This document shows, piece by piece, positions 1 through 64,000 of a stretch of DNA of 64,000 bases; positions within the stretch are counted from its first letter, which is position 1; each line of letters begins with the position of its first letter. Under the pieces are notes generated by a model. That model was not told the DNA's origin, did no database searches, and saw only the letters and a list, made by a program, of their open reading frames with translations. This stretch comes from Providencia rettgeri (GTDB lineage Bacteria; Pseudomonadota; Gammaproteobacteria; Enterobacterales; Enterobacteriaceae). The position numbers and the translations under genes were made by a program. Where the stretch lies: assembly GCF_041075285.1 (NCBI RefSeq), contig NZ_CP163512.1, positions 3,224,001-3,288,000 on the forward strand, written 5' to 3'.

Positions 1-360
1 ACCATGACAGAATTTACGAGTTGGCCGATAAACGCTATCTGGCATCAGCAAGTGATCACCCGTTTTCAATGTCGTCAGTAAGGCTAATACAATTGCCCCT
101 AACCCTGATGGCGAAAGCACGGTGCCTTCTGCCCCTGCAAGTGCAGACCAAGCTTGCTCTAATTGCTTTATGGTCGGCGTTCCCGCAGTACCATAGTTAA
201 ATTCGGCTCTATCGTTGATTAAGTCATCAACTGTTGGGAATACCACTGTTGAACCACGATAAACTGGCGCGTTCACAAACCCTGCTTGCTTTGCAGGATC
301 TCTCCCAAGCTGGGTGACTTGTGTATCAACATGAAATTCAGAAACGGCTTTTTTCTTCAT
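1..360 (-). CDS. Cystathionine beta-lyase-like PLP enzyme (MetC family), 5' part only
   Basis: The gene starts at an ATG read from position 360 and runs off the left window edge, so only about 120 N-terminal residues are visible. The peptide begins MKKKAVSEFHVDTQ and contains NAPVYRGSTVVFP, YGTAGTPT and the segment AGAEGTVLSPSGLGAI. These match the start of the Cys/Met-metabolism PLP-dependent family, and the subfamily resembles MetC (cystathionine beta-lyase) more than cystathionine gamma-synthase. The expected chemistry is beta-elimination of C-S bonds from cystathionine or cysteine, in the cytoplasm. The catalytic lysine lies outside the window. The gene is 25 bp upstream of the permease stop-to-start order on the same strand (the permease lies at 386-1672 and is transcribed first), so the two probably form one operon. 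The substrate is inferred from family membership and context. Confidence 0.85.
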   Translation of the reverse strand, partial: MKKKAVSEFHVDTQVTQLGRDPAKQAGFVNAPVYRGSTVVFPTVDDLINDRAEFNYGTAGTPTIKQLEQAWSALAGAEGTVLSPSGLGAIVLALLTTLKTGDHLLMPDSVYRPTRKFCHG

Positions 361-385
361 GAGATCCTCTCATCAACATCATTAT

Positions 386-1672
386 TTATTCGAAAAATTT
401 AAAGAATGGGGATAGGCACAGCAACACACCAAAGAAAATGATGAACCACACTGTTGGGCCTTTAAATTTGTGTAGTGCAGGCACTTTGTAAACCAGATAA
501 CAAGGGATCAGGCAAGAGACGATACCAAACAATGGACCACCTAGCTGCATAAAGAACAGGATCGAGAACCGTGTTGAAACCCAGAACCACAGCGCAATGA
601 TCACACCTAAACATACCCCATAGTGCAATGCTGTCTGGTTAATCCGCTCTTCTGGAATAAAACGGCTGATAATATTCACCACAATGCCTTTTATCGCCTC
701 TTGGAAGCCTAAATAGATCCCTAAGAATGCCGTTAAGATAGCAAAAATATTGAGTAACGCAGTCATCACTTTCACAACCGAGCCCGGTATTACTTGAGCA
801 GCAATTGCTAATGCAGAAATATTTTGCTCAAAGGCAGATACCGCTTGTTCATGGCTAATTGAGAAAGTAAAAGAAAATGCAAAAAACAATACCGCTACAG
901 CTAAAATAATATAAGCAACACGGTTAGCCCGTATCGCACGGTACGTAGCGATACGTTTATCACTTTCTACCTTACGATACGCAATATTCATTGGGCTTAA
1001 GATCTGCACAAATAAAATGGAGAACAAAGTAAATGGCAATGTTAAGAAAACATCTCGCATAAAGGGCAGAAAATCAGGGAAAGCCGTGATATTGCCAAAG
1101 TTCCAATACGGCACCATAACAACACCAAGTAACACAATAATGCCAAATTTCACGATAACCATTGGGCCTGATACTTTAAATAGTAACCGCTCCCCTTGGG
1201 CTGCTATCGCCACTAATACGGAAATAATAATCAACCCGTACCAGACAGAATCCGATAATAAGCCTTCAGTTAACCCAAATGTTTTAATGTAAGAAGCACT
1301 GTCAAAAGTGACCGCCAGTGAGTAAGAAAACATACCGTGCAATAACATTAAGAAATACGCGATCCCTAAGGCTATCCCCCAGTTTTTGCCTAAGTATTGT
1401 GTAATAACACTGGCATAGTCATTGCACTCTTCAGACTCTGATAAGGTTCTCAGATACAAATTTTGTAACCAATAAATTGCTGGATAAGAAAGCAGGGTTG
1501 CAGCAATAAAGACCCAAATCCCTTTAATACCAATTTGCACAGGCATAAATACAATCCCTGAGCCAATTGCCATCCCGATACATAAAATAACCCACCCCAC
1601 ATCATATTTTGTAAAAGGGATCTTTTTGGTATCAATCGGATGGTCTGCACTTGCCTGAATACTATTAGACAT
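386..1672 (-). CDS. Amino-acid permease of the HAAAP family, CyuP (YhaO)-like
   Basis: This 428-residue integral membrane protein has about eleven hydrophobic segments. It belongs to the hydroxy/aromatic amino-acid permease (HAAAP) family. The N-terminal stretch with [20 protein letters not shown], the segment [10 protein letters not shown], and the end with [19 protein letters not shown] closely resemble E. coli YhaO/CyuP, which imports cysteine (earlier reported for D-serine). In E. coli its partner is the cysteine desulfidase CyuA. Here the next gene on the same strand encodes a MetC-like C-S lyase instead, and a LysR regulator is transcribed divergently from the other side. I infer uptake of cysteine or a related sulfur amino acid followed by beta-elimination. 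Serine or threonine transport is the alternative. Confidence 0.8.
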
Positions 1673-1845
1673 AGTCTATTCCTCAACGTTATAGATTTAA
1701 TTATTCAAAAAGTTAGGAACAACATTATTTTGTCGGCGCTAGTTTTTAGTTATCACCGTTTTTTAATACTGGTGTGGCACGAGTAAACTGAGATAAATTC
1801 ACAATTATAGTATGCTGGAATAAATGGGTTTAATAGGGCAGGACA

Positions 1846-2820
1846 ATGCTAATAAATAAAAACACTTTTGCGTTTAAAGCAAAAATTGACAGCTACGCGA
1901 TTTTTCGACACTTGGAGTTATTTATCAAAATCGTCGAATGCAATAGTTTTAGTCTGGCCGCAAAGAAGCTCAATGTAACGCCATCATCTGTTAGCCGAGG
2001 GTTACAACAACTAGAAGACCAACTGGGCGTTGTATTACTAAAGCGGACAACTCGAAATTTTATTTTGACGGATGCTGGGCGCTATTTATTGCAACGATCG
2101 CAAAATTTATTAGCCGATCTCGATGATTCACTGATCAATACCGCCAGTTTTTATCAGCATGCTCAAGGGCAATTAAAAATCACCTGTTCTATTGCATTTG
2201 GAGTCTGCCATTTAATGCAAATCTACAGTGAATACCGTGAAACAAATCCCAAGGTAAGTTTATCCGTTGATCTCAATGATGAGCTCATTAATTTAAATGA
2301 AGTGGATTTTGATATTGCATTACGTATTACTAGCCACCCACCTGAGAATTTCGCATTACGAAAAATTTGTAATATTAATTGGGTATATTGTGGCAGCCGA
2401 ACGTATTTCGAGCGTTATGGTATTCCCCAATCTCCCGCCGATATTGCATCACATAATTGCTTAATTAACCCGAATATTCCTGACACGTGGCGAATGACAG
2501 ATAAAGATGGCAGCGCCTATCCTTTAGAAATCAATAATATGATTGAAGTAAATAGTAGCTTAGGTCTATTAGAAGCAGCGCGCTGCCACCAAGGTATAGT
2601 TTGCTTACCAACTTATATGTTAGGAAATTATATTGAAAATGGAGAGTTGATCCCTGTCTTGCTAGATTACGACCCAAAATCAACACCTTTTGCGCTGTAT
2701 GCTTTATATCATCCAACTCATACGCACTCACCAAAGATCAGAACGTTTATTGATTTTTTAGTCGAAAAAATACCGTCAGATCCCCATTGGGATCACTGGA
2801 TGCGGCAACATGCATCGTAA
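1846..2820 (+). CDS. LysR-type transcriptional regulator
   Basis: This 324-residue protein has an N-terminal winged helix-turn-helix at roughly residues 22-80 (HLELFIKIVECNSFSLAAKKL, then TPSSVSRGLQQLEDQLG), followed by a periplasmic-binding-protein-like effector domain. The N-terminal extension of about 20 residues before the HTH is longer than usual. The ATG at 1846 is preceded by AGGGCAGGA. Of LysR subgroups it looks closest to the CrgA/DsdC-like group, with one HTH and a substrate domain containing SITSHPP-like and HNCLINP motifs. It is divergent from the permease-lyase operon with a 173-bp intergenic region, the classical LysR arrangement, so those genes are its likely targets. The effector is unknown. 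Confidence 0.85.
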   Translation: MLINKNTFAFKAKIDSYAIFRHLELFIKIVECNSFSLAAKKLNVTPSSVSRGLQQLEDQLGVVLLKRTTRNFILTDAGRYLLQRSQNLLADLDDSLINTASFYQHAQGQLKITCSIAFGVCHLMQIYSEYRETNPKVSLSVDLNDELINLNEVDFDIALRITSHPPENFALRKICNINWVYCGSRTYFERYGIPQSPADIASHNCLINPNIPDTWRMTDKDGSAYPLEINNMIEVNSSLGLLEAARCHQGIVCLPTYMLGNYIENGELIPVLLDYDPKSTPFALYALYHPTHTHSPKIRTFIDFLVEKIPSDPHWDHWMRQHAS

Positions 2821-2836
2821 TAGGACAGAAAACAAA

Positions 2837-3036
2837 AAGGTTGAGTTCTTTTAAAAACTCAACCTTGAGGTTGTTGACAAAGCGGGAAAAAGCGTGGTTT
2901 TTCCCACTTTGTGTTATCAGGCGAAAATCAATATATTGATTTTCCTTGTTTATTTTCAAAATCTATCCAACCTGCCGCCAAACATGTTATGTTTGTCAGC
3001 AGTCTGAAGGTTGAGTTCTTTTAAAAACTCAACCTT
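2837..3036 (+). repeat. Terminator-flanked palindromic element, copy A
   Basis: A 140-bp core (2867-3006) lies between two perfect 30-bp copies of one hairpin (2837-2866 and 3007-3036; arms AAGGTTGAGTT and AACTCAACCTT). The core begins GAGGTTGTTGACAAAG and ends TTTGTCAGCAGTCTG, so its ends form imperfect inverted repeats (TTGTTGACAAA and TTTGTCAGCAG). Inside are three palindromes: a hairpin with CAAAG/CTTTG arms and loop GCGTGG, a 22-bp perfect palindrome centred on ATAT (arms GAAAATCAATA), and one with CAAACAT/ATGTTTG arms. The right hairpin copy is followed by CTTTTT and the left copy is preceded by an A-run, so together they terminate the convergent lysR and mdh genes. Copies B (8298-8473) and C (9255-9439) are in the opposite orientation. 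Confidence 0.85.
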
Positions 3037-3061
3037 CTTTTTCAGGGACATTTAATGGTCA

Positions 3062-4000
3062 TTAGCCATTAATGAATTTTTCACCTAATTCGATATCCTT
3101 TTTCAGGACATCTAACATATCTTTCAGCGCTTTTTCTTCAAATGCGCTTAATTTACCGATTGGCAGGTGTTTTTCGATACCGTTTTTACCTAAAACAACA
3201 GGTTGTGCGAAGAAACGTGCATGTTCACCTTCACCTTCAGTGTAAACACATTCAACAATGTTGCTTTCACCTTGTAGACCACGAATAAGGGATAAACCTA
3301 AACGTGCCGCAGCTTGGCCCATAGACAGTGTCGCTGATCCGCCACCTGCTTTAGCTTCAACCACTTCAGTACCTGCGTTTTGAATACGCTTAGTCAGTGC
3401 GACGATTTCTTCATCAGTGAAGGTAACACCTGGGATTTGAGACAGTAATGGGAGGATTGTCACACCTGAGTGACCACCGATAACGGGGACTTCGATATCA
3501 TTGACATTTTTACCTTTTAATTCAGCAACAAAGGTATTAGAACGGATGATATCTAATGTGGTCACACCGAATAAACGGTTTTTGTCGTATACGCCTGCTT
3601 TTTTCAGAACTTCGGCAGCGATTGCAACTGTGGTGTTCACTGGGTTAGTGATGATACCAATTAATGCTTTCGGGCAAGTTTCTGCGATTTGTTGAACGAG
3701 GTTACGAACAATACCCGCGTTGATGTTAAACAGGTCAGAACGATCCATACCTGGTTTACGTGCAACACCGGCAGATATAAGAACAATGTCCGCACCTTTC
3801 AGTGCAGGTTTCGCATCTTCACCAGCAAAACCGGCCACTTTAACATCCGTTGGGATGTGGCTTAAGTCAGCAGCAACACCTGGAGTGACGGGTGCGATGT
3901 CGTAGAGGGAGAGTTCTGAACCCGCTGGAAGCTGGTTTTTGAGAAGAAGGGCGAGAGCCTGACCGATACCACCTGCTGCACCTAGGACTGCAACTTTCAT
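3062..4000 (-). CDS. mdh: Malate dehydrogenase
   Basis: NAD-dependent malate dehydrogenase interconverts malate and oxaloacetate in the TCA cycle, in the cytoplasm. The 312-residue length equals that of E. coli Mdh. The N-terminus shows the Rossmann motif GAAGGIG (residues 7-13). Substrate-binding arginines are seen in [11 protein letters not shown], the NAD-binding ITNPVNTTV follows, and the catalytic histidine lies in [11 protein letters not shown]. The ATG is preceded by AAGGAG. It is divergent from argR with about 490 bp between them, the same neighbourhood as in E. coli. The convergent lysR gene shares the terminator hairpins that bracket repeat copy A. A second malate-oxidising enzyme, Mqo, is encoded at 24120-25613. 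Confidence 0.97.
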
Positions 4001-4494
4001 TCTGAAACTCCTTAATTTGTACTTTAAAAAGATATCACTTTATTTGTTTATACACTCAACACATTACGTATAAAAAACAATTTGTTAACAGATAGAGAGA
4101 GAGTTTAACGCTAGAGAATTCGTTGACTAATTCTTTCTATTCTAAACAAATTCCTTATCTGTTAATGAGATAACGGGCACTTTTTTAACAAATAGTTTTT
4201 CTCACTATTGCTTTTCGCACAATAAGTTGTTTTTACTGCTCATTATTCAAGCAAAAACCAGTTTATTAACAATGATTTTACAACATTCATTGAGTAAATT
4301 TATTGATATCTTATGCTAATTTTCTTACTCACTCTTTAAGATTAATTACCCATAACCACTATAAACGGGATAACATAAAAGCCAAATAGCACCATTATCA
4401 TTGATTATTAAATCATCATAACGCAATTTTGTTGCATAAAAATGCACTTTTACGGATAATACAACTTAGTTTAATGCCGATGAATGGGTTAATT
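4001..4494. other. mdh-argR divergent intergenic region
   Basis: This 494-bp AT-rich stretch carries the promoters of both mdh and argR. The only element I can point to is a palindromic ARG-box candidate close to argR, listed separately. There is no convincing small ORF or RNA hairpin with a T-run. Confidence 0.6.
4431..4448 (+). promoter_or_regulatory. Candidate ARG box upstream of argR
   Basis: The 18-bp palindrome GTTGCATAAAAATGCACT fits the ArgR operator pattern (TGMAT, four A/T, ATKCA). It lies 46 bp upstream of the argR ATG. A weaker half-palindromic match (TGATTATTAAATCA) lies about 15 bp further upstream. E. coli argR is autoregulated through paired ARG boxes, so autoregulation is likely here as well; that is inferred from family knowledge. 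Confidence 0.5.
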
Positions 4495-4965
4495 ATGCGC
4501 ACTCCGTCTAAACAAGAAGACTTAGTTAAGGCTTTTAAAGCCCTACTCAAAGAAGAAAAATTTAGCTCTCAGGCTGAAATTGTCACGGCTTTGCAGGAAG
4601 AAGGCTACGAAAACATTAATCAATCTAAAATTTCCAGAATGCTCACCAAGTTTGGTGCCGTTCGTACTCGCAATGCGAAAATGGAAATGGTGTATTGCCT
4701 CCCCGCTGAACCCGGTGTGCCAACCGCCACCAGCCCATTGAAAAATCTCGTTTTAGATATTGATTACAACCCTTCGGTTGTCGTGATAAGAACTAGCCCT
4801 GGTGCTGCTCAGTTAATTGCTCGCTTACTGGACTCATTAGGTAAAGCAGAAGGCATTTTAGGCAGTATCGCAGGAGATGATACGATTTTCTCTACCCCTG
4901 CAAATAACTTCACGACGAAAGAACTATACGAAGCCATTTTAGCGCTGTTTGAGCAAGAGCTCTAG
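4495..4965 (+). CDS. argR: Arginine repressor ArgR
   Basis: ArgR is a hexameric, L-arginine-dependent repressor of arginine biosynthesis and a cofactor in Xer recombination. The 156-residue product starting [20 protein letters not shown] equals the E. coli length. An in-frame upstream ATG at 4429 would add 22 residues with no homology, and it overlaps the ARG-box candidate, so I use 4495. The N-terminal winged helix contains [10 protein letters not shown] and [15 protein letters not shown]. The C-terminal domain has [20 protein letters not shown] for trimerisation and the arginine-binding GDDTIF. A strong hairpin terminator follows at 4997-5029. Confidence 0.97.
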
Positions 4966-4972
4966 TTAATAA

Positions 4973-5640
<668 letters not shown>

Positions 5641-5662
5641 AAAGATAAATACTCTCAGCAAT

Positions 5663-5693
5663 AAAAAACCCAGCAACCTTAAGGATCACTGGG
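5663..5693 (-). terminator. Terminator of mpl
   Basis: On the minus strand a CCCAG...CTGGG hairpin with an internal CCTTAAGG palindrome is followed by TTTTTT, about 30 bp past the mpl stop codon. Confidence 0.75.
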
Positions 5694-5723
5694 ATTTATT
5701 GAGCCCATCACTAACAGGCTTAA

Positions 5724-7106
5724 TTATTCATCCAGTTCAATTTCCGCTTTGGCTTTTAAGCCTGCGAGTAATTTCCCATGGATACCGCCAAAGCCACCAT
5801 TGCTCATGACTAGGATATGGTCGCCGGGTTGTGCGGTTTCAATGACCATATTGGTCAGTGCATCAACATCGGCACTCCAACGGGCGGGTTGTACGCATTT
5901 TTCAGCGATATCCGTGACCATCCAAGGAATGTTGGCCGGTTGGAATAAAAAGACTTCATCGGCACGACCTAAAGCTGGGGCGATATCGTTTTTATTCACT
6001 CCCATTTTCATGGTATTTGAGCGAGGCTCTAACACCGCAATAATACGGGAAGTTCCACCGACCTTGCTGCGTAACGCTTCGAGTGTGGCTAAAATCGCGG
6101 TTGGATGATGAGCAAAGTCATCATAGACGCTCACCCCATTTTCCACGCCACGCAGTTCAAGGCGACGGCGCGCATTGATAAATTTATCCAAAGCAAGACA
6201 GGCTTCTTTAGCTGGCACCCCTACATGGTGAGCCGCAGCAATGGCCATTAAGCCATTTTGGATATTATGGTTTCCGACTTGTTGCCAAGCGACTTCGCCC
6301 ACTTTTTCTTGTTGATAATAGACTTCAAAGTGACTGCCATCATGGTTTAATTTTACAGCTTGCCATTCACCATGTTCTCCTCCCACCAGTTGTTGCTCAC
6401 TCCAACAGCCCATACCAATCACTTGTTTTAAATGATTGTCATTATCTGGGGTAAAGATTTTACCACTCGCCGGCACAATACGAACAAGATGGTGAAATTG
6501 TTTTTGAATCGCTTCGAGATTTTCGAAAATATCCGCATGGTCGAACTCAAGGTTGTTCAAGACCAATGTTTTAGGACTGTAATGTACGAATTTTGAACGT
6601 TTATCAAAGAAGGCACAATCGTATTCATCTGCTTCAATGACAAAAAATGGGCTTTCACCAATTTTGGCCGACACATCAAAGTTGCCCGGTACACCACCAA
6701 TTAAGAAGCCCGGCTTGTAGCCGCAATCTTCTAGGATCCACGCTAGCATTCCTGCTGTTGTGGTCTTACCGTGCGTTCCCGCCACAGCAAGTACCCAACG
6801 CTCAGGTAACACATGGTCATGTAACCACTGAGGCCCTGAAGTATAAGGTAAACCTCTGTCTAACACCGCTTCAACACACGGGTTACCACGTGTCATGGCA
6901 TTGCCAATCACCACCATATCCGGAATGGGGTCGAGCTGCGCCGGATCATAACCTTGAATAAGCTCAATGCCTTGATTTTCAAGCAATGTACTCATTGGCG
7001 GGTAAACGTTCGCATCAGAGCCCGTCACTTTATGGCCTAAAGATCGCGCCAATATCGCTAAGCTCCCCATAAAGGTACCGCATATACCTAAAATATGTAT
7101 GTGCAT
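5724..7106 (-). CDS. mpl: UDP-N-acetylmuramate:L-alanyl-gamma-D-glutamyl-meso-diaminopimelate ligase
   Basis: Mpl reattaches the recycled murein tripeptide L-Ala-D-Glu-mDAP to UDP-MurNAc, using ATP, in the cytoplasm. The 460-residue length is close to the family norm. A Mur-ligase N-terminal nucleotide fold (ILGICGTFMGSLA) is followed by the ATP-binding P-loop AGTHGKTTT at about residues 109-117, the motif EADEYDCAFFDKR, and the C-terminal domain with YDDFAHHPTAI. It is divergent from fbp with 164 bp between the starts, as in E. coli where fbp and mpl are neighbours. It ends in its own terminator. Confidence 0.97.
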   Translation of the reverse strand: MHIHILGICGTFMGSLAILARSLGHKVTGSDANVYPPMSTLLENQGIELIQGYDPAQLDPIPDMVVIGNAMTRGNPCVEAVLDRGLPYTSGPQWLHDHVLPERWVLAVAGTHGKTTTAGMLAWILEDCGYKPGFLIGGVPGNFDVSAKIGESPFFVIEADEYDCAFFDKRSKFVHYSPKTLVLNNLEFDHADIFENLEAIQKQFHHLVRIVPASGKIFTPDNDNHLKQVIGMGCWSEQQLVGGEHGEWQAVKLNHDGSHFEVYYQQEKVGEVAWQQVGNHNIQNGLMAIAAAHHVGVPAKEACLALDKFINARRRLELRGVENGVSVYDDFAHHPTAILATLEALRSKVGGTSRIIAVLEPRSNTMKMGVNKNDIAPALGRADEVFLFQPANIPWMVTDIAEKCVQPARWSADVDALTNMVIETAQPGDHILVMSNGGFGGIHGKLLAGLKAKAEIELDE

Positions 7107-7222
7107 TCTTTTTCATCCAATTAGCATGAGGTTCGTCACTATTCTACCCATCAATAGCAGGTTTATAAATGCATTAACCTATTAATCTTTTTTTTATTTA
7201 GTTAAACTCTCCCCCGCGCGGG

Positions 7223-7228
7223 TATAAT
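7223..7228 (+). promoter_or_regulatory. Probable -10 element of fbp
   Basis: TATAAT lies 43 bp upstream of the fbp ATG, inside a small GC-rich dyad (GCGGG...CCCGC). The -35 region (around AGTTAA) is weak. The GC-rich discriminator resembles growth-rate-regulated promoters. Confidence 0.45.
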
Positions 7229-7270
7229 CGGCCCGCAAAACCTTTGTTAATTTTATTCAGGACCTTCGTC

Positions 7271-8278
7271 ATGAAAACATTAGGCGAATTCATCGTCGAA
7301 AAGCAACAAGATTTTCCTCATGCAACAGGTGAGCTGACGTCATTACTGTCAGCGATTAAACTGGGCGCTAAAATTATCCACCGTGATATTAATAAAGCTG
7401 GACTCGTCGATATTCTTGGCACTAATGGTGTTTCGAATATTCAAGGTGAAGTCCAGATGAAGCTCGATCTGTACGCAAACGAAAAACTGAAAGCGGCTCT
7501 AAAAGCACGCGGAGAAGTCGCCGGTATCGCCTCTGAAGAAGAAGACGAAATTGTCATTTTCGAAGGAGACCGTGCAGAAAACGCCAAATATGTCGTATTA
7601 ATGGATCCACTAGATGGTTCTTCGAATATCGATGTAAACGTTTCCGTTGGGACAATTTTCTCAATTTACCATCGTATTACCCCAATTGGCCAACCGGTAA
7701 CGGAAGCTGACTTTCTGCAACCAGGCAACCGCCAAGTTGCTGCGGGTTATGTTGTTTATGGTTCATCAACCATGTTGGTTTATACCACCGGTGTTGGTGT
7801 ACATGCCTTTACTTACGACCCATCATTAGGCGTATTTTGCTTATCCCATGAGAAAGTTATGTTCCCATCGGAAGGCAAAATGTACTCCATTAACGAAGGG
7901 AACTACATTAAGTTTCCTATGGGCGTTAAAAAGTACATTAAATACTGCCAAGAAGAAGATAAAGCAACCAACCGCCCTTATACCACACGCTATATTGGCT
8001 CATTAGTGGCGGACTTCCACCGTAATTTGCTCAAAGGGGGGATCTACATCTACCCAAGTACTGCAAGTCACCCAAATGGAAAGCTGCGCTTACTGTACGA
8101 ATGCAATCCAATTGCGTTCTTAGCTGAACAAGCTGGGGGAAAAGCGAGCGATGGTGCGAACCGTATTTTAGACATCATTCCAAGTGAATTACACCAACGT
8201 GTTCCATTCTTCGTCGGAACAGAGTCCATGGTGGAAAAAGCAGAATCATTTATGCGTGAATTTCCAGACGCTGAATAA
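7271..8278 (+). CDS. fbp: Fructose-1,6-bisphosphatase, class I
   Basis: Class I fructose-1,6-bisphosphatase performs the gluconeogenic hydrolysis of fructose-1,6-bisphosphate to fructose-6-phosphate. The start [12 protein letters not shown] at 7271 aligns with E. coli Fbp and gives 335 residues, against 332 in E. coli. A TTG start further upstream would add nine unmatched residues. The metal and phosphate site [16 protein letters not shown], the substrate loop [20 protein letters not shown] and the C-terminal [15 protein letters not shown] are all present. Downstream, the gene runs into the left hairpin of repeat copy B, so its terminator is part of that element. Confidence 0.97.
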
Positions 8279-8297
8279 TTCAAGTTCACTGATGTAC

Positions 8298-8473
8298 AGG
8301 CGAGTTTTCCCGCCTCAACCTGCTGACAAACCGAATCGGTTTGGTAGCAGGTTGGCGAAGTTTTGAAACTAAACTGGGAAAATCAATTTATTGATTTTCG
8401 CCTGATAACACAAAGCAGGGAAAATCACGTTTTTACCCTGCTTTGTCAACAAGCTTAGGCGGGTTTTCCGCCT
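8298..8473 (-). repeat. Terminator-flanked palindromic element, copy B
   Basis: A 141-bp core (8316-8456) in the reverse orientation relative to copy A lies between two versions of one hairpin: AGGCGAGTTTTCCCGCCT at 8298-8315 and AGGCGGGTTTTCCGCCT at 8457-8473. The right version is followed by TTTTT and is the likely fbp terminator. Read on the minus strand the core has the same terminal TTGTTGACAAA and TTTGTCAGCAG and the same linker GTTATCAGGC as copies A and C. The first hairpin is perfectly paired here (CAAAGCAGGG with CCCTGCTTTG). The central palindrome has GAAAATCAAT arms, and the third has CAAACCG/CGGTTTG arms. Confidence 0.85.
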
Positions 8474-8523
8474 TTTTTGTCCCTTTTTTTCGCCAACTAG
8501 TGAGTTTTATCCCTTTTTGCGGC

Positions 8524-8529
8524 TATAAT
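8524..8529 (+). promoter_or_regulatory. Probable -10 element of ppa
   Basis: TATAAT is followed by the C-rich discriminator GTCCCCCACGC and lies about 120 bp upstream of the ppa ATG. I see no good -35 hexamer. Confidence 0.4.
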
Positions 8530-8648
8530 GTCCCCCACGCTATCTACCCGAAAATGTTAGTGACATAATAATCGGTAACTAACATTATTGAATCAATATG
8601 TTAATAGTCAGCGGGTAAATTCATTATTCACACAAAGGATGCATTTAA

Positions 8649-9179
8649 ATGGGCCTGAACAATGTACCGGCAGGTAAAGATCTGCCAGAAGATATCTACG
8701 TTATCATCGAAATTCCAGCTAACGCAGATCCTATCAAATATGAAGTTGATAAAGAGTCTGGCGCGCTGTTTGTAGACCGTTTCATGTCAACAGCGATGTT
8801 CTATCCGTGCAACTACGGTTACATCAACAACACACTGTCTTTAGATGGTGACCCCGTTGACGTGTTAGTCCCAACACCATATCCATTACAACCTGGTTCA
8901 GTCATTCGTTGTCGCCCAGTTGGCGTCCTGAAAATGACCGACGAATCAGGGGAAGATGCAAAATTAGTGGCCGTTCCACACACTAAACTGAGTAAAGAAT
9001 ACGACCATATTAAAGATGTGAACGATCTCCCTGAGTTACTGAAAGCACAAATCACTCACTTCTTTGAACATTACAAAGACTTAGAAAAAGGTAAGTGGGT
9101 TAAAGTTGACGGTTGGGATAACGCAGAAGCCGCTAAAGCAGAAATTATTGCTTCTTTTGAGCGCGCTGCAAAAAAATAA
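8649..9179 (+). CDS. ppa: Inorganic pyrophosphatase
   Basis: This family I soluble pyrophosphatase hydrolyses PPi to two phosphates and so drives biosynthetic reactions. It has 176 residues, as in E. coli. The signature DGDPVDV occurs at residues 66-72 with its three metal-binding aspartates. [12 protein letters not shown] and the C-terminal [10 protein letters not shown] are also conserved. The ATG follows AAAGGATGCATTTAA. A strong hairpin terminator (9211-9237) lies 31 bp after the stop. Confidence 0.98.
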
Positions 9180-9210
9180 TTTTCCCTCACGGAAAATGAA
9201 CATCGTTGAA

Positions 9211-9237
9211 GCTCTGGCTAACCCCAGAGCTTTTTTT
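9211..9237 (+). terminator. Terminator of ppa
   Basis: A GCTCTGG/CCAGAGC stem with a 6-nt loop is followed by TTTTTTT. Confidence 0.9.
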
Positions 9238-9254
9238 ATGCCTTTAAAATAAAA

Positions 9255-9439
9255 ACGCCGGTGATATTACCGGCGTCAGACTGCTGACAAACATAACCTG
9301 TTTGTCAGCAGGATGGAGCGGTTTTGAAAATAGACTGGGAAAATCAATATATTGATTTTCGCCTGATAACACAAAGTCGGAAAAACCACGCTTTTCACCT
9401 ACTTTGTCAACAACCTCACGCTGGCGATATCGCCAGCGT
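9255..9439 (-). repeat. Terminator-flanked palindromic element, copy C
   Basis: A 141-bp core (9277-9417) in the same orientation as copy B is flanked by two 22-bp hairpins, 9255-9276 and 9418-9439. These differ from each other at five positions. Four of those differences form two compensatory pairs, so both hairpins remain perfectly or almost perfectly paired. Core ends, linker GTTATCAGGC, loop GCGTGG and the GAAAATCAATA palindrome match copy A. It sits between the convergent genes ppa and ytfP. The left hairpin is preceded by an A-rich run, so it could terminate ytfP-direction transcription. Confidence 0.85.
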
Positions 9440-9474
9440 CCTACACATAATCCACACGGCACACTATCGTGGGA

Positions 9475-9822
9475 TTATTTTTCTTCATCACGTTTGAGCC
9501 AGTCGCCACTTTTAATTTGGCGCAGACCATCAACCGAATGCTTATATATATAAATCCAAGCGTTGCCATATGGCGTCGGAATTAATTCCCTCACATAGTC
9601 TTGAGAATTTTTCTTTAGCTCATCTAGCTCAGTCAAAATCGATGGATTGATGCGATATACCTCACATTCAATTGAGCCATCGCCTTTCACCACCGCTGGA
9701 TAAAATCCAAGATCATACAGTTCATAGCCTTCTAGCTTATGCTCGCCTAGCAATTGGGCATAAGTCATCCAGTGATGATTTCCTTGCTTTTGTCTTAAGC
9801 TGCCATAAACAATTACACGCAT
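9475..9822 (-). CDS. ytfP: Gamma-glutamylcyclotransferase-fold protein YtfP
   Basis: This 115-residue protein has the GGCT/AIG2 fold. The N-terminal VYGSLRQKQGNHHWM matches the conserved YGSL substrate loop, and the later PTPYGNAWIYIY segment is also typical. E. coli YtfP (113 residues) lies in the same place, after tamB. Its biochemical role is not firmly established; related domains act on gamma-glutamyl amines. It starts 3 bp after the tamB stop and is surely cotranscribed with tamA-tamB. A dyad with AATCC/GGATT arms (about 9447-9476) overlaps its 3' end and may terminate the operon. Confidence 0.9.
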   Translation of the reverse strand: MRVIVYGSLRQKQGNHHWMTYAQLLGEHKLEGYELYDLGFYPAVVKGDGSIECEVYRINPSILTELDELKKNSQDYVRELIPTPYGNAWIYIYKHSVDGLRQIKSGDWLKRDEEK

Positions 9823-9825
9823 AAT

Positions 9826-12800
9826 CTAAAACTCAAATTGGTAAAGGAGATCCAAGGCCTGATTCACACCAGACACAGCTTCTAAATACAGTTTTGGCAT
9901 CAACCGATAACGTAAAGTTAACGTTGCCAATGAGTCAAAGATACCAACTCCATACTTCACTTGTAAATCATTAGTGATTTTACCGCTTACTACAACTTGC
10001 GAACCATCCCCGACACCTTGGGTATCAACGGCTAAATCGGAAACACCAAATGTCTCACCAATTTTACCCACCAATTGCCCACTTTGTGCAACACCGAGAC
10101 CTATCAGCATTGAAGTCATCTGAGCGCCATTTGCATCACCGCTATCTAAGCCCTCTCCCCTGAGTAGATAAGAAAGTGCTTCTTGTTGTGTTTTAGCAGG
10201 CTCAGAGAATATCTCGACTTTGGGTTTATCGGCAAGCCCTGTCACCTTCACACCCGCGATCACGCTATCTGCGGTGTTGTCTGGGTTACGGATTGCCTCT
10301 AGATTTAAGAATGGTTGGTCAGCAGGGCCTGAGAACTGAATTTGCCCTTTACGCACAATCAGATCCTGACCATAGGCACGGAAACGACCATCAGGAATAT
10401 CCACCTGACCATTAATATGCAGGCCATGCATATTTTGAACCACTTTCAGCAGCCCTGTAAGGCGAGCTTTTAACCCAAAGGCATCTAACCGCACATCATT
10501 ACCAATTTTAATATCTAAATTGGTTTGAATCGGAATTGAGGGCGCTTTTTCCTCAATTGGCTTCAAGTTGCTATCTAACATGACCACATCAGAAGATGCG
10601 CTCACCGCAGACTCTGGAAGCTCTTGAACTGTAATTCTTGCCCAAGGGATAGTCACTGAGCCAGTGAGTGTTAGGAGCGACGGTGAAGCATCAAACACGA
10701 TATCAGGCTGTACATCAATTTTAATCATCGGTGGCATCGCAACGCGTAAATTATTTCCACGCGCCATCACTTTCGCCCGCCATGCATTAATATTGCGCCA
10801 GTCGGCATCACCATCAATATTCAAATATCCTTCAGGGGTATTGATCTGCCCATTCATTACTGAACTGGTGCCATTGAAATTAATGCCTAAATGACCGCTT
10901 TTAATATCAAACGGGATCATCGCGGATTTAACTTCTAAACTGGAAAGAGATAAATTTCCATTTAACAGGGGGTTATTTGCAGAACCACCTAAACGTAAAT
11001 TCGCATTTAAACGACCATTCGCCACTTCTTTTTCACCAAGTAATGGCTTGATTAAATCTAAGGTAATGGAATTAATTTCAACATTGCCCGATAGCAAGCG
11101 ACGTTTTTCAATATCCGTAACTTGCAGGTTACCGCGCATTTGCCCATTATTGGCGAGACCAAATAACCAATTAAGGTTTGCTTTCCCGTTTTTCAAAGCG
11201 GCACTGAGTGTTAGCGTATCAAATGCAATTGGTAAACGCGTTCCTTCAACAAACTGAGTGGCTTTAACGTCATTTCCACGCAGATCGACCTGTACTTGTG
11301 ACATGCTACCATCTGCCTTCCAGATAGCATTCGCCTTACCGCTAAATACACCGCTAACACGGGTATCTTTTGGCATAAACGGTTTGATCATCGCTAAATC
11401 GAAACGTTCTAGCACTATGTCGGCACTGCCACTTTTGCCTGCTTTAATCGGCTTTGGTACACACAACCGTGCGTTGGGATTAACCCAACAATGGCTACCA
11501 ATAGTCACTTCTTGCGTTTGGTTAGCATAATTGAGTGACATGGCTTGATTTAAGCGCCATTCGCCCACGACTGTATCAAATAGCGTATTCGATAATGCCC
11601 CTTTCCACACCTCAGTTTGGCGGTCAAACCCACCAGCTAACGCCAACTGCCCTGAAACGGGTTCCCCCTTCATATTCAGTTTTAAAGTATGTTGTTTTTC
11701 ACTGCCTTTGGCATCTAACGTCAGGTTGCTAACGACTAAATCACCCTGCCTAAGCTGACGTAAAACAACCGATAAATCCCCTTTGATTTGCTCCCCTGTT
11801 GCAACATTCCCTTTGATAGCAACATTTTCGATCGCGAGGTCATTTTGCCACTTGACGCCTCGTGCAGTGAGATCAACCAACGCTTCTGGCGTTTGCAAAT
11901 TCCCGCGTAATTTCACATCACCAACAATCACACCGCCAAGCCCTGGCAGTAGCCCATTTAAAGCAGGGGCATTAATTTTAGCATCTAGATCCCATTTCTC
12001 CGCGAGAGCGCCCTTAACATCCACATTATTCTTACCTAATGCTAAATTGAATTGGGGTATATCCCACTGACCTGCGGCATTACCTTTTGCCTGCCCACGG
12101 GCTTTAAGTAAGTTATTTTTAACATTACCATCTAGCATGATTTCGGGGATTTCTAGCTGCCAGCTTCCACCATATAAGCTACCGCGAGTGGCAATCTTAC
12201 CGTCCACTTTTGCTGGCCACTCTGGGTACTGTTTGGCGGTGTTAATCCCTGATAGGGTCAGCACCGCATTCCAACTAATCGCTTTGCTCCAATCGGCAAC
12301 ACCTGTGAGATACGCATTTCCTTGCAACGCAGCAAGGCGTAAACGCGTTAAATTAATTTGCGCTTCATTGCCTTTTGCATCAAGCATCAAGGTGGATGGC
12401 GGCAAGTCTTGCCCAGTGATTGCAGAACGTAACGATAGATCATAAGCCGATGGTCGACCATTTAAACGTAAGCGCGTGCCATCTAATTGATATTGTGCAT
12501 CGCCGACTAACGGCCAGGCTAATTTATCGCTTTCTAGGGTTAATAAAATTGGTAAATCTGCTTGAGACAGGTCAGTTTCTGCATCTAACGTGGCATTAAT
12601 TGGCCCTTGTAAATTGAGCGCCAATTTCAATTCATCAATCAACCCACCTTTGAGGGATAAATCGATTTTCTGACCATTCAAATCCTCTAAACGGCTTTCT
12701 CCAATAACAGACAAGGAAACTGGCCATTTGTCTTGCAGCGATGCGGTTCCAGATAACGAGATATCCCCTTGCGGTGCATCAATTTTAAGTTGCTTAATCA

Positions 12801-13602
12801 ACACTTGCTGCCCTTGATTGGACAAACTGAGGTGCAATTGGTTGATTTTAAAGTCAGTACCACCAGTTAATTGGAAGTTCGAGGCATTGATCCCCTCAAC
12901 GTTTAAATCGACAGGCAGAATGATTTCTGGCAATTGTGCTAATAATGGCTTTGAAAATAGCCCCTTAAGCTCATCCGCAAGGGATTTTTGCTCATCGATT
13001 GGCGTCGGGTCTGGCTGCTTTTCTTCAGTAGGCTGTGCTTGCGGGGTCTCAGGCAAGTTGATCGCCAAATCAATAATATCCGTCGGGATAAGAGTAATCC
13101 CCCTACCTTCCCATGTTGCACCAGTAGTGAATTTGGCTAAATCGATAGCCATGCCATCTACCATGACATGTGTTTCAACCAATGACAGCTGTTCTAAACG
13201 GATAGTTAAAGGTGCTTTTAGTTCTGTAAGCGGCTCAGAAGGCGGAGCCTCTTCCGATGGTGGAAGCTGTGAAGTATCAACGTTAACCGTTACATTTTCA
13301 GTGCCTAGCGTGTTAATACATAATTCACCGCGAGTTAAGCAGCCTAATTTAAGTGCCAAGTGTAGTTTCCCTGCATTAACATCCACACCGGGCATTTGAT
13401 ATTTAACACCGGTTAAGGTGAGGTCACGAATATCGCCGTCTATTCCTTCTATCGTTAATTCAGGAACAAAGCGCGTCACCGAATTTAAGGCAAAATGAAA
13501 ACCCGATTTTGTGCCAATCACCCAACTAAGTGCTGCGATCACAAGAACTAGAATGAACAAAATGGAAAGACTCGTCCACTTTAGCCACTTCAACCACCTC
13601 AT
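9826..13602 (-). CDS. tamB: Translocation and assembly module subunit TamB
   Basis: TamB is the inner-membrane-anchored, periplasm-spanning partner of TamA and takes part in outer-membrane protein assembly and anterograde phospholipid transport. It has 1258 residues (E. coli 1259). One N-terminal transmembrane anchor ([20 protein letters not shown]) is followed by a long beta-rich, repetitive AsmA-like region. The C-terminal DUF490/TamB domain contains [17 protein letters not shown] and ends in YQFEF with a terminal Phe, as expected for interaction with the barrel. A Pro/Glu-rich linker is visible near residues 180-205. The start codon overlaps the tamA stop by 4 bp, indicating translational coupling. 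Confidence 0.97.
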
Positions 13603-15383
13603 AATTCCGTCCCCAAACCAATATAAAATTGTATTTTGTTGTTATCTGGATCATTAATTGGCGTCGCAAGATCAAACTTAATGGGGCCTACGGGGGAAAC
13701 CCAACGAATACCGACACCCGCACCTGTTTTGAAATCACTTTTCTTAATATCATCCACAGCTTCACCACTATCGATAAAGGTTGCCCCCCACCAATTTCCA
13801 GTAAAGTTATACTGGTATTCAACAGATCCAACGGCGAGTTTAGAAGCACCTGTTAACTTACCTTTGCTGTCTTCAGGGGAGATTTTTTGATAACCGTAAC
13901 CACGCACACTGCCATCCCCCCCTGCGAAGAAACGCAAATCGGGTGGCACTTTGTCAAAATCATTGGTTTCAATCCAACCTAAGTTACCACGCACGATAAA
14001 ACGGTGCCCTTCCCACGGTGTTCGGATCCATACGTTTTTAGCTTGTAAAACTGCAAAATCGATATCCGAACCCCATATTTTATTTGAGTAATCAATGGAA
14101 TAACGCTGACTATCTCCCCATGTGGGCATCACGCCCCCCCGCTGACGAATGCGACTCACGTAAGCCCCCGGATATAACAGCATGGTCGTATTCGTCACAT
14201 CCGCTTGGGTAAAGTTACTCAGCATCCAACGCATATTCACACCATATTGCCAACCCGATGAATAATCCCAGTTACGAGACACATTCAATGTCGTTGTATT
14301 GGCTTGTGTATCGTTTAAATCTGTACGCTTAAACCCACCCTGCACGGCGTAATATTGTTCAAGGGGGTTAGCTTTTAAGGGGATTTTATAACTTGCATCA
14401 ATCAATTGCTCAGGCTGAGAAAGACTAATACTTGAGGTTAAACTCTGCCCACGTGAGTTTACCCATGGTTTATTCCATGTTGCTTTAACACGAGGACCAA
14501 CATCTGTTGCATAGCCACCCCCTAACTCAATAAAGTTTTTCGCACGTGGCGTGACGACCGCTTCCATCGGCAACTCATAGGAATTAGCTTTTCGAGCACT
14601 GACAATACGTGGCGTAACAATGGCAGAAGAGAACCAGCCGGTTTCCGCTAATCGTCGGTTGAATTCTGCTAATTGTTCTGAGGTGTAGTATTCACCCTGT
14701 TTAAATGGAGCTAGGTTATTCAGATAATCTTCGCGAATTTGCGAACCTTGATAAGTGATGGCTCCAAATCGGTAGCGCTCACCACTATTGTAGTCAAAGT
14801 CCCAGTATGAGGCATGATGGTCAAGGGAGATGCCTAACTGGCTTTTTTCCATCACACCATCAAAATATCCCTTACGAATCGCTAAACTATTAAATCGGCC
14901 TTTAAAATCCTCATATTCACCATCATTTTGTACAATATCTAACTTCGGCGTGTATTGTTTCACCATCTTTTCAAAATCGGGGTCAGTCTTTGCTGCACCT
15001 TGTAATTCTACATTCACGCCTTTTAATAAAATGGGCTCTCCTGGGTTCACTTTGGCGGTCAAAACAGAACGAGCAGGGGGGGCCTTCTCTTCATAGCTAA
15101 ACTCAACCGTCGGTTGGTAATAACCCAAAGGCTTTAAACCTTCCTGAATTGCTTTCTCAACACGCGCTCGAAAACGGCCGTTTGGCACCACTTCATCTTG
15201 GGATATATTAGAAAGCTGTACTCGAACGTTTTGATTAAGTTGTCCTTCAAGCCCTTCTACATTAAGGCGAAGATTAGCCGCATGCACAACAGGCACAGCC
15301 ACAGTTAAGCAGAGAAAACAGATTTGAGGGTATTTCGACACGCCTGCTCCTAAGGTGGTAGAAAGGTTGACTAAAGGCTTCAT
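13599..15383 (-). CDS. tamA: Translocation and assembly module subunit TamA
   Basis: TamA is an Omp85-family outer-membrane protein. The 594-residue precursor has a signal peptide ending near PVVHA-A (residue 36). Three POTRA domains follow, then a 16-strand barrel with the Omp85 motif around [17 protein letters not shown], and the sequence ends in YIGLGTEL. E. coli TamA has 577 residues; the extra length is in the N-terminal leader. It is the first gene of tamA-tamB-ytfP and is divergent from msrA across a 91-bp intergenic region, as in E. coli. Confidence 0.97.
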
Positions 15384-15474
15384 ATCAATTTATTTTGAGT
15401 AAAATTAGCGATAGACACAAGTTTTTATCTCTATTTTTAGATTATTTGTGTGGTCAGGACCAATAGGAACCATT

Positions 15475-16116
15475 ATGCCTTTTAATAAATTTCACTCTGC
15501 AAATATTTCACAGCCTCTGCCTGGCAGAGACAGCACAATTCCTTGTTCACCATATCACGCTGTTAACCATCATTCGATTGAGATTATTCCTAAGAATATG
15601 GAAGTGGCTTATTTTGCAATGGGTTGTTTTTGGGGGGTTGAACGATTATTTTGGCAACAACCTGGGGTTTATACCACTTCAGCAGGCTATTGCGGTGGCA
15701 TAACACCAAACCCAACTTATGAAGAAGTGTGCTCTGGGCGAACGGGTCACGCAGAAACCGTGCGTGTGGTTTTCGACCCAAAAGTTATCAGTTATGCTCA
15801 TCTATTGAGACTATTTTGGGAAAATCACGACCCTGCCCAAGGTATGCGCCAAGGTGGCGATATTGGTAGCCAGTACCGTTCCGGGATTTATACTTTAACG
15901 GATGAACAAGACCAGCAAGGGATGAAAACCTTGCAAACCTATCAAGAAGCCATGAAAGCACAAAATGATCTTCGCCCTATCACCACAGAAATCACACCAC
16001 TGGAAACCTTTTATTTTGCAGAAGATTACCACCAGCAATATCTTTATAAAAATCCCAATGGCTATTGCGGCCTAGGTGGTATCGGTGTGTGCATGCCACC
16101 CTCTTTAGATATTTAA
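15475..16116 (+). CDS. msrA: Peptide methionine sulfoxide reductase A
   Basis: MsrA reduces the S-epimer of methionine sulfoxide in proteins and free Met. The 213-residue product from the ATG at 15475 (AGGA 5-8 nt upstream) matches the E. coli length of 212. A start at 15448 would add nine residues without homology. The catalytic cysteine is in [13 protein letters not shown] (about residue 51), followed by [25 protein letters not shown] and [15 protein letters not shown]. The resolving cysteines lie in the C-terminal [14 protein letters not shown]. The ERIC array begins 60 bp after the stop. Confidence 0.97.
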
Positions 16117-16176
16117 CGCAAACAGATCCACCTTTATTTATTTTTAGGCTAATGCTTTAACAACAAATATATCTAC

Positions 16177-16970
16177 AATTATTCGTGCTATCGATAGGCG
16201 GTAAAGAAAACGCTCCCAATGAGCATACATCAGTATGTGATTTGGGGAGTTTTATGCAGCCAACACCCCTACAGCGCAAGAGCAGGATGAATATGAATAT
16301 GAATATTCAAAATTATTCGTGCTATAGGTAGGCGGCAAAGAAAACGCTCCCAATGAGCATACATTAGTATGTGATTTGGGGAGTTTTATGCAGCCAACAC
16401 CCCTACAGCGCAAGAGCAGGATGAATATGAATATGAATATGAATATTCAAAATTATTCGTGCTGTAGGTAGGCGGCAAAGAAAACTCTCCCAATGAGCAT
16501 ACATCAGTATGTGATTTGGGGAGTTTTATGCAGCCAACACCCCTACAGCGCAAGAGCAGGATGAATATGAATATTCAAAATTATTCGTGCTGTAGGTAGG
16601 CGGCAAAGAAAACTTTCCCAATGAGCATACATTAGTATGTGATTTGGGGAGTTTTATGCAGCCAACACCCCAATAGCGCAAGAGCAGGATGAATATGAAT
16701 ATTCAAAATTATTCGTGCTGTCGATAGGCGGTAAAGAAAACGCTCCCAATGAGCATACATCAGCAGGTGATTTGGGGAGTTTTATGCAGCCAACACCCCG
16801 ACAGCGCAAGAGCAGGATGAATATGAATATGAATATGAATATGAATATTCAAAATTATTCGTGCTGTAGGTAGGCGGCAAAGAAAACTCTCCCAATGAGC
16901 ATACATTAGTATGTGATTTGGGGAGTTTTGTGCAGCCAACACCCCTACAGCGCGAAGAATGAAGAATATT
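16177..16970 (+). repeat. Tandem array of six ERIC-like units with a nested GAATAT microsatellite
   Basis: Units begin with AATTATTCGTGCT at 16177, 16311, 16451, 16579, 16707 and 16853. Each contains the ERIC hallmarks: GGCGGCAAAG or GGCGGTAAAG, an imperfect CATAC.../...GTATGTGA palindrome, GGGGAG, and GCAGCCAACACCCC. Unit lengths of 134, 140, 128, 128 and 146 bp differ by multiples of six. The cause is a GAATAT run of 3, 4, 2, 2 and 5 copies at the unit junctions. The sixth unit ends in diverged sequence. ERIC (IRU) elements are normally single dispersed 127-bp palindromes, so a six-fold head-to-tail array is unusual. No plausible protein is encoded. Confidence 0.9.
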
Positions 16971-17131
16971 GACGAATATCTCGCCAGCCATCTATACTAA
17001 CACCACATATCAACAATTTGCGCATACCGCGCACCGTATATTTGTTTACTTAATATATTTTAATATTCGAGACTATGCCTTTAAAGAATTTTGAATTGAA
17101 TAAATTCACCCTTTGAAAGGCTGGATAACTT

Positions 17132-18499
17132 ATGCTCAACAGTTTACTGATCGTTCTTTTATTATGCGCAATTAGCGCATTTTTCTCTTTGTCAGAAATT
17201 TCACTGGCCGCTTCTCGTCGTATAAAACTCAAGTTAATGGCTGATGAAGGCAACATTAATGCAGCTCGAGTTCTAAAGTTACAAGAAATGCCGGGTATGT
17301 TTTTCACCGTGGTACAAATTGGCTTAAATGCCGTTGCTATTCTTGCGGGTATTGTTGGCGAATCGGCATTCTCCCCTGCTTTATATGACGTTTTCATTCA
17401 ATTTTTATCCCCTGAATGGGCACAAAAAATCGCATTCGTTCTATCGTTTACCATCGTTACCAGCTTATTTATCTTAGTGGCGGACTTAACGCCAAAACGT
17501 ATTGGTATGGTAAAACCTGAGGCTATTGCTATTCGCATTGTCAATCCAATGCGTTTTTGTTTAGTCGTACTCAGCCCTTTTGTTTGGTTCTTTAATGGCC
17601 TTGCTAATCTCATCTTTAAATTATTTAAATTACCCATTTCACGTAATGAAGATATCACTTCAGATGATATTTTTGCCGTGGTAGAAGCTGGGGCTGTTGC
17701 TGGGGTACTGCGTAAACAAGAACATGAATTAATTGAAAATGTGTTCGAATTAGAATCACGTACCGTTCCATCTGCAATGACGCCACGTGAAAGCATTATT
17801 TATTTTGATAAAAACGAATCCGAAGACAGCATTAAACACAAAATTTCCACTCAACCACATTCTAAGTTCCTTGTTTGTGAAGGGGATATTGACCATGTTA
17901 TTGGTTACGTGGATTCAAAAGAACTCCTTAATCGCGTACTGAATGGGCAAAGCTTAAACTTAAATGATGGAGTTCATATCCGTAGCACACTAATGGTGCC
18001 AGATACACTCTCCTTATCGGATACATTAGACGCATTTAAAAATAACGGTGTTGATTTCGCGGTGATTCTCAATGAATACGCCTTAGTAATGGGCGTGATC
18101 ACCATCAATGACGTCATGATCACCTTAATGGGGGATTTAGTCGGTTCAGGGCAAGAAGAACAAATCGTCGTACGTGATGAAAACTCGTGGCTGGTCGATG
18201 GTGGAACACCGATTGAAGATGTACAACGCATTTTAGATATCGATGAATTCCCCGATTTTAGCAATTATGAAACTATCGCTGGCTTTATGATGTACCGCTT
18301 GAGGAGAATGCCTAAACGTACAGATTATGTGAAATACGCTGGCTATAAGTTTGAAGTGGTGGATATTGATAACTACAAAATAGACCAATTACTTGTAACG
18401 CGGCTCACAACAGCACCTTCCCCCGTGATTGTGCAGCCAGGCAAAAGTACCATTGAAATGACTGATAGCAAACAACAGACAAAAGGTACTGACCATTAG
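17132..18499 (+). CDS. ytfL: CNNM/CBS-domain membrane protein YtfL (PaeA)
   Basis: This 455-residue inner-membrane protein has an N-terminal DUF21/CNNM domain (residues 1-190, about four membrane segments, with SLSEISLAASRRIKLK), a CBS pair (about 210-335) and a C-terminal CorC/HlyC domain (about 350-435). E. coli YtfL (447 residues) is nearly identical in layout and, as PaeA, has been linked to cadaverine/putrescine export and stationary-phase survival. The older hemolysin label for this family is misleading. The ATG follows GAAAGGCTGGATAACTT. A GCGCCAC/GTGGCGC hairpin follows the gene. The ERIC array lies directly upstream and could affect its 5' mRNA. Confidence 0.93.
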   Translation: MLNSLLIVLLLCAISAFFSLSEISLAASRRIKLKLMADEGNINAARVLKLQEMPGMFFTVVQIGLNAVAILAGIVGESAFSPALYDVFIQFLSPEWAQKIAFVLSFTIVTSLFILVADLTPKRIGMVKPEAIAIRIVNPMRFCLVVLSPFVWFFNGLANLIFKLFKLPISRNEDITSDDIFAVVEAGAVAGVLRKQEHELIENVFELESRTVPSAMTPRESIIYFDKNESEDSIKHKISTQPHSKFLVCEGDIDHVIGYVDSKELLNRVLNGQSLNLNDGVHIRSTLMVPDTLSLSDTLDAFKNNGVDFAVILNEYALVMGVITINDVMITLMGDLVGSGQEEQIVVRDENSWLVDGGTPIEDVQRILDIDEFPDFSNYETIAGFMMYRLRRMPKRTDYVKYAGYKFEVVDIDNYKIDQLLVTRLTTAPSPVIVQPGKSTIEMTDSKQQTKGTDH

Positions 18500-18526
18500 C
18501 GTTTGCTAGGGGCTGTTTCTTTCAAT

Positions 18527-18545
18527 GCGCCACCTTAAGTGGCGC
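18527..18545. terminator. Hairpin between convergent ytfL and ytfK
   Basis: A perfect GCGCCAC/GTGGCGC stem has a 5-nt loop. There is no T-run on either side, so termination is only probable. Confidence 0.5.
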
Positions 18546-18575
18546 GTTAGTCATCAATAATTAACCTTGATTAAC

Positions 18576-18782
18576 CTACCCTAATTCTGCCTGTAGCAGT
18601 GAAATCTGTTTGTTGACTTCGCTCATCACACTGTAATGGCGTTTATCACTCACTTTTGGCGGTAAAATCTTCCCATAATTAAACTCAAATGCTCCAAAAT
18701 CCTTTATATAGAGCCGACCACTGAAGAGTGTTTTAACATAAAGAGCAATTTTAAATGGGTTATAGCGGTTAAATACTTTCAT
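18576..18782 (-). CDS. ytfK: DUF1107 protein YtfK, stringent-response modulator
   Basis: The 68-residue product starting [17 protein letters not shown] and containing [14 protein letters not shown] matches E. coli YtfK along its whole length. E. coli YtfK stimulates SpoT to accumulate (p)ppGpp during phosphate and fatty-acid starvation. It lies between ytfL and ytfJ as in E. coli. The start codon has GGGGAGGAAAA upstream. The 5' region carries an 8-bp inverted repeat (18811-18838) and, further out, a CTGTCAT half-site (minus strand, near 18904-18913). The latter is suggestive of Pho control but its second half is out of register. Confidence 0.93.
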
Positions 18783-18810
18783 TAGAACTTTTCCTCCCCG
18801 TTGTTCTTAC

Positions 18811-18838
18811 GTACGGTACTTCGTAATGCATACCGTAC
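18811..18838 (-). promoter_or_regulatory. Inverted repeat in the ytfK upstream region
   Basis: GTACGGTA and TACCGTAC are perfect 8-bp arms separated by 12 bp, 29-56 bp upstream of the ytfK start. This could be an operator or an mRNA hairpin just before the Shine-Dalgarno sequence. I do not recognise a regulator. Confidence 0.4.
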
Positions 18839-19073
18839 ATTAATCATAGACCAGAAATTTCTACTTTGGTTCTAAAATTGCAGTTTTATTCAATTTGCTG
18901 ACATAACATGACAGTGTCAAATAACGGTTAAATCCCCTTCAAACTGTGCATTTATTCTGATTTTTAAGAAATTGTTAAATTTTCACTTGTAACTCATCCG
19001 ATGAGCTATGCTATAAATACACGTAGAAAAAGATTTTCGGGCTCACATTCATATCACGATCCAAGGGGCTTTT

Positions 19074-19631
19074 ATGTTTAAAAATATGTGTATTTCTCTT
19101 TGCTTACTCAGCTTATCCACTATTGCCACAGCCGCAAATATTCAACTAAACCAATCTGTTCCTGCTGTTTCAGTCACCGATAAAGGTGAATTAATTCTTA
19201 ATAAAGAAAACAAACTCGATTATCAACCGTGGAAAAGCCAGCAGTTGGTAGGGAAAGTGCGCACTATCCAACATATTGCGGGACGCTCCTCGGCAAAAGA
19301 AATGAATGCACCACTGATTGAAGCCATCAAACACGCCAGATTCCCGCATGATACCTATCAAACCACCACTATCATTAATACCGATGATGCAATTTTTGGT
19401 ACGGGCGTTTTTGTTAAAAATAGTGTTGAAGACAGTAAAAAAGAGTTTCCCTATTCTCAGTTTATTGTCGATAGCGATGGTGTAGTAAAAGCCGCATGGG
19501 GGTTAAAGCCTGAAAGCTCGGCAATCATCGTGTTAGATAATCAAGGGAAAGTGCTATTTTTCAAAGATGGTGAACTTAATGAACAAGAAATTGAAAAAGT
19601 CATTGGCTTACTGATTTCTTCTTTGAAGTAA
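19074..19631 (+). CDS. ytfJ: Periplasmic YtfJ family protein
   Basis: The 185-residue precursor has a signal peptide (MCISLCLLSLSTIATA-A). The mature part resembles a thioredoxin-like fold without CXXC cysteines: LVGKVRTIQHIAGRSSAKEMNAP, then TTIINTDDAIFGTG, then AWGLKPESSAIIVLD. E. coli YtfJ (184 residues) sits at the same place. The function is unknown; exported and periplasmic location is predicted. A hairpin with ATCCCTTCA/TGAAGGGAT arms (19643-19676) follows and may end the transcript. Confidence 0.92.
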   Translation: MFKNMCISLCLLSLSTIATAANIQLNQSVPAVSVTDKGELILNKENKLDYQPWKSQQLVGKVRTIQHIAGRSSAKEMNAPLIEAIKHARFPHDTYQTTTIINTDDAIFGTGVFVKNSVEDSKKEFPYSQFIVDSDGVVKAAWGLKPESSAIIVLDNQGKVLFFKDGELNEQEIEKVIGLLISSLK

Positions 19632-19794
19632 TCACATCATCAATCCCTTCATGTGAAGAATATTCAGTGAAGGGATCCGCTTATTTAGCCGTTTTCAAAA
19701 ATAGTGAGTTATTCTAAAATACCCTTATTATAAATATGCATAATTATCTTCATTTTGCTAATAATCAAGCAGTGTAATTAAAGGTATTAAGGCA

Positions 19795-21141
19795 TCACCA
19801 CATTATTTTAACGCAAAAACCACCTGTCTCTGCGTGAGTAAACATAACATGTAAGTTATGTAACTCCGCAATTCGTTTCACAATAGACAGTCCCAAGCCA
19901 CTTCCTGTTTTCTCTTGTCCTGGCGGTCGATAAAAACGCTCCCCTAAACGTTGTAAAACATCAGAAGTTACCCCCTCACCATTGTCTTCAATTTCAAGAT
20001 GTCCGCTATACAATGTGATTTTCACTTCGCCTTTTTCTTTACCATAACGAATGGCATTGTGAAGTAAGTTACGTAGCAACACGCCAAGTAATAGCGCTTG
20101 CCCTTTAAATGGTTTTGGTTGTGAAATAATCGTTTGAATAATTGCTGTTCCATAGGTCATCGCTTGCGGTTCAATATCTTTCACTGCCGTATCAATCAAG
20201 TTTTCCCACGTCAGTTCACTGATATCTTCCAACTGTGCTGAAGACTCTAACCGCGATAACGTCAATAATTGATCGACAAGTCGTGTTGCCCTATCAATGC
20301 CTTCCGTTAAATTTTCGACGGCATGTTGACGGATTTCACGGTTATTGCCTGCAATTTGAACCACTTCCGCTTGCACTCTTAATGCCGCAAGAGGACTACG
20401 TAACTCATGAGCAGCATCGGAAGTAAACTGCCTTTCACGCATAAACATTTGGTTAATACGACCGAACAAGCCATTTACTGAATCGATAATAGGTCGAGCT
20501 TCACTGGGGATCCGTGCGACTTGTATGGGGGTTAACTCGTTGGGCTTTCGTCGATATAGTTGGTTTGCAACATCATTAAGAGGACGTAATGCACGAGTTA
20601 GTAACCATAAAAATACCAGCAACATCGCAGGTAATGCCACCAGCCATGGCATAAATTGAGCAACCATAATGTCCGTTGCCATCTCTTGGCGATATTCCCA
20701 CTCCTGCCCAACGGCAATCACATACTGCCCATTCTGAGATTTTAGCCAGACAAACCGCCAAGGATCATCACTCCCCGCCATTAGACCATCAGTAAAGCCT
20801 TCTCGCGTGAATTCGAATCTAATATCACGACCATTATCACCGTCGTTAAGCACCATTTCCCCTTTTGAGGTAAACACCGCAAATGCCAGTGCATCATCAT
20901 CTTGGTGACCACGGTTCTTACGCAATAATTTTTTTGTTTTTGTCAGTGAAGGCTTCGTTAATGCCAAATCTGAAGGTAATACCGATAATCGCTTAGCAAA
21001 TGCCATTTGCTGCGTATCAAATAGCTCATTGATTGTTTTATAACTTTGATACCATGCCAATGAGCTGGCAATTCCCCACGTGAGCAGCGCAAGAAATAAT
21101 AATGTTAAGGTAAGTTTTAACCGCAGACTAAAGGTTTTCAT
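19795..21141 (-). CDS. qseC: Sensor histidine kinase QseC
   Basis: The 448-residue inner-membrane kinase is the partner of QseB. It has two transmembrane segments (near residues 10-30 and 160-180) that bracket a periplasmic sensor domain of about 125 residues. A HAMP-like linker, the HisKA phospho-acceptor helix with [17 protein letters not shown], and the HATPase domain with [18 protein letters not shown] and [12 protein letters not shown] follow. In E. coli QseC responds to autoinducer-3 and catecholamines. Whether that holds here is inference. Its start overlaps the qseB stop by 4 bp. The gene order qseBC divergent from ygiW is the same as in E. coli. Confidence 0.92.
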
Positions 21142-21803
21142 TGTTGATTATCACCTAGCCGATAACCTACACCGTGAATTGTTCGAATAAATTTATTTCC
21201 TAATTTACGCCTTAGGTGGTGAATATGTACCTCAATGGAGTTACTCGATACTTCCTCATCCCAATTATACAGTTTTTCTTCAATCAGCGAGCGTGATAAT
21301 ACTTTGTTGGGATTGTGCAAAAAAAGGGACAACAACGCCAATTCTTTACCCTTAAGCTGAATAGGCTCCCCTTGAAGGGTGACTGTCATCGCGATGGGAT
21401 CCATTTCAACCTCACCATGGCTGAGCTTGGGGGTGAGTTGACCACTTCTACGGCGGATCAACGCTTGCAAACGCGCCATCACTTCCATCAGTGCAAAAGG
21501 TTTGCACAAATAGTCATCCGCGCCTTGTTGTAATCCTTGCACGCGTTGATCAAGCGCATCTCGCGCTGTGAGAATTAACACTGGCTCATCCCGTCCTTCA
21601 GTGCGCCAGTGCTTTAGAATATCCATACCATCAATATTGGGTAGGGATAGATCCAGCACTACCGCATCGTATGGTGCATCAAAGAGTGCTTGCTGCCCGT
21701 ATTTACCGTCCATAAACCAATCCACCGTAAACCCGAGCTGTGTTAAACCGACTTTTAATCCGTCACCAATAAGCCTGTCATCTTCAATTAATAAAATACG
21801 CAT
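21138..21803 (-). CDS. qseB: OmpR-family response regulator QseB
   Basis: This 221-residue DNA-binding response regulator has the receiver domain [17 protein letters not shown] with the phospho-acceptor Asp in [14 protein letters not shown] (about residue 51) and the conserved Lys in [12 protein letters not shown]-terminal winged helix ([33 protein letters not shown] in part) follows. I set the start at 21803, just after GGGGGAAGGT. An upstream GTG or ATG would add four residues. It belongs to the QseB/PmrA branch. A PmrA/QseB-type box lies in the intergenic region shared with ygiW. Confidence 0.93.
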
Positions 21804-21903
21804 ACCTTCCCCCACATCGGAATATTATTATATTTATCCCATACTCGATAAGATGACTAGCTATTATTAACGAAATTAAAAATATAATGCATTAGGCGAG
21901 TTT

Positions 21904-21920
21904 CTTAAGATCCTGTTAAG
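21904..21920. promoter_or_regulatory. PmrA/QseB-type box
   Basis: CTTAAG, 5 bp, GTTAAG matches the PmrA-family direct-repeat consensus YTTAAK-N5-YTTAAK. It lies about 100 bp from qseB and 59 bp from the ygiW start, so it could serve both. QseB and PmrA recognise similar half-sites, so autoregulation and ygiW control are likely. Confidence 0.6.
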
Positions 21921-21978
21921 ATCTACCTGCTTTAATGTCCTCCATACGAACCCGTTAATGTTTTATTTGGAGATAACG

Positions 21979-22386
21979 ATGATGAAAAAATTACCTTTAA
22001 TAACTTTAGTTGCCGCCCTTGCCACTGCCCCTGTTTTTGCTGCTAATGGCGGTTTTGATGGCCCAGGCGCTGTGACCAACACCGCCACACAAAACACCCA
22101 AACAGGTGGTTTTATTGGTCCAAATAGCGGTGAAATGACCGTCGCAAAAGCACTTGATATGTCAGACGATAGCTGGGTTATCTTACGCGGTAATATTGTT
22201 AAGCAGCTTGATCATAAGCATTATGAGTTTACCGACGGTACTGGCACTATCAATCTTGAAATCAGCGAAAAACGTTGGAATGGAATTAATGTCACCCCTA
22301 AGGATAAAATCGAAATTCGCGGTAAAATTGATAAAGATTGGAATTCAAGAGAAGTTGAAGTTAAACAAATTCAGTTAATCAAATAA
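21979..22386 (+). CDS. ygiW: Periplasmic BOF-domain protein YgiW (VisP)
   Basis: The 135-residue precursor has a signal peptide ending ATAPVFA-A and a bacterial OB-fold (BOF) domain: EMTVAKALDMSDDSWVILRG, then YEFTDGTGTINLEI, then IEIRGKIDKDWNSREVEV. E. coli YgiW and Salmonella VisP bind peptidoglycan-type ligands and contribute to stress tolerance and virulence. Start choice: GGAG lies 7 nt before the ATG at 21979. A second ATG follows immediately. It is divergent from qseBC, as in E. coli, with the PmrA/QseB box between them. The dispersed repeat at 22405 begins 18 bp after the stop. Confidence 0.92.
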   Translation: MMKKLPLITLVAALATAPVFAANGGFDGPGAVTNTATQNTQTGGFIGPNSGEMTVAKALDMSDDSWVILRGNIVKQLDHKHYEFTDGTGTINLEISEKRWNGINVTPKDKIEIRGKIDKDWNSREVEVKQIQLIK

Positions 22387-22404
22387 TTGAGCCCACTTAA
22401 GGTC

Positions 22405-22644
22405 TGTTTATCTTTGATGGTCAGCTTTATTCGAATTAAAGCCATGTTAGGTAAGAGGAGAGGTTCGCCGCCTAGTGAACCTCTCAACGTAACATCAAAT
22501 AATGTGAAACGTACTTTATTCGCCCCCGTAGGACAGCGTTTAGGGACAATATTTGATGCAAATCGTCGTTAGCCAACATGACGGATACATTTATTCCTTT
22601 TTTGGATTATTTTTTGACCTTTTTTAACGGTAAAAATCAACAGC
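22405..22644 (+). repeat. Dispersed repeat, long copy
   Basis: Sequence similar to 5451-5640, with about 50 bp more in the middle. It fills the ygiW-nudK intergenic space. Open frames crossing it (for example 22387-22572) have no start context and share no frame with the C-terminus encoded by the other copy. I treat it as a non-coding repeat. Confidence 0.7.
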
Positions 22645-22765
22645 CCTAGTATATTGCCAGCTTAGAGCCCTTAGCAAAAGCAGGCTTTCCTCTAAATCTT
22701 ATTTCTTGCTATTTTTAACGGTGCTAAATTAGCCTTTAAATATCATTGTTTGCTAAGGCTGTACC

Positions 22766-23356
22766 ATGACTGTTAACCAACCGAAACTGCGCAATATTCA
22801 AGAAAAACTCCTCTCAGATAATTGGTATATTTTAAAGAAATACACCTATGAGCTACAAAGGCGTGATGGCAGTTGGCAACGACAAGAACGGGAAGTGTAT
22901 GACAGAGGAAACGGCGCCGTTATTTTGTTATACAACAAAACCAAAAATAGCATTATTCTCATTCGCCAATTTCGTATGCCAATGTATGTAAATGGCTACC
23001 CAAATTTTTTAATTGAAGCAGCCGCAGGCTTGCTCGAAAACGCCTCCCCAGAAGCACGTATTATTGCCGAAGCTGAAGAAGAAACTGGTTTTAAAGTCGA
23101 TAAACTAGAAAAAGTGTTTGAAGCTTTTATGAGTCCAGGCTCGGTCACAGAAAAACTGCATTTTTATATCGCCGAGTATAGCGATAATAATCGTAGCAAT
23201 GAAGGCGGCGGACTTGCAGAAGAAGGGGAAGATATTGAAGTGTTAGAGTGGCCTTTTCCCAAAGCGCTTGAAGCGATCAGAACAGGGGAGATTGTCGATG
23301 GTAAGACAATTATGTTAATACAGCACCTCGCCTTAAATTCAATTCTGAAAAGCTAA
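22766..23356 (+). CDS. nudK: GDP-mannose pyrophosphatase NudK
   Basis: NudK is a Nudix hydrolase that splits GDP-mannose into GMP and mannose-1-phosphate. The 196-residue product aligns with E. coli NudK (191): REVYDRGNGAVILLYN, IRQFRMPMYVNG, then the Nudix box AAAGLLENASPEARIIAEAEEETGF in part, then FMSPGSVTEKLHFYIAEYSDNNR and GEDIEVLEWPF. The Nudix box has Ala-Glu in place of the canonical Arg-Glu; E. coli NudK also departs from Arg here, with Lys. A GACTCAC/GTGAGTC terminator follows. Confidence 0.93.
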   Translation: MTVNQPKLRNIQEKLLSDNWYILKKYTYELQRRDGSWQRQEREVYDRGNGAVILLYNKTKNSIILIRQFRMPMYVNGYPNFLIEAAAGLLENASPEARIIAEAEEETGFKVDKLEKVFEAFMSPGSVTEKLHFYIAEYSDNNRSNEGGGLAEEGEDIEVLEWPFPKALEAIRTGEIVDGKTIMLIQHLALNSILKS

Positions 23357-23720
23357 TTATTTTATCGACTCACCGCAGTTTAAATAAATGGCTGTGAGTC
23401 TTTTCATATTTACCTCTATTTTAACAGTATCATTATTTATATATTTCATTCATTAAAAAAGGCATTTAATCCCCGTCAGTCAATAAACGACAATCAAAAC
23501 AAGATTCAAATAAATGTTGTATTTCAATTAAATAAAAACATACCGTCTTTACTAGAAATAAAGTTACTTTCGCTTTGACCTGTTACTAAAAAAACCTTAG
23601 ATTAAAAACATTATATATTTTCGCCATTTTAATATTGTCATTTTACGAACCCTATTTTTATCACTAATCAGTCTAAATTAATTTTCAAGTCATACCCTTT
23701 TCATTAAGGAGCTAAATAAG
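23357..23720. other. AT-rich intergenic region upstream of the cupin-mqo operon
   Basis: After the nudK terminator this stretch is strongly AT-rich and presumably contains the cupin-mqo promoter. I see no conserved hairpin, small gene or repeat copy in it. Confidence 0.5.
23367..23404 (+). terminator. Terminator of nudK
   Basis: GACTCAC/GTGAGTC arms separated by 20 nt with internal pairing are followed by TTTT, 11 bp after the nudK stop. Confidence 0.7.
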
Positions 23721-24110
23721 ATGATACGTTGTGTTCGTATGTGGACAGGTGAAGATGGAAACTCCCTGTTTGAAGAAGGCACACTGGAACTGGATAGTGT
23801 CGCCCGTGGTGATGGCCAAACCCCAGCTATTTCAGTTAGCGAACTGACTTTTCGTGAAACTGAGTCAGGTAGCTCATGGGATTGGCACAAAGATCCCGTC
23901 CCTCGTTATGTGATCACCCTTTCAGGCACCTTAGAATTTGAAACTAAAGATGGTTCTAAATTTATTATTAATCCGGGTGATATTTTACTCGCACAGGATA
24001 ATACTGGAACAGGTCACAAATGGCGACTGATCGGCGATGCCCCATGGCGACGCGCTTATGTTGTCTACCAAGAAGGCACGGAACTGTGTTTCACACCGAC
24101 AAAAAAATAG
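23721..24110 (+). CDS. Small cupin-domain protein
   Basis: A 129-residue single-domain cupin. The first cupin motif is GSSWDWHKDPVPRYVITLSG with one of the usual two histidines. The second is FIINPGDILLAQDNTGTGHKW. AAGGAG lies 10 nt before the ATG. The gene ends 9 bp before mqo on the same strand and is almost certainly cotranscribed with it. Metal binding is plausible from the His/Glu pattern, but the substrate is unknown. No enzyme activity should be assigned; a regulatory or accessory role for malate oxidation is speculation from context. Confidence 0.8.
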   Translation: MIRCVRMWTGEDGNSLFEEGTLELDSVARGDGQTPAISVSELTFRETESGSSWDWHKDPVPRYVITLSGTLEFETKDGSKFIINPGDILLAQDNTGTGHKWRLIGDAPWRRAYVVYQEGTELCFTPTKK

Positions 24111-24119
24111 AGGCTTTTT

Positions 24120-25613
24120 ATGACTAAACCTATCGCAGAAAACGTTGATATTGCGCTGATCGGTGCAGGGATCATGAGTGCGACACTGGGCACTTTCTTA
24201 AAAGAACTTGAGCCATCGCTAAATATTGCCGTTTTTGAACGTTTGAATGATTGTGCACAAGAAAGCTCTCATCCATGGAATAATGCGGGAACCGGCCACG
24301 CAGCTAACTGTGAGATGAACTACACCCCGCCAAATCCTGATGGTACCGTTGATATCAGTAAAGCCCTTGAAGTCAATACCGAATTCGATTTATCTCGCCA
24401 ATTATGGTCATACCTCGTTACCAAAGGGAAAATCAAAAACCCACGCGATTTTATCCACCCTTGCCCTCATATGAGCTTTGTTTGGGGTGCTGACAATGTG
24501 AAATTTTTGCAGCAACGCTTTAAACAGATGTCAGCCCACCACTGCTACCACAATATGGAATACAGTGAAGATCCAAAACAAATTAGTGATTGGGCCCCAC
24601 TGTTGATGGAGGGTCGAGAAGATGACAAAAACCTTGCCGTTACACGTGTTGTAACAGGGGCAGACGTTGATTATGGCGCACTGACGCATTTATTAATGGC
24701 GCAGCTCAGTGAACAATCTGGTTTTACCCTTCACTATAAACATGAAGTCGTGGATGTCACACAAACCCCTGATGGCCGTTGGAATGTTGAGGTCAAAAAT
24801 TTACTGACCCATGAAAAACAAGTTACATCGGCAAAATTTGTGTTTGTCGGTGCAGGTGGTCGTGCTATTGAGTTGCTACAAAAATCAGGGATCCCGGAAG
24901 GAAAAGGCTATGGAGGCTTCCCTGTTAGTGGTATTTGGCTACGCTGTGACGATGAAAACGTTGCCGCTCGCCACCACGCTAAAGTTTACGGAAAAGCCGA
25001 TAAAGGCTCACCACCGATGTCTGTCCCTCACTTAGATACTCGCATCATTGGCGGAAAACGCTCTTTATTATTTGGACCGTATGCTGGTTTCTCAAGTAAG
25101 TTTCTAAAACATGGTTCTTACCTAGATCTGTTTGATTCCATCAGATTGAACAATATTGAACCGATGCTCGCTATCGCGAAAGATGATTGGTCTTTGGCTG
25201 AATATCTTGTGGGACAAGTTCTGCAAACTTCTGCACATCAATTCTCCATGTTGCAAAAATTCTACCCCGATGCGCAACGTGAGGATTGGAAAGAAGTGGT
25301 GGCAGGCCAACGGGTTCAGATCATTAAACCCGATCCGGTGAAAAAAGGTGTATTGGAGTTCGGTACTGAGCTTATTACTAGTGCAGATAAATCGTTCACC
25401 GTATTAATGGGGGCATCGCCGGGGGCATCTACCGCAGCTTTTATTGCCTTAAACGTGCTAAAAGAATGCTTTGCTAATCAACTTAAAGCTGATGGTTGGG
25501 AAGCGAAGTTAAAAGCGATTATTCCTACCTATGGTATTGATTTAAAACAGGATGCAAAAGCCTGTTTAGATATCCGAACGGCAACCGCTAAAGTACTGCA
25601 ATTAGATAATTAA
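24120..25613 (+). CDS. mqo: Malate:quinone oxidoreductase
   Basis: Mqo is an FAD-dependent peripheral membrane enzyme that oxidises L-malate to oxaloacetate and feeds electrons to quinone. The 497-residue protein shows the FAD-binding GAGIMSATLGTFLKEL near residue 16, SSHPWNNAGTGHAANCEMNY, FVFVGAGGRA, and LMGASPGASTAAF at the C-terminal FAD site. Family length is typically 490-550. With mdh at 3062-4000 the strain can oxidise malate both with NAD and with quinone. It is the second gene of a two-gene unit with a cupin protein. An AAGGTTGGG/CCCAACCTT hairpin separates it from convergent cysQ. Confidence 0.97.
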   Translation: MTKPIAENVDIALIGAGIMSATLGTFLKELEPSLNIAVFERLNDCAQESSHPWNNAGTGHAANCEMNYTPPNPDGTVDISKALEVNTEFDLSRQLWSYLVTKGKIKNPRDFIHPCPHMSFVWGADNVKFLQQRFKQMSAHHCYHNMEYSEDPKQISDWAPLLMEGREDDKNLAVTRVVTGADVDYGALTHLLMAQLSEQSGFTLHYKHEVVDVTQTPDGRWNVEVKNLLTHEKQVTSAKFVFVGAGGRAIELLQKSGIPEGKGYGGFPVSGIWLRCDDENVAARHHAKVYGKADKGSPPMSVPHLDTRIIGGKRSLLFGPYAGFSSKFLKHGSYLDLFDSIRLNNIEPMLAIAKDDWSLAEYLVGQVLQTSAHQFSMLQKFYPDAQREDWKEVVAGQRVQIIKPDPVKKGVLEFGTELITSADKSFTVLMGASPGASTAAFIALNVLKECFANQLKADGWEAKLKAIIPTYGIDLKQDAKACLDIRTATAKVLQLDN

Positions 25614-25621
25614 CATTTGAT

Positions 25622-25648
25622 AAGGTTGGGAAACCACTTCCCAACCTT
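25622..25648. terminator. Hairpin between convergent mqo and cysQ
   Basis: A perfect 9-bp AAGGTTGGG/CCCAACCTT stem starts 9 bp after the mqo stop and lies 10 bp from the cysQ stop. The T-run is weak on both sides, and it probably acts bidirectionally. Confidence 0.65.
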
Positions 25649-25657
25649 TAACACCCG

Positions 25658-26398
25658 TTAGAATAAAATCACCCGAAAACCGGGGTTCAAAAATGAGCTT
25701 CTCGGTGTGTAATCTAAGGTTTTGCCATTCCAATCAACCACTTTTGCACCAGCACCAATCGCAATCGCATGGCCTGCCGCCGTGTCCCAAATATTTGTTG
25801 GCCCAAATCGAGGGTAAAGCTGTGCTTTTCCCTCCGCCACAAGGCAAAATTTCAGCGATGAACCAATTTCTACCGTTGTGTGCTCTCCCATTTGCGCCAA
25901 ATAATCCATTAATTCGCTATCTTGATGGGAGCGGCTTATCACAATCACTGGAGGCTTGCCATCATACACATGAATTTGCTGCTTATGACCGCCTTCTTCT
26001 TTCCATGCTTGGTTTCCTTCAGCATAGTAAAGCAGCCCTTTTGCAGGTGCATACACAACGCCCATAACAGGCACACCCTTTTCAATCAACGCAATGTTTA
26101 CCGTAAAATCCCCATTACGATTAATAAATTCTTTTGTGCCATCAAGGGGGTCAATAAGCCAATAACGCTGCCAATGTTGTCGGACTGACCACTCTGGGGG
26201 ATCTTCTTCAGAAAGTTGAGGAATATCAGGCGCAATACGAGCTAAGCCAGCTGCAATAATCTGGTGAGCGGCAATGTCTGCCTCTGTGACAGGAGAATTG
26301 TCACTTTTATGATCAACCCGCAACGGCTCTTGCGCATTGTACGTTTCCATAATGGCATAACCCGCTTCTTGAGCAAGCTGACAAATTTGTTGTAGCAT
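25658..26398 (-). CDS. cysQ: 3'(2'),5'-bisphosphate nucleotidase CysQ
   Basis: CysQ dephosphorylates 3'-phosphoadenosine 5'-phosphate to AMP and protects against its toxicity in sulfate assimilation. The 246-residue product starts [25 protein letters not shown] lies 6 nt upstream of this ATG, and a further upstream ATG would add six residues. The inositol-phosphatase family motifs are LSEEDPP (metal), [19 protein letters not shown] and [12 protein letters not shown]. In E. coli cysQ also lies near ytfJ; here qseBC, ygiW, nudK and mqo are interposed. Confidence 0.97.
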
Positions 26399-26738
26399 TT
26401 TATTCTCCTTACCCATAACTCTTTTACTGCCAGATTAGCAGCCTCAGTAGGCAAATACACGTCAAATTGATCAACACACTCTTTTTTGTCGACATTGTCA
26501 CTCGCCCACACCACCCGATCACCATAATTTAAATTTAGATTAAATCAATTAAGCTAGCGTGCCGCAAAGAGAAAAAAGGTTGTCGATTGTATGAATTTGA
26601 CTTTCGATACTTTATATAGCTTAATAAATTTCACTTAAGATATATTTGTCTCTCTTTAGTACAATGTGGTAGTGCATCTTTTCTCTTTACGTCGATCACG
26701 AAACGCTATGATCATCAATTACAACTCTAGGAATAAAT
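26399..26738. other. cysQ upstream intergenic region
   Basis: This is the shared divergent promoter region of cysQ and the membrane-protein gene at 26739. On the minus strand a 33-codon frame (about 26526 to 26425, hydrophobic second half) ends just before the cysQ Shine-Dalgarno sequence. It has no clear ribosome-binding site and I do not count it as a gene. Confidence 0.4.
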
Positions 26739-27721
26739 ATGGATACCCCTAGTTACCGCTTTTTTTTAAATTGCCATTTCTATTCGTTATTGTTTGGCTT
26801 CTAGCCGAATATGTTTCGTTTCATGCAATAATGCTTCCTGAACTACTCCAATATGTTCCAGTCCATTATCTAAATAATATCATCTATGGATTACGAATTT
26901 ATTGGTTCTATCAAATTTTTTCCTTGCTGTTCTTTACCACTTTAATTTTTTATTACTTTCGGCTAAATCAAGTTAACATTAAAAATGTTATTGCTGTTGC
27001 TTGTATGGCAATTGCCTATTTCGTGATATTAAAAATCAGTGATTATGTCTCTACTCAACTCGTTAATTTCAATGTTGGTGAGGTTTCACGGTTTAATCGC
27101 CCGAACGTTCTTTACATTTTTGGTCGCGATATTCTAAAATACATCGTGAATATATTGATACTCATTTTAATATTCATACCAAGAGTGTTTTTATGTAAGA
27201 AACCCAAGATTGCTTTTCACGTAACTAAGAAAAATAACTCTTTGATATATAATTCTTTATACATCATAATCATGATGTTTTTCATTCTGACTAGTGCAGT
27301 CCTTATCGTATATAGTGCCTGCGTACTTACTAATGACCCTACGCTATTCCAAAATATTTTATTGTTGAGTTATCAACTGTCAGAATACTTATTTATCGGA
27401 GCCTTTGTTGCCATTATATTCTTATTCTTAACTGTCTATAGAACCGTTAAATTCCAAGACGAGTCCCTAAAATTAGGACGGTTAATGATATCTTGCCTTA
27501 TCAATACCCTCATCTTTTGGGTGATCTTTTTCTTGGTCATCAGCCTAATTTATTTGACATCAACTATGTCACAAGACCTTGCTGACGAAGACAAAATCGT
27601 ATTAATCGGTGGCCTGATTTTCTTCATTCCGATATCACAAATGATCAATCGACTGATGTTTAAAAAGAAATCAGAAAAAAATATCACGGAGAAAATGGAA
27701 AAGAGTGACTTAACCCAATAA
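26739..27721 (+). CDS. Uncharacterised polytopic membrane protein with an apparent N-terminal frameshift
   Basis: The main frame (26771-27721) encodes about 316 residues with roughly eight hydrophobic segments and a Lys/Glu-rich C-terminal tail. I do not recognise the family. Its only in-frame start options are a TTG at 26771 with no ribosome-binding site or an internal ATG at 26829. An ATG at 26739 with AGGA upstream opens MDTPSYRFF and then reaches a run of eight T (26760-26767). With one more T that frame would continue as KLPFLFVIVWLL into the long frame. So the true start is probably 26739, with a homopolymer frameshift that is real, slippage-regulated or a sequencing error. Its divergent neighbour is cysQ. 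A hairpin at 27739-27789 follows. Confidence 0.65.
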
Positions 27722-27738
27722 TCATTATTATAAATAAT

Positions 27739-27789
27739 GGGCTTTGTGATGTTCTCTTGCTAAACAAGAAAGAATCATCAACAAAGCCC
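27739..27789. terminator. Long hairpin between convergent genes
   Basis: GGGCTTTGT/ACAAAGCCC arms enclose a nested TTCTCTTG/CAAGAAAGAA-type dyad. It separates the membrane-protein gene from convergent fklB. It lacks a clear T-run but is probably a bidirectional terminator. Confidence 0.55.
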
Positions 27790-27825
27790 AGAATAGTATT
27801 ATTCAGCGAGTTTATTCGATAATTG

Positions 27826-28446
27826 TTATAAGATTTCTAACAATTCAACTTCGAATACTAAAGTGCTGAACGGAGGAATAGATGCACCTGCACCACGCTC
27901 ACCATAAGCTAAATTGTGCGGGATATACAGTTCCCATTTAGAGCCAACAGGCATCAGAGTCAGTGCTTCAATCCAACCTGGGATCACGCCACTTACAGGG
28001 AATTCTGCTGGCTGACCACGTTGAACAGAACTATCAAACACAGAACCATCAATTAAACGGCCAGTGTAGTGAACACGAACACGGTCTGAGCGAGATGGGA
28101 TAGCCCCTTCACCTTGGTTGATCACCGAGAATTGCAAACCAGATTCAGTCGTTGAAACACCTTCACGCTTTTGGTTTTCATCAAGGAATTTTTGGCCTTC
28201 TTCAGCCAATGCGGCTTGGCGAGCAGCACGAACTTCGTCCGCGCGTTCATGAACTTCACGTAATGCTTTATGCAAGCTTTCAACAGGAACAGATGGCATA
28301 TTGCCTTCTAATGCATCGACAAGGCCTGCTAAAATTGCGTTTGGTACTAAACCTTCTAAGCCAGACTCTAATAGTTGCTGACCCACTTGTAGACCAATAC
28401 CGTAGCTTGCTTGAGCTTCTACCGAATCAAAATTTTGGTTTGCCAT
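27826..28446 (-). CDS. fklB: FKBP-type peptidyl-prolyl isomerase FklB
   Basis: FklB (FKBP22) is a 206-residue PPIase with an N-terminal dimerisation domain ([20 protein letters not shown]) and a C-terminal FKBP domain ([54 protein letters not shown]). It has the same length as the E. coli protein when started at [12 protein letters not shown] (28446). A longer frame adds 22 residues without homology. It is divergent from ytfB, as in E. coli. It lacks a signal peptide, so it is cytoplasmic. Confidence 0.96.
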
Positions 28447-28664
28447 GAAAATACCCATATGGTTTTTGATAAAAACCAAGGATAGCAGTCCCCCTGCTAT
28501 GGGTAAACCCAAACCATCAATCTAAATAATAAAACCCTGAGATTACATCTAAATTTATTCAGTGTTCTCTGAAAAATTGGATCACGCTCTAAATTACCCA
28601 AAAACAGTGTTAGTATGCGTATAAATACGCCCTAATTAATACATTGCCTCGTCAAGGAGGAGTG

Positions 28665-29249
28665 ATGGTTAAGCTATCTAAATTCCATATCTATAGTATT
28701 GCCGTGTTAGCGCTAATTGTCGTGGTTGCCCTGTTTTGGCCAACAGGTGATGAGCCATTGAATAACACACCGCAAAATCAACCGATTGTCATTCCCCCTC
28801 CGACAACGCCCGATATCACAACGGCTCCTATTCAAACACCTTCGATTCAACAGCCTGAAGGCAATACGCCACAACTCCCAACAGAGCCTGAAATTGTGCC
28901 TGAACCCATAGAGCCTGAGCCAACAGAGCAACCTACAGTAACACCACCACAGGTGCAAGAACCGCAAACAATACGTCCCGCCGCCAATGAATGGCAAAAT
29001 TATCGTGTTCAAAAAGGAAAAACGTTGGCACAACTGTTCCGAGACAACCATTTACAAGCAAACGATGCCTTTATCATGGCCCGTGTTGAAGGTGCTGAAA
29101 AACCGTTGAGCAATTTACGCCAAGGGCAAAAAATTCGCTTAAAAGCAAACAGTAAAGGTGAAGTTCAATTACTGGAAACAACAGCGTCTGATGGAAAAAC
29201 TTACAGCTTTGCACGGCTAAGTGACGGTAGCTATTATCGGACCCCTTAG
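28665..29249 (+). CDS. ytfB: OapA-domain cell-division protein YtfB
   Basis: The 194-residue protein has a short cytoplasmic N-terminus, one transmembrane helix (IAVLALIVVVALFW), a long Pro/Gln/Thr/Glu-rich linker (about 30-110) and a C-terminal LysM-like OapA domain (QNYRVQKGKTLAQLFRDNHL, then EGAEKPLSNLRQGQKI). E. coli YtfB localises to the septum and its OapA domain binds glycans. E. coli YtfB (212 residues) has a longer cytoplasmic N-terminus. AAGGAGG precedes the ATG at 28665. It is divergent from fklB. A hairpin with AGGTGGC/GCCACCT arms follows. Confidence 0.88.
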   Translation: MVKLSKFHIYSIAVLALIVVVALFWPTGDEPLNNTPQNQPIVIPPPTTPDITTAPIQTPSIQQPEGNTPQLPTEPEIVPEPIEPEPTEQPTVTPPQVQEPQTIRPAANEWQNYRVQKGKTLAQLFRDNHLQANDAFIMARVEGAEKPLSNLRQGQKIRLKANSKGEVQLLETTASDGKTYSFARLSDGSYYRTP

Positions 29250-29254
29250 TTTTT

Positions 29255-29282
29255 AGGTGGCTGATTGAGTATCACGCCACCT
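29255..29282 (+). terminator. Probable terminator of ytfB
   Basis: An AGGTGGC/GCCACCT stem lies just after the ytfB stop and is followed by TATTCTTTA, a weak T-run. Confidence 0.55.
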
Positions 29283-29399
29283 TATTCTTTACTCAAAGAA
29301 TACAGTTTGTGACTGTATCATCACTATTTGCCTTGTGCTCAGCAAAAAAATAGATTAAATATTATCTTTAACTACAAAAAAAGGTAATAACAACTTATT

Positions 29400-30164
29400 A
29401 TGCTAAAAAATAAATGGGTTAAGGTATTTTTAGGGTGTCTATTTTTATTCATTGCGTCTTTAATCGGCTATATTTCTTGGGTGAAAATTAATGCAAACGC
29501 CTTATGGAATATAGTGAATGAACAATGCCTTTCACCACAAAAAACCGTTTTTGCATCCCCCTCATCTTGCCTCAAAGTTGATAAAGAAAAACATTATGTC
29601 TTATTCAAAGACAAGCAAGGCCCACGGCATAACCTCGTTATTCCTACCAGTACAATTGCGGGAATTGAGTCTCCCCAATTACTTGAGCCTTCATCACCAG
29701 ACTATTTTGCTATCGCTTGGCAAGAAAGAGAGAGCTTATTGCCAAAAGCGGGAACACCGTTCCCTCATGATTTATTAGCAGTTGCAGTAAATTCGCCATA
29801 CGGTCGCTCACAGAACCAACTGCATCTTCATATTGCTTGCTTAAAGCCTGAAGTGAGCCTGCAAATTAACCAAGTCTCCACACATATAACAACAGATTGG
29901 GCAACTTTACCAACTAAGCTCATCGGTCATCATTATTTAGCTAAAAAACTCCAAGATGAGCCTACCAAGCCAAAAAATGCATTTAATCAACTGAATGAAT
30001 ATGTCGAAAAACATCAGGATAAAATGAGTAATTTTGGTTTAGCGCTAATACAGCTTACAGACGGCTCAAAGGTGTTACTTGCCAACCGAGTCAATATTTG
30101 GGATTTAAACTTAGGCTCCGCAGGGGAATTACTTGATTATCAATGTGTAGCAGCTAATCAGTAA
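29400..30164 (+). CDS. cdh: CDP-diacylglycerol pyrophosphatase
   Basis: Cdh hydrolyses CDP-diacylglycerol to phosphatidate and CMP at the inner membrane. The 254-residue protein has an N-terminal membrane anchor (VFLGCLFLFIASLIGYISW) and a HIT-like catalytic core with the histidine motif QNQLHLHIACLKPEV. Flanking blocks NLVIPTSTIAGIESPQLL and PDYFAIAWQERE match the family, and E. coli Cdh has 251 residues. The Shine-Dalgarno sequence is poor. It shares a bidirectional terminator with convergent rplI. Confidence 0.92.
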   Translation: MLKNKWVKVFLGCLFLFIASLIGYISWVKINANALWNIVNEQCLSPQKTVFASPSSCLKVDKEKHYVLFKDKQGPRHNLVIPTSTIAGIESPQLLEPSSPDYFAIAWQERESLLPKAGTPFPHDLLAVAVNSPYGRSQNQLHLHIACLKPEVSLQINQVSTHITTDWATLPTKLIGHHYLAKKLQDEPTKPKNAFNQLNEYVEKHQDKMSNFGLALIQLTDGSKVLLANRVNIWDLNLGSAGELLDYQCVAANQ

Positions 30165-30215
30165 GCGATAATGGATAGGATATAACACGATAAAATAACG
30201 GATTTACTTAGAAAG

Positions 30216-30246
30216 CAAAAAACACCGGACTTAGCCGGTGTTTTTT
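30216..30246. terminator. Bidirectional terminator between cdh and rplI
   Basis: An AACACCGG/CCGGTGTT stem has an A-run on its left and a T-run on its right, so it can end both convergent transcripts. Confidence 0.85.
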
Positions 30247-30291
30247 GACTGGTATCGTCGATAAAACGACAACACCTACCATCATTATTGA

Positions 30292-30741
30292 TTATTCAGC
30301 AACGATGATAACGTTCAGCTCTGCGAAAACATCGCTGTGTAACTGGAAGTGAACTTCGTGATCACCAGTAGTACGCAGAACGCCGTTTGGCAGGCGAACT
30401 TCGCTTTTCGCGATTTTAACACCAGCAGCAGTCACTGCATCAGCGATATCACGAGTACCGATTGAACCGAACAGTTTACCTTCGTCACCAGCTTTAGAAG
30501 CCAGAGTAACAGAACCCAGTGCAGTAACAGCTGCTGCACGAGCCTGTGCTGCTGCCAGAACGTCAGCTAATTTAGCTTCCAATTCCGCGCGGCGTGCTTC
30601 GAAGAATTCGATGTTTTTCTTAGTTGCAGGAACAGCTTTACCCTGTGGTACTAAGAAGTTACGAGCATAGCCCGATTTAACGTTAACCTGATCACCCAGG
30701 CTACCTAGGTTAGCTACTTTATCAAGCAGAATAACTTGCAT
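30292..30741 (-). CDS. rplI: 50S ribosomal protein L9
   Basis: L9 has 149 residues, as in E. coli. The N-terminal domain [30 protein letters not shown] in part shows the rRNA-binding loop. A long central helix rich in Ala/Glu/Lys joins it to the C-terminal domain ([17 protein letters not shown]). It is the last gene of rpsF-priB-rpsR-rplI. Confidence 0.99.
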
Positions 30742-30778
30742 TACCTTATCCTCTTAAGTCGTTAATGGACTGTACCAA

Positions 30779-31328
<550 letters not shown>

Positions 31329-31336
31329 CTGCGCAA

Positions 31337-31732
31337 TTACTCTTCAGAATCCCCAGTTTCTTCTACTTCTTCATCCTGATATTCATCAGAAAGGTCACGG
31401 CTACGACGTTCGTCTTTAGCTTTAACCATTGGAGAAGCTTCTGTTACTGCGTGTTTTAAGCGCATAACCATGCTGCGGATAACGGCATCGTTGAAGCGGA
31501 AGTTAGTTTCCAGCTCATCAATCGCTTCCTGTGGAGCTTCTACGTTCATAAGAACATAGTGAGCTTTGTGCAGTTTGTTGATTGGGTAAGCCAGTTGACG
31601 GCGGCCCCAGTCTTCCAGACGGTGAATCTGACCTTGTGCGTTAGTGATGACAGCACTGTAACGCTCGATCATGCCCGGAACCTGTTCGCTTTGGTCAGGA
31701 TGGACCATAAAAACGATTTCGTAATGACGCAT
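31337..31732 (-). CDS. rpsF: 30S ribosomal protein S6
   Basis: S6 starts [18 protein letters not shown] and gives 131 residues. A longer frame would add 21 residues that read through the leader, so I use 31732 with AAGGAG upstream. The C-terminal tail is acidic and ends DSEE, the usual target for RimK glutamylation in E. coli. A structured leader lies just upstream. Confidence 0.98.
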
Positions 31733-31759
31733 TAGTAGTTGCTCCTTACGGATTATTAG

Positions 31760-31792
31760 CCTCCTGTCTGGGTTAACCGCGGCCCGCGGAGG
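31760..31792 (-). promoter_or_regulatory. Candidate S6:S18 leader RNA motif
   Basis: In the rpsF 5' leader (minus strand) CCTCC and GGAGG arms enclose a GGG/CCC inner pair and a CCGCGG segment, 28-60 nt upstream of the rpsF start. Bacterial rpsF leaders often carry an S6:S18-binding autoregulatory hairpin with a conserved CCG. This hairpin is in the right place and contains CCG, but I cannot verify the full consensus. Confidence 0.5.
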
Positions 31793-31886
31793 CAAGGAAC
31801 TTGTTGAGTGCGGCTAAAAAATTGACGCGTAACTATACCCATCCCTGAGATAAAACTCAAGAGATGGATGCCTTTTTACACAAATA

Positions 31887-32636
31887 TTATTTTTCACCGG
31901 AAACTGGCAAGCGCTGGCGCACAGCTTCAAATAAGCAAACCCCCGTCGCTACTGACACATTCAGTGAAGACACTGAACCCGCCATTGGAATGCTGATTAA
32001 TTCGTCGCAATGCTCGCGGGTTAAACGGCGCATACCTTCCCCTTCTGCGCCCATCACTAATGCAATCGAGCCAGTCAGTTTGCTTTGGTATAAATTATGA
32101 TCAGCTTCACCTGCCGTGCCCACAATCCATACATTATATTCTTGTAGTAAGCGCAATGTTCTGGCCAGATTGGTCACACGAATTAATGGCACATTTTCAG
32201 CGGCACCACACGCCACTTTTTTCGCGGTCGCATTTAATTGTGCCGATTTATCTTTTGGTACAATCACTGCGTGAACACCTGCGGCATCTGCGCTGCGCAA
32301 GCAAGCACCTAAATTATGTGGATCAGTCACACCATCCAATACCAATAAGAATGGTGATGGTGTGCTTTCTAATAAATCGGGCAAATCACCTTCTTGGTAT
32401 TGCTTACCCGGCAACACTTTCGCAATGATCCCTTGGTGAACTGCGCCTTCAGTTTGGCTATCCATCCATTGACGATTTGCAACTTGGACGACAACACCTA
32501 ATGCTTCTATTTCATGCACGATCGGCATCAATCGGCGATCTTCACGACCTTTTAGGATATACACTTCTTTAATACGTTGCGGAGAACGCTCAAGTAAGGC
32601 TTTCACTGCGTGAATGCCGTAAATAATTTCGCTCAT
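31887..32636 (-). CDS. rlmB: 23S rRNA (guanosine-2'-O-)-methyltransferase RlmB
   Basis: RlmB methylates the 2'-O of G2251 in the 23S rRNA P-loop. The 249-residue product starts [16 protein letters not shown]. The N-terminal L30e-like substrate domain is followed by the SPOUT knot domain with [24 protein letters not shown] sequence ([17 protein letters not shown] here), [13 protein letters not shown] and the C-terminal [19 protein letters not shown]. coli RlmB has 243 residues. It is the third gene of nsrR-rnr-rlmB, the E. coli order. An imperfect CCATC/GATGG hairpin (about 31843-31868) follows. Confidence 0.97.
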
Positions 32637-32665
32637 AACAGTCTTATGTTTAATCAAAAATGAGA

Positions 32666-32689
32666 AAAGTGGCGTTCTTACGCCACTTT
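32666..32689 (-). terminator. Attenuator-type hairpin between rnr and rlmB
   Basis: A perfect AAAGTGGCG/CGCCACTTT stem is followed on the minus strand by TCTCATTTTT. It probably ends part of the rnr transcripts before rlmB. Confidence 0.6.
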
Positions 32690-32722
32690 CGTTAATTAAC
32701 AATGCACTACGCTAACAAAAAA

Positions 32723-35191
32723 TTATCCCTCTTGTTTTGAGGATTTCTTCGCAACGCGTTTAGCTTTTAATTTTGCGGTAATTTTCTTGGTTTTATCGGA
32801 AGGTTTTTTCCCCTTTCCTTTCCCTTTTGTATCCGATTTTGCTTCGCTTTTTTTCCCTTTTTTATCGGAACGGCGAAATGCAGAATCAGGCTCGAAGTTT
32901 TTATCTTTACGAGCATCCGCTTTTCGACGAGCTGGACGCGTTGCATTTTTGACTTCTTGCTTCATTTTGTCCCGTGCAGTTTTACCCGGGTTCTTCGCTT
33001 TACGGGTCGTTGAAATTAAGGCGAAATCAATAGTACGCTCGTCCATATGCACCGCTTCAACCCGAATTTCCACTTCATCACCAAGGCGATACGTGGTTCC
33101 TGATGATTCACCAATTAAGCGCTGACCAACGGCATCATAACGGTAGTAATCGTTATCAAGGGTAGAAACATGCACTAAACCGTCAATAAACAGATCGTTA
33201 AGACGAACAAAGAAACCAAAACCGGTCACACTCGTAATGAGACCTGTGAATACTTGCCCCACTTGGTCTTGCATAAAATCGCATTTCAACCAGTCAGCTA
33301 CATCGCGCGTTGCTTCATCAGCCCGGCGTTCAGTCATCGAACAGTGCTCACCGAGTTGCAACATGCTATCCATGTCAGCGTGCCAGCCGCCCGTTTCCGT
33401 CCAACGCTTATCTGAATGGCCATGTTCTTTTGCCAACAGATATTTAATACCGCGGTGTAGTGTTAAGTCGGGATAACGGCGGATTGGCGATGTAAAGTGG
33501 GCGTATGACTTAAGCCCTAAACCAAAGTGACCGCGATTTTCAGGATCATAAATCGCTTGTTTCATCGAACGCAGGATCATGGTTTGCAATAGCTCATGAT
33601 CAGGTCGGTCAGCCACCTCATTCATCACCTGTGCATAATCTTTTGGTTCTGGCTTCATACCACCCGGTAATGTCAGACCTAATTCGCTGAATACTGAGCG
33701 TAAGTTCATTACACTTTCTTCTTTTGGACGATCATGCACACGATACAATGCAGGCTCTTCGTTTTTCTCAACAAATCTTGCTGCCGCAATGTTAGCTAAA
33801 ATCATGCATTCTTCAATTAATTTGTGCGCATCATTGCGCTCAACGGGCTCAATACTTTCAATACGGCGCTCTGCATTGAAGATAAATTTCGCTTCTTCGG
33901 ACTCAAATGAAATTGCACCGCGCTCAATACGTGCGGCATCTAACGCTTTATATAACTGATGTAAGTGCTCAATGTGCGGAACCAGAGTTTTATAGTGTTC
34001 ACGCAATTCTTCATCTCCTTCCAAGATTTTCCATACTTTTGTATAGGTCAATCTTGCATGGGAGTTCATTACTGCTTCATAAAATTTGTATGAGGAGAGC
34101 TTCCCTGAAGCCGATACCGTCATTTCACACACCATACACAGGCGATCTACGCCTGGATTAAGTGAGCAAAGACCATTAGACAGCACTTCAGGCAGCATCG
34201 GTACCACTTGGGATGGAAAATAGACCGAGTTACCGCGGCTACGCGCCTCTGTATCTAGCGCAGTTTGCGGGCGAACATAGTAACTCACATCCGCAATGGC
34301 AACCCATAAACGCCAACCGCCACCTTTTTTAGGCGCACAATAAACGGCATCATCGAAATCGCGCGCATCTTCACCATCGATGGTCACTAACGGTAAATCA
34401 CGTAAATCTACCCGGCCTTTTTTCGCAGACTCAGGCACATGTTCGCTCAAATCAGCAACTTGTTTTTCAACTTGTGGCGGCCACGAATGCGGAATTTCAT
34501 GGGTACGTAAGGCGATTTCAACCGCCATCCCCGTTCCCATGGTTTCCCCTAATACTTCAATAATATTCCCGACCGCTTGAGAACGGCGTTGTGGGCGAGT
34601 CACTAATTCAACGACCACGACATTCCCCATACGAGCACCGCAAATACGGTCTTTCGGGATCAAAATATCAAAACTAAGACGACTATCATCAGGCACGACA
34701 AACCCCATGCCAGATTCAATAAAATAGCGCCCCACAATTTGGTTGTTTCTAGGCTCTAATACTCGAACCACGCGAACTTCAGTGCGTCCTTTACGGTCTT
34801 GCCCATAGGGTTGTGCTAAAATCACATCACCATGCATTGTGCGTTTCATCTCATCTTGAGATAAATAATAATCTTCTTTTTTACCATCAACACGCAAGAA
34901 ACCGTAACCATCGCGATGGCCAATCACTTTCCCTTTTAATAAATCCAAACGCTCTGGCAATGCATAACATTGGCGACGTGTAAACACGAGTTGACCATCA
35001 CGTTCCATTGCCCTTAATCGACGGCGTAACGCTTCTAATTCATCTTCCGTAGAAAGATTAAGTAACTGGGCAATTTCTTCGCGATTAGCTGGCGCGGTAC
35101 GCTTCGAGATTAAATCAAGAATATATTCTCGGCTTGGAATTGGGGATTCGTATTTTTCTGCTTCTCTTTCCTGAAAAGGATCTTGTGACAT
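32723..35191 (-). CDS. rnr: Ribonuclease R
   Basis: RNase R is a 3'-to-5' exoribonuclease able to degrade structured RNA. The 822-residue product starts [15 protein letters not shown], preceded by GGAGG; an upstream ATG adds six residues. The domains are an N-terminal helix-turn-helix, two cold-shock domains ([15 protein letters not shown]), the RNB catalytic domain with [16 protein letters not shown], an S1 domain ([15 protein letters not shown]) and a Lys-rich basic tail of about 90 residues. It follows nsrR by 42 bp. Confidence 0.98.
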
Positions 35192-35233
35192 CGTTACCTC
35201 CGTTGTCATCAGAATTCATAATCACTGCCTGTA

Positions 35234-35656
35234 TTAATCAAGCAGTAATTGATAGAGCGGGCTGTTATCTTTCACCATGTCCGCCAGCGTATATTGATCA
35301 AGTTCTTGTAAAAACTGCTGTATTGCTTGGTGTAGCACACCTTTTAAACGACACGCAGGTGTTATGTGGCAAAACTCACCACTACAATTAACAAGGGTCA
35401 GGGGCTCTAATGCTCTTACAACATCCCCGATACGAATTGATTCTGCTGGTTGCCCTAATGTAATCCCGCCATTTTTGCCACGAGTGGCTCTTATATAACC
35501 TAAGTGACTGAGTTGATTGATAATTTTAACCATATGGTTACGCGAAACGCCATAAACGTCCGTCACCTCTGTAATACTGGTCATCTTCCCTTCCCCCAGA
35601 GAAGCCAGATAAATAAGCGCTCGTAACCCATAATCGGTAAAACTCGTCAGTTGCAC
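35234..35656 (-). CDS. nsrR: Nitric-oxide-sensing repressor NsrR
   Basis: NsrR is an Rrf2-family [Fe-S] repressor of NO detoxification genes. The 140-residue product has the winged helix [21 protein letters not shown] in part and the cluster-binding cysteines in [14 protein letters not shown] set the start at the GTG at 35656 ([14 protein letters not shown]), with GAGG 5 nt upstream; the GTG two codons earlier lies inside the Shine-Dalgarno sequence. The nsrR-rnr-rlmB operon order is as in E. coli. Confidence 0.95.
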
Positions 35657-35989
35657 AATCACCTCAAAATTTTTGGCTTTTACTCACACGACCCAAAATG
35701 GGTTGTTCGAAAATTGTCTCATCTATTTTAAAATGCAGATAACCTAATTTGCACCTAAATAGCGTTAGGTTATGCACAGAATATAGCATGCAATTGAATT
35801 ATGTGTTCATAAATACAGTTTAGCGTATTACGTATCGCAAATATGCATCTAATTACACAGAATCTGCACACAACAGTAACTTAGTTCAATCATTATGAAG
35901 AATGTTGACGGTTTATCAAGGAAGTGACATCGTGAAGGGAGGTAAAGCTGTCAATAAAACTGCGCCTGTATCAGACGCAGTCTTTGTGA
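35657..35989. other. nsrR-purA intergenic region
   Basis: This holds the nsrR promoter, the purA terminator (35953-35981) and a perfect 9-bp inverted repeat ATAACCTAA/TTAGGTTAT with a 17-nt loop (35739-35773), which could be an operator or a leader hairpin of nsrR. I see no small gene. Confidence 0.5.
35953..35981 (-). terminator. Terminator of purA
   Basis: On the minus strand an ACTGCG/CGCAGT stem with an 11-nt loop is followed by TTTTATT, just after the purA stop. Confidence 0.75.
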
Positions 35990-37324
<1,335 letters not shown>

Positions 37325-37491
37325 CTACCATCAAAAATGAACTGTTCCAGTGATATTTTGGCATTACTTAAATTTTTTTCTGGAAAGCAAGTTAAATGGC
37401 ATTTTTATTTCTGCCGTAAACTCAAAATGAATGTAACCAGTTGAGCAGCTTAAATTTTCCCTGAAAAATCCTACACTTAAAACGACAGGCG

Positions 37492-37518
37492 AAAAAAAGC
37501 CCACCGAAGCGGGCTTTT
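37492..37518 (-). terminator. Terminator of the hfq-hflXKC superoperon
   Basis: On the minus strand GCCC/GGGC arms extended by AAAA/TTTT pairs are followed by TTTTTTT, about 60 bp after the hflC stop. Confidence 0.8.
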
Positions 37519-37575
37519 CTTTAATAGATTAACAGTTATTTTGCTAGGTTGCACGCAACTTAGTTTGATTATTTA

Positions 37576-38577
37576 TTAATCTGTTGCACGAAGCTTAGTC
37601 GGTGCTTTCATAAAGCGGAAGAAATCAGTATCTGGACTCATGACCATCACGTCTTCACCACTTTTGAAGCTTTGCTCATACGCACGTAAGCTACGAATAA
37701 ACGCATAGAACTCTGGATCTTGGTTGAATGCATCCGCAAACAGTTTCGTTGCCATCGCATCACCTTCACCTCGGTAAGTCAGTGCGGTACGCTCTGCTTC
37801 TGCCAGTGTTTCAGTGACTGTTTTATCAGCAACTGCGCGGATTTTAGTCGCTTCTTCCTGACCTTGTGAACGGTGCTGACGTGCAACCGCTTCACGCTCC
37901 GCACGCATACGTGCGTAAATAGCCTCAGAAACTTCATTCGGCAGCTCAATACGTTTAATACGTACGTCAACAACTTCAATACCTAACGCCGCCATACTGT
38001 TTGCATTCACAACCAGTGGTTTCAAGTTAGTTTCTTTTTCAACACGCGCCGCAGCATCAGCTATTGCAGCATCAGCTTCTTTTGTTGCATCGTCAGTCGC
38101 AGTCCCTTTGTTCAAGGCATCACGTACATCGACAGTTAAACGACCCCGTGAATCGGTGATAATGTCTTTAACACTTAAACGACCAAATTCAGAACGTAAA
38201 CGGTCACTAAATTTACGTTTTAACAGTGTTTCCGCTTGATATGGGTTACCGCCACCGGTGGCCACATAGTAGCGGCTAAAATCAGTAACACGCCATTTCA
38301 GGTAGGAGTCCACCATTAAGTCTTTGTTTTCGCTAGTCAAATAACGGTCAGCCTGAATTTCCAGTGTCTGAATACGTGCATCTAACATTTTTACCGTTTC
38401 AATAAATGGAACTTTAAAATGCAGACCCGGCTCATAGATGATCGGTTTATTTTCAGCGTCACGCAGAACCTTACCAAAACGCAATACGATACCGCGGTCC
38501 GTCTGAGGAACAATAAAGATAGATGCGTATGCAACTGCTAAGATAGCAATTACGATAACAATTAGCGATTTACGCAT
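37576..38577 (-). CDS. hflC: FtsH protease modulator HflC
   Basis: HflC is an SPFH/prohibitin-family membrane protein that forms the large periplasmic HflKC cage around FtsH. The 333-residue protein has an N-terminal transmembrane segment (IVIVIAILAVAYASIFIV), the band-7 domain (VPQTDRGIVLRFGKVLRD) and a helical C-terminal region with RMRAEREAVARQHRSQGQEE in part. It starts 2 bp after the hflK stop. E. coli HflC has 334 residues. Confidence 0.97.
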   Translation of the reverse strand: MRKSLIVIVIAILAVAYASIFIVPQTDRGIVLRFGKVLRDAENKPIIYEPGLHFKVPFIETVKMLDARIQTLEIQADRYLTSENKDLMVDSYLKWRVTDFSRYYVATGGGNPYQAETLLKRKFSDRLRSEFGRLSVKDIITDSRGRLTVDVRDALNKGTATDDATKEADAAIADAAARVEKETNLKPLVVNANSMAALGIEVVDVRIKRIELPNEVSEAIYARMRAEREAVARQHRSQGQEEATKIRAVADKTVTETLAEAERTALTYRGEGDAMATKLFADAFNQDPEFYAFIRSLRAYEQSFKSGEDVMVMSPDTDFFRFMKAPTKLRATD

Positions 38578-38579
38578 GA

Positions 38580-39788
38580 TTATTGTCTCCCTACTCTAAC
38601 AGCATCGCCACGAACAGCACTGTTTGGCTGTACTGGTGTTGCAGCAGAAGATGACGAATTACTGCTTGGTGTCGCCATTCTTGCTGACGGATTAACTTTT
38701 GGTGCTGAAGCTGCGCCTGAATTTGTACCGCGCATGATTTGCTCAAGCGGCAGCACTAACATGCTATTGCTCTTATCATTCGCAATAACTTTACGTGTAT
38801 TCCCTAACACACGCTCCATCGTTTCGATATAAAGACGCTCACGGGTGATTTCTGGTGCAGCACGGTATTCAGGTAACATTTTCGCAAAGCTCGCTACCTC
38901 CCCCTCTGCTTTAAAGACCACACTCGCTTTGTAAGCTTCGGCTTCTTCAATCAGACGTTGTGCGTTACCTTTTGCCAGAGGAAGAACTTCGTTTCGATAA
39001 GCGTGTGCTTCACGAATGGTTTTTTGTTCTTCTTCCCTTGCAGAGATAACGTCATCAAATGCAGCTTTAACATCTTCAGGTGGACGCGCTGCTTGGAAGT
39101 TGACGTCAAGCAGTGTGATACCCATTTTGTATGGTGCAATTGTCGTTTCGAGCTCTTTTTGTGTCACATCACGAATAAAAGCACGATTCGTCGTCAGTAC
39201 TTGCTCCATTGCTGATTGACCAATCACACCGCGCACAGCACTGTCTAACGCCTGACGCAGACTGTTATCTGGGTTCGTTACGCTAAATAAGTATTGAGCA
39301 GGGTCAGTCACACGGTACTGAACGTTCATTTCAACGCGGATCACGTTTTCATCTGACGTTAACATCATGCCGTTTGTCGCTTGTTCACGTACTGTTTCTA
39401 CGTTAACAGGCACAACCCTATCGATAAAGGTTGGCTTCCAGTTCAGACCCGGTCCAACAACACCACTGTATTCACCAAAACGTAACACTACGCCGCGGTC
39501 ACTTTCTTTGATGGTATAGAAACCAGAACCTGCCCAAACAACTACGATAGCAGCAAGGGCTAACATACCTAAACGACCGCTGATTTGTGAAGGCTGTTTA
39601 TTATCACCATCACCACCGCTGCCGCCTTTGTTTCCGCCTAGCTTACTGCCTATTTTTCGAAAGAGATCGTCGAGATCATAAGCCCCACGTTTTCGACCAC
39701 CTTTGTTCCCGCCAGAGTTGCCGCCTTTATTGCCGCTTCCCCACGGATCGCGGTCTTGTCCGTCATTACCGGGCTGATTCCACGCCAT
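38580..39788 (-). CDS. hflK: FtsH protease modulator HflK
   Basis: HflK is the partner of HflC. The 402-residue protein has a glycine/asparagine-rich cytoplasmic N-terminus (NKGGNSGGNKGGRKRG), one transmembrane segment (LGMLALAAIVVVWAGSGFYT), the band-7 domain with DRGVVLRFGEYSGVVGPGLN and a Ser/Ala/Pro-rich C-terminal tail. E. coli HflK has 419 residues. It lies 125 bp after hflX and immediately precedes hflC. Confidence 0.97.
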   Translation of the reverse strand: MAWNQPGNDGQDRDPWGSGNKGGNSGGNKGGRKRGAYDLDDLFRKIGSKLGGNKGGSGGDGDNKQPSQISGRLGMLALAAIVVVWAGSGFYTIKESDRGVVLRFGEYSGVVGPGLNWKPTFIDRVVPVNVETVREQATNGMMLTSDENVIRVEMNVQYRVTDPAQYLFSVTNPDNSLRQALDSAVRGVIGQSAMEQVLTTNRAFIRDVTQKELETTIAPYKMGITLLDVNFQAARPPEDVKAAFDDVISAREEEQKTIREAHAYRNEVLPLAKGNAQRLIEEAEAYKASVVFKAEGEVASFAKMLPEYRAAPEITRERLYIETMERVLGNTRKVIANDKSNSMLVLPLEQIMRGTNSGAASAPKVNPSARMATPSSNSSSSAATPVQPNSAVRGDAVRVGRQ

Positions 39789-39913
39789 GTTTTAGCTCCA
39801 TTCTTTATGATTGATTTTCAGGGCTAAGAGCTCCACTCACCATATCTAAAGCCGTTCCTAATATGCTGAGTTTATGTGTCTCTTAATATCAATTCCATTG
39901 CCTGACCGCGTTG

Positions 39914-41194
39914 TTAAACCACGTAGTCAGGTAATTGCTGCTCTTGTTTGCACAAACGTCGCCAATCCACCATTGGCATACGCACCTCAAGGCCGATTGA
40001 GCCGTCATCTTCCAACCATTCACGTTCGATTGACTGGAGTTGATAAAAGCGGCTACGTAAACGGCCCTCGTTTGGTGGTAAACGCAGTTCATAATGTGCG
40101 ATTTCACCTGAAAGGCGTTCCGTCAATGCTTGTAACAGCAATGGGATACCTTCCCCTGTTTGCGCGGAAACCCAAACACGAACAGGTTTGTTATCCTCAT
40201 CTCTGTCAATACGCGGGACAAAATCTTCCAGCATATCAACTTTGTTCATCACTAAAAGTGCTGGTATTTCATCCGCTTCAATTTCTTCCAACACGCTTTC
40301 AACCGCATGAATATTTTCATCCAAGCGAACATCTGCTGCATCGATAACGTGCAGCAATAACGTTGCTTCACGTGTTTCTTGCAGGGTTGCTTTAAAAGCC
40401 GCAACCAAATCATGTGGTAAGTGGCGGATAAACCCCACGGTATCGGCTAGAACGACAGCCCCCACATCTTCAACATTAATACGACGAAGCGTTGGGTCAA
40501 GTGTCGCAAATAGCTGATCTGCTGCATAAACATCTGCGGCGGTCATACGGTTAAATAAACTCGATTTACCCGCATTGGTGTAACCCACGAGAGAAATTGT
40601 CGGAATATCCGCTTTACTTCTCGCTTGACGCCCTTGTTCACGCTGTTTTTCTACTCGGCTAAGACGCGATAAAATCTGTTTGATTTTATCCCTTAATAGC
40701 CGACGGTCTGTTTCAAGCTGAGTTTCACCGGGGCCTCGTAAACCGATCCCCCCTTTTTGGCGCTCAAGGTGCGTCCATCCTCTCACTAAGCGAGTGGATA
40801 AATGCCGTAATTGTGCCAATTCAACTTGAAGTTTACCTTCGTGCGTACGCGCTCGTTGAGCAAATATATCTAAAATTACCCCTGTACGGTCAACAACCTT
40901 ACATTGGCAAATCCTTTCGAGATTACGTTCTTGAGCAGGGCTTAGGGTATGATTAAACAGCACCACATCTGCGCCACTTTCTTCAACGGCTTGAGCTATC
41001 TCTTCCGCTTTACCATCCCCAACAAAAAACTTTGGGTGAGGTGCTTTACGGCTGCCTGTGACTATTTGTACGGGTTTTACCCCTGCGGACGTCACAAGTG
41101 ACTCAAACTCTGCCAGATTATCAATGTCTTTTTCTTGAGAAAAAAAGACATGGACCAACACTGCTAGTTCACCACCTTCATACCTATCAAACAA
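39914..41194 (-). CDS. hflX: Ribosome-associated GTPase HflX
   Basis: HflX is a GTPase that splits stalled and heat-damaged 70S ribosomes. The N-terminal domain ([20 protein letters not shown]), the glycine-rich [13 protein letters not shown] linker, and the G domain with [13 protein letters not shown] (G1), [13 protein letters not shown] (G3) and NKVDML (G4) are seen. I propose the TTG at 41194 (AGAGG 7 nt upstream), which gives [12 protein letters not shown] at the amino end and 426 residues, as in E. coli. A longer frame adds eight residues. A hairpin between hfq and hflX may lower its transcription. Confidence 0.95.
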
Positions 41195-41226
41195 GGTGCA
41201 ACCTCTCAGGCTAAACAATAATTGCC

Positions 41227-41268
41227 AAGGAAAAACACAGGTATAGTCTCCCTACCCATGTTTTCCTT
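41227..41268 (-). terminator. Hairpin between hfq and hflX
   Basis: AAGGAAAACA/TGTTTTTCCTT arms with a partly paired loop occupy the 92-bp gap after hfq. It is probably a partial terminator or attenuator within the operon. Confidence 0.5.
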
Positions 41269-41286
41269 GTCTTTTAGCGTACAAAC

Positions 41287-41580
41287 TTACTCAGTGACTT
41301 CGCCATCCTGCGATGCAGGAGCACCTGAATGGTAGTTACCATTGCCTGTGCTACCACTAGTACCACTGTGGTGAGAAACAGGGCGTGCAGGGACAACAGT
41401 AGAGATAGCGTGCTTGTAAACCATCTGGCTAACTGTGTTTTTCAATAAAATGACAAATTGGTCAAAAGATTCAATTTGCCCCTGCAATTTGATGCCATTA
41501 ACGAGATAAATAGAGACCGGAACCCTTTCACGACGTAATGCGTTCAGGAACGGATCTTGCAAAGATTGCCCCTTAGCCAT
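41287..41580 (-). CDS. hfq: RNA chaperone Hfq
   Basis: Hfq is a hexameric Sm-like RNA chaperone that supports sRNA-mRNA pairing. The 97-residue protein has [20 protein letters not shown], the Sm1 motif [19 protein letters not shown] and the Sm2 motif [11 protein letters not shown]. The tail is Ser/Gly/His-rich and slightly shorter than in E. coli (102 residues). Confidence 0.99.
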
Positions 41581-41687
41581 TCTATGTTTTCCTTATTTCG
41601 TTGTTTTTAAAAGAGAATCTTTAAGACTCCCAAAAGTAACTACTCAAAAATTGCGCTTAACGTTCTAATTGTACACAAACATCCGTC

Positions 41688-42629
41688 CTATGCACGTACT
41701 ACCTGCATAACTGTGTCAAGCGCCTGCTGCGGTTGCTCACTATCTAACCAGTGAACATTCTCCCAGCTTCTTAACCAGGTTATCTGGCGTTTTGCCAATT
41801 GGCGTGTTGCACAGATCCCCCGATAAACCATTTCATCATGGCTAATTTCGCCGTCCAAGTAAGACCACATTTGCCGATACCCCACACAACGAATAGCGGG
41901 GAGATCAACATGTAAATCACCTCGGAGGTAAAGAGCACGGACTTCCTCTTCAAAACCGGCGTCTATCATCTGATGAAAGCGTTGTTCTATGCGTTCATGT
42001 AAAATTTTACGATCTTGTGGCGCAATAGCAAACTGAAACACATTATAAGGCAATTCTTCCCCTGCTGTTTGTGTCATTTCAGTCAAAGTTTGTCCTGAAA
42101 TGAGATACACCTCTAAAGCGCGGGATAATCTTTGTGGATCATTCGGGTGGATCCTTGCCGCAGCAACAGGATCGACCTCTGCTAAACGACGGTGAATTTC
42201 ACCCCACCCTTGTTCTTGTGCTATTTGTTCTATTTGCGCACGCACATTCGCATCGGCAGAAGGCAATGGTGAGAGCCCTTCCAATAATGCTTTAAAATAC
42301 AACATCGTGCCGCCAACAAGTAAGGGTATTTTACCTTGCTCGGTAATCTCACTCATTACTTTTAATGCGTCACGACGAAAATCAGCAGCGGAATAGGGTA
42401 AAGATGGATCGAGAATATCAATCAAACGATGAGGGGCTTTACTGAGTTCCTCAGCAGTTGGCTTTGCTGTACCAATATCCATTCCACGGTAAATTAACGC
42501 CGAATCGACACTAATAATTTCCACAGGCAAATGCTTGCGAAGTTCTATCGCTAAAGCAGTTTTACCTGAGGCAGTCGGCCCCATTAGGAATATTGCATCT
42601 GGTTTTTTCTGAGTTACTAAATCACTCAT
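41688..42629 (-). CDS. miaA: tRNA dimethylallyltransferase
   Basis: MiaA adds the dimethylallyl group to A37 of tRNAs that read UNN codons. The 313-residue protein has the P-loop [15 protein letters not shown], the [16 protein letters not shown] block and the tRNA-binding [13 protein letters not shown]. Its start overlaps the mutL stop by 8 bp. The mutL-miaA-hfq order is as in E. coli. Confidence 0.98.
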
Positions 42630-44592
42630 TTGTTAGTGCCGCTACCACGGATTGTAAATTAATTAATTGTAATAATGTTGGTGGCGGGTTTTTTACCCAC
42701 TGCGGGCAAATCCGCTCAACATCAGCCAACAACTGAACAGCTTGTGCTAAACTCCAACTTTCTTCTGTTTTCACCTGTGAAATCGCTTTGGCTAACCATT
42801 GTGCGATATCTTGTTGTGTGATGCTTTCTTTTGTCGATAAAAAACGAATCAGATCAGAAAAAAGTTGCGATAAATTTTGTGTTCTTAATGGTAACGATAC
42901 CGTATGAATTGTTACTTTTCCATGAAATATCGTGGCTTCGATACCAAATATTGCCAATTGTTCCTTGTACCGCTGTAAAACCTCTATTTCATCGTTTTTA
43001 AGTGACAATTTTAGTGGTATTAATAGTGGCTGCGGCTTGAGGTTTTCACCCTCTGGTGACAATTGCGCTAATTTCAATAAATAATTAGCTTCCGTTAAGG
43101 ATAACAGGATTAGCCCCAACGAAGACTCAATTAATGCAAAGTTTTTTGAGTAAATTGTCAATACTTTACCAAAAAGGTAGTTATCCGCACTTTTTGCCAC
43201 AGATTGGGAAGAAACTTGAAACGTATCCATAGGTTGGCGTTCAGGAAAAAGTGGTTTTTTATCTTCCTCTGCAACCGGGATCGACATTAAGCGTTGGTAA
43301 AGCTCTCCCGCTTTTTTGTCATAGTTAGCACCATAATTTTTCGACGCCATATTTTCCGAATATTGCGAGGCAGATTTCGGCTCAGAACAACTTGAGTCCG
43401 CAGTGCTTACTGACTGACGACCTATAGACTGATAAGCCGTTTGCGGTTCTCGTGCCGTTTTCTCACCCTGTGACCGAGGTTCTATTCCATTATTTTTAGA
43501 AGATGACACAGAGGAAGAGAAATAGTTGTCCCCGGCTGATGTGCGATTTTCAAACTCAGTGTTCGCAGGCTCTATTCCCGGTAATTCATCTATTGATGCC
43601 GCTTCAAGCAACACAGTACGCACCGCTTGATAAATAAAATCATGTACTAATCGTGCTTGATGAAAGCGCACTTCATGTTTCGCAGGATGGACGTTCACAT
43701 CCACTTGTTTTGGATCGATGGTCAAATACAGCACATAAGCAGGCTGTTGATTTTCGTCTAAATGACCTTCAAATGCTTGGCGGATCGCGTGGTTAATTAA
43801 CCGATCGCGCATCATCCGCCCATTAACATAACAATACTGAGTTTCGCTCACCGGCGTATTTGATGGAGAAACGACCCAGCCTTTAATCGCAAGGTCGCTA
43901 TGTTCCCAAGACAGAGCTAAAGCCCCTTGCATAAAGCCAGTGCCGCAAATGGTCCCAAGTCGTCTTTCTTGTTGAATTTCATCATAGGCAGCACGGTACT
44001 GCCTAACCAATTTTCCATTATGTGTCAAATTGATAGCAACATCAGGACGCGACAATGCAATACGGCGTACCACTTCATCAATATGTCCAAACTCGGTTTT
44101 TTCGGTGCGCATAAATTTGCGCCGAGCAGGGGTATTATAGAATAGATCCAACACTTCAACCGTGGTGCCATTGGGGTGAGCCGCAGGCTTTATCGTCACT
44201 TGCATCTCTCGCCCTTCCGCATAAGATTGCCACGCTTCAGTTTGATCTGCCGGTTTTGATGTCAACGTTAGCCGAGAAACCGAGCTAATACTCGCTAACG
44301 CTTCTCCGCGAAACCCCATACTCATAATGGCTTCAAGATCATCAAGCGTTGCAATTTTGCTGGTCGCATGGCGAGCAAGGGCAAGGATTAATTCGTCTTT
44401 ACTGATCCCACAACCGTTATCACGAATACGGATCAGTTTCTCTCCACCACGCTCAATATCGATATCAATGCGAGTTGCCTTGGCATCGAGACTGTTCTCA
44501 ACCAGCTCTTTTACAACAGATGCAGGTCTTTCGACCACCTCACCTGCTGCAATTTGGTTAGCCAGTTGAGGAGAGAGAATATGTATTGCCAT
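42622..44592 (-). CDS. mutL: DNA mismatch repair protein MutL
   Basis: MutL links MutS mismatch recognition to MutH and UvrD. The 656-residue protein has the GHKL ATPase (residues 1-330) with [44 protein letters not shown] and [11 protein letters not shown] Ser/Glu-rich linker (about 350-470) and the C-terminal dimerisation domain follow. E. coli MutL has 615 residues; the extra length is mainly linker. Confidence 0.98.
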
Positions 44593-44603
44593 TACTCAGC
44601 TCC

Positions 44604-45896
44604 TTATTTGGGTGCGGCTTGGATCGGGTTCGCAAGGAAATACTGACGCAGCCCTAAGTGAATGGCCTCAGCCACTGCCTCTTGGAATTCATTGGATTTG
44701 AGCAACTGCTCTTCCGCTGCATTGCTGATAAAACCTGTTTCGACCAGAATGGATGGAATATCTGGTGAACGCAGAACGCCAAGGCTGGCATGTTCTGGCG
44801 TTTTCTTATGGATATTACCCACCTTTCTCAGTTGCTGAATTACTTGAACAGCAACATCATACCCTACACGTTGAGAGTGGCCGAACTGTAAGTCCAATAC
44901 AGCTTGGCTTAAATATGGATCTGCACCACTGAGCGCATCACCAGCTCCCCCTAATAATTCAGATTGTTTTTCGCGTTGTTCTAACCAGCTACCTAACTCA
45001 CTGTTTGCACGGCGATTTGATAATACCCAAACAGACGCCCCTCGTGCGCTACTATTTGGAGCAGAGTCTGCATGGATGGAAACCAACATATTCGCCCCTT
45101 TTTTGCGCGCAACATCAGAGCGCCCACTGACCGAAATAAAGTAGTCACCATCTCGTGTCATTGCTGGTTTAAACATAGGGTCGGCTTCAAGACGCCGATA
45201 GAGTTTTTTCGCAACGCTCAATGTCACGTCTTTCTCTTTATAACCATTTTTCCCAATTGCACCGGGATCTTTACCTCCATGCCCGGCATCAATGGCGATC
45301 ACTACCTGTTTGCTACCTTTTGGCATACTTTTGTATTTGATTGACGCAGGGTTTGAAACAGGCGCTGGCGCTGAACTATTCATTTTTAATGGTTTGTCCT
45401 GTGTATTATTGACCACAGGAGCAACATTATTATTAGTGCGATTAAATGAGGTTGAGTTGGTTGAGTTACCTGTTGAAATCGTAAAAACGAGTTGGTATAC
45501 CCCGCCAACTTGTTTTAAAACAGCCTTGGTTTTTGCTGCGCGGGATAACTCCATCACAATACGTTTATGCTGGCTATCCACAGGTTGGCTTGAGCGCACC
45601 AACTTCACCAAATCGCCTGCTGGCACTTTTAGTGGTAAACCCAGGATGTCACCTCGTTGTTTAACATCAACAACGAGTCGCTCAGGTGAATGCAACGGAA
45701 AATAAGAATAATCAGGTTTACCATCAATAAAGCTTAATGTCACCTCAGCTTGCGATGGGCTATTATTGACTTGAATATTTGACAGTGTTGCGGCCTGCGC
45801 TTGCACAGCAAAAAGCCATGCCAATGAAAGCATAAATAGGACAAAAGCTGCCAAAAAACCCTTTTTTGATATTCTGTGCATTAATGCATTCAACAT
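44604..45896 (-). CDS. amiB: N-acetylmuramoyl-L-alanine amidase AmiB
   Basis: AmiB is the periplasmic zinc amidase that splits septal peptidoglycan, activated by EnvC. The 430-residue precursor has a signal peptide (FLAAFVLFMLSLAWLFAVQAQA), the AMIN domain that targets the septum (LSNIQVNNSPSQAEVTLSF), a Ser/Thr/Asn-rich linker, and the Amidase_3 domain with IAIDAGHGGKDPGAIG, HADSAPNSSARGASVWVLS and the catalytic Glu in PSILVETGFISN. There is no C-terminal LysM, as in E. coli K-12. Confidence 0.96.
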   Translation of the reverse strand: MLNALMHRISKKGFLAAFVLFMLSLAWLFAVQAQAATLSNIQVNNSPSQAEVTLSFIDGKPDYSYFPLHSPERLVVDVKQRGDILGLPLKVPAGDLVKLVRSSQPVDSQHKRIVMELSRAAKTKAVLKQVGGVYQLVFTISTGNSTNSTSFNRTNNNVAPVVNNTQDKPLKMNSSAPAPVSNPASIKYKSMPKGSKQVVIAIDAGHGGKDPGAIGKNGYKEKDVTLSVAKKLYRRLEADPMFKPAMTRDGDYFISVSGRSDVARKKGANMLVSIHADSAPNSSARGASVWVLSNRRANSELGSWLEQREKQSELLGGAGDALSGADPYLSQAVLDLQFGHSQRVGYDVAVQVIQQLRKVGNIHKKTPEHASLGVLRSPDIPSILVETGFISNAAEEQLLKSNEFQEAVAEAIHLGLRQYFLANPIQAAPK

Positions 45897-45910
45897 GAGC
45901 TATTAGTTCC

Positions 45911-46393
45911 TTAGAATTGGGGTAATGTTTCTAATAATGACTCCCCATTTGCAGACAAAGCAACAATGTGAGCCTGACGCCCTTCATTTTGATACGTGAG
46001 ATGAAGCTCAAGATCCGCGTCGGGTAAAAAGCCTTTACCCTGTTGCGGCCATTCGACCAAACAGATCGAATTTTCAGAAAAATAGTCGCGAATTCCCATA
46101 AATTCAAGTTCTTCAGGATCAGCTAAGCGATAGAGATCAAAGTGAAAAACATGGCGATCGGCTAACTCATATGGCTCAACCAGTGTATAGGTTGGGCTCT
46201 TTACATGACCTTGATGGCCTAAAGCTTGTAAGAAGCCACGGCTAAAGGTGGTTTTCCCCGCACCAAGATCACCATACAGGTGGATCACTGCACCTTGGTG
46301 ACATGCGCCAGCTATTGCGCGACCGAGTGCAACCGTTTGAGTTTCATCAGCCAATTGTATTGTACGTTCTTTCATAGTGTTCTTTTGTGACAT
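45911..46393 (-). CDS. tsaE: tRNA threonylcarbamoyladenosine biosynthesis ATPase TsaE
   Basis: TsaE is the ATPase of the TsaBDE complex that forms t6A37 in ANN-decoding tRNAs. The 160-residue protein has the Walker A motif [19 protein letters not shown], then [12 protein letters not shown] and [16 protein letters not shown]. The start may be 46393 or the in-frame ATG at 46375; neither has a good Shine-Dalgarno sequence. It is the first gene of the superoperon here. In E. coli nnr precedes tsaE, and it is missing in this window. Confidence 0.96.
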
Positions 46394-46653
46394 TATTGAT
46401 GAGCTTGTTGCTTATTTCTCGTCTAATGACGCTATCAATATACGCAAGCAAGTGTATTTCAGCGCCTTCCAATACCATTGACCATATTAACCTAAGCGCC
46501 GTTATTTTTCTTAATTAAGATTGCTGGAATGATCAGTTAAGAAATATCTTATAATAGATCTCAATACTCAAAGGCACTCTTTTCCTTCATTTTGACAAAA
46601 GTGGCTTCCATGGTAGAGTGCCAGCCGTTTTATTTTTACCGTGATAGGATCTG

Positions 46654-47835
46654 ATGGCTGCATTACTCGATCTCGACCTTCTCGCTCAGTTGATCAAACA
46701 ATGGGGCATTGAAGCAGGCTTCCAGCAAGTGGGGATCTGCGATACAGACTTGTCTGCTGAAGAGCCTAAACTGCAAGCATGGCTAGACAAGCAATACCAC
46801 GGTGAGATGGAATGGATGGAACGCCACGGTATGATGCGAGCGCGCCCTCATGAGCTCCACCCCGGTACTTTACGAGTTATCAGTGTTCGCATGAATTATC
46901 TACCTGCCAAAGCCGCATTCGCTAGCACGCTAAATAACCCTGAACTCGGCTATATCAGCCGCTATGCGCTTGGTCGTGATTATCATAAGCTATTAAAAAA
47001 GCGCTTAAAAGCCCTTGCCGATCGTATCTTAGCTTATTGTCGCGAATTTGATGGTGCGACCTTAACTGATGGTATCACGATCGATCCGCTGAATTTTCGC
47101 CCATTTGTTGATTCTGCCCCCATTTTGGAGCGTCCTCTCGCCGTTAAAGCTGGTTTAGGGTGGACAGGGAAGCATTCATTAGTCTTAAACCGTGAAGCGG
47201 GATCGTGGTTTTTTCTTGGAGAACTACTTATCAACCTTCCAGTGCCTGTTGATAAACCCATTGAGGATAACTGTGGTCGTTGTGTTGCCTGCATGACCAC
47301 TTGCCCAACAGGTGCCATTGTTGAACCTTATACCGTTGATGCTAGGCGTTGCATCTCTTATCTCACCATTGAGCTTGATAGCGCTATTCCTGAAGAATTT
47401 CGTCCATTAATGGGGAATCGAATTTATGGTTGCGATGACTGCCAATTGATTTGTCCGTGGAACCGTTTTTCACAGTTGACCGACGAAGACGATTTTAGCC
47501 CAAGGAAAGCACTACATACACCTGAATTACTTGAACTATTTTCGTGGAGTGAAGACACGTTTTTGAAGGTAACCGAAGGTTCTGCGATCCGCCGCATTGG
47601 CTATATTAAATGGCTAAGGAACATCAGTGTTGCGCTAGGCAATGCACCTTATCAAGACAGAATTGTACTCGCTTTACAAAATAGGTTAGGGATCAACGAA
47701 ATGTTAGACGAGCATTTTCATTGGTCCATACAACAACAGCTAAATCGCCGCCTCGAAAACCAAGTCACAATTCAGACTTCACAACAAAAACGCCTTGTAC
47801 GCGCCATTACTAAAGGTTTGCCTCGCGACGCCTAA
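46654..47835 (+). CDS. queG: Epoxyqueuosine reductase QueG
   Basis: QueG reduces epoxyqueuosine to queuosine in tRNA, using cobalamin and two [4Fe-4S] clusters. The 393-residue protein has DGITIDPLNFRPFVDSAP and VKAGLGWTGKHSLVLN. The ferredoxin-like cysteines occur in CGRCVACMTTCPTGAI and CDDCQLICPWN. E. coli QueG has 379 residues. It is divergent from tsaE over 260 bp. Downstream lies the DnaA-box cluster described as datA-like. Confidence 0.96.
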   Translation: MAALLDLDLLAQLIKQWGIEAGFQQVGICDTDLSAEEPKLQAWLDKQYHGEMEWMERHGMMRARPHELHPGTLRVISVRMNYLPAKAAFASTLNNPELGYISRYALGRDYHKLLKKRLKALADRILAYCREFDGATLTDGITIDPLNFRPFVDSAPILERPLAVKAGLGWTGKHSLVLNREAGSWFFLGELLINLPVPVDKPIEDNCGRCVACMTTCPTGAIVEPYTVDARRCISYLTIELDSAIPEEFRPLMGNRIYGCDDCQLICPWNRFSQLTDEDDFSPRKALHTPELLELFSWSEDTFLKVTEGSAIRRIGYIKWLRNISVALGNAPYQDRIVLALQNRLGINEMLDEHFHWSIQQQLNRRLENQVTIQTSQQKRLVRAITKGLPRDA

Positions 47836-47879
47836 AAAAAGGCCTGTCATATAACTGAAATCTATAATTGTCAAATCAA

Positions 47880-48118
47880 TGTGAATAAAATAAAAAATCG
47901 CTTTATAGACAATGGGTAAAGAATTTGCAAGTTGTACTTAGCACATTTTCAAAAAATAAACTCAACCTCTATAAATCAATAAGTTACAAATTCATTCACA
48001 GATTATCTTTACGCGATAGTAGCGAAAAAAGATTGAGGTAAGCCTGTGGATAACTCTGTGCAATAAGTGATTGCTATTTGGCATATAAGCGCACACAAAC
48101 TCTGTAAGCTGTGGATAA
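47880..48118. promoter_or_regulatory. datA-like DnaA-box cluster with an IHF site
   Basis: Three consensus DnaA boxes (TGTGAATAA at 47880-47888; TGTGGATAA at 48045-48053 and 48110-48118) lie in one orientation. A one-mismatch box (TCATTCACA, 47992-48000) lies in the other. A perfect IHF consensus (AATCAA, 4 bp, TTA; 47974-47986) lies between the first two. The site is between queG and the tRNA-Gly trio. From memory, E. coli datA, the DnaA-titrating and DnaA-ATP-hydrolysing locus with five boxes and one IHF site, lies next to glyVXY at 94.7 min. The assignment is by position and motif. Confidence 0.7.
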
Positions 48119-48528
48119 CTTTACTATGTTGAATTGTGATGAAAAACACTGATTTTACGTTAACGAATCGAAAATAAGTTGTCAAAAAACCAGGTTAAAA
48201 TGAAAATTTGCCTGAGTTAAATAAAAAACACATTTTTTGTTTATTATTTAAACATTGATCTTTAAGGCTTAGATACCTTTCGAACGCCTTATTGCTAAGG
48301 GGTGGCTATTCTATGGTGACCGGAAGTCGAATGCAAGTAAAAATCCAAAATAGATCCGAAAAAGATCGCCAAAGCCGCATAGATCCTAGCTTAACAAATA
48401 ACTAGCCGATAAAATCACTAACAGAAGTCAGTTAATTAAAATAGGTAATTTTACTTGTGTTTTAGTCCAAAAATATCACTTGGATTGAAGATATGAAAAA
48501 CAACTTAGAAGTGAAGGCAAAAAAAGAT
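48119..48528. other. AT-rich region with a GATC patch between the DnaA-box cluster and the tRNA genes
   Basis: No gene is seen. Three GATC sites fall within 33 bp (48353, 48364, 48382), with a fourth at 48257. On the minus strand they read as GATCT-type 13-mer-like repeats. A seven-A run at 48519-48525, just downstream of the tRNA genes on their strand, is the only terminator-like feature. Confidence 0.5.
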
Positions 48529-48604
<76 letters not shown>

Positions 48605-48646
48605 ATTTGGTGGGTACTGCTATTTAACTAAAACACTAAGGAAGTT

Positions 48647-48722
<76 letters not shown>

Positions 48723-48762
48723 ATCACGAAAATAGTGCTTTAGCTAAAACACCAAGAAAGTT

Positions 48763-48838
<76 letters not shown>

Positions 48839-48902
48839 AGACCATTTCTGGGTGTTTTCCGTGCCGACATCATTGCAAAAACTTCATCGGTACGGGGAGC
48901 GC

Positions 48903-48930
48903 ATTATACGAAAAATTCAGAGACTAGCAA
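48903..48930 (-). promoter_or_regulatory. Promoter of the tRNA-Gly operon
   Basis: On the minus strand TTGCTA, 16 bp, TATAAT is followed by the GC-rich discriminator GCGCTCCCCGT, about 65 bp upstream of the first tRNA. This is the form expected of a stringently controlled stable-RNA promoter. Confidence 0.75.
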
Positions 48931-49023
48931 GCCCTTGCATTCAAATTTTTCATTTTTTTGTTCGTTTGCCGACAAAACAGTCACAATGGTGGTTTTATCA
49001 ACAAACGTTGTAAAAATCTGATT

Positions 49024-49223
49024 TCAATACATTAACATTGGTAACTTACTCAACGATAATACATATATCAGCCTATTGGTCGCAGATTTATAAACTTTTT
49101 CATCTTCCCTTTTACCAACCGCGACAACAAAAATAACAACTCATCAATAACTTTTTCCATTCCCTTAGAGCACGCTCATCAAATGCAATATCAAATATCA
49201 TCAATGTTCATTGTACTCATCAT
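49024..49223 (-). pseudogene. Decayed relBE-type toxin-antitoxin remnant
   Basis: Three pieces survive on the minus strand. First, an ATG-ATG start (49223) with AAAAGGAG upstream encodes MMSTMNIDD, resembling a RelB N-terminus, and then a stop. Second, in another frame, DIAFDERALREWKK matches the RelE N-terminus (E. coli FDERALKEWRKL). Third, from 49140, VVIFVVAVGKREDEKVYKSA and then TNRLIYV match the RelE C-terminus (FVISVGKRERSEVYSEAVKR in E. coli). The middle of RelE, including most catalytic residues, and nearly all of RelB are deleted, and frames are broken. An operator-like palindrome remains upstream (49269-49293). Confidence 0.8.
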
Positions 49224-49268
49224 AATCTCCTTTTAGGATCCACTGTGAGAATAATATAATGACAAGTG

Positions 49269-49293
49269 TGATGTAATATGTAATACAACATCA
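49269..49293 (-). promoter_or_regulatory. Relic operator of the relBE remnant
   Basis: TGATGT and ACATCA arms flank two TGTAATA repeats, 46 bp upstream of the decayed relB start. This resembles the TTGTAAT-type half-sites bound by RelB. Confidence 0.5.
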
Positions 49294-49304
49294 TGTTTGA
49301 ACAC

Positions 49305-49325
49305 AAAAAACCGCCTAAGGGCGGC
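49305..49325 (-). terminator. Terminator of orn
   Basis: On the minus strand a CCGCC/GGCGG stem with a short loop is followed by TTTTTT, 16 bp after the orn stop. Confidence 0.85.
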
Positions 49326-49340
49326 ATCTTTGTTATTTCG

Positions 49341-49886
49341 TTACTTCAATATAAATGTCTCTCGATAATAAGCCAGTTCAGCGACTGACTCACGAATATC
49401 ATCAAGGGCTTGGTGAGTATTTTTCTTAGTAAATCCCGCTAAAATTTCTGGTTTCCAGCGGCGAGCCAACTCTTTTAAGGTGCTGACGTCTAAGTAACGA
49501 TAATGGAAATAGCTTTCTAGTTCAGGCATATAGTTAAATAAAAAACGTCTATCTTGCCCAACGCTATTACCACAAATTGGCGATGCGCCTTTCGGCACCC
49601 ATTGTTCTAAAAACTCGAGGGTTGCTAATTCCGCTTCGCGCTCACTCACTGTGCTTTTACGCACACGCTCAACTAAACCGCTTCCTGTGTGGGTATTCAC
49701 ATTCCACTCATCCATCAAAGCCAATTGTTCATCCGTCTGATGTACTGCAATCACTGGGCCTTCTGCTAAAATATTAAGATCGCTATCTGTTACAATGGTT
49801 GCAATTTCAATAATGCGATCACGAACGGGATCGAGACCAGTCATTTCTAAATCGATCCAAATTAAATTATTCTCATTCTTTTGCAT
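49341..49886 (-). CDS. orn: Oligoribonuclease
   Basis: Orn is a DEDDh 3'-to-5' exonuclease that degrades dinucleotides and other nano-RNAs. The 181-residue length equals E. coli. The motifs are [15 protein letters not shown] (Exo I, Asp-Glu), [15 protein letters not shown] (Exo II) and the Exo III part [12 protein letters not shown] use the ATG at 49886 (MQKNENNL); an upstream ATG would add six residues. It is divergent from rsgA, as in E. coli. Confidence 0.97.
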
Positions 49887-49990
49887 GATATACCCTAACT
49901 GCATTCTGTGAAGTTAAGGTATGATAGCACTCTTCACGCCGCAATGCGTGAGTGATATTCCAACCACAGCCAATAGCGAAGAGAGGACAG

Positions 49991-51043
49991 GTGGCTAAAC
50001 AGAAACTTTCGAAAGGCCAACAGCGCCGAGTTCAACAAAATCATCAAAAAAGACTAAAAAAACAAAAGACAGTCGAAATCGATGATAGTCAATTAGGTGA
50101 AGCACAAGAAGGCTTGGTGATTAGCCGCTTTGGGCAACACGCTGATATTGAAGCGAACGACGGCACTATTCAACGCTGTAATTTGCGTAGAACTATTGCG
50201 TCCCTCGTAACAGGGGATAAAGTTGTGTGGCGCCCTGCCTTAAATACCCAAACTGATATCAAAGTTAATGGTGTTGTCGAAGCGGTTCATGAACGTCACT
50301 CTGTACTCACACGCCCCGATTATTACGACGGTTTAAAGCCAATTGCCGCCAATATCGACCAAATTGTCGTGGTTTCTGCAATTTTACCGGAGCTTTCCCT
50401 TAATATTATCGATCGCTACCTTGTCGCTTGTGAGACGATTGGCATTCAACCGATTATCGTCCTGAACAAAGTTGACCTACTTGATGAAGAAAATCGTGAG
50501 TGGGTGAGCGATTTAATGACTATTTATAGTGAAATTGGCTACCAAGTATTAGAAGTATCCAGCCATACCAATGAAGGTATGGAAGCACTTACTAATGCGC
50601 TAGCTGGTAAAGTTTCGGTGTTTGTGGGGCAATCTGGTGTAGGAAAGTCCAGTTTGCTTAATACATTGCTTCCACATAATGAAGAAGCCATTTTAGTTAA
50701 CGAAGTTTCAGATAACTCAGGTCTGGGTCAACATACTACGACCACAGCCCGCTTATACCACTTTCCACTCGGTGGTGATGTGATTGACTCTCCGGGGGTT
50801 CGCGAATTTGGTTTGTGGCATTTAACCACGGAACAAGTGACGAAAGGATTTGTCGAATTTAAAGATTACCTTGGCGGTTGTAAATTCCGTGACTGCAAAC
50901 ATTTAGACGATCCCGGTTGCCTGTTACGTGAGGCCGTAGAAACAAACAAAATCGCAGAATCACGATTTGAAAATTACCATCGCATCTTAGAGAGCATGGA
51001 ACAAGTGAAACCACGTGGCAATTTCACTGGGAAAGAGAAATAA
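49991..51043 (+). CDS. rsgA: Ribosome small-subunit biogenesis GTPase RsgA
   Basis: RsgA is a circularly permuted GTPase for late 30S maturation. The GTG at 49991 with GAGAGGA upstream gives 350 residues, the E. coli length. A more upstream frame would add 13 residues without homology. The OB-fold N-terminal domain is followed by the permuted G domain: NKVDLL (G4), [12 protein letters not shown] (G1), DSPGVREFG (G3). The C-terminal zinc finger is [14 protein letters not shown]. Confidence 0.96.
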
Positions 51044-51151
51044 GGTTAGTGAGTGCTTACAATTTAATTACTCAATTCTTTGCTTTAATTTACGCTAACT
51101 TGCGCTAAATAGTTCAAGCTGTCGCTGGGTATACACCAACAATGTGGCAGT

Positions 51152-51181
51152 TTGAAATATGCAAAGTAAACTGTGTACAAT
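51152..51181 (+). promoter_or_regulatory. Probable promoter of psd-mscM
   Basis: TTGAAA, 18 bp, TACAAT lies about 44 bp upstream of the psd GTG. Confidence 0.5.
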
Positions 51182-51224
51182 AGCGGCCTTTTCGCTAACA
51201 TACCTTTAAAAATCAGAGGTTAAC

Positions 51225-52121
51225 GTGCTAGACAAAATTAAAATTCGCTTGCAATATATGCTTCCAAAACAATGCCTTACTGAGTTTGCTGGCTGGTTTG
51301 CAAGTCGAAATGCTGGGTTTATGACGCAATGGGCAATTAAGCTGTTTGCTAAAGCCTATAAAGTGAATATGAATGAAGCGCAAAAAAGTGAGCTCACCGC
51401 GTACGCAACCTTTAATGACTTCTTTATTCGCCCGCTAAAAGAAGATGCACGCCCCATTGTTGAAAAAGACAACCAACTGGCACAGCCAGCTGATGGTGCT
51501 GTGAGCCAATTAGGCCCTATCAATGATGAGCAAATTTTCCAAGCGAAAGGTCATAGCTACACCGTTGAAGCCTTACTGGCGGGTCAATATCAGTTAGCAG
51601 AGCGTTTTCGCGGCGGCGAATTTATTACGACTTACCTCTCGCCGAGTGACTATCACCGCGTCCACATGCCGTGTGACGGTTTACTCAAAGAGATGATTTA
51701 TGTTCCAGGCGATCTGTTTTCTGTTAACCCATTAACGGCACAAAATGTTCCAAACCTGTTTGCACGTAATGAGCGCTTGATTTGTGTCTTTGATACCCCT
51801 GTCGGCCTAATGGTACAGATTTTAGTGGGGGCAACCATTGTTGGCAGTATCGAAACGGTGTGGAGTGGCTGTGTCAATCCCCGCCGCGAAGGCATTATTA
51901 AACGTTGGGTTTACCCTGAAATAGATTCTGAAGGCGCAGTTTTCCTGAAAAAAGGTGAAGAAATGGGTCTGTTTAAGTTAGGTTCTACTGTGATCAACTT
52001 GTTTGAACCGAACAAAGTGACCTTTAATTCCTCACTGATCCCAGGTTATGCAACACGTATGGGTGAGCTACTCGCCGAAACGGTTTCAGTTGACAATCTC
52101 AACGGATCTGCCGAAGTTTAA
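51225..52121 (+). CDS. psd: Phosphatidylserine decarboxylase proenzyme
   Basis: Psd makes phosphatidylethanolamine from phosphatidylserine at the inner membrane and cleaves itself to form a pyruvoyl group. The 298-residue protein starts at a GTG (51225) with GAGGTTAAC upstream. The self-cleavage site is LGST (Gly-Ser) in [15 protein letters not shown] near residue 254. The catalytic [13 protein letters not shown] block and the N-terminal [11 protein letters not shown] are conserved. mscM follows 34 bp later, as in E. coli. Confidence 0.97.
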
Positions 52122-52155
52122 TTTACGCTTATATTCCTTGAAGGAGCTCCTCACT

Positions 52156-55100
52156 GTGCGTTTGATTATCAGTTTTGTACTTAGCTTGTTAATCGCTTTT
52201 TCTTCCGTTGCGGCGCCCACAGCATTGCAGGATGAAGCACAGATTAAGCAGGAGCTCAAACAACTTGAATCAAGTACTAACCCAAAAGATGCGGAAATAG
52301 CTCAAGCGTTACAAGGGGCGCTCAATTGGATGAGCGAAACCCGTGACTCCGATGCTAAAGCCAAGTCTTACCAAGAAGCTATTGATAATTTTCCCAAAAT
52401 TATCAAAGAAATACGCCAAAAATTACTTAATGAAAGTGATGAGCCAGCCCCGATCCCCGTAGGGATTAGTTTAGGTGAGCTTGAGCAACGTATTATCCAA
52501 CTTAGTAGTCAATTACTGGATCAAAGCCGTTTAACACAGCAAGAGCAAGATAAAGGTCGTGAAATCAGTGAGTCATTGAGTATTTTGCCCCAGCAATTGT
52601 CTGAAGCAAGACGTTTACTCACGGAAGCAAGCTCTCGCTTCCAGTCACTCAGCGCACCGGCTACGCCTTTAGCTGATGCCCAGTATACCTTAGCTCAAGC
52701 CGAAGTAAGTGCTCGCAAATCCACGGTCAATGAACTGGAAATGGCGCAGCTTTCCGCCAATAATCGCCAAGAAATTTCACGTCTGACGCTGGAGCTGTAT
52801 AAAAAACGTTACCAACGCATGGAGCTTGAGCTGCAAAACCTGCGTGATTTCCAAAATACTCAGCGCCAGCAAAAAGCGATTTTGGCGCTTGAACACACCG
52901 AAATGTTGGCAGCCCAAGGGGAGTTGACGCCTTTTTTAAAAGAAGAATTAGATATTAACCGCAAAATGTCTCAGGAGTTGACTCAGCAAGCTCAACGTAT
53001 GAGTGCGATTAATGCCAGCCAAACCGAGATTTCCACCAGCATTCGTGATGCACGCCAAGCGCTGACGACAATCCGTGAACAAGCGCAGTGGATCAGTAGC
53101 TCAAGCACTCTTGGGGAAGCGCTAAGAACACAATTATCACGCTTACCTGAGATCCCTAAAAGCCAGCAACTTGACCGCGAAATGGCGGATCTGCGTGTAC
53201 AACGCTTAAACTATGAAGACGCTCTTGATAGATTAGGCAAAATTAATACGGCGGAGCAAGAGGCGGAACACGCACTCAACCCTGCTCAAATCCAAGTGTA
53301 TCAGTCACTGATCAAAACGCGTCGGGAACTCCTGACTTCACTGATTTCTGGTCTTGATGCCGAAATGTTGGAGCTAACAAAGCTCAATGTCGCAACAGGG
53401 CAATTAACTGATGCCCTCAAAGAAGTGAAAGATGCCTCAAACCGCTATCTGTTCTGGGTGGCTGATGTGCCCCCTATTAGTATTAATTACCCTGTTTCAC
53501 TGGTTACTGATATTACACAGTTGCTCTCACTGGATACGCTCTCCCAAGTCGCAGGCGCATTGAAAGTGATGCTCACCACCCAAGACACCTTTTTGTATCT
53601 CTTGGGTTCCATCGTCTTAGTGATCTTCAGTGTGAGTACTCGTAAGCACTACCAAGCCTTCCTTGATCGCTCCAGCTTGCGTATTGGTAAAGTCACGCAA
53701 GACCGTTTCTATTTGACCATTCGGACAATTTTCTGGTCAATTATCGTCGCCCTACCATTACCGATGATGTGGTCAGCAATTGGCTATGGGTTGCAAAGTG
53801 CATGGCAATATCCTATGGCGGCGGCAATTGGCTATGGCGTCAGCGCTACCACACCACTGCTGTGGCTATTTATGATCAGTGAAACGTTCTCTCGCCCAAC
53901 AGGCTTATTTATTGCCCATTTTGGCTGGGATAAAGACGCTGTAAAACGGGCGATGCGTTATTACCGTATGGCGATATTTGTTATCGTCCCATTGGTGATG
54001 GCAATTATTACCTTCGAACACTACAGTGACCGTGAGTTTGCTGCTAGCGTAGGGCGTTTATGCTTTATTTTCCTCTGTGTGGCTTTAAGCTTAATCACCA
54101 ACAATTTGCGCCGTTCTCAAATCCCTCTCTATCTGGATAGACACAGTTCGGGGGATAATGTTGTCAATAAAGGCCTATGGTGGATGATATTGCTTGCCCC
54201 AATTGTCGCCGCGTTTTTCTCAATTTTGGGCTATTTTTCTACCTCCCAAGCGCTGCTAGCTCGTTTAGAAACATCCGTCGCGATTTGGTTTGTGATTTTA
54301 ATTGTCTATCACACCATTCGCCGTTGGATGTCAATGCAACGGCGTAAACTGGCATTTGAACGAGCAAAACAGCGCCGGGCTGAAATACTCGCACAACGTG
54401 CAAAAGGTGAAGACGATAACTCGCACGCGAGTGGCAGTAATGAAGGAAATATTGATATTGAAGAACAGGTTATCGACCTCGACACCATCAGTACCCAGTC
54501 TGTTGGCTTAGTTCGCTCGATTTTGACCATGATAGCCTTGGTTTCCCTAATTTGGCTATGGTCTGAATTACATACTGCGTTTTCTTTCTTGGAAAACATT
54601 CGGTTATGGGACGTGACGTCTACTGTCAATGGCGTAGATACCGTACAGCCTATTACGATGGGCTCCATTTTTATCGCTATCCTAACCATTATTATCACTG
54701 CACAGTTGGTTCGAAACCTGCCTGCACTCCTTGAATTAGCCGTATTGCAGCATTTGGATTTAACACCTGGCACAGGTTACGCCATCAGTACACTGACGAA
54801 ATACACCATTACAATCATTGGTACCATTGTTGGCTTCTCCATGCTGGGTATTGAGTGGTCGAAACTGCAATGGTTAGTCGCTGCAATGGGGGTCGGGCTT
54901 GGCTTCGGTTTACAAGAGATCTTCGCCAATATTATTTCTGGTTTGATGATCTTGTTTGAAAAACCCATCCGTATCGGCGATACGGTGACGATCCGCAATT
55001 TAACGGGGAGCATCACCAAGATCAACACCCGAGCCACGACCTTAACAGACTGGGACAGAAAAGAAATTATTGTGCCAAATAAGGCTTTTATTACTGAACA

Positions 55101-55500
55101 GTTTATTAACTGGTCACTTTCTGACACCATCACTCGTATCGTAATGACGATCCCTGCGCCATCTGATGCGAACAGTGAGCTTGTCACCAATACCATTTTA
55201 CGTGCGGCAAAACGCTCTACGATGATCTTAGACAACCCGGCACCTGAAGTTTATCTGGTTGATTTGCAACAAGGTATCCAAATATTTGAATTGCGGGTGT
55301 ATGCCGCAGAAATGGGTCATCGCTTGCCGGCCCGCCATGAAATACACCAAAATATTTTAGCGTCCTTTGCAGAACAAGGCATTACTCTGCCATTCCCACC
55401 ATTCCAAGCAAGGGTGGATGTACGCGATAACTCACTGCAAAGTGCAACCAACAACCTTTCTTCTGCACGTAACCCTCCACGTAAGTCTGGCGAGCTGTAG
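52156..55500 (+). CDS. mscM: Mechanosensitive channel MscM (YjeP)
   Basis: MscM is a large MscS-family channel of mini-conductance. The GTG at 52156 has AAGGAG 9 nt upstream and gives 1114 residues (E. coli 1107). An earlier ATG would run through the end of psd. A signal peptide (LIISFVLSLLIAFSSVAA) is followed by a long coiled-coil periplasmic domain to about residue 470, about eleven transmembrane segments, and the MscS pore and beta domain (WLVAAMGVGLGFGLQEIFAN, EKPIRIGDTVTI, WDRKEIIVPN). Confidence 0.95.
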   Translation: MRLIISFVLSLLIAFSSVAAPTALQDEAQIKQELKQLESSTNPKDAEIAQALQGALNWMSETRDSDAKAKSYQEAIDNFPKIIKEIRQKLLNESDEPAPIPVGISLGELEQRIIQLSSQLLDQSRLTQQEQDKGREISESLSILPQQLSEARRLLTEASSRFQSLSAPATPLADAQYTLAQAEVSARKSTVNELEMAQLSANNRQEISRLTLELYKKRYQRMELELQNLRDFQNTQRQQKAILALEHTEMLAAQGELTPFLKEELDINRKMSQELTQQAQRMSAINASQTEISTSIRDARQALTTIREQAQWISSSSTLGEALRTQLSRLPEIPKSQQLDREMADLRVQRLNYEDALDRLGKINTAEQEAEHALNPAQIQVYQSLIKTRRELLTSLISGLDAEMLELTKLNVATGQLTDALKEVKDASNRYLFWVADVPPISINYPVSLVTDITQLLSLDTLSQVAGALKVMLTTQDTFLYLLGSIVLVIFSVSTRKHYQAFLDRSSLRIGKVTQDRFYLTIRTIFWSIIVALPLPMMWSAIGYGLQSAWQYPMAAAIGYGVSATTPLLWLFMISETFSRPTGLFIAHFGWDKDAVKRAMRYYRMAIFVIVPLVMAIITFEHYSDREFAASVGRLCFIFLCVALSLITNNLRRSQIPLYLDRHSSGDNVVNKGLWWMILLAPIVAAFFSILGYFSTSQALLARLETSVAIWFVILIVYHTIRRWMSMQRRKLAFERAKQRRAEILAQRAKGEDDNSHASGSNEGNIDIEEQVIDLDTISTQSVGLVRSILTMIALVSLIWLWSELHTAFSFLENIRLWDVTSTVNGVDTVQPITMGSIFIAILTIIITAQLVRNLPALLELAVLQHLDLTPGTGYAISTLTKYTITIIGTIVGFSMLGIEWSKLQWLVAAMGVGLGFGLQEIFANIISGLMILFEKPIRIGDTVTIRNLTGSITKINTRATTLTDWDRKEIIVPNKAFITEQFINWSLSDTITRIVMTIPAPSDANSELVTNTILRAAKRSTMILDNPAPEVYLVDLQQGIQIFELRVYAAEMGHRLPARHEIHQNILASFAEQGITLPFPPFQARVDVRDNSLQSATNNLSSARNPPRKSGEL

Positions 55501-55508
55501 GTCATATT

Positions 55509-55838
55509 ATGGGGCAAGGTTTTAATGATAAAGACGAAAGCCTTATATTAAGGATCACCCAACTCGAACGAGTTGGGTCGATTTTGTTCTTTTTAATTCC
55601 ATTAATTATCTTATTAATTGTTGGGAAAGCATTTGCCTTCAATATACTCTATCTGTGGCAAATTTATTGTCTGGTTTATATTGGTGTATTTAGAGTGATT
55701 GTCGCTAAACTTTCATCAAAATCATTACAATTAGAGATCAGGCGTGGATGGGGATATAACCGCTTTTATCGGTTGAGCTGGTGCTACCTTGTACTGTCCA
55801 TTATCATAATGGCGGGAGCTCAGTTTCTCTCCCGCTAA
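55509..55838 (+). CDS. Small membrane protein of unknown function downstream of mscM
   Basis: This 109-residue protein has about three hydrophobic segments (FFLIPLIILLIVGKAFAF, QIYCLVYIGVFRVIV, YLVLSIIIMAGAQFL). I recognise no domain. It starts 8 bp after the mscM stop and is likely cotranscribed. The Shine-Dalgarno sequence (TAGGT) is weak. A GCGGGAG/CTCCCGC hairpin overlaps its stop codon and faces the convergent Sel1 gene, where it may serve as a shared terminator. Confidence 0.65.
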   Translation: MGQGFNDKDESLILRITQLERVGSILFFLIPLIILLIVGKAFAFNILYLWQIYCLVYIGVFRVIVAKLSSKSLQLEIRRGWGYNRFYRLSWCYLVLSIIIMAGAQFLSR

Positions 55839-55848
55839 TCAGTGAACA

Positions 55849-56652
55849 TTAATTCGCCTTATACCCATAAGACTTAATATAACCTTCCGCCAGCTTTTGT
55901 GCTTGCGCCAGTTCCGTTGAACTTAATTGAGCTGCAATTTTCTCTTGTAGGCGATGGCTTTCAGCATTACCACTGTACACAGCCGTTGATAGCCATGCAT
56001 AGGCTTGTGGTAAGTTTTTCTTCACACCCCGCCCTTCAGAATACATTACACCAAGGCGATCTTGGGATTTAGCATCTTGTTGTTTAGCCGCTTTACGGAA
56101 CCAAAAAACGGCCTTTTCATCATCCAAATCAACACCACTGCCGATTGAATACATTTGACCAATATGAAATTGCGCAATCACGTTGCCGCCTTGCGCCGCT
56201 TTTCTATACCAAAAAGCGGCTTTTTCTACATTCTGAGGAACACCAAGCCCCTGCGCGTACATCATTGCCATATTGGTTTCAGCGCGGGTATCGCCATTGT
56301 CGGCTGCTTTTTCATACCACAGCATAGCCTTGTCATAGTCGCGGCGAACCCCAAACCCATTGACAAACATGGTTCCTAAACGAAACTGAGCATCAGAGTT
56401 ACCTTGATTACCTGCCTTAATAAACCATTCCGCCGCAATTTTTGAATCTTGGGATACACCTTGGCCTTTAAAATAGCGCTCACCCAGTTGAAATTGAGCA
56501 TTTGGGTCACCTTTTTGCGCTAACTGTGTTATTTGTTCAAGGGTAGGCTGCTGTGTTGATGATGCGGTGGTCGGCGTAACAACCGGTTTAGCGGTTAAAA
56601 TAGAACTAAAACAAACAGAACCTAACAACAGTGCTAACGCAATTTTTTTCAT
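55849..56652 (-). CDS. Periplasmic Sel1-like repeat protein
   Basis: The 267-residue precursor has a signal peptide (KKIALALLLGSVCFSSILT) followed by about five to six Sel1-like repeats of 36 residues, for example AQFQLGERYFKGQGVSQDSK and AQFHIGQMYSIGSGVDLDDE. Such solenoids mediate protein-protein contacts. The partner is unknown. It is a single-gene unit, convergent with the mscM-linked gene. Confidence 0.85.
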   Translation of the reverse strand: MKKIALALLLGSVCFSSILTAKPVVTPTTASSTQQPTLEQITQLAQKGDPNAQFQLGERYFKGQGVSQDSKIAAEWFIKAGNQGNSDAQFRLGTMFVNGFGVRRDYDKAMLWYEKAADNGDTRAETNMAMMYAQGLGVPQNVEKAAFWYRKAAQGGNVIAQFHIGQMYSIGSGVDLDDEKAVFWFRKAAKQQDAKSQDRLGVMYSEGRGVKKNLPQAYAWLSTAVYSGNAESHRLQEKIAAQLSSTELAQAQKLAEGYIKSYGYKAN

Positions 56653-56843
56653 CCTAAGGAACCCTCAACAGTGCAATCTGCTAACTGTGAATACAGCGCT
56701 ATCCATTAATATCGACCCAAATACTTATCACCCTAGTTTAAATTCAGTTTTGTCAGGAAAAAATAGGAAAAGTGACCTAATTTCCATAAAAAGCACATTT
56801 CGTTGCATTACACGTTAGTCACCCACATTTACGAGCCTGAGAT

Positions 56844-56876
56844 AAAAAAGCCAGACAAACATTGGGTTTATCTAGC
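56844..56876 (-). terminator. Terminator of the recQ-pldB-yigL unit
   Basis: On the minus strand an 11-bp stem (GCTAGATAAAC with GTTTGTCTGGC, two G-T pairs) with a 5-nt loop is followed by TTTTTT. Confidence 0.85.
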
Positions 56877-56900
56877 TTATTTATTTTATAAAAACGATTG

Positions 56901-57710
56901 TTACTGATTGAGGTATCGATGCCTTAAATAACGAGCAACAGCGTCATCTGCATTTGAACCAATGACCTCCATTTGAGGTAAAGCATCTTTGAGCAACTGG
57001 TGAGCATTTTGCATAATGCAACCTTTTCCAGCCACGGTCAGCATCTCTTTGTCATTCATACCATCGCCAAAAGCAATACTGTCATTAGCCATAAAACCAT
57101 GTAGCGCGGCAACTTGTTTAAGGGCTTCTCCCTTAGAAACAGATCCCGCCATCACTTCCAAACAGCTACGTAAGGAAAAAGTGACATTAACGCGATCTTG
57201 CCAACGGTTTTGAATACGTTGCTGTAAATCCACCAGCAGGTCGTGATCTTCGCTAGTGAAATAGACTTTGCAAACTTCAGATGTAGGAAAATCATGGCGA
57301 TCGAATAATTGATAATTAAACACCGACTCTTTGAAGAACTCTTTTTGCTCTGGGCTTTCACGGTTAATAAACCAGTCATCGCCATGATAATAGTTGGTAA
57401 TCAGCTCCGGATTATCAAACTCCATCAAGCAAAGTTCATGGGCAATCTCAGCATCCACATTATGCTCAAAAATTAAATCCCCTTGCGTGTTATGGATCCT
57501 AGCCCCATTAGAGGTGATCATATAGGCGTCAATGCCTAACCCATCACGGATTTGTGCAACATCCACATGATGGCGACCCGTAGCAAACACAAAACGGACA
57601 TCCTGTGTTGCAACGAGCTGTTTCAATGTGTCTTTAGTATAAGACGTTAAATCATGGTTGGGCGATAACAGTGTCCCATCCAAATCGGAAGCCACTAACG
57701 GATATTTCAT
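56901..57710 (-). CDS. yigL: HAD-family sugar/pyridoxal phosphatase YigL
   Basis: YigL is a Cof-type HAD phosphatase; the E. coli enzyme dephosphorylates pyridoxal phosphate and sugar phosphates. The 269-residue protein has the nucleophile motif ASDLDGTLLSP, FATGRHHVDV, and the metal motif FGDGMNDKEML. Start at 57710 (ATG). It lies 13 bp downstream of pldB and matches the E. coli order pldB-yigL. Confidence 0.95.
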   Translation of the reverse strand: MKYPLVASDLDGTLLSPNHDLTSYTKDTLKQLVATQDVRFVFATGRHHVDVAQIRDGLGIDAYMITSNGARIHNTQGDLIFEHNVDAEIAHELCLMEFDNPELITNYYHGDDWFINRESPEQKEFFKESVFNYQLFDRHDFPTSEVCKVYFTSEDHDLLVDLQQRIQNRWQDRVNVTFSLRSCLEVMAGSVSKGEALKQVAALHGFMANDSIAFGDGMNDKEMLTVAGKGCIMQNAHQLLKDALPQMEVIGSNADDAVARYLRHRYLNQ

Positions 57711-57723
57711 ATTCAAACCCTAA

Positions 57724-58719
57724 CTAATACTGGTCAAAAAAATCACAGATAGCATTGAGCGCCATCGCTCTTAACGCATCCACTTCAAATAGGATTTCAT
57801 GGTGAGCCCCTTCAATAATGAGGGGTAATTTTTCTTCTCGTCCTATTTGCGCTTTTTGCCGACTTTGACAAAAAGCTTGTAGCTCTTTATTGCTGACCAC
57901 TTTTTCTTCACTTGCTTCTAACACCATCAGTGGTACATCAATTTCTCCCGCTTTCGCGATTAGCTCATCACCAATCGCAAAACTTTCGCGTAACCAGTGG
58001 TATGTTGGACCACCAAGTCGCAATTCTGGATAGTCCGCATAGTAACGTAAGTAGCGTCGATAACGCTCTGAACTATGGGTTAATACATTAATTAGATATG
58101 GTAAGGGTTGCCATTTACCCGTTGATGCGGCGTAATCATTACGCACACTTTGGCGTGATTCTGCTCTATCGACGATAAAACTGGCCAACCAACGTGGCAT
58201 TGGCAAATTAATACCAATCATTGGCGCGCACAGCGCTGCTGCATCAAACGTCACACTATCCCGTAACAGATAACCCGCTAAAATCGCACTCCCCATTGAG
58301 TGGGCTAATGCATAACACTTCGGATAGTGGCGATACTTCACTTCTAATTCAATAAACTTTTCAAAATCATCAATATAATCAGTAAATTTTTCGACATGAC
58401 CTTTTTGAGGATCCGCTAACATACGCCCCGATCGCCCTTGCCCACGGTGATCAAGAATAAAAACATCATAGCCTAAATGATAAAAATCATACGCCACTTC
58501 AGGATATTTAACGTAGCTTTCACTACGACCTGGTGAAATGACAATGGCTTTATGATGCTTTGGATGAATAAAGCGAACATAGTGGATTGGGATCTCATCA
58601 ACCCCTTGAAAGCGGAGTTCTTCTCGGCACTGCCAAAAGTCTAAAAGCGGGCCATTGGCAAAAGCTGAAAATTGTGTTTCTCGTGTTAACCAGCGCTTTT
58701 TTAGGCTTTCAGGCGTCAT
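57724..58719 (-). CDS. pldB: Lysophospholipase L2
   Basis: PldB is an alpha/beta-hydrolase that deacylates lysophospholipids at the inner membrane. The 331-residue protein has the oxyanion and nucleophile elbow ALAHSMGSAILAGY, the upstream DHRGQGRSGR, and the catalytic His in EGAHHEILFE. E. coli PldB has 340 residues. recQ ends 19 bp upstream of its start. In E. coli rhtC and rhtB lie between recQ and pldB; they are missing here. Confidence 0.95.
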   Translation of the reverse strand: MTPESLKKRWLTRETQFSAFANGPLLDFWQCREELRFQGVDEIPIHYVRFIHPKHHKAIVISPGRSESYVKYPEVAYDFYHLGYDVFILDHRGQGRSGRMLADPQKGHVEKFTDYIDDFEKFIELEVKYRHYPKCYALAHSMGSAILAGYLLRDSVTFDAAALCAPMIGINLPMPRWLASFIVDRAESRQSVRNDYAASTGKWQPLPYLINVLTHSSERYRRYLRYYADYPELRLGGPTYHWLRESFAIGDELIAKAGEIDVPLMVLEASEEKVVSNKELQAFCQSRQKAQIGREEKLPLIIEGAHHEILFEVDALRAMALNAICDFFDQY

Positions 58720-58738
58720 CCTACTGTTCCTTATTTAT

Positions 58739-60565
58739 TCATTCATAACCTTCAAGGTGGTCTCGGATGAGAGTCATAAACGACTCGCCAAAACGCTCAA
58801 GTTTTCGTTCACCTACACCGTTAATTAACAGCAATTCTGCGGGAGTCGTCGGAACATGTTCTGCCATTTCAATTAACGTAGCATCATTGAACACCACAAA
58901 TGGCGGGATATTGTCCTCATCCGCTATCGACTTACGTAATTTGCGTAACTTAGCAAACAGTTTCTTATCATAATTGCCATGGTAAACTTTATTTTGTTGA
59001 TTACGGCTTTTTGTCACTAAAACACGCGGCACCGCCAACTGTAACGCCGATTCACCACGTAAAATGGGCCTTGCTGCCTCAGTTAATTGCAGCGCCGAAA
59101 AGTGAGTAATATTTTGGGTGATCATTCCCAAATGGATCAACTGGCGGATCACACTGACCCAGTGCTCATTACTTTGATCTTTTCCAATACCGTAAACGGG
59201 TAATTTATCATGACCTAAATCACGGATACGTTGGTTATTTGCACCGCGTAATATTTCGACAATATAGCCGATACCAAAGCGCTGACCAACACGATAGATA
59301 CAAGAAAGCGCTTTTTGCGCATCAATTAACCCATTGTATTGTTTCGGTGGATCTAAGCAAATGTCGCAGTTACCACAAGGTTGTTGTCGGTTTTCACCAA
59401 AATAATTGAGTAGCACCAAACGACGGCAAGTTTGTGCCTCAGCAAATGCAGCAATGGCATTAAGTTTGTGACGTTCAATATCCTGTTGCATACCTGCGGG
59501 CTTTTCTTCAAGACAACGACGCAACCACGCCATGTCCGCAGGATCATAAAATAAAACCGCTTCGGCTTCGACGCCATCACGCCCTGCGCGCCCTGTTTCT
59601 TGGTAATAGGCTTCAATATTACGCGGGATATCAAAGTGCGCCACAAAACGGACGTTGGATTTGTTGATCCCCATACCAAATGCAACCGTCGCGACCACAA
59701 TTTGTAAGTTATCTTTCAAAAAGGCGTCTTGCACCCACTCACGCTGTTGGCTATCTAGCCCTGCATGATAAGCTGCAACACTCAACCCCCGTTTTTGTAA
59801 ACGTTCCGCGGTTTCTTCCACTTTGCTGCGGCTATTACAGTAAACGATTCCTGCTTTGCCTTTTTGACCTTTAATAAAAAACCAAAGCTGATCCAATGGC
59901 TTATATTTTTCGACTAAGGTGTAACGAATATTTGGTCTATCAAAACTGCTAATATGCACCAGTGGGTCATGGAGTTCCAATAAACGAATAATATCCGCTC
60001 GTGTTGTTTCATCTGCGGTTGCTGTCAGCGCCATGACAGGCACATTCGGCAATGCTTGGCGTAATTGCCCTAATGCACGGTATTCAGGTCGAAAATCATG
60101 CCCCCATTGAGAAATACAATGCGCTTCATCCACGGCTAATAATGTGATATCCCAACTTGAAAGTTGATTCAGAAAATAATCGGTTAATAGCCTTTCAGGG
60201 GCAACATACAGCAATTTAATCTCACCATTGCTGCATAGCTCCATGATTTGACGCTGCTCTAGCGGTGTTTGGGATGAATTTAAACATGCTGCGTTCACGC
60301 CATGTAAACGTAATTGGTCGACTTGATCTTTCATCAAAGAAATAAGCGGCGAAACCACCAGCGTCACACCTTGCTTTACCAATGCAGGGACTTGGTAACA
60401 CAAGGATTTTCCACCACCAGTTGGCATTAATACTAAACAATCTCGGTTATCTAAAATAGCACCGATAACTGCATCTTGGCCGGGACGGAATGACTGATAA
60501 CCAAACGTACTATTAAGCACATTTTCAGCCAGTGAAAGTTGGTTAATGACACAAGCAGTGGACAC
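58739..60565 (-). CDS. recQ: ATP-dependent DNA helicase RecQ
   Basis: RecQ is a 3'-to-5' helicase of the RecF pathway. The GTG at 60565 with GAGGAAG upstream gives 608 residues (E. coli 609). A TTG four codons earlier lies in the Shine-Dalgarno sequence. The domains are the helicase core with [15 protein letters not shown], the DEAH box in [18 protein letters not shown] and [10 protein letters not shown], the zinc-binding CGNCDIC region, the winged helix, and the C-terminal HRDC domain ([16 protein letters not shown]). Confidence 0.97.
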
Positions 60566-60676
60566 AAACTTCCTCAATTTCTAAAACAAGTCGCTGCCCA
60601 TTTGAGCAGCGAAATTGTTGGTTTATGACACGGTAATTTAGCCTTGCCAGATAATGTTGACCATGCGGGCTGTAAA

Positions 60677-61570
60677 CTACATCATATCGTTTAGCATAAC
60701 ACCAATACCAAAACGTGTTTGGCGATAATTGTAGTCTATCATTGACTCACCATAACCGCTAAACAACTGGGTATAAAATCGCACATGTTTGCTAATTGGG
60801 TAGCTCCAACCTAATTCTGCGCCACCATATCCTGTGTTCCAATTATAACGCCCGGTCGTGGTAAAGACGCTATCTCCCATTGTATAGCCGACTTTTACGC
60901 GGTAATACCCCATATATTTTGTGATATCCGAGTTATCATCACTACCTTCGCTTTCATGTATGCGATACCACGGTTTAAGATCAACTTGCCAATTACCATT
61001 TTGTGCCATCGCCCGTGCATAAATGCGGTTCCAACTGCGTGATGTTGGGTCAGAGCGACCGTTTGACTCATGGTTAAAACCCGTTTCAAACTCACGTAAT
61101 GTCCAGCCTGCAAACTGATAATCCGTCAACCAGCCGACAAACACTTGAGGTTCATAATTGGTTTCACGAAAAGGTGAAGATTCTTTTTTATTACTCAACT
61201 GCCACCAAGATCGCTGGGTATATGAAACCGCTAAAATAGAGTCATCCCCTGCGATCCCTGCCCAAAGCGGAAACGCCAAGCTTAATTGAAATTTTACTTC
61301 ATCCTTTAACGCATCATCTCCCCAGTTATAACTGGAAATGGCGTTTTTATTCATTGAGGATGTATAGGTATAAATTATGTAATTTGATTCATACGGATAC
61401 AAAACAAATGGATTATCATAATTTTGCAATAAGCCAGAAATGATGCTACCACGAATTGGCGTATTATCCGTTATATTCTGATCGGCTTGAATATCTGTAT
61501 TTTCAGCAGCAAACAGTGATGCTGACCAAAAACAGAGCACTGCACTTATCAATATCGGTAAAGCGCGCAT
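60677..61570 (-). CDS. pldA: Outer-membrane phospholipase A
   Basis: PldA is a calcium-dependent, dimeric 12-strand barrel enzyme that removes phospholipids from the outer leaflet. The 297-residue precursor has a signal peptide (ILISAVLCFWSASLFA-A). The catalytic His-Ser pair lies in GFNHESNGRSD, and the Asn in SRSWNRIY. E. coli PldA has 289 residues. It is divergent from yigI, as in E. coli. Confidence 0.96.
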   Translation of the reverse strand: MRALPILISAVLCFWSASLFAAENTDIQADQNITDNTPIRGSIISGLLQNYDNPFVLYPYESNYIIYTYTSSMNKNAISSYNWGDDALKDEVKFQLSLAFPLWAGIAGDDSILAVSYTQRSWWQLSNKKESSPFRETNYEPQVFVGWLTDYQFAGWTLREFETGFNHESNGRSDPTSRSWNRIYARAMAQNGNWQVDLKPWYRIHESEGSDDNSDITKYMGYYRVKVGYTMGDSVFTTTGRYNWNTGYGGAELGWSYPISKHVRFYTQLFSGYGESMIDYNYRQTRFGIGVMLNDMM

Positions 61571-61726
61571 TAGCTATTCCTATTTTCATTATCATAAAAA
61601 TAAAGTTTGTCCTATTTTACACACAAAAACGCGCAGCTGTTGAAAGATTATTCATACGTTTGTTAGAGACATATTTAATACATAATGTTAACGTCTTGTT
61701 TACCTATTTTTTAAGGGATGAAGCCG

Positions 61727-62197
61727 ATGAATGACCGCACTTATACGTTAGAAGAAGCCAGTGAGTTAATGAGCCACGCATTTATCTATAAAATGCCGTT
61801 TAATCAACTACTCGGAATTAAGTTGGCACATCTTAATGACGATTTTGTCCAGCTTACCATTGAAAACCGCCAAGCGTTAATCGGTAATTTCACGCAAAAT
61901 ATCCTACATGGTGGCGTGATTGCCTCTATTTTAGATGTCGCAGGTGGTATGGTATGCATTAATCGTATTTTACAACGAATAAACCCGCTCACTCATTCTG
62001 AAATTGTCGATAAAATGTCCCGAATGGGTACCATTGATTTACGAGTCGATTATTTGCGCCCTGGCCGTGGGCAGATATTTACAGCGAGTGCCAGCTTACT
62101 GCGAGATGGTAATAAAATCGCAGTCACGCGTTGTGAATTACATAATGAAAATAATCAACATATTGCAACGGCAACAGCGACTTATCTTGTAGGATAA
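61727..62197 (+). CDS. yigI: Thioesterase-family protein YigI
   Basis: This PaaI/YigI-type hotdog-fold thioesterase has 156 residues from the ATG at 61727 (AAGGGA 8 nt upstream; an ATG at 61718 lies within that signal). The hotdog signature LHGGVIASILDVAGGMVC and the following MGTIDLRVDYLRPGRG match E. coli YigI (155 residues). E. coli YigI hydrolyses long-chain acyl-CoA. The substrate here is inferred. Confidence 0.93.
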   Translation: MNDRTYTLEEASELMSHAFIYKMPFNQLLGIKLAHLNDDFVQLTIENRQALIGNFTQNILHGGVIASILDVAGGMVCINRILQRINPLTHSEIVDKMSRMGTIDLRVDYLRPGRGQIFTASASLLRDGNKIAVTRCELHNENNQHIATATATYLVG

Positions 62198-62283
62198 ACC
62201 ATTCTTGTAAATAATTAGTTACCCAGTAAACTAATTACTTGTAAAAAAACATGAGCAATGTCACATTAGAAGCATCAAAAACC

Positions 62284-62313
62284 GAGCCGCGGAATCACTA
62301 TCATCTACGGCTC
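62284..62313 (+). terminator. Hairpin between yigI and rarD
   Basis: GAGCCG/CGGCTC arms with an 18-nt loop lie in the 169-bp gap. There is no T-run. It could be a weak terminator or part of the rarD leader. Confidence 0.4.
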
Positions 62314-62366
62314 GTTATCTCTGTATAAGTTTCTTTTTTGTCTTTAATTCAATTTCAGAGCCAACA

Positions 62367-63260
62367 ATGAGCCAGCAAAATACTACCAAAGGCGTATTAT
62401 GTGCCTTAGGCGCCTATTTTATTTGGGGTGTCGCACCTATTTATTTTAAAAGCATCCAAGAAGTGCCCGCAGAAGAAATTCTGACTCATCGTATTATTTG
62501 GTCATTTTTCTTTATGTTATTGTTATTAACTGTGACACGCCACTGGGATTATCTACGCCAAGTCCTCAAGCAGCCAAAAAAAATATTAATTTTAGGTGTT
62601 ACAGCAACCACAATTGCCTGTAACTGGCTGATCTATATTTGGGCTGTCAATAATGGTCATATGTTACAAGCTAGTCTCGGCTATTTTATTAATCCGCTCG
62701 TTAATGTACTGTTCGGCATGCTCTTTTTACAAGAACGTTTCCGTCGTATGCAATGGATCGCGGTTGGCCTTGCTTTAACAGGTGTCTTAATCCAATTATG
62801 GCAATTCGGTTCTGTGCCTGTCATTGGCTTAAGCCTTGCGGTGACCTTCGCAACTTACGGATTATTACGTAAAAAATTGGGGGTTGATGCCCAAATTGGC
62901 ATGACCTTTGAAACACTTTGGTTGCTTCCTGTGGGGATCATCTTCCTGTTATTTTTTGCAGATAGTCCAACCAGCAACATGGGAATGAATGATTGGCACC
63001 TCAACGCATTGCTGATTGCCGCAGGCGTCATTACTACAGTACCATTATTGTTATTTACTGAAGCTGCTAACCATTTAAGACTCTCAACATTAGGTTTTTT
63101 CCAATATATGGGACCGAGTATTATGTTCTTGTTGGCGGTCTTTGTGTATGACGAAGTTATGACAGCCGAATTGCTAATCACCTTTGGTTTTATCTGGGTT
63201 GCATTAATTTTATTTACATTAGATGCATTATATACCCAACAAAAGCTGAGAAAAAAATAA
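62367..63260 (+). CDS. rarD: EamA-family transporter RarD
   Basis: The 297-residue inner-membrane protein has about ten transmembrane helices in two EamA repeats. It begins with GVLCALGAYFIWGVAPIYFK and has ACNWLIYIWAVNNGHMLQAS in part, both typical of RarD. The role is uncertain; the family has been labelled chloramphenicol-sensitive protein. It follows yigI as in E. coli. An AACGTAGGTTT/AAACCCACGTT hairpin follows. Confidence 0.95.
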   Translation: MSQQNTTKGVLCALGAYFIWGVAPIYFKSIQEVPAEEILTHRIIWSFFFMLLLLTVTRHWDYLRQVLKQPKKILILGVTATTIACNWLIYIWAVNNGHMLQASLGYFINPLVNVLFGMLFLQERFRRMQWIAVGLALTGVLIQLWQFGSVPVIGLSLAVTFATYGLLRKKLGVDAQIGMTFETLWLLPVGIIFLLFFADSPTSNMGMNDWHLNALLIAAGVITTVPLLLFTEAANHLRLSTLGFFQYMGPSIMFLLAVFVYDEVMTAELLITFGFIWVALILFTLDALYTQQKLRKK

Positions 63261-63698
63261 CGCTCATTGTGTCATTATTGTATCTCTAGCAGCCATTAAT
63301 TAGCCTTATATCTAAACATCAACGTAGGTTTTATTTTGAAACCCACGTTGGTGTTTCATTATATGGAACTAAACTAGTTAATTTCATTAATGGAAACAAA
63401 CTCACCAATTCCGTTTTTAATGCGTTAAAGGTTTTATTTTAAATAACCTTAAATAAAATAGATTAATTATCATTAACCATTTTAATTTATATTTTTATTT
63501 AAAATAATTCACATAAAATCAATTGGTTATGCGATATTTATTGAGCTTGATTTTCTAAAAAAAATGGCTATTATTTAACTTATCTTAAACTCATTTCAAT
63601 TAACAGCTTATCTATCAAACAACTTATTGAAATAAAAGTAGTTGTCTATTTTTTTAAATTAATGATTGCTTAATAGGCGCTTGGTAATTATATTGTAC
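63261..63698. other. AT-rich gene-free region downstream of rarD
   Basis: Apart from the hairpin at 63320-63350 and a GGTT/AACC dyad near 63430-63450, I see no gene, repeat or regulatory motif here. Confidence 0.5.
63320..63350 (+). terminator. Probable terminator of rarD
   Basis: AACGTAGGTTT/AAACCCACGTT arms with one mismatch and a 7-nt loop lie 60 bp after the rarD stop. The following sequence (GGTGTTTCATT) is only moderately T-rich. Confidence 0.55.
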
Positions 63699-63825
63699 GC
63701 CGCTTGTATTCACCCCAGCGGATGGTGATGGTCCGATTCATCACTGACGTTTCATTAAAGTGCGCACGATGACATGCATTTAACATGTCCTGGTGCGAGG
63801 TTTTCTGAAATTGAATACAACCGGC
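63699..63825. repeat. 127-bp palindromic element with 14-bp inverted ends
   Basis: The ends GCCGCTTGTATTCA (63699-63712) and its near-complement TGAATACAACCGGC (63812-63825) pair at 13 of 14 positions. Two inner hairpins are present: GTGATG/CATCAC, and CGCAC-GACATG with CATGTC-GTGCG. The whole folds as a three-way junction. Each strand carries a tiny ATG frame (about 16-17 codons). It could be a small non-autonomous mobile element or a structured RNA; I do not recognise it. Confidence 0.6.
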
Positions 63826-63870
63826 TCTAAAATTTAATTTAATACAACCATGTAGTGTTAATACTCAAAT

Positions 63871-64000
63871 AATTCGAAATCACAACTCGGCGGCAAGCAA
63901 GAGAGTCGCTAGCAGCATACAAAAGTATGTGACTAATGCGGCGAAGCCAACAACCTTGTGGTTCGAAGTAGGACGAGTACGACTCTAAATAATTCGAAAT
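63871..64000 (+). repeat. ERIC-like unit and the start of a second unit, cut by the window edge
   Basis: A unit starts AATTCGAAATCACAA and contains CGGCGGCAAG, a CATAC/GTATG palindrome followed by TGAC, GCCAACAAC and TTGTGGTTCGAA. The same AATTCGAAAT start recurs at 63991, 120 bp later, so a second tandem array probably continues past the window. Its sequence differs clearly from the 16177-16970 array. Confidence 0.75.

What the first reader, a model, noticed from the sequence alone, without database searches (positions are those of the whole stretch)
2837..3036. A 140-bp element with inverted ends inserted between duplicated terminator hairpins
Three copies occur within 6.6 kb (cores 2867-3006, 8316-8456, 9277-9417; 140, 141 and 141 bp). 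All have the same ends (TTGTTGACAAA and TTTGTCAGCAG, imperfect terminal inverted repeats), three internal palindromes and the linker GTTATCAGGC. Every copy lies between two versions of a terminator-like hairpin. The hairpin differs between loci but matches within a locus. At copy A it is a perfect 30-bp direct repeat, with an A-run outside the left copy and a T-run outside the right, as if one bidirectional terminator had been duplicated on insertion. This suggests a MITE-like element that targets terminator stem-loops, or a modular RNA element built on them. I know of no described family with this structure.
Basis: partly seen in the sequence, partly recalled or inferred. Interest (0 to 1): 0.88.

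Follow-up and report, generated by a model that had tools for sequence, protein, structure and literature searches.

The report
Tiny transposon that duplicates terminator hairpins
A 140-base mobile DNA element, present in 65 copies in one Providencia genome, inserts at the stem-loops that end transcription and leaves a copy of the whole stem-loop on each side; its ends match those of larger IS1182-type transposons that do the same, and those of a repeat known from Yersinia.

Summary
The host genome (Providencia, species not fixed) holds 65 copies; 52 of 65 have a matching flanking repeat, against 1 of 1300 cross-locus pairs. In 45 end-anchored cases the repeat is 18-32 bp and centred within 1 bp on a stem-loop. 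Orthologous empty sites for window copies A, B and C carry one hairpin. So the hairpin is a target-site duplication whose extent follows the hairpin.

The element is a MITE. Its ends match the Yersinia element YPAL/RU-2 at 16/16 and 15/16 bases; the interiors are unlike. YPAL is reported to duplicate 3-26 bp at or beside dyad symmetries (PMC2229807).

The likely mobiliser is a clade of IS1182-family insertion sequences with like ends: 9 of 9 copies with both ends in view lie between palindromes, 8 of 9 between copies of the same one. IS1272, also IS1182 family, targets hairpins but deletes them; Wan et al. 2017 drew whole-hairpin duplication as a hypothesis. I propose joining at the 5' feet of an extruded cruciform. 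Known kind; strict hairpin duplication and the YPAL-IS1182 link were not met in what I could search.

The parts
2837..2866 (.). left copy of the duplicated hairpin (target-site duplication) of element A; A-run outside it
   Evidence: perfect 30-bp direct repeat with 3007-3036; single hairpin at the orthologous empty site
2867..3006 (+). MITE copy A, 140 bp, GAGGTTGTTGACAAAG...TTTGTCAGCAGTCTG, three internal palindromes
   Evidence: one of 65 genomic copies; DNA fold z -4.59
3007..3036 (.). right copy of the duplicated hairpin of element A; T-run outside it
8298..8315 (.). hairpin on the low side of element B (AGGCGAGTTTTCCCGCCT)
   Evidence: sequence; single hairpin at the empty site in three Providencia genomes
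8316..8456 (-). MITE copy B, 141 bp, between ORFs that I recognise as fbp and ppa (names recalled, from no call)
8457..8473 (.). hairpin on the high side of element B (AGGCGGGTTTTCCGCCT), T-run follows
9255..9276 (.). hairpin on the low side of element C (ACGCCGGTGATATTACCGGCGT)
   Evidence: differs from its partner, stem kept by paired changes (direct reading)
9277..9417 (-). MITE copy C, 141 bp, between ORFs that I recognise as ppa and ytfP (names recalled, from no call)
9418..9439 (.). hairpin on the high side of element C (ACGCTGGCGATATCGCCAGCGT)

Best explanation
A non-autonomous miniature transposable element (MITE), moved in trans by a transposase of an IS1182-family clade with like ends, that inserts at palindromes, mostly intrinsic terminators. 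Shown by sequence: the element's ends, one-hairpin empty sites, whole-hairpin duplication in MITE and IS, like ends. Inferred: the target hairpin is extruded as a cruciform (or single-stranded hairpin); the two 3' ends of the element attack the two strands at the 5' feet of the stem-loop; the strands between are filled in, so each side receives one complete hairpin. This explains a duplication of variable length (18-32 bp) centred on the hairpin. At the time of insertion it leaves a hairpin beside each outer A/T-run, so termination should survive, which would make the insertion nearly neutral and permit high copy number.
For: 65 copies, 0 inside an ORF of more than 150 codons; neighbours: 34 convergent, 29 tandem, 1 divergent, 1 undetermined by a crude ORF call. 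45 anchored duplications centred on the stem-loop: 39 exact, 42 within 0.5, 45 within 1 bp; length follows hairpin span (Spearman 0.66, p 9e-7). 43 of 46 begin with A and 46 of 46 end with T, the 46 including one misregistered row, L037. One-hairpin empty sites for A, B, C. IS1182-family elements with the end motif: 9 of 9 with both ends in view lie between palindromes, 8 of 9 between copies of the same one (L296, L306, L308, L325, L326, L336, L338, L342; not L327). Transposase assignment: NF033551 and PF13751. The window's own genome has 162 bp of an IS left end (90% identical to the L306 IS) fused to a MITE right end. Whole copies in other Providencia (L112, L208, L215, L216, L218, L359), in Klebsiella (L196, L197, L198, L360) and a YPAL-like plasmid copy (L355, L356) also lie between like hairpins. 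Between diverged duplicate hairpins, 14 of 22 differing base pairs are broken only in the left copy and 1 only in the right, as expected if the copy next to the T-run is the working terminator. Precedent: IS1272 (IS1182 family) hits hairpins without sequence consensus, some confirmed terminators (passages of PMC4923244, PMC5678879).
Against: No intact IS1182 gene was found in the window's genome (one fragment, open frame 86 residues, one stop), so the mobiliser of its copies is inferred. The MITE's left end matches the IS's second end at only 11 of 16 bases. 13 of 65 copies fail the repeat test, some through decay, some (L023, L072, L085, L091) with unlike or missing partners; L113 of another Providencia shows only a left hairpin, and the Proteus copy L358 a decayed right one. 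The left hairpin decays more, so lasting termination in both directions is not supported. Cruciform extrusion was not tested; survivor bias could favour symmetric duplications. 6 of 45 lack a clear T- or A-run.
Confidence: 0.8

Rival explanations
1. Ordinary DDE transposition with a loose, long stagger near terminators; selection keeps only insertions whose duplication happens to preserve the whole terminator, so hairpin duplication is a survivor effect and not structure recognition.
For: Terminators are safe sites and only surviving insertions are seen. The right hairpin, by the T-run, is kept better than the left one (14 versus 1 of 22 differing pairs broken in one copy only), and 2 of 22 changed on both arms with pairing kept (L033, L036): selection on termination acts at these sites.
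Against: 45 of 45 anchored duplications are centred within 1 bp of the hairpin, and length follows hairpin span; long variable staggers are unusual for DDE transposases (general knowledge). Two IS copies sit in A/T-rich palindromes with few G/C pairs (L338, L342).
Confidence: 0.12
2. A MITE of the same kind but moved by some other transposase; the IS1182 end match is convergent.
For: No intact IS1182 gene found in the genome with 65 copies; one MITE end matches the IS poorly (11/16).
Against: 15/16 at the other end, a TGAC core at both ends, hairpins just inside the ends, the same whole-hairpin duplication, and a MITE/IS chimera in the genome itself. IS1202-family candidates had other ends and, where a boundary could be read, duplications of 5 or 15-20 bp that are not hairpins.
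Confidence: 0.1
3. A structured RNA element (attenuator or stability element) built from terminator hairpins, kept for function, not a mobile element.
For: Strong palindromes; position behind gene ends.
Against: Empty orthologous sites, copy number from 0 to 65 in 24 genomes of the genus, locus-specific flanking duplications, no Rfam match at the element.
Confidence: 0.03

Closest known systems
YPAL / RU-2 of Yersinia (168 bp; De Gregorio 2006, known here only through PMC2229807 and PMC2759123)
   Same: Termini identical at 16/16 and 15/16 bases, similar size, intergenic, duplications at or beside dyad symmetries
   Different: Interior not alike above shuffles (score 13; 339 of 500 shuffles as high). 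Reported duplication range 3-26 bp; here, in the 45 anchored cases, 18-32 bp centred on the whole hairpin. The original paper is not held.
IS1182-family insertion sequences with the CAGAYYnnTGAC ends (L296, L306, L308, L325, L326, L336, L338, L342)
   Same: End motif and whole-palindrome duplication
   Different: About 1.2-1.6 kb with a transposase gene, intact or broken; the MITE has none
IS1272 / TnSha1 of staphylococci (IS1182 family)
   Same: Target is a hairpin without sequence consensus, in part confirmed terminators (passages)
   Different: Removes part or all of the hairpin and leaves no duplication; ours duplicates it. Wan et al. drew duplication as hypothetical pathway b.
ERIC and Correia/NEMIS MITEs
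   Same: Small, structured, multi-copy
   Different: 5'-TA termini per PMC2229807 Table 1; ours have G...G ends and 18-32 bp duplications
IS1202 family
   Same: Unusually long duplications in one subgroup (PMC10132070)
   Different: Ends and duplications did not match in the loci read

Membership tests
MITE (non-autonomous miniature transposable element) | short, multi-copy, near-identical, too short for a transposase gene | tested here: met
   138-142 bp in 46 measured copies, 65 copies in the genome
MITE (non-autonomous miniature transposable element) | terminal inverted repeats | tested here: met
   GAGGTTGTTGACAAA / CAGACTGCTGACAAA, imperfect, 11 of 15 by direct reading
MITE (non-autonomous miniature transposable element) | target-site duplication and empty site with one copy | tested here: met
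MITE (non-autonomous miniature transposable element) | mobility | not testable with these tools
   only comparison of filled and empty sites
YPAL / RU-2 | terminal sequences | tested here: met
   16/16 and 15/16; best other placement 8/16 and 9/16
YPAL / RU-2 | interior sequence of the 168-bp repeat | tested here: not met
   local score not above shuffles; so a relative sharing ends, not a YPAL copy
YPAL / RU-2 | duplications at dyad-symmetric targets | tested here: met
IS1182-family derivative | ends shared with IS1182-family IS | tested here: inconclusive
   15/16 at one end, 11/16 at the other
IS1182-family derivative | same duplication behaviour as the IS | tested here: met
   8 of 9 IS copies with both ends in view
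IS1182-family derivative | trans-mobilisation by the IS1182 transposase | not testable with these tools
   needs experiment
IS1272-type stem-loop replacement | target hairpin deleted, no duplication | tested here: not met
   hairpin present on both sides
IS1202 family | TGT...ACA ends and duplication pattern | tested here: not met
ERIC | TA termini and TA duplication (as given in PMC2229807 and PMC2759123) | tested here: not met
Group IIC introns (recalled as terminator-targeting) | intron RNA fold and reverse transcriptase | not tested
   only the window's Rfam scan, which gave no match at the element

The most novel reading that the evidence does not exclude
A whole clade of IS1182-family transposases, with its MITEs in Enterobacterales (the Providencia element, the Klebsiella relative, YPAL), transposes by reading DNA shape: the cruciform junction at the foot of a palindrome fixes both strand-transfer sites, so the target duplication is exactly one hairpin whatever its length, and the terminator survives. 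This would be the realised duplication pathway that Wan et al. drew as hypothetical, and would name the mobiliser of YPAL.
Probability: 0.6. Interest if true: 0.78.

Novelty: new variant of a known kind. Interest (0 to 1): 0.64.

Why it matters
Most transposases leave a duplication of nearly fixed length, set by the geometry of the protein (general knowledge). Here the extent follows the target's own hairpin, which points to recognition of DNA structure and gives a simple bench test. It links an old enterobacterial repeat family (YPAL) to a candidate transposase family, explains how a parasite can sit in terminators without breaking them, and gives a matched contrast with IS1272, which deletes the same kind of target.

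Tried and rejected
IS1202 family as mobiliser: suggested by its 16-28 bp duplications. NF033594 was searched in 247 genomes of the order and 19 loci, L219-L237, were scanned for TG...CA ends only. Where an IS boundary could be read (L220, L221, L223, L224, L232) the ends differ (such as TGTTAAACCCC) and the duplications, 5 or 15-20 bp, are not hairpins; L222 had ends but no duplication; many other rows were chance pairs. Rejected.

Autonomous copy by left end alone: 20 own-genome stretches around left ends and 20 more from G000 and relatives gave MITEs (whole, diverged, deleted or truncated) and a few single ends that may be chance, but no IS. The right-end motif led to the IS.

E. coli: the MITE has no match in the E. 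coli collection at E 1e-3. A YPAL-like copy is in 5 of 5,426 E. coli genomes and in 17 plasmid records; YPAL has no match in phages at E 0.01; the MITE was not searched in phages.

Clade test: tree of 30 IS1182 loci. Six of seven end-motif rows form one clade (95/77, just under the program's starred level). The seventh, L342, has an extreme branch; I think its longest ORF was not the transposase, and did not rebuild; L354 was not in the tree. L327 has unlike palindromes at its two ends. Of 31 IS1182 loci scanned for the motif, 8 have it, 6 with both ends. I cannot say how the other 23 duplicate targets: the repeat scan used narrow windows and missed L336, L338 and L342.

Dropped rows: the anchored set is 46 of 65; I dropped L037, whose element-end base differs (it has a perfect 28-bp repeat), leaving 45. 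The 19 skipped rows are listed; several (L002, L006, L075, L078, L080, L084, one of L089, window B and C) still show like hairpins by eye.

Literature: (MITE, Providencia, intergenic, terminator) gave 0 papers. In the listings (titles and abstract starts) I saw none on this element or on an IS1182-YPAL link. Only open papers held here were searched; De Gregorio 2006 and Siguier 2015 were not read. Seen as passages: PMC10132070 (plus sections 17 and 18), PMC10045372, PMC2267715, PMC2759123, PMC5193452, PMC2847712, PMC5678879, PMC4923244, PMC3196728; PMC2229807 part 1 of 3 and passages.

Full report
WHAT IS THERE. The window holds three copies of a 140-141 bp element: A 2867-3006 (+), B 8316-8456 (-), C 9277-9417 (-). 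Each lies between two stem-loops. At A these are a perfect 30-bp repeat; at B and C they are diverged. The window is from a Providencia: the protein of ORF 9475-9822 is 88-97% identical in the twelve Providencia loci returned; the species was not settled. The genome (G000, 4.35 Mb, one contig) has 65 copies at up to 3 mismatches of a 32-base core, against 0 for the reversed pattern; further diverged, deleted or truncated copies were met through the left end.

IS IT MORE THAN CHANCE. I read all 65 with their flanks. A direct repeat of score 12 or more joins left and right flank in 52 of 65, against 1 of 1300 pairings of flanks from different loci. In 46 the repeat abuts both ends of the element. 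After dropping one misregistered row (L037), 45 remain: 18-32 bp, mean 22.5; the centre of the repeat equals the centre of the stem-loop in 39, within 0.5 bp in 42, within 1 bp in 45; length rises with the span of the G/C-closed hairpin (Pearson 0.58, Spearman 0.66). Of the 46, 43 begin with A and all end with T. The hairpin sequence differs from locus to locus.

EMPTY SITES. None of the 79 named orthologous loci fetched carries the core, by pattern (with positive controls) or by blastn. I printed the sites of five of them: for A and B the P. rettgeri YPR31, P. vermicola DSM 17385 and P. rettgeri RB151 loci (L117-L119) show one hairpin; for C the first two do, while the RB151 stretch shows none; L125 (site A) and L123 (site C) show one hairpin of other sequence. 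So the second hairpin arose with the insertion.

WHERE IT SITS. By crude ORF calling, 0 of 65 copies lie inside an ORF of more than 150 codons; 34 lie between convergent genes, 29 between tandem genes (19 with and 10 against the element's direction), 1 between divergent genes and 1 could not be called. Of the 45, a T-run only to the right was seen in 23, an A-run only to the left in 6, both in 10, neither in 6. Targets are thus mostly terminator-like, with a bias but no rule of orientation.

RANGE. 21 of 24 genomes of the genus, the own one included, have the core, 0 to 65 copies each. Whole copies read in other Providencia (L112, L208, L215, L216, L218, L359) have like hairpins on both sides; L113 shows only the left one, and several others are truncated. 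At E 1e-4, with two candidates scored per genome, the whole element finds 5 of 295 genomes of the order, the own one included. Related elements in Klebsiella records (L196, L197, L198, L360) lie between like hairpins; a Proteus copy (L358) has a left hairpin and a decayed right one. The E. coli collection gave no match.

RELATION TO YPAL. The published 168-bp YPAL/RU-2 sequence (PMC2759123 Table 1b, passage) has the same ends as this element, 16/16 and 15/16, the next best placements being 8 and 9; the interiors are no more alike than shuffles. The review PMC2229807 (passage) states that YPAL duplications are 3-26 bp and that targets span or lie next to dyad symmetry. A YPAL-like plasmid copy (L355, L356) lies between AGGGGC-loop-GCCCCT hairpins with different loops.

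THE MOBILISER. The exact right-end motif occurs in 9 of 394 genomes of the order, the own one included. At L261 it opens an element that encodes the end of a DDE transposase of the IS1182 family (PF13751 E 8.7e-28, NF033551 E 4.2e-50). A search of 32 genomes then gave two IS in a Providencia genome, L296 (1596 bp) and L306 (1576 bp), 95% identical to each other, each with an exact whole-hairpin duplication and each with an interrupted gene. That genome, G004, has no copy of the MITE core. A search of 394 genomes added intact relatives. Of 31 IS1182 loci scanned, 8 have the end motif. Over all loci with both ends in view (L296, L306, L308, L325, L326, L327, L336, L338, L342) 9 of 9 are bounded by palindromes and 8 of 9 by the same palindrome, L308 being a deleted copy; L327 is the exception. 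Six of seven end-motif transposases in the tree form one clade (95/77); I think that the seventh row is a wrong ORF. The window's own genome has only a decayed IS1182 piece, in part a chimera of IS left end and MITE right end.

HOW IT PROBABLY WORKS. Shown: filled against empty sites, whole-hairpin duplication, like ends. Inferred: the transposase recognises an extruded hairpin; the 3' ends join at the 5' feet on the two strands; gap repair copies the hairpin. Wan et al. (PMC5678879, passages) proposed this as pathway b of a figure when they described IS1272, which by their account takes another pathway and loses the hairpin; the TnSha1 study (PMC4923244, passages) reports that IS1272/TnSha1 targets are hairpins and that five were confirmed as terminators with RNA-seq data. 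Right after insertion each outer A/T-run keeps a hairpin beside it, so termination should persist; that is inference. Later the two copies fare differently: of 22 base pairs that differ between duplicates, 14 are broken only in the left copy, 1 only in the right, 2 are kept by changes on both arms (L033, L036), and 5 are unpaired in both. The right copy, by the T-run, seems to be the working terminator; I do not claim that both directions stay protected.

WHAT SPEAKS AGAINST. The second MITE end fits the IS poorly (11/16). The active transposase of the copies in this genome was not found. Thirteen of 65 copies fail the repeat test. Survivor bias cannot be excluded without an assay.

VERDICT. 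Observation confirmed, interpretation supported, novelty reduced: a new YPAL-like MITE, tied to an IS1182 clade with structure-following target duplication. I found no print of that tie in the searches listed under Tried and rejected, which cover open papers only.

Noticed in passing
L302 positions 46-264 (G000, near 1,427,500): Chimeric remnant: hairpin, then 162 bp of an IS1182 left end (90% identical to the IS of L306), fused to a MITE right end, then a different hairpin.
   Followed up: partly
45 anchored copies of G000: In diverged hairpin pairs the left copy is the one that decays: 14 of 22 differing base pairs broken only on the left, 1 only on the right.
   Followed up: partly
L207 (G002:C1, about 3,907,300): A MITE copy with an internal tandem expansion of a GTGTTATCAGGCAAAAA-like motif.
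   Followed up: no
IS1182 loci of G244, G214, G312, G350, G368: The IS1182 matches fall in separate open frames of about 140-200 and 290-310 residues in several genomes of one family, which could be a frameshift, programmed or not, or shared decay.
   Followed up: no
G000:C1:3177476-3178081 and 3189149-3189490: Fragments of an ISNCY/IS1202-type transposase (NF033594) in the window's genome.
   Followed up: no
window 48532-48838: Three tRNA genes in a row with the same Rfam score.
   Followed up: no
window 31730-31814: RpsF leader, an Rfam ribosomal-protein leader.
   Followed up: no
G233 contigs ending at the right-end motif (L255, L264, L270, L275, L281, L283): Six loci end within three bases of hairpin plus CAGACTGCTGACAAAC, as expected of a multi-copy long element; only small IS1182 fragments were found in that genome, so what the element encodes is open.
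   Followed up: partly
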